Source: Bacillota bacterium (GTDB lineage: Bacteria > Bacillota_B > Desulfitobacteriia > Desulfitobacteriales > Desulfitobacteriaceae). From it: a stretch of 5,548 bases of DNA. Below, one piece after another: positions 1 through 5,548 of the stretch. Position 1 is the stretch's first letter. Each line of letters begins with the position of its first letter. Under the pieces are notes generated by a model, which saw only the letters and a program-made list of their open reading frames with translations, did no database searches and was not told where the DNA came from. A program made the position numbers and the translations under genes. Location: contig JAJYAS010000276.1 of assembly GCA_021779415.1 (NCBI GenBank), positions 1-5,548 on the forward strand. The letters run 5' to 3'.

Positions 1-1032
1 GAGGCTTCCTTGGATGATGACCGTGTTCCGTTAAAGGTCTACGATTCCCTGGTGGATACGGTTCACGAGTTTTTGCCTCAGATGCATCGATATGTCCAGT
101 TGCGTAAAAAGGCTTTACAACTCAAAGAATTACATATGTATGATATTTATGTCCCAATTGTTCCGGAAACGACCATGACGATTACCTATGAAGAAGCAAA
201 AGATAGGGTGCTTGAGGGCTTGCGTCCGCTAGGTCGGGACTACACCCAAATTTTAGAGGAAGGGTTCCAGAAGAAATGGATTGATGTTTATGAAAACGAA
301 GGAAAGACGAGCGGAGCATATTCCTGGGGAACCTATCGTTCTCATCCGTACGTCTTACTTAATCATCAAGACACTTTGGATTCCATGTTTACCCTTGCAC
401 ACGAGATGGGGCATTCCTTGCACACTTTCTTTTCCAGTCGTGAACAACCCCATCTTTATGCCGGATACAAAATTTTTGTGGCTGAAGTTGCTTCAACATT
501 AAATGAAGCTTTGGTAATGGAAGATCTCTTAGACAAAACAAAGGATCCAAAGATTCTTGCCTATTTAATTAATCATTATTTGGAGCAGTTTCGCGGTACT
601 ATTTTCAGGCAAACGATGTTTGCAGAGTTTGAGAAAAAGATTCACTCCGTAGTGGAAGAAGGCGGGGCCTTAACGGCCGATAACCTTTCCGAAATCTATC
701 GTGACTTAAATGCAGTCTATTATGGACAGGATGTTATCCTTGATCCTGAGATAGCGCTAGAATGGGCACGTATCCCTCATTTTTACAATGCATTTTATGT
801 TTACAAGTATGCCACAGGTTTCTCAGCGGCCATTGCTTTTGCTAGAGCTATTTTGGATGAAGGTGAACCAGCTGTTGCACGGTACTTAGAATTCTTGAGC
901 AGTGGGAGTTCAGATTATCCAATTGACTTATTGCGTAAGGCAGGTGTGGACATGGAAACTCCTATCCCGGTACGAAATGCGCTTCAAGTCTTTGCGGGTC
1001 TTGTTGAACGCTTGGAGACACTCTTAGCCTAA
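1..1032 (+). CDS. pepF: Oligoendopeptidase F-type zinc metallopeptidase (M3 family), C-terminal part
   Basis: Cytosolic zinc peptidases of this family cut short oligopeptides and take part in peptide turnover. The frame is open from base 1 (gag gct tcc ttg), so the start lies outside the window; the TTG at 10 is internal. About 343 residues remain of a family length near 600. The zinc motif HEMGH is encoded at 400-414, preceded by the typical GAYSWGTY...HPYVLLN...FTLAHE context. The third zinc ligand is probably the Glu at 484-486 in FVAEVAST, 24 residues after the second His, as in M3 enzymes. The substrate-binding segment IPHFYNAFYVYKYATGF (about 772-822) and the C-terminal GSSDYPIDLLRKAG are also typical. 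It ends with TAA, 10 bp from a convergent gene, and no intrinsic terminator is visible between them. Family assignment is firm; the exact subfamily name is less so. Confidence 0.93.
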   Translation, partial: EASLDDDRVPLKVYDSLVDTVHEFLPQMHRYVQLRKKALQLKELHMYDIYVPIVPETTMTITYEEAKDRVLEGLRPLGRDYTQILEEGFQKKWIDVYENEGKTSGAYSWGTYRSHPYVLLNHQDTLDSMFTLAHEMGHSLHTFFSSREQPHLYAGYKIFVAEVASTLNEALVMEDLLDKTKDPKILAYLINHYLEQFRGTIFRQTMFAEFEKKIHSVVEEGGALTADNLSEIYRDLNAVYYGQDVILDPEIALEWARIPHFYNAFYVYKYATGFSAAIAFARAILDEGEPAVARYLEFLSSGSSDYPIDLLRKAGVDMETPIPVRNALQVFAGLVERLETLLA

Positions 1033-1042
1033 TGGATTTCGA

Positions 1043-1762
1043 CTAGGGTTTTACTAGGGCTTGGAAACGTGAATCTTCACGAATTGGCGTGAAGTCTTGT
1101 TCGTCTCGGGCAACTTCTTTGACATCGGGATCGAGGGCGATTGCTGGTTGCAGATATTCCACGACTTTGTCAATATTTCCGAGACGTCCGTATATGCTTG
1201 CAATGCCGTAATAGCTCCATGTGTCCCGATGATCTAGTTGTAAGGCCTTTTGGTAAGCTGCAATCGCTGGATCCCACCGTCCGGCTAGTTCATTCGCTAG
1301 TCCTAGGTTGAAATTACCATATACAAACGACGGATTTAGATCAAGGGCTTGCTGAATGAGAGCAAGTCCTTGATCATGCTCTCCTAGAAAGGCTAAGGTC
1401 GCTCCCTTGGCATTGAGGGCTTCATAACATAGAGGGTCGATCGCCAACGCTTGATTAAATAGCTTTAGGGCTTGGGGAAATTGACGTTCATAATAAAGCT
1501 TTAGGCCTTGCTCATACTGAACTAGTGCTTGAGAATCAGAAACATGGACTGAAGTTTTCGGTGAGGAGGGGGTAGATGGAGTCTGCTGTGGGGATTGGGG
1601 AATCGTGCTTGCCTCTGCTGTGGACTGAGAAGGAGCAGGAGTAGCAGATATCGAAAGGGCGGGAAGTTGATTGTTAATTGGAGTATGAGAAACGGTTTCT
1701 GTGACGAGAACAAGGCTGATGCAGGCCAATAAACCAAGGGGCAATAAATTTGGTTTGTACAT
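1043..1762 (-). CDS. Exported or membrane-anchored TPR-repeat protein
   Basis: The 239-residue protein has three parts. Residues 1-25 form a short N-terminus with Lys3 and a hydrophobic stretch (about 6-20), either a Sec signal peptide or a signal anchor. Residues about 28-72 are a low-complexity Pro/Ser/Thr/Gln-rich linker, as expected for an extracytoplasmic spacer. Four TPR units of exactly 34 residues follow (about 77-110, 111-144, 145-178, 179-212), each with the A-L...DP/NP ending, then a cap with DxDF..IREDSRFQALV typical of TPR-protein ends. TPRs bind proteins, so a scaffolding role outside the membrane is inferred; the partner is unknown. The ATG start is backed by AAAGGAG (1768-1774) five bases upstream, and a strong promoter lies behind it. 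Cys14 is in LLAC, but hydrophobic residues continue past it, so a lipoprotein is unlikely. Confidence 0.85.
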   Translation of the reverse strand: MYKPNLLPLGLLACISLVLVTETVSHTPINNQLPALSISATPAPSQSTAEASTIPQSPQQTPSTPSSPKTSVHVSDSQALVQYEQGLKLYYERQFPQALKLFNQALAIDPLCYEALNAKGATLAFLGEHDQGLALIQQALDLNPSFVYGNFNLGLANELAGRWDPAIAAYQKALQLDHRDTWSYYGIASIYGRLGNIDKVVEYLQPAIALDPDVKEVARDEQDFTPIREDSRFQALVKP

Positions 1763-1817
1763 AAGGTCTCCTTTACCAACAAGCTAGTGGGTTAGTTTGT
1801 TCGAATATTGTGTGTTC

Positions 1818-1846
1818 ATTATAGCATCTAGACTTATATTTCATAA
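1818..1846 (-). promoter_or_regulatory. Extended -10 sigma-A-type promoter for the TPR gene
   Basis: Read on the minus strand, a perfect -10 TATAAT (1818-1823) is preceded by TGC, giving the extended -10 TGnTATAAT. A weak -35 TTATGA (1841-1846) lies 17 bp upstream. The start codon is about 55 bp downstream, which leaves a short leader containing the ribosome-binding site. Confidence 0.7.
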
Positions 1847-1939
1847 GGTCGTTTGTATCTTTAGATTCCTATTAACGTTAAACCTTTTGTGGTATAAAAC
1901 TTAATAGTATTATGGCACGAATAGCCCAAAATAGTAAAC

Positions 1940-1969
1940 TTGACAAAGCAAGAATAAGGGGAGTAATAT
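1940..1969 (+). promoter_or_regulatory. Sigma-A-type promoter for the HD-domain gene
   Basis: A perfect -35 TTGACA (1940-1945) is followed after 18 bp by TAATAT (1964-1969), four of six matches to TATAAT. Transcription would start near 1976, giving a leader of about 65 nt before the TTG start. A second candidate sits further up: TGGTATAAA (1890-1898), an extended -10 without a good -35. The rest of the 1763-2040 divergent region is AT-rich and shows no gene. Confidence 0.5.
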
Positions 1970-2040
1970 TAATTTATAGTATTGGAAATAGTTTACTTGG
2001 GGCGTAGTGTGATTCACATTCACCGGATGGGGGTGGGAAT

Positions 2041-2655
2041 TTGGAGGGTATAGTAACCCAAGATCACTTACAACAGGTTATTCAAGCTGCTCAGGGATTT
2101 TACGCAAGAAAAGACCGTGCCCATGATTTAGAACATGCCTTGAGAGTTAGAGAGTGGGGCAAAAAGCTGGCAGTTGAAGAAGGGGCTGACGTTATGATCG
2201 TTGAGTTGGCAGCACTTCTTCATGATATTGGTCGATCTGGGGCGGTGGAAAAAACGCATGCAGAAAGCAGCGCCGGTCTTGCAGGCAATATTCTACACAA
2301 AACAGGATATTCTCAAGATGTTTCCCAGAGAGTCAAAGATGCGATCATGGCCCATTCTCGTGAAGGAGGGCACGAACCGAATACATTGGAAGCCAAGATC
2401 TTGTATGATGCGGACAAACTGGATTTCGTGGGTGCTATCGGATTGGGTCGTTTGTTTACCTTGGCTGGGGTACAAGGTTGGTCATTAGTGGGCGAAAATT
2501 CCTGTGAGACATTTTATCAAGAAAAAATATGTGGATATCAGGAACATTTATACACGAAGGCTGCTAGAGTTTGTTTTGAACCCTTGTTCCTTTACATGGA
2601 AGGGTTCTGGAGAGAGTTGCATGACGAACGACTCAAATTATCCCATCCTGGATAA
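2041..2655 (+). CDS. HD-domain metal-dependent phosphohydrolase (YpgQ/YedJ-like)
   Basis: The 204-residue protein has the HD-superfamily metal site: His32 (in HDLEHALRV), His61-Asp62 (in AALLHDIGR) and an Asp in DADKLD (residues 123-128). His105 lies in the conserved MAHSRE segment. The arrangement matches the stand-alone YpgQ/YedJ-type proteins; YpgQ is reported as a metal-dependent nucleotide pyrophosphohydrolase. A similar housecleaning role is inferred here, but substrates in this superfamily cannot be read from sequence. The start is TTG at 2041: there is an in-frame TAG at 2005, no other start codon lies between, and the next ATG falls inside the domain. The G-rich run 2029-2037 (GGGGGTGGG) serves as ribosome-binding site at short spacing. 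A second GGAGGG at 2043-2048 falls inside the coding region with no start codon suitably placed after it. Probably co-transcribed with the small gene 41 bp downstream. Confidence 0.87.
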   Translation: MEGIVTQDHLQQVIQAAQGFYARKDRAHDLEHALRVREWGKKLAVEEGADVMIVELAALLHDIGRSGAVEKTHAESSAGLAGNILHKTGYSQDVSQRVKDAIMAHSREGGHEPNTLEAKILYDADKLDFVGAIGLGRLFTLAGVQGWSLVGENSCETFYQEKICGYQEHLYTKAARVCFEPLFLYMEGFWRELHDERLKLSHPG

Positions 2656-2696
2656 GCTAGTGTTAGCATGGCTTATTCAGAAAGGATGAATTCTAA

Positions 2697-2936
2697 ATGC
2701 GGTGGCTTTGGCGACTATTAACTCTTTTCATTTTCCTTGGATTTTTGCGAACGTTTCTCGTTCCACAACCAAAGATTTTTATTGCGTGGCCGGAAGGGCA
2801 AAACTGGCCACAAAAGATTCAGGGTGAAATGAGGCAGTTGCAAAAATTTACTCAAGATCTTCCAGCTAGTATTGAAGTGGAAGTTCGTCGTCTCTGGAAG
2901 GATTTCCAGCCGAGTGGGAACGGTAAAGAGGTTTAG
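2697..2936 (+). CDS. Small single-pass membrane protein of unknown function
   Basis: I do not recognise this 79-residue protein. Residues 3-22 form a strongly hydrophobic segment (LWRLLTLFIFLGFL) flanked and interrupted by Arg2, Arg6 and Arg18, most likely an N-terminal membrane anchor. The remaining 55 or so residues are polar and include a Gln/Lys-rich likely helix (about 38-52) and a basic/acidic stretch ending GKEV. The ATG has AAAGGA at 2681-2686, ten bases upstream, which is acceptable spacing. It lies 41 bp after the HD gene on the same strand with no terminator between, so it is probably the second gene of that transcript. The real-gene call rests on the ribosome-binding site, the coherent membrane profile and operon position; homology was not tested. 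Confidence 0.6.
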   Translation: MRWLWRLLTLFIFLGFLRTFLVPQPKIFIAWPEGQNWPQKIQGEMRQLQKFTQDLPASIEVEVRRLWKDFQPSGNGKEV

Positions 2937-2979
2937 AACCGAATTTTGAACATTTTTTAACAATCTTTTTCAAATCGTT

Positions 2980-3007
2980 TTGCGAATAGCCAAAAATGTG
3001 GTATATT
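2980..3007 (+). promoter_or_regulatory. Candidate promoter for the HesB-like selenoprotein gene
   Basis: TTGCGA (2980-2985) and TATATT (3002-3007) are separated by 16 bp and resemble -35 and -10 boxes, each with four or five matches to consensus. Transcription would start around 3014, roughly 30 nt before the ATG. The stretch from 2937 to 2980 is T-rich but contains no convincing terminator hairpin, so read-through from the upstream gene is also possible. Confidence 0.45.
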
Positions 3008-3042
3008 TAGAATTAAAGTTTGTAAAAAGGAGTGAAGATATA

Positions 3043-3366
3043 ATGGTTGGAATTACAGAACTCGCTGCCGAGAAAGTCAAAGAAGTTCTAAAGAATCAAA
3101 ACAAAGAAAATGCATTTCTTCGCCTCTATCTTGTAGGCGTTGGCTGAGGTGGGCCGAATTTCGGCATGACTCTGGATGAGTCAAAGACAGATGAAGATAT
3201 TCTTGATGTTGAACACGGTGTGTCGTTAATTGCGGATAAAAAACTTTCTGTTCATTTAGAGGGAGCAATTATAGATTACATTAACTCCGCTAACGGCGGA
3301 GGATTTGAAATACGTACTGCTAATTCTGGTGGCGGCTGTGGCGATAGCTGCGGTGGAAGTTGCTAA
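3043..3366 (+). CDS. HesB/IscA-like A-type Fe-S protein, selenoprotein (TGA = Sec35)
   Basis: One frame runs from ATG 3043 to TAA 3364-3366 with a single internal TGA at 3145-3147; reading it as selenocysteine gives 107 residues. The start has AAGGAG (3027-3032) ten bases upstream. Residues 1-33 (GITELAAEKVKEVL..., LRLYLVGVG) are a normal A-type (IscA/HesB) opening; the TGA then falls in G-U-GGPNFGMTLDE, where A-type proteins have their first conserved metal-binding Cys. Codons continue in family-like sequence beyond it (GVSLIADK, LEGAIIDYI, GGFEIRTAN), so the TGA is not the end of the gene. The tail CGDSCGGSC supplies Cys99, Cys103 and Cys107. A-type proteins bind or pass on iron-sulfur clusters or iron. 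HesB-like selenoproteins are a known bacterial family; a redox or Fe-S role for this member is inferred. It is followed by its own terminator. The Sec machinery must be encoded elsewhere. Confidence 0.92.
3145..3147 (+). other. In-frame UGA recoded as selenocysteine
   Basis: This TGA is codon 35 of the HesB-like gene, in the context gtt ggc TGA ggt ggg (V-G-U-G-G). It replaces the first conserved Cys of the A-type fold. None of the other six genes whose end is visible here uses TGA as stop (TAA or TAG only), which is consistent with recoding although the sample is small. Confidence 0.9.
3167..3183 (+). promoter_or_regulatory. Bacterial SECIS element (stem-loop)
   Basis: TGACTC (3167-3172) and GAGTCA (3178-3183) form a perfect 6-bp stem closing the 5-nt loop TGGAT, with G in loop positions 2 and 3. 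The loop begins 25 nt after the TGA. The stem, the small G-containing loop and the distance fit the bacterial SECIS pattern recognised by SelB. A second small hairpin, GCCGA-ATT-TCGGC (3153-3165), lies just upstream and may stack on it, but it is too near the TGA to be the SelB site. The element is inside the coding sequence, as is normal in bacteria. Confidence 0.8.
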
Positions 3367-3385
3367 GGCAACTGGGTAGAAGAGT

Positions 3386-3420
3386 AAAAGAGAGCTCATA
3401 TATGAGCTCTCTTTTGTTTA
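3386..3420 (+). terminator. Intrinsic terminator after the selenoprotein gene
   Basis: A perfect 30-nt inverted repeat (3386-3415) begins AAAAGAGAGCTCATA and is followed by its exact complement; the GC-containing part GAGAGCTCAT/ATGAGCTCTC folds into a long stem. Its 3' arm ends in CTTTTGTTTA. It starts 20 bp after the stop codon at 3366. The symmetric A and T runs mean it could also terminate from the other side, though no minus-strand gene points at it. Confidence 0.88.
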
Positions 3421-3442
3421 TACTGATGGATGAGAAAATAAG

Positions 3443-3471
3443 TTATATGTCGAAAAATACTTGAGTATACT
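3443..3471 (+). promoter_or_regulatory. Candidate promoter and inverted repeat ahead of the UPF0237-UPF0210 unit
   Basis: TATACT (3466-3471) matches five of six bases of a -10 box and has a poor -35 (TTATAT, 3443-3448) 17 bp upstream. An alternative is TTGAGT (3461-3466) with TAGGCT (3484-3489), also 17 bp apart. The first -10 overlaps a perfect inverted repeat ATACT-TG-AGTAT (3457-3468), a possible operator. A promoter is expected here because a strong terminator lies just upstream; which boxes are used is uncertain. Confidence 0.35.
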
Positions 3472-3535
3472 TCTTAGATGTGTTAGGCTAATGTCCATAA
3501 TAAAAATACAAACGTCTGTAAAGGGAGGAACTACT

Positions 3536-3829
3536 ATGTCATTATCACGGGAAGAGTCTAACCGTGCTATTATTACCGTCTTGGGTCGTGACCAAATTGG
3601 AATTATCGCTTGGGTTTCTGGAAGACTTGCGGAATATCATGTCAACATACTGGATATTAGTCAAACGATTGTGAATGAATTTTTCACAATGATCATGGTG
3701 GTAGACTTGAAACCAGCTACTTTAGAACTTGTCGAGCTAGCGCGTACGCTGGAGCATGAGGGCGACAACAAAGGGTTGCAGGTAAAGGTTCAACATGAAG
3801 ATATCTTTACGTTTATGCACCGCATTTAA
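3536..3829 (+). CDS. ACT-domain protein, UPF0237 family
   Basis: The 97-residue protein is essentially one ACT domain. After about ten extra residues, AIITVLGRDQIGIIAWVSGRL (residues 11-31) gives the first strand, the ligand-loop motif G-x-D-x-x-G-I and the first helix. NILDISQTIVNEFFTMIMVVDL (37-58) gives the central strands, and the C-terminus VKVQHEDIFTFMHRI (83-97) is a signature of UPF0237. ACT domains bind amino acids or other small molecules and work as regulators, usually as dimers; the ligand here is unknown. The ATG at 3536 has AAGGGAGGAA (3521-3530) just upstream, so the longer frame from TTG 3461 is not used. It sits 43 bp before the UPF0210 gene with no terminator between, and the two families are commonly found side by side, implying a joint task. 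Confidence 0.92.
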   Translation: MSLSREESNRAIITVLGRDQIGIIAWVSGRLAEYHVNILDISQTIVNEFFTMIMVVDLKPATLELVELARTLEHEGDNKGLQVKVQHEDIFTFMHRI

Positions 3830-3872
3830 TTGAGCTTTGTGGGAACTCAAGTTAGAATGGTGGAGGAAAATT

Positions 3873-5240
3873 ATGACAATTACATTTGCGCGAGAAGAAA
3901 TTCAACAAACTATTAAAATGATACATGAAGAAAATTTGGATATTCGAACTATTACGATGGGAATTAGTCTACTTGATTGTGGATCCGAAGATATTAAGCG
4001 GATGGAACAGAAAATTTATGATAAAGTAACTAAAAATGCGGGACAGTTAGTAGCAGTTGGCGAACAAATTTCGGCACGCTACGGAATTCCCATTATAAAT
4101 AAACGGGTATCAGTCACTCCCATAGCGATTGCGGCGAATCATTTAGATTCAGATCAGATGGTCCGTATAGCCAAAGTGTTGGATCGTGCGGCGAAAGAGA
4201 TTGGGGTTAATTTTATCGGCGGATTTTCTGCCCTAGTTCAAAAGGGGTTTACAGTAGGAGATTTGGCGCTCATCGATGCCATACCACAAGCACTTAGTGA
4301 GACAGAATTTGTTTGTTCGTCAGTCAATATTGGAACGACTAAAGCAGGGATTAATATGGATGCAGTGTTAAAAATGGGCAATGTCATTTTGAAATCTGCT
4401 CAATTGACGGCTGAAAGAGATGGCATAGCGGCGGCAAAATTGGTCGTGTTTTGCAATGCCCCAGAAGATAATCCATTCATGGCGGGAGCTTTCCATGGTG
4501 TGGGAGAACCTGAGTGTGTCATCAATGTAGGGGTTAGTGGACCTGGGGTTGTGGCAAATGTTGTGAAAGAATACCCTGAAGCGGATTTTAGTGAATTGTC
4601 TAATTTAATTAAACAAACGGCCTTCAAAATTACTCGTATGGGAGAGCTTATTGGACGGGCAGCTTCGAAGGTCTTAGAGGTTCCCTTTGGGATTGTGGAT
4701 CTTTCTTTGGCACCGACTCCTGCAATCGGAGATAGTGTGGCGGAAATCCTGGAAAATATGGGACTTGAGCGATGTGGGACGCATGGAACAACCGCCGCTT
4801 TGGCGCTGCTTAATGATGCGGTTAAGAAGGGTGGTGCAATGGCATCATCCCACGTTGGAGGTTTAAGTGGTGCATTTATACCCGTCTCGGAAGATGCGGG
4901 AATGATAAAGGCTGTTGAGGTTGGGGCATTAACCCTCGATAAGTTAGAAGCAATGACCTGCGTCTGTTCGGTCGGTTTAGATATGATTGCGCTACCTGGA
5001 GATGTCAGTCCTGAAACAATTTCGGCTATTATTGCTGATGAAGCCGCAATAGGGATGATCAATAAAAAGACTACAGCGGTACGAGTGATTCCCGCGCCGG
5101 GTAAAAAAGCAGGGGATCGGGTAGAATATGGCGGATTATTGGGTGGGGCACCAGTTATGGCCATTCATCCCTTTTCTTCGAAAATGTTTGTTAACCGTGG
5201 AGGCCGGATTCCAGCGCCACTAATTAGTCTTTCGAATTAA
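3873..5240 (+). CDS. UPF0210 / DUF711 'PFL family' protein
   Basis: The 455-residue protein matches UPF0210 over its whole length: [18 protein letters not shown] (19-36), [17 protein letters not shown] (70-86), [12 protein letters not shown] (114-125), [17 protein letters not shown] (149-165), [17 protein letters not shown] (193-209), GVSGPGVV (220-227), [15 protein letters not shown] (280-294), [20 protein letters not shown] (302-321), [16 protein letters not shown] (362-377) and [14 protein letters not shown] (414-427). Known structures of the family have a fold like pyruvate formate-lyase, hence the name, but the glycyl-radical motif RVxGY is absent: RVEYGG at 416-421 is only a superficial likeness. 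No biochemical function is known to me. The ATG at 3873 has GGAGG (3862-3866) six bases upstream; a TTG at 3837 would add 12 residues without such a site. It forms an operon with the ACT-domain gene, which probably regulates or partners it. Confidence 0.93.
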
Positions 5241-5377
5241 TTAGTTTGGAATTCTTTTATTAACCAAATAAGCGTGCTTCTGCAAATTTTGAACGTTGAG
5301 CAGGACTAAAAGGTACTTGAGCTGAATAAAGGATACTTAAGCTTATGAAATCAAGCGTATAAGTGGCTAAGAGGATT
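5241..5377. other. AT-rich intergenic stretch without a gene
   Basis: No credible reading frame is present on either strand. Two weak inverted repeats occur near the UPF0210 stop: TTTGG/CCAAA with a 14-nt gap, and TTCTGC/GCAGGA with a 16-nt gap. Neither is followed by a T run, so no terminator for the UPF0210 gene can be named. A tandem imperfect repeat lies at 5311-5349 and is listed separately. Confidence 0.6.
5311..5349 (+). repeat. Tandem imperfect 19-20 bp repeat
   Basis: AGGTACTTGAGCTGAATAA (5311-5329) is followed directly by AGGATACTTAAGCTTATGAA (5330-5349). With one inserted base, 15 of 19 positions agree; the shared core is TACTT(g/a)AGCT. The period is close to two helical turns, so two proteins could bind the same face. 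It lies about 30-70 bp upstream of the promoter at 5378. The 8-mer TACTTGAG also occurs at 3458-3465, ahead of the UPF0237 gene. Confidence 0.5.
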
Positions 5378-5406
5378 TTTACTAATCAGCAAAGTTCAGG
5401 TACAAT
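5378..5406 (+). promoter_or_regulatory. Sigma-A-type promoter for the right-edge gene
   Basis: TTTACT (5378-5383, four of six matches to TTGACA) and TACAAT (5401-5406, five of six to TATAAT) are 17 bp apart. Transcription would start near 5412, leaving a leader of about 98 nt before the ATG at 5511. The leader includes two tiny frames (5442-5465 and 5462-5500) and a GC-rich final part with a possible GCGGG/TCCGC hairpin (G-U allowed); I do not recognise a known riboswitch in it. Confidence 0.5.
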
Positions 5407-5510
5407 AAAGGACGTAGACATGAATTGATTTTCTTTAAACTATGGAACGTTATTCTAGTGCATGAGTTGGCAATCGAAGGCGGGCCTAATAATCCGCTAA
5501 GGGCATACCG

Positions 5511-5548
5511 ATGAAGTTCCTGGTGGTGGCTTTCGACGCCCAGTCGAG
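5511..5548 (+). CDS. Probable start of an unidentified gene, cut by the window edge
   Basis: ATG at 5511 opens a frame encoding MKFLVVAFDAQS before the sequence ends. AAGGG (5499-5503) lies seven bases upstream, and a good promoter sits about 105 bp upstream. The peptide looks like a first beta strand ending in Asp (FLVVAFD), as found at the start of many alpha/beta proteins, and its codons (ctg gtg gtg gct ttc gac gcc cag) are coherent but more GC-rich than the genes to the left. Twelve codons are too few to name a family. A minus-strand frame also crosses this stretch but has no supporting signals. Confidence 0.4.
   Translation, partial: MKFLVVAFDAQS

Follow-up and report, generated by a model that had tools for sequence, protein, structure and literature searches.

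The locus described here raises the question of whether an in-frame TGA is read as selenocysteine (Sec) in a small HesB/IscA-type protein, and what such a protein would do. The window (the whole stretch of DNA analysed, 5,548 nucleotides long) contains an open reading frame on the forward strand that starts at ATG 3043, ends at TAA 3364-3366 and encodes 107 residues, with the TGA at 3145-3147 occupying the position of residue 35. A single 107-residue frame of this kind had been put forward in the original prediction, and its coordinates and length were reproduced; the observation of a TGA-containing HesB/IscA gene at 3043-3366 is confirmed. The features of the gene and of its surroundings are collected in Table 1.

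Table 1. Features in the window around the TGA-containing gene.
Feature	Position	Strand	Basis
HD-domain protein, upstream neighbour	2041..2655	+	domain match
79-aa protein, upstream neighbour conserved in 37 of 45 TGA rows; no family match	2697..2936	+	
Ribosome-binding site AAGGAG, 10 nt before ATG 3043	3027..3032	+	sequence; related starts
HesB/IscA-type gene, predicted selenoprotein, 107 residues + TAA	3043..3366	+	ORF, profile matches, aligned family genes
In-frame TGA, probable Sec35, in the column of the first Cys conserved among A-type proteins	3145..3147	+	alignment
Codons 36-48, where only the TGA genes show frozen synonymous variation	3148..3186	+	synonymous-diversity test
Upstream hairpin GCCGA-ATT-TCGGC with a stem of 5 bp; in two relatives one pair is changed on both sides from G-C to A-U	3153..3165	+	
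Putative SECIS apical hairpin TGACTC-TGGAT-GAGTCA with a 6-bp stem and its loop at 3173-3177, 25 nt from the UGA	3167..3183	+	
C-terminal CGDSCGGSC (Cys99, Cys103, Cys107); tail 96-107 of low model confidence	3337..3363	+	
Perfect inverted repeat with arms of 14 bp and a loop of 4, -19.4 kcal/mol; probably a transcription terminator	3385..3416	+	
ACT-domain protein (NF001220), downstream neighbour in 34 of 45 TGA rows	3536..3829	+	
DUF711 protein, downstream neighbour	3873..5240	+	domain match

An AAGGAG motif at most 30 nt upstream of the start was found in all 32 related loci, in agreement with the earlier assignment of the ribosome-binding site to 3043. The accompanying statement that no such site precedes the downstream ATG at 3166 was slightly overstated, as a Shine-Dalgarno-like GAGGTG is located at 3146-3151, 14 nt before that codon and with a hairpin in between. 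When the window gene was compared with its relatives, dN was lower than dS on both sides of the TGA and in the same frame in all 28 comparisons with a defined dS (29 were run). The closest genome match is D. metallidurans OL, in which the 107-residue protein is 97% identical and five neighbouring proteins are 94-98% identical to those of the window, and the window DNA is assigned to a Desulfosporosinus-like bacterium.

The inverted repeat that follows the gene suggests that the Sec copy is probably transcribed alone. Despite this repeat, a consensus promoter and terminator scanner called no terminator between 2900 and 3560, and it found one promoter-like site (2980-3007) where 1.5 are expected by chance. 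No iron-sulfur (Fe-S) or formate dehydrogenase gene lies beside the Sec copy, and its neighbours explain no role. ARAGORN detected no tRNA in the window. Behind the DUF711 gene, positions 5426-5548 (+) match the first 124 positions of OLE RNA (RF01071) with 93.8 bits against a gathering score of 50, the element being cut by the end of the window.

In order to place the protein in a family, the translation was compared with curated profiles. It scored 34 bits with PF01521 and 68.5 bits with TIGR00049, both above their cut-offs (26.3 and 58.8 bits), whereas a Pfam search (E up to 0.001) with the part after ATG 3166 alone gave no match, which bears out the earlier view that the 34-codon stub and the fragment starting at 3166 belong together. 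An AF2 model (pLDDT 79.2, pTM 0.63, tail 96-107 below 50) gave nine Foldseek matches at E up to 0.001, which are IscA, SufA, HI1723, AQ_1857 and DsrR, and the predicted structure has the HesB/IscA fold. In alignments, residue 35 falls on the Cys that is conserved first in HI1723, AQ_1857 and E. coli IscA, as had been claimed, and an in-frame UGA at that Cys makes the gene a probable HesB-like selenoprotein in the broad sense. Like the A-type Fe-S carriers IscA, SufA and ErpA, the protein exceeds the TIGR00049 and PF01521 cut-offs and shares their predicted fold and the position of the first Cys; unlike them, it would have Sec in place of Cys35 and has a CxxxCxxxC tail, and its scores stay far under the equivalog cut-offs for IscA, SufA and ErpA.

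The class itself is not new, as the original prediction rightly held: HesB-like selenoproteins are a listed family, with 11 members in Table 1 of a 2006 study (PMC1794560), and they appear in Table 1 of a 2026 review as TIGR01911 with the motif UxGP (PMC13188914). The window protein resembles that family in having its predicted Sec where HesB/IscA-type proteins carry their first conserved Cys, and its U-G-G-P fits the motif as tabulated. It differs in its Cys-rich tail, in the coexistence of Cys paralogues in many genomes carrying a gene of the window type, and in its score with TIGR01911 (HesB_rel_seleno), 46.7 bits against a cut-off of 66.35; seven relatives scored 27.2-51.8 bits, none of them above the cut-off. 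The second selenoprotein profile, NF038090 (IscA_HesB_Se), is matched nearly end to end (positions 1-100 of 101) but with 64.7 bits, under its cut-off of 85. The gene is very probably a new member of the known HesB-like selenoprotein class, one that neither of the two NCBI selenoprotein models captures at its cut-off.

Conservation of the TGA was studied in relatives. A first genome scan gave 32 loci, with TGA at the codon in 27 and TGT or TGC in 5. The gene set was then made of 78 distinct genes (the scan loci plus copies from 26 genomes and from 45 family genomes), 77 of which, including the window gene and with L098 dropped, were aligned and used for a tree. Codon 35, the column that the proposed alignment was to examine, is TGA in 45 of them, Cys in 31 and Ser in 1. 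The Cys relatives run unbroken across the site, so homologues do not all end there, and TGA recurs in independent genomes, which speaks against TGC or TGT as the true codon at 3145. On the tree, the label U needs 3 changes against 24.5 in shuffles. The direction of the change between Sec and Cys is left unsettled by this tree because it was built from few columns and only 34 of its 70 inner branches are well supported. A class-level search covered 82 genomes, 54 of them matching at E <= 1e-15, and contributed 14 further loci, of which 9 have TGA and 5 have a Cys codon at position 35. Within the flanks examined, none of these 14 loci has an ACT or a DUF711 neighbour, which makes the window's gene order a trait of the family only.

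Other forms of the gene were seen in the course of this survey. Nine loci (L060, L062, L063, L067, L068, L070, L075, L078 and L085) make up a third HesB paralogue group in Desulfosporosinus relatives, with Cys at the Sec column in eight and Ser (AGT) in L060; Ser is also present at this column in four full-length database entries, so the ligand may be lost. The Acididesulfobacillus genome G009 carries three Sec-type HesB copies (L031, L064 and L065), two of them about 13 kb apart. Both a Sec-type and a Cys-type copy occur, for example, in the cultured species D. hippei (L010 and L025). The distant HesB-type gene at L098:4333-4614 has an in-frame TGA right after a Cys (G-C-U), a few residues off the usual column. 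A second Sec in the C-terminal tail was considered for L069, which has two TGAs, and rejected, as the second precedes one codon and then TAA and was taken as an ordinary stop.

The region downstream of the TGA was analysed for a SECIS element. The bacterial SECIS model, as set out in the 2026 review (PMC13188914), has a stem of 4-16 bp, a loop of 3-9 nt with G in its first two positions and lying 16-37 nt from the UGA, and a minimum free energy (MFE) of at most -7.5 kcal/mol. The hairpin at 3167-3183 fits this geometry (stem 6, loop 5 of sequence UGGAU, G at loop position 2, distance 25 nt); on its own the apical hairpin reaches -7.1 kcal/mol at best, so that taken literally none of the 37 close TGA genes passes the energy rule. 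The 51 nt downstream as a whole reach -14.9 kcal/mol, against a mean of -6.6 (sd 2.3) in 2000 synonymous resamplings, only 0.1% of which attained that value, and when the window codons were resampled synonymously (n=5000), 0.46% yielded a rule-fitting hairpin of equal stability. Every one of the 37 close TGA genes has a hairpin of 5-7 bp at this place, and a 6-bp stem is left in 5 of 17 close Cys genes. All nine class-level TGA loci also retain the hairpin, with loop UGGA(U/C). A scan of the window against Rfam at E up to 1 returned no SECIS family, OLE RNA being the sole match.

The strongest test of the SECIS is the contrast in synonymous variation between TGA and Cys genes, for which 30 TGA and 17 Cys sequences were used after removal of duplicates, L079 and more distant genes. 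In the TGA genes, synonymous diversity at codons 36-48 falls to 0.153 of expectation, compared with 0.663 at codons 1-34 and 0.750 at codons 49-91, whereas in the 17 Cys paralogues the same codons 36-48 stand at 0.715 and are as free as the rest of the gene. Covariation was counted over distinct rows, 35 of them from TGA genes and 29 from Cys genes. The hairpin at 3167-3183 pairs in 98.1% of cells in the TGA rows versus 75.3% in the Cys rows, with two-sided changes in the TGA rows at 2 of its 6 pairs (in 4 and 1 sequences); the hairpin at 3153-3165 pairs in 89.1% of cells in the TGA rows, with a single two-sided pair (2 sequences). The covariation score of the TGA rows was reached by 27 of 500 shuffles, with fewer pair types than in the shuffles, and the Cys rows showed two-sided changes at three pairs, no more than shuffles yield. 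Taken alone the covariation measures are mixed, and the main weight is therefore placed on the synonymous contrast.

The Cys genes L116-L119 keep much of the hairpin, most clearly L118, where it has the look of a fossil SECIS. For Desulfitobacterium hafniense, a change from Sec to Cys that left a SECIS remnant behind in a HesB-like gene was described in 2006 (PMC1794560). L118 lies in the genome G062, in which selB is over its cut-off and selA was not found, and its SECIS-like hairpin is intact; the genome is possibly in the course of losing Sec, or its assembly may be incomplete or mixed.

Genomes of relatives were also searched for the Sec machinery, and it is through them that the refuting condition of a host lacking this machinery was addressed. 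Of 39 genomes carrying a TGA copy, 35 have selA above its cut-off (22/26 and 13/13 in two sets, with misses in G018, G020, G023 and G025); selB is above its cut-off in 26 of 27 (9/9, 5/5 and 12/13, with a miss in G036), and selD is present in all 26 genomes of the first TGA set; G042, with a TGA gene and selB, gave no selD match. For tRNA-Sec, 108 first-look candidates were scored per genome. As the gathering score of 47 bits is unspecific (5 of 14 control genomes pass it), matches of at least 63 bits are counted here; they were found in 22 of 26 TGA genomes, with weak matches only in G002, G006, G011 and G020.

In the six genomes whose sole close copy is Cys (G040, G041 and G060-G063), selA was found in none, and selB in neither of G040 and G041 and in one of the other four (G062). 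In a further genome with Cys as its sole close copy (G030), selB is present and selD had no match, and three genomes (G027-G029) combine a close Cys copy with a distant TGA copy (L094, L096 and L097) and selB. G040 and G041 carry the Cys gene about 0.55 kb from the ACT gene and 1.4 kb from the DUF711 gene that also accompany the gene in the window, which places Cys at the orthologous position; in these two genomes no selA, no selB over cut-off and no selD were detected, both being small assemblies (1.9 Mb) in which incompleteness could contribute.

The conserved TGA, the constrained hairpin specific to TGA genes, the Cys homologues in the same column and the Sec machinery in nearly all TGA-bearing relatives tested together argue for Sec at residue 35. 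The reading of the gene as a HesB/IscA selenoprotein, as originally predicted, was upheld, and UGA 3145 is very probably decoded as Sec in an A-type (HesB/IscA-fold) protein.

What this protein does was approached through the Cys paralogues, some of which lie beside selenium or formate dehydrogenase genes. In six loci (L048-L052 and L083) the neighbourhood of the Cys copy, up to 8 kb away, includes selD, yedF, a gene of the Se/S carrier family DUF3343 and a gene for an aminotransferase similar to Sec lyase or cysteine desulfurase, the latter below curated cut-offs; in L083 it is the fourth gene on the same strand, 69 bp behind DUF3343. YedF and DUF3343 are published candidates for selenium metabolism (PMC5322559). 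The selD of these six loci is of the Cys type, with GGCGAK at the active-site motif, where Table 1 of the 2026 review gives UxxK for the Sec form (PMC13188914). In five loci (L048, L049, L050, L074 and L112, the last from outside the family genome set) the Cys copy begins 17-48 bp behind fdhA, which in all five has Cys at the catalytic position. Seven fdhA genes in six genomes (L100-L105) have TGA at that position, and no HesB gene was seen in the flanks examined around these seven. Against the pairing, the Cys-type fdhA of G005 (L099) has no HesB gene within 13 kb, and the selenium (selD) clusters of L053 and L061 have no HesB copy.

In three genomes (L048, L049 and L050, in G021, G008 and G004, respectively) the Cys-type selD, fdhA and hesB lie together within about 8 kb, and in-frame-TGA genes for SelD, FdhA and HesB are all located elsewhere in the same genome. 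SelD was found near HesB in 6 of 31 Cys rows versus 0 of 45 TGA rows, a comparison that is not even-handed because longer flanks (13-16 kb) were taken for Cys loci and several of these had been chosen beforehand near selD. In a fairer count, made on the 13 genomes having both a Cys copy of at least 140 bits and a selD without TGA (G002-G008, G011, G021, G022, G034, G035 and G039), the two genes are at most 10 kb apart in 6. Other neighbours of the Cys copies, outside or around the selD and fdhA loci, were scanned as a functional lead (ten proteins, with matches to, among others, a RadA-like ATPase, part of an ECF transporter, IMP dehydrogenase, a two-component system and a solute-binding protein) and dropped, as they form no pattern. 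The company of the Cys paralogues suggests a selenium-independent back-up set, with a hint that HesB may serve formate dehydrogenase.

Since PF01521 and TIGR00049 are matched over their cut-offs and the predicted fold is of the IscA type, the protein rather likely works as an iron or Fe-S carrier. Its link to formate dehydrogenase, drawn from the five genomes in which a Cys copy follows a Cys-type fdhA at a distance of 17-48 bp, is tentative. A competitor of the carrier role accepts the selenoprotein and gives it another function, either a selenenyl-sulfide switch formed by Sec35 and the Cys-rich tail or a chaperone for selenium or sulfur trafficking. It draws on the Cys paralogues near selD, yedF, DUF3343 and the Sec-lyase-like gene in six genomes, with the close arrangement in L083, on a tail unlike a plain C-x-C, and on the judgement of the 2026 review that most uncharacterised selenoproteins are likely redox proteins (PMC13188914). 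Against this, the fold and the first-ligand position are those of IscA, some Sec relatives (L029-L032) finish in C-x-C, the Cys paralogue also pairs with fdhA, and in L053 and L061 the selenium cluster stands without a HesB copy. We regard a switch or trafficking role as possible and the carrier role as the likelier of the two.

Other explanations deny Sec altogether, and for these the databases are informative. The protein search gave 133 matches, and sorting by script covers the 120 listed. Among these 120, 44 start at or near the Met after the TGA (64-70 residues), 3 have Trp at column 35 (P0002, P0003 and P0058), 65 have Cys, 4 have Ser and 4 fall outside the pattern, all four being Cys by eye; no U was seen at column 35 among them, with the caveat that the tools write U as C. 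For the 73 listed entries longer than 95 residues, the best match is a Cys gene in 66 and a TGA gene in 7, the three Trp entries included. The expectation that such genes are easily mis-annotated is borne out, and with 44 of the 120 listed relatives cut at the Sec codon and 3 more read as Trp, gene-content studies would miss the Sec form.

The 44 entries stored as downstream fragments could also be taken at face value, as one of two products (a stub that stops after 34 residues and a 66-residue protein whose translation restarts at ATG 3166) or as the remains of a gene broken by a nonsense codon, and the GAGGTG before ATG 3166, with the hairpin between them, could favour a restart. Only the joined protein matches PF01521, however, the fragment alone having no Pfam family; the Cys relatives are unbroken across the site, and dN is below dS in both halves. 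Moreover, the position of ATG 3166 is occupied by TTA in L094-L097, 4 of the 35 distinct TGA rows (in L064, L065 and L069 it is TTG, from which a start is still possible), and the best-constrained hairpin falls downstream of that codon. Two products, or a broken gene, are highly improbable.

Reading of the UGA as Trp, or plain read-through, would account for the W at column 35 in P0002, P0003 and P0058 among the 120 matches listed. The unbroken homologues carry Cys, rarely Ser, at this position, and TGA is the terminal stop in 8 of 78 family genes; the downstream constraint specific to TGA genes and the Sec machinery that accompanies the gene in relatives' genomes are further points against this reading, which is equally improbable. 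A sequencing or assembly error of TGC or TGT found no support and is practically negligible: 44 other aligned genes, and 9 loci from the class-level search besides, show the identical codon at the identical place.

With UGA 3145 read as Sec, SelB and tRNA-Sec would decode the codon with the help of the hairpin at 3167-3183, placing selenocysteine at the first metal-ligand position of a 107-residue A-type protein. Sec35 and Cys99, Cys103 and Cys107 would bind a metal or a cluster, a selenolate taking the place of one thiolate, and the protein would serve redox Fe-S/Mo enzymes such as formate dehydrogenase, the Cys paralogue taking over under selenium scarcity. A comparable case is the HesB-like selenoprotein of Methanococcus maripaludis, backed there by experiment, in which it was identified through mutagenesis and 75Se labelling, and whose mutant showed no nitrogen-fixation defect according to an unpublished remark, a point against the function proposed here (PMC11097638); it belongs to an archaeal Sec system and is likened here by its description. 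The same organism has Sec and Cys isoforms of one enzyme in one genome, under a selenium-regulated switch (HrsM; PMC11097638), as many of the bacteria studied here have both forms, whereas for bacteria with the window-type gene such regulation is only a guess. Neither the Desulfosporosinus gene nor the Cys cluster was found in titles and abstract openings, most subscription journals lying outside the scope of this search, and a literature search for a selenium-limitation isogene set gave nothing.

The HesB-like A-type proteins may form a selenium-dependent isozyme pair, a proposal we advance with caution, in which the Sec form would be the carrier of selenium-replete cells, the Cys forms of SelD, FdhA and HesB would make up a selenium-independent module, and HesB-like proteins would be dedicated donors of FdhA. 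If this is true, the operon of Cys-type fdhA and hesB would make HesB-like proteins dedicated Fe-S (or Mo-site sulfur or selenium) donors of formate dehydrogenase, and the HesB-like selenoprotein would gain a client.

The gene itself is modest, and the idea of a Sec/Cys back-up is the part worth testing. The subfamily is badly annotated, and its Sec form is easily overlooked in studies of gene content. The lineage offers natural comparisons, with Sec and Cys copies within one genome and with two genomes in which selA, selB and selD were not detected and the orthologous position is taken by a Cys gene. For the question of why an iron-sulfur carrier should use selenium, formate dehydrogenase is a concrete candidate client.
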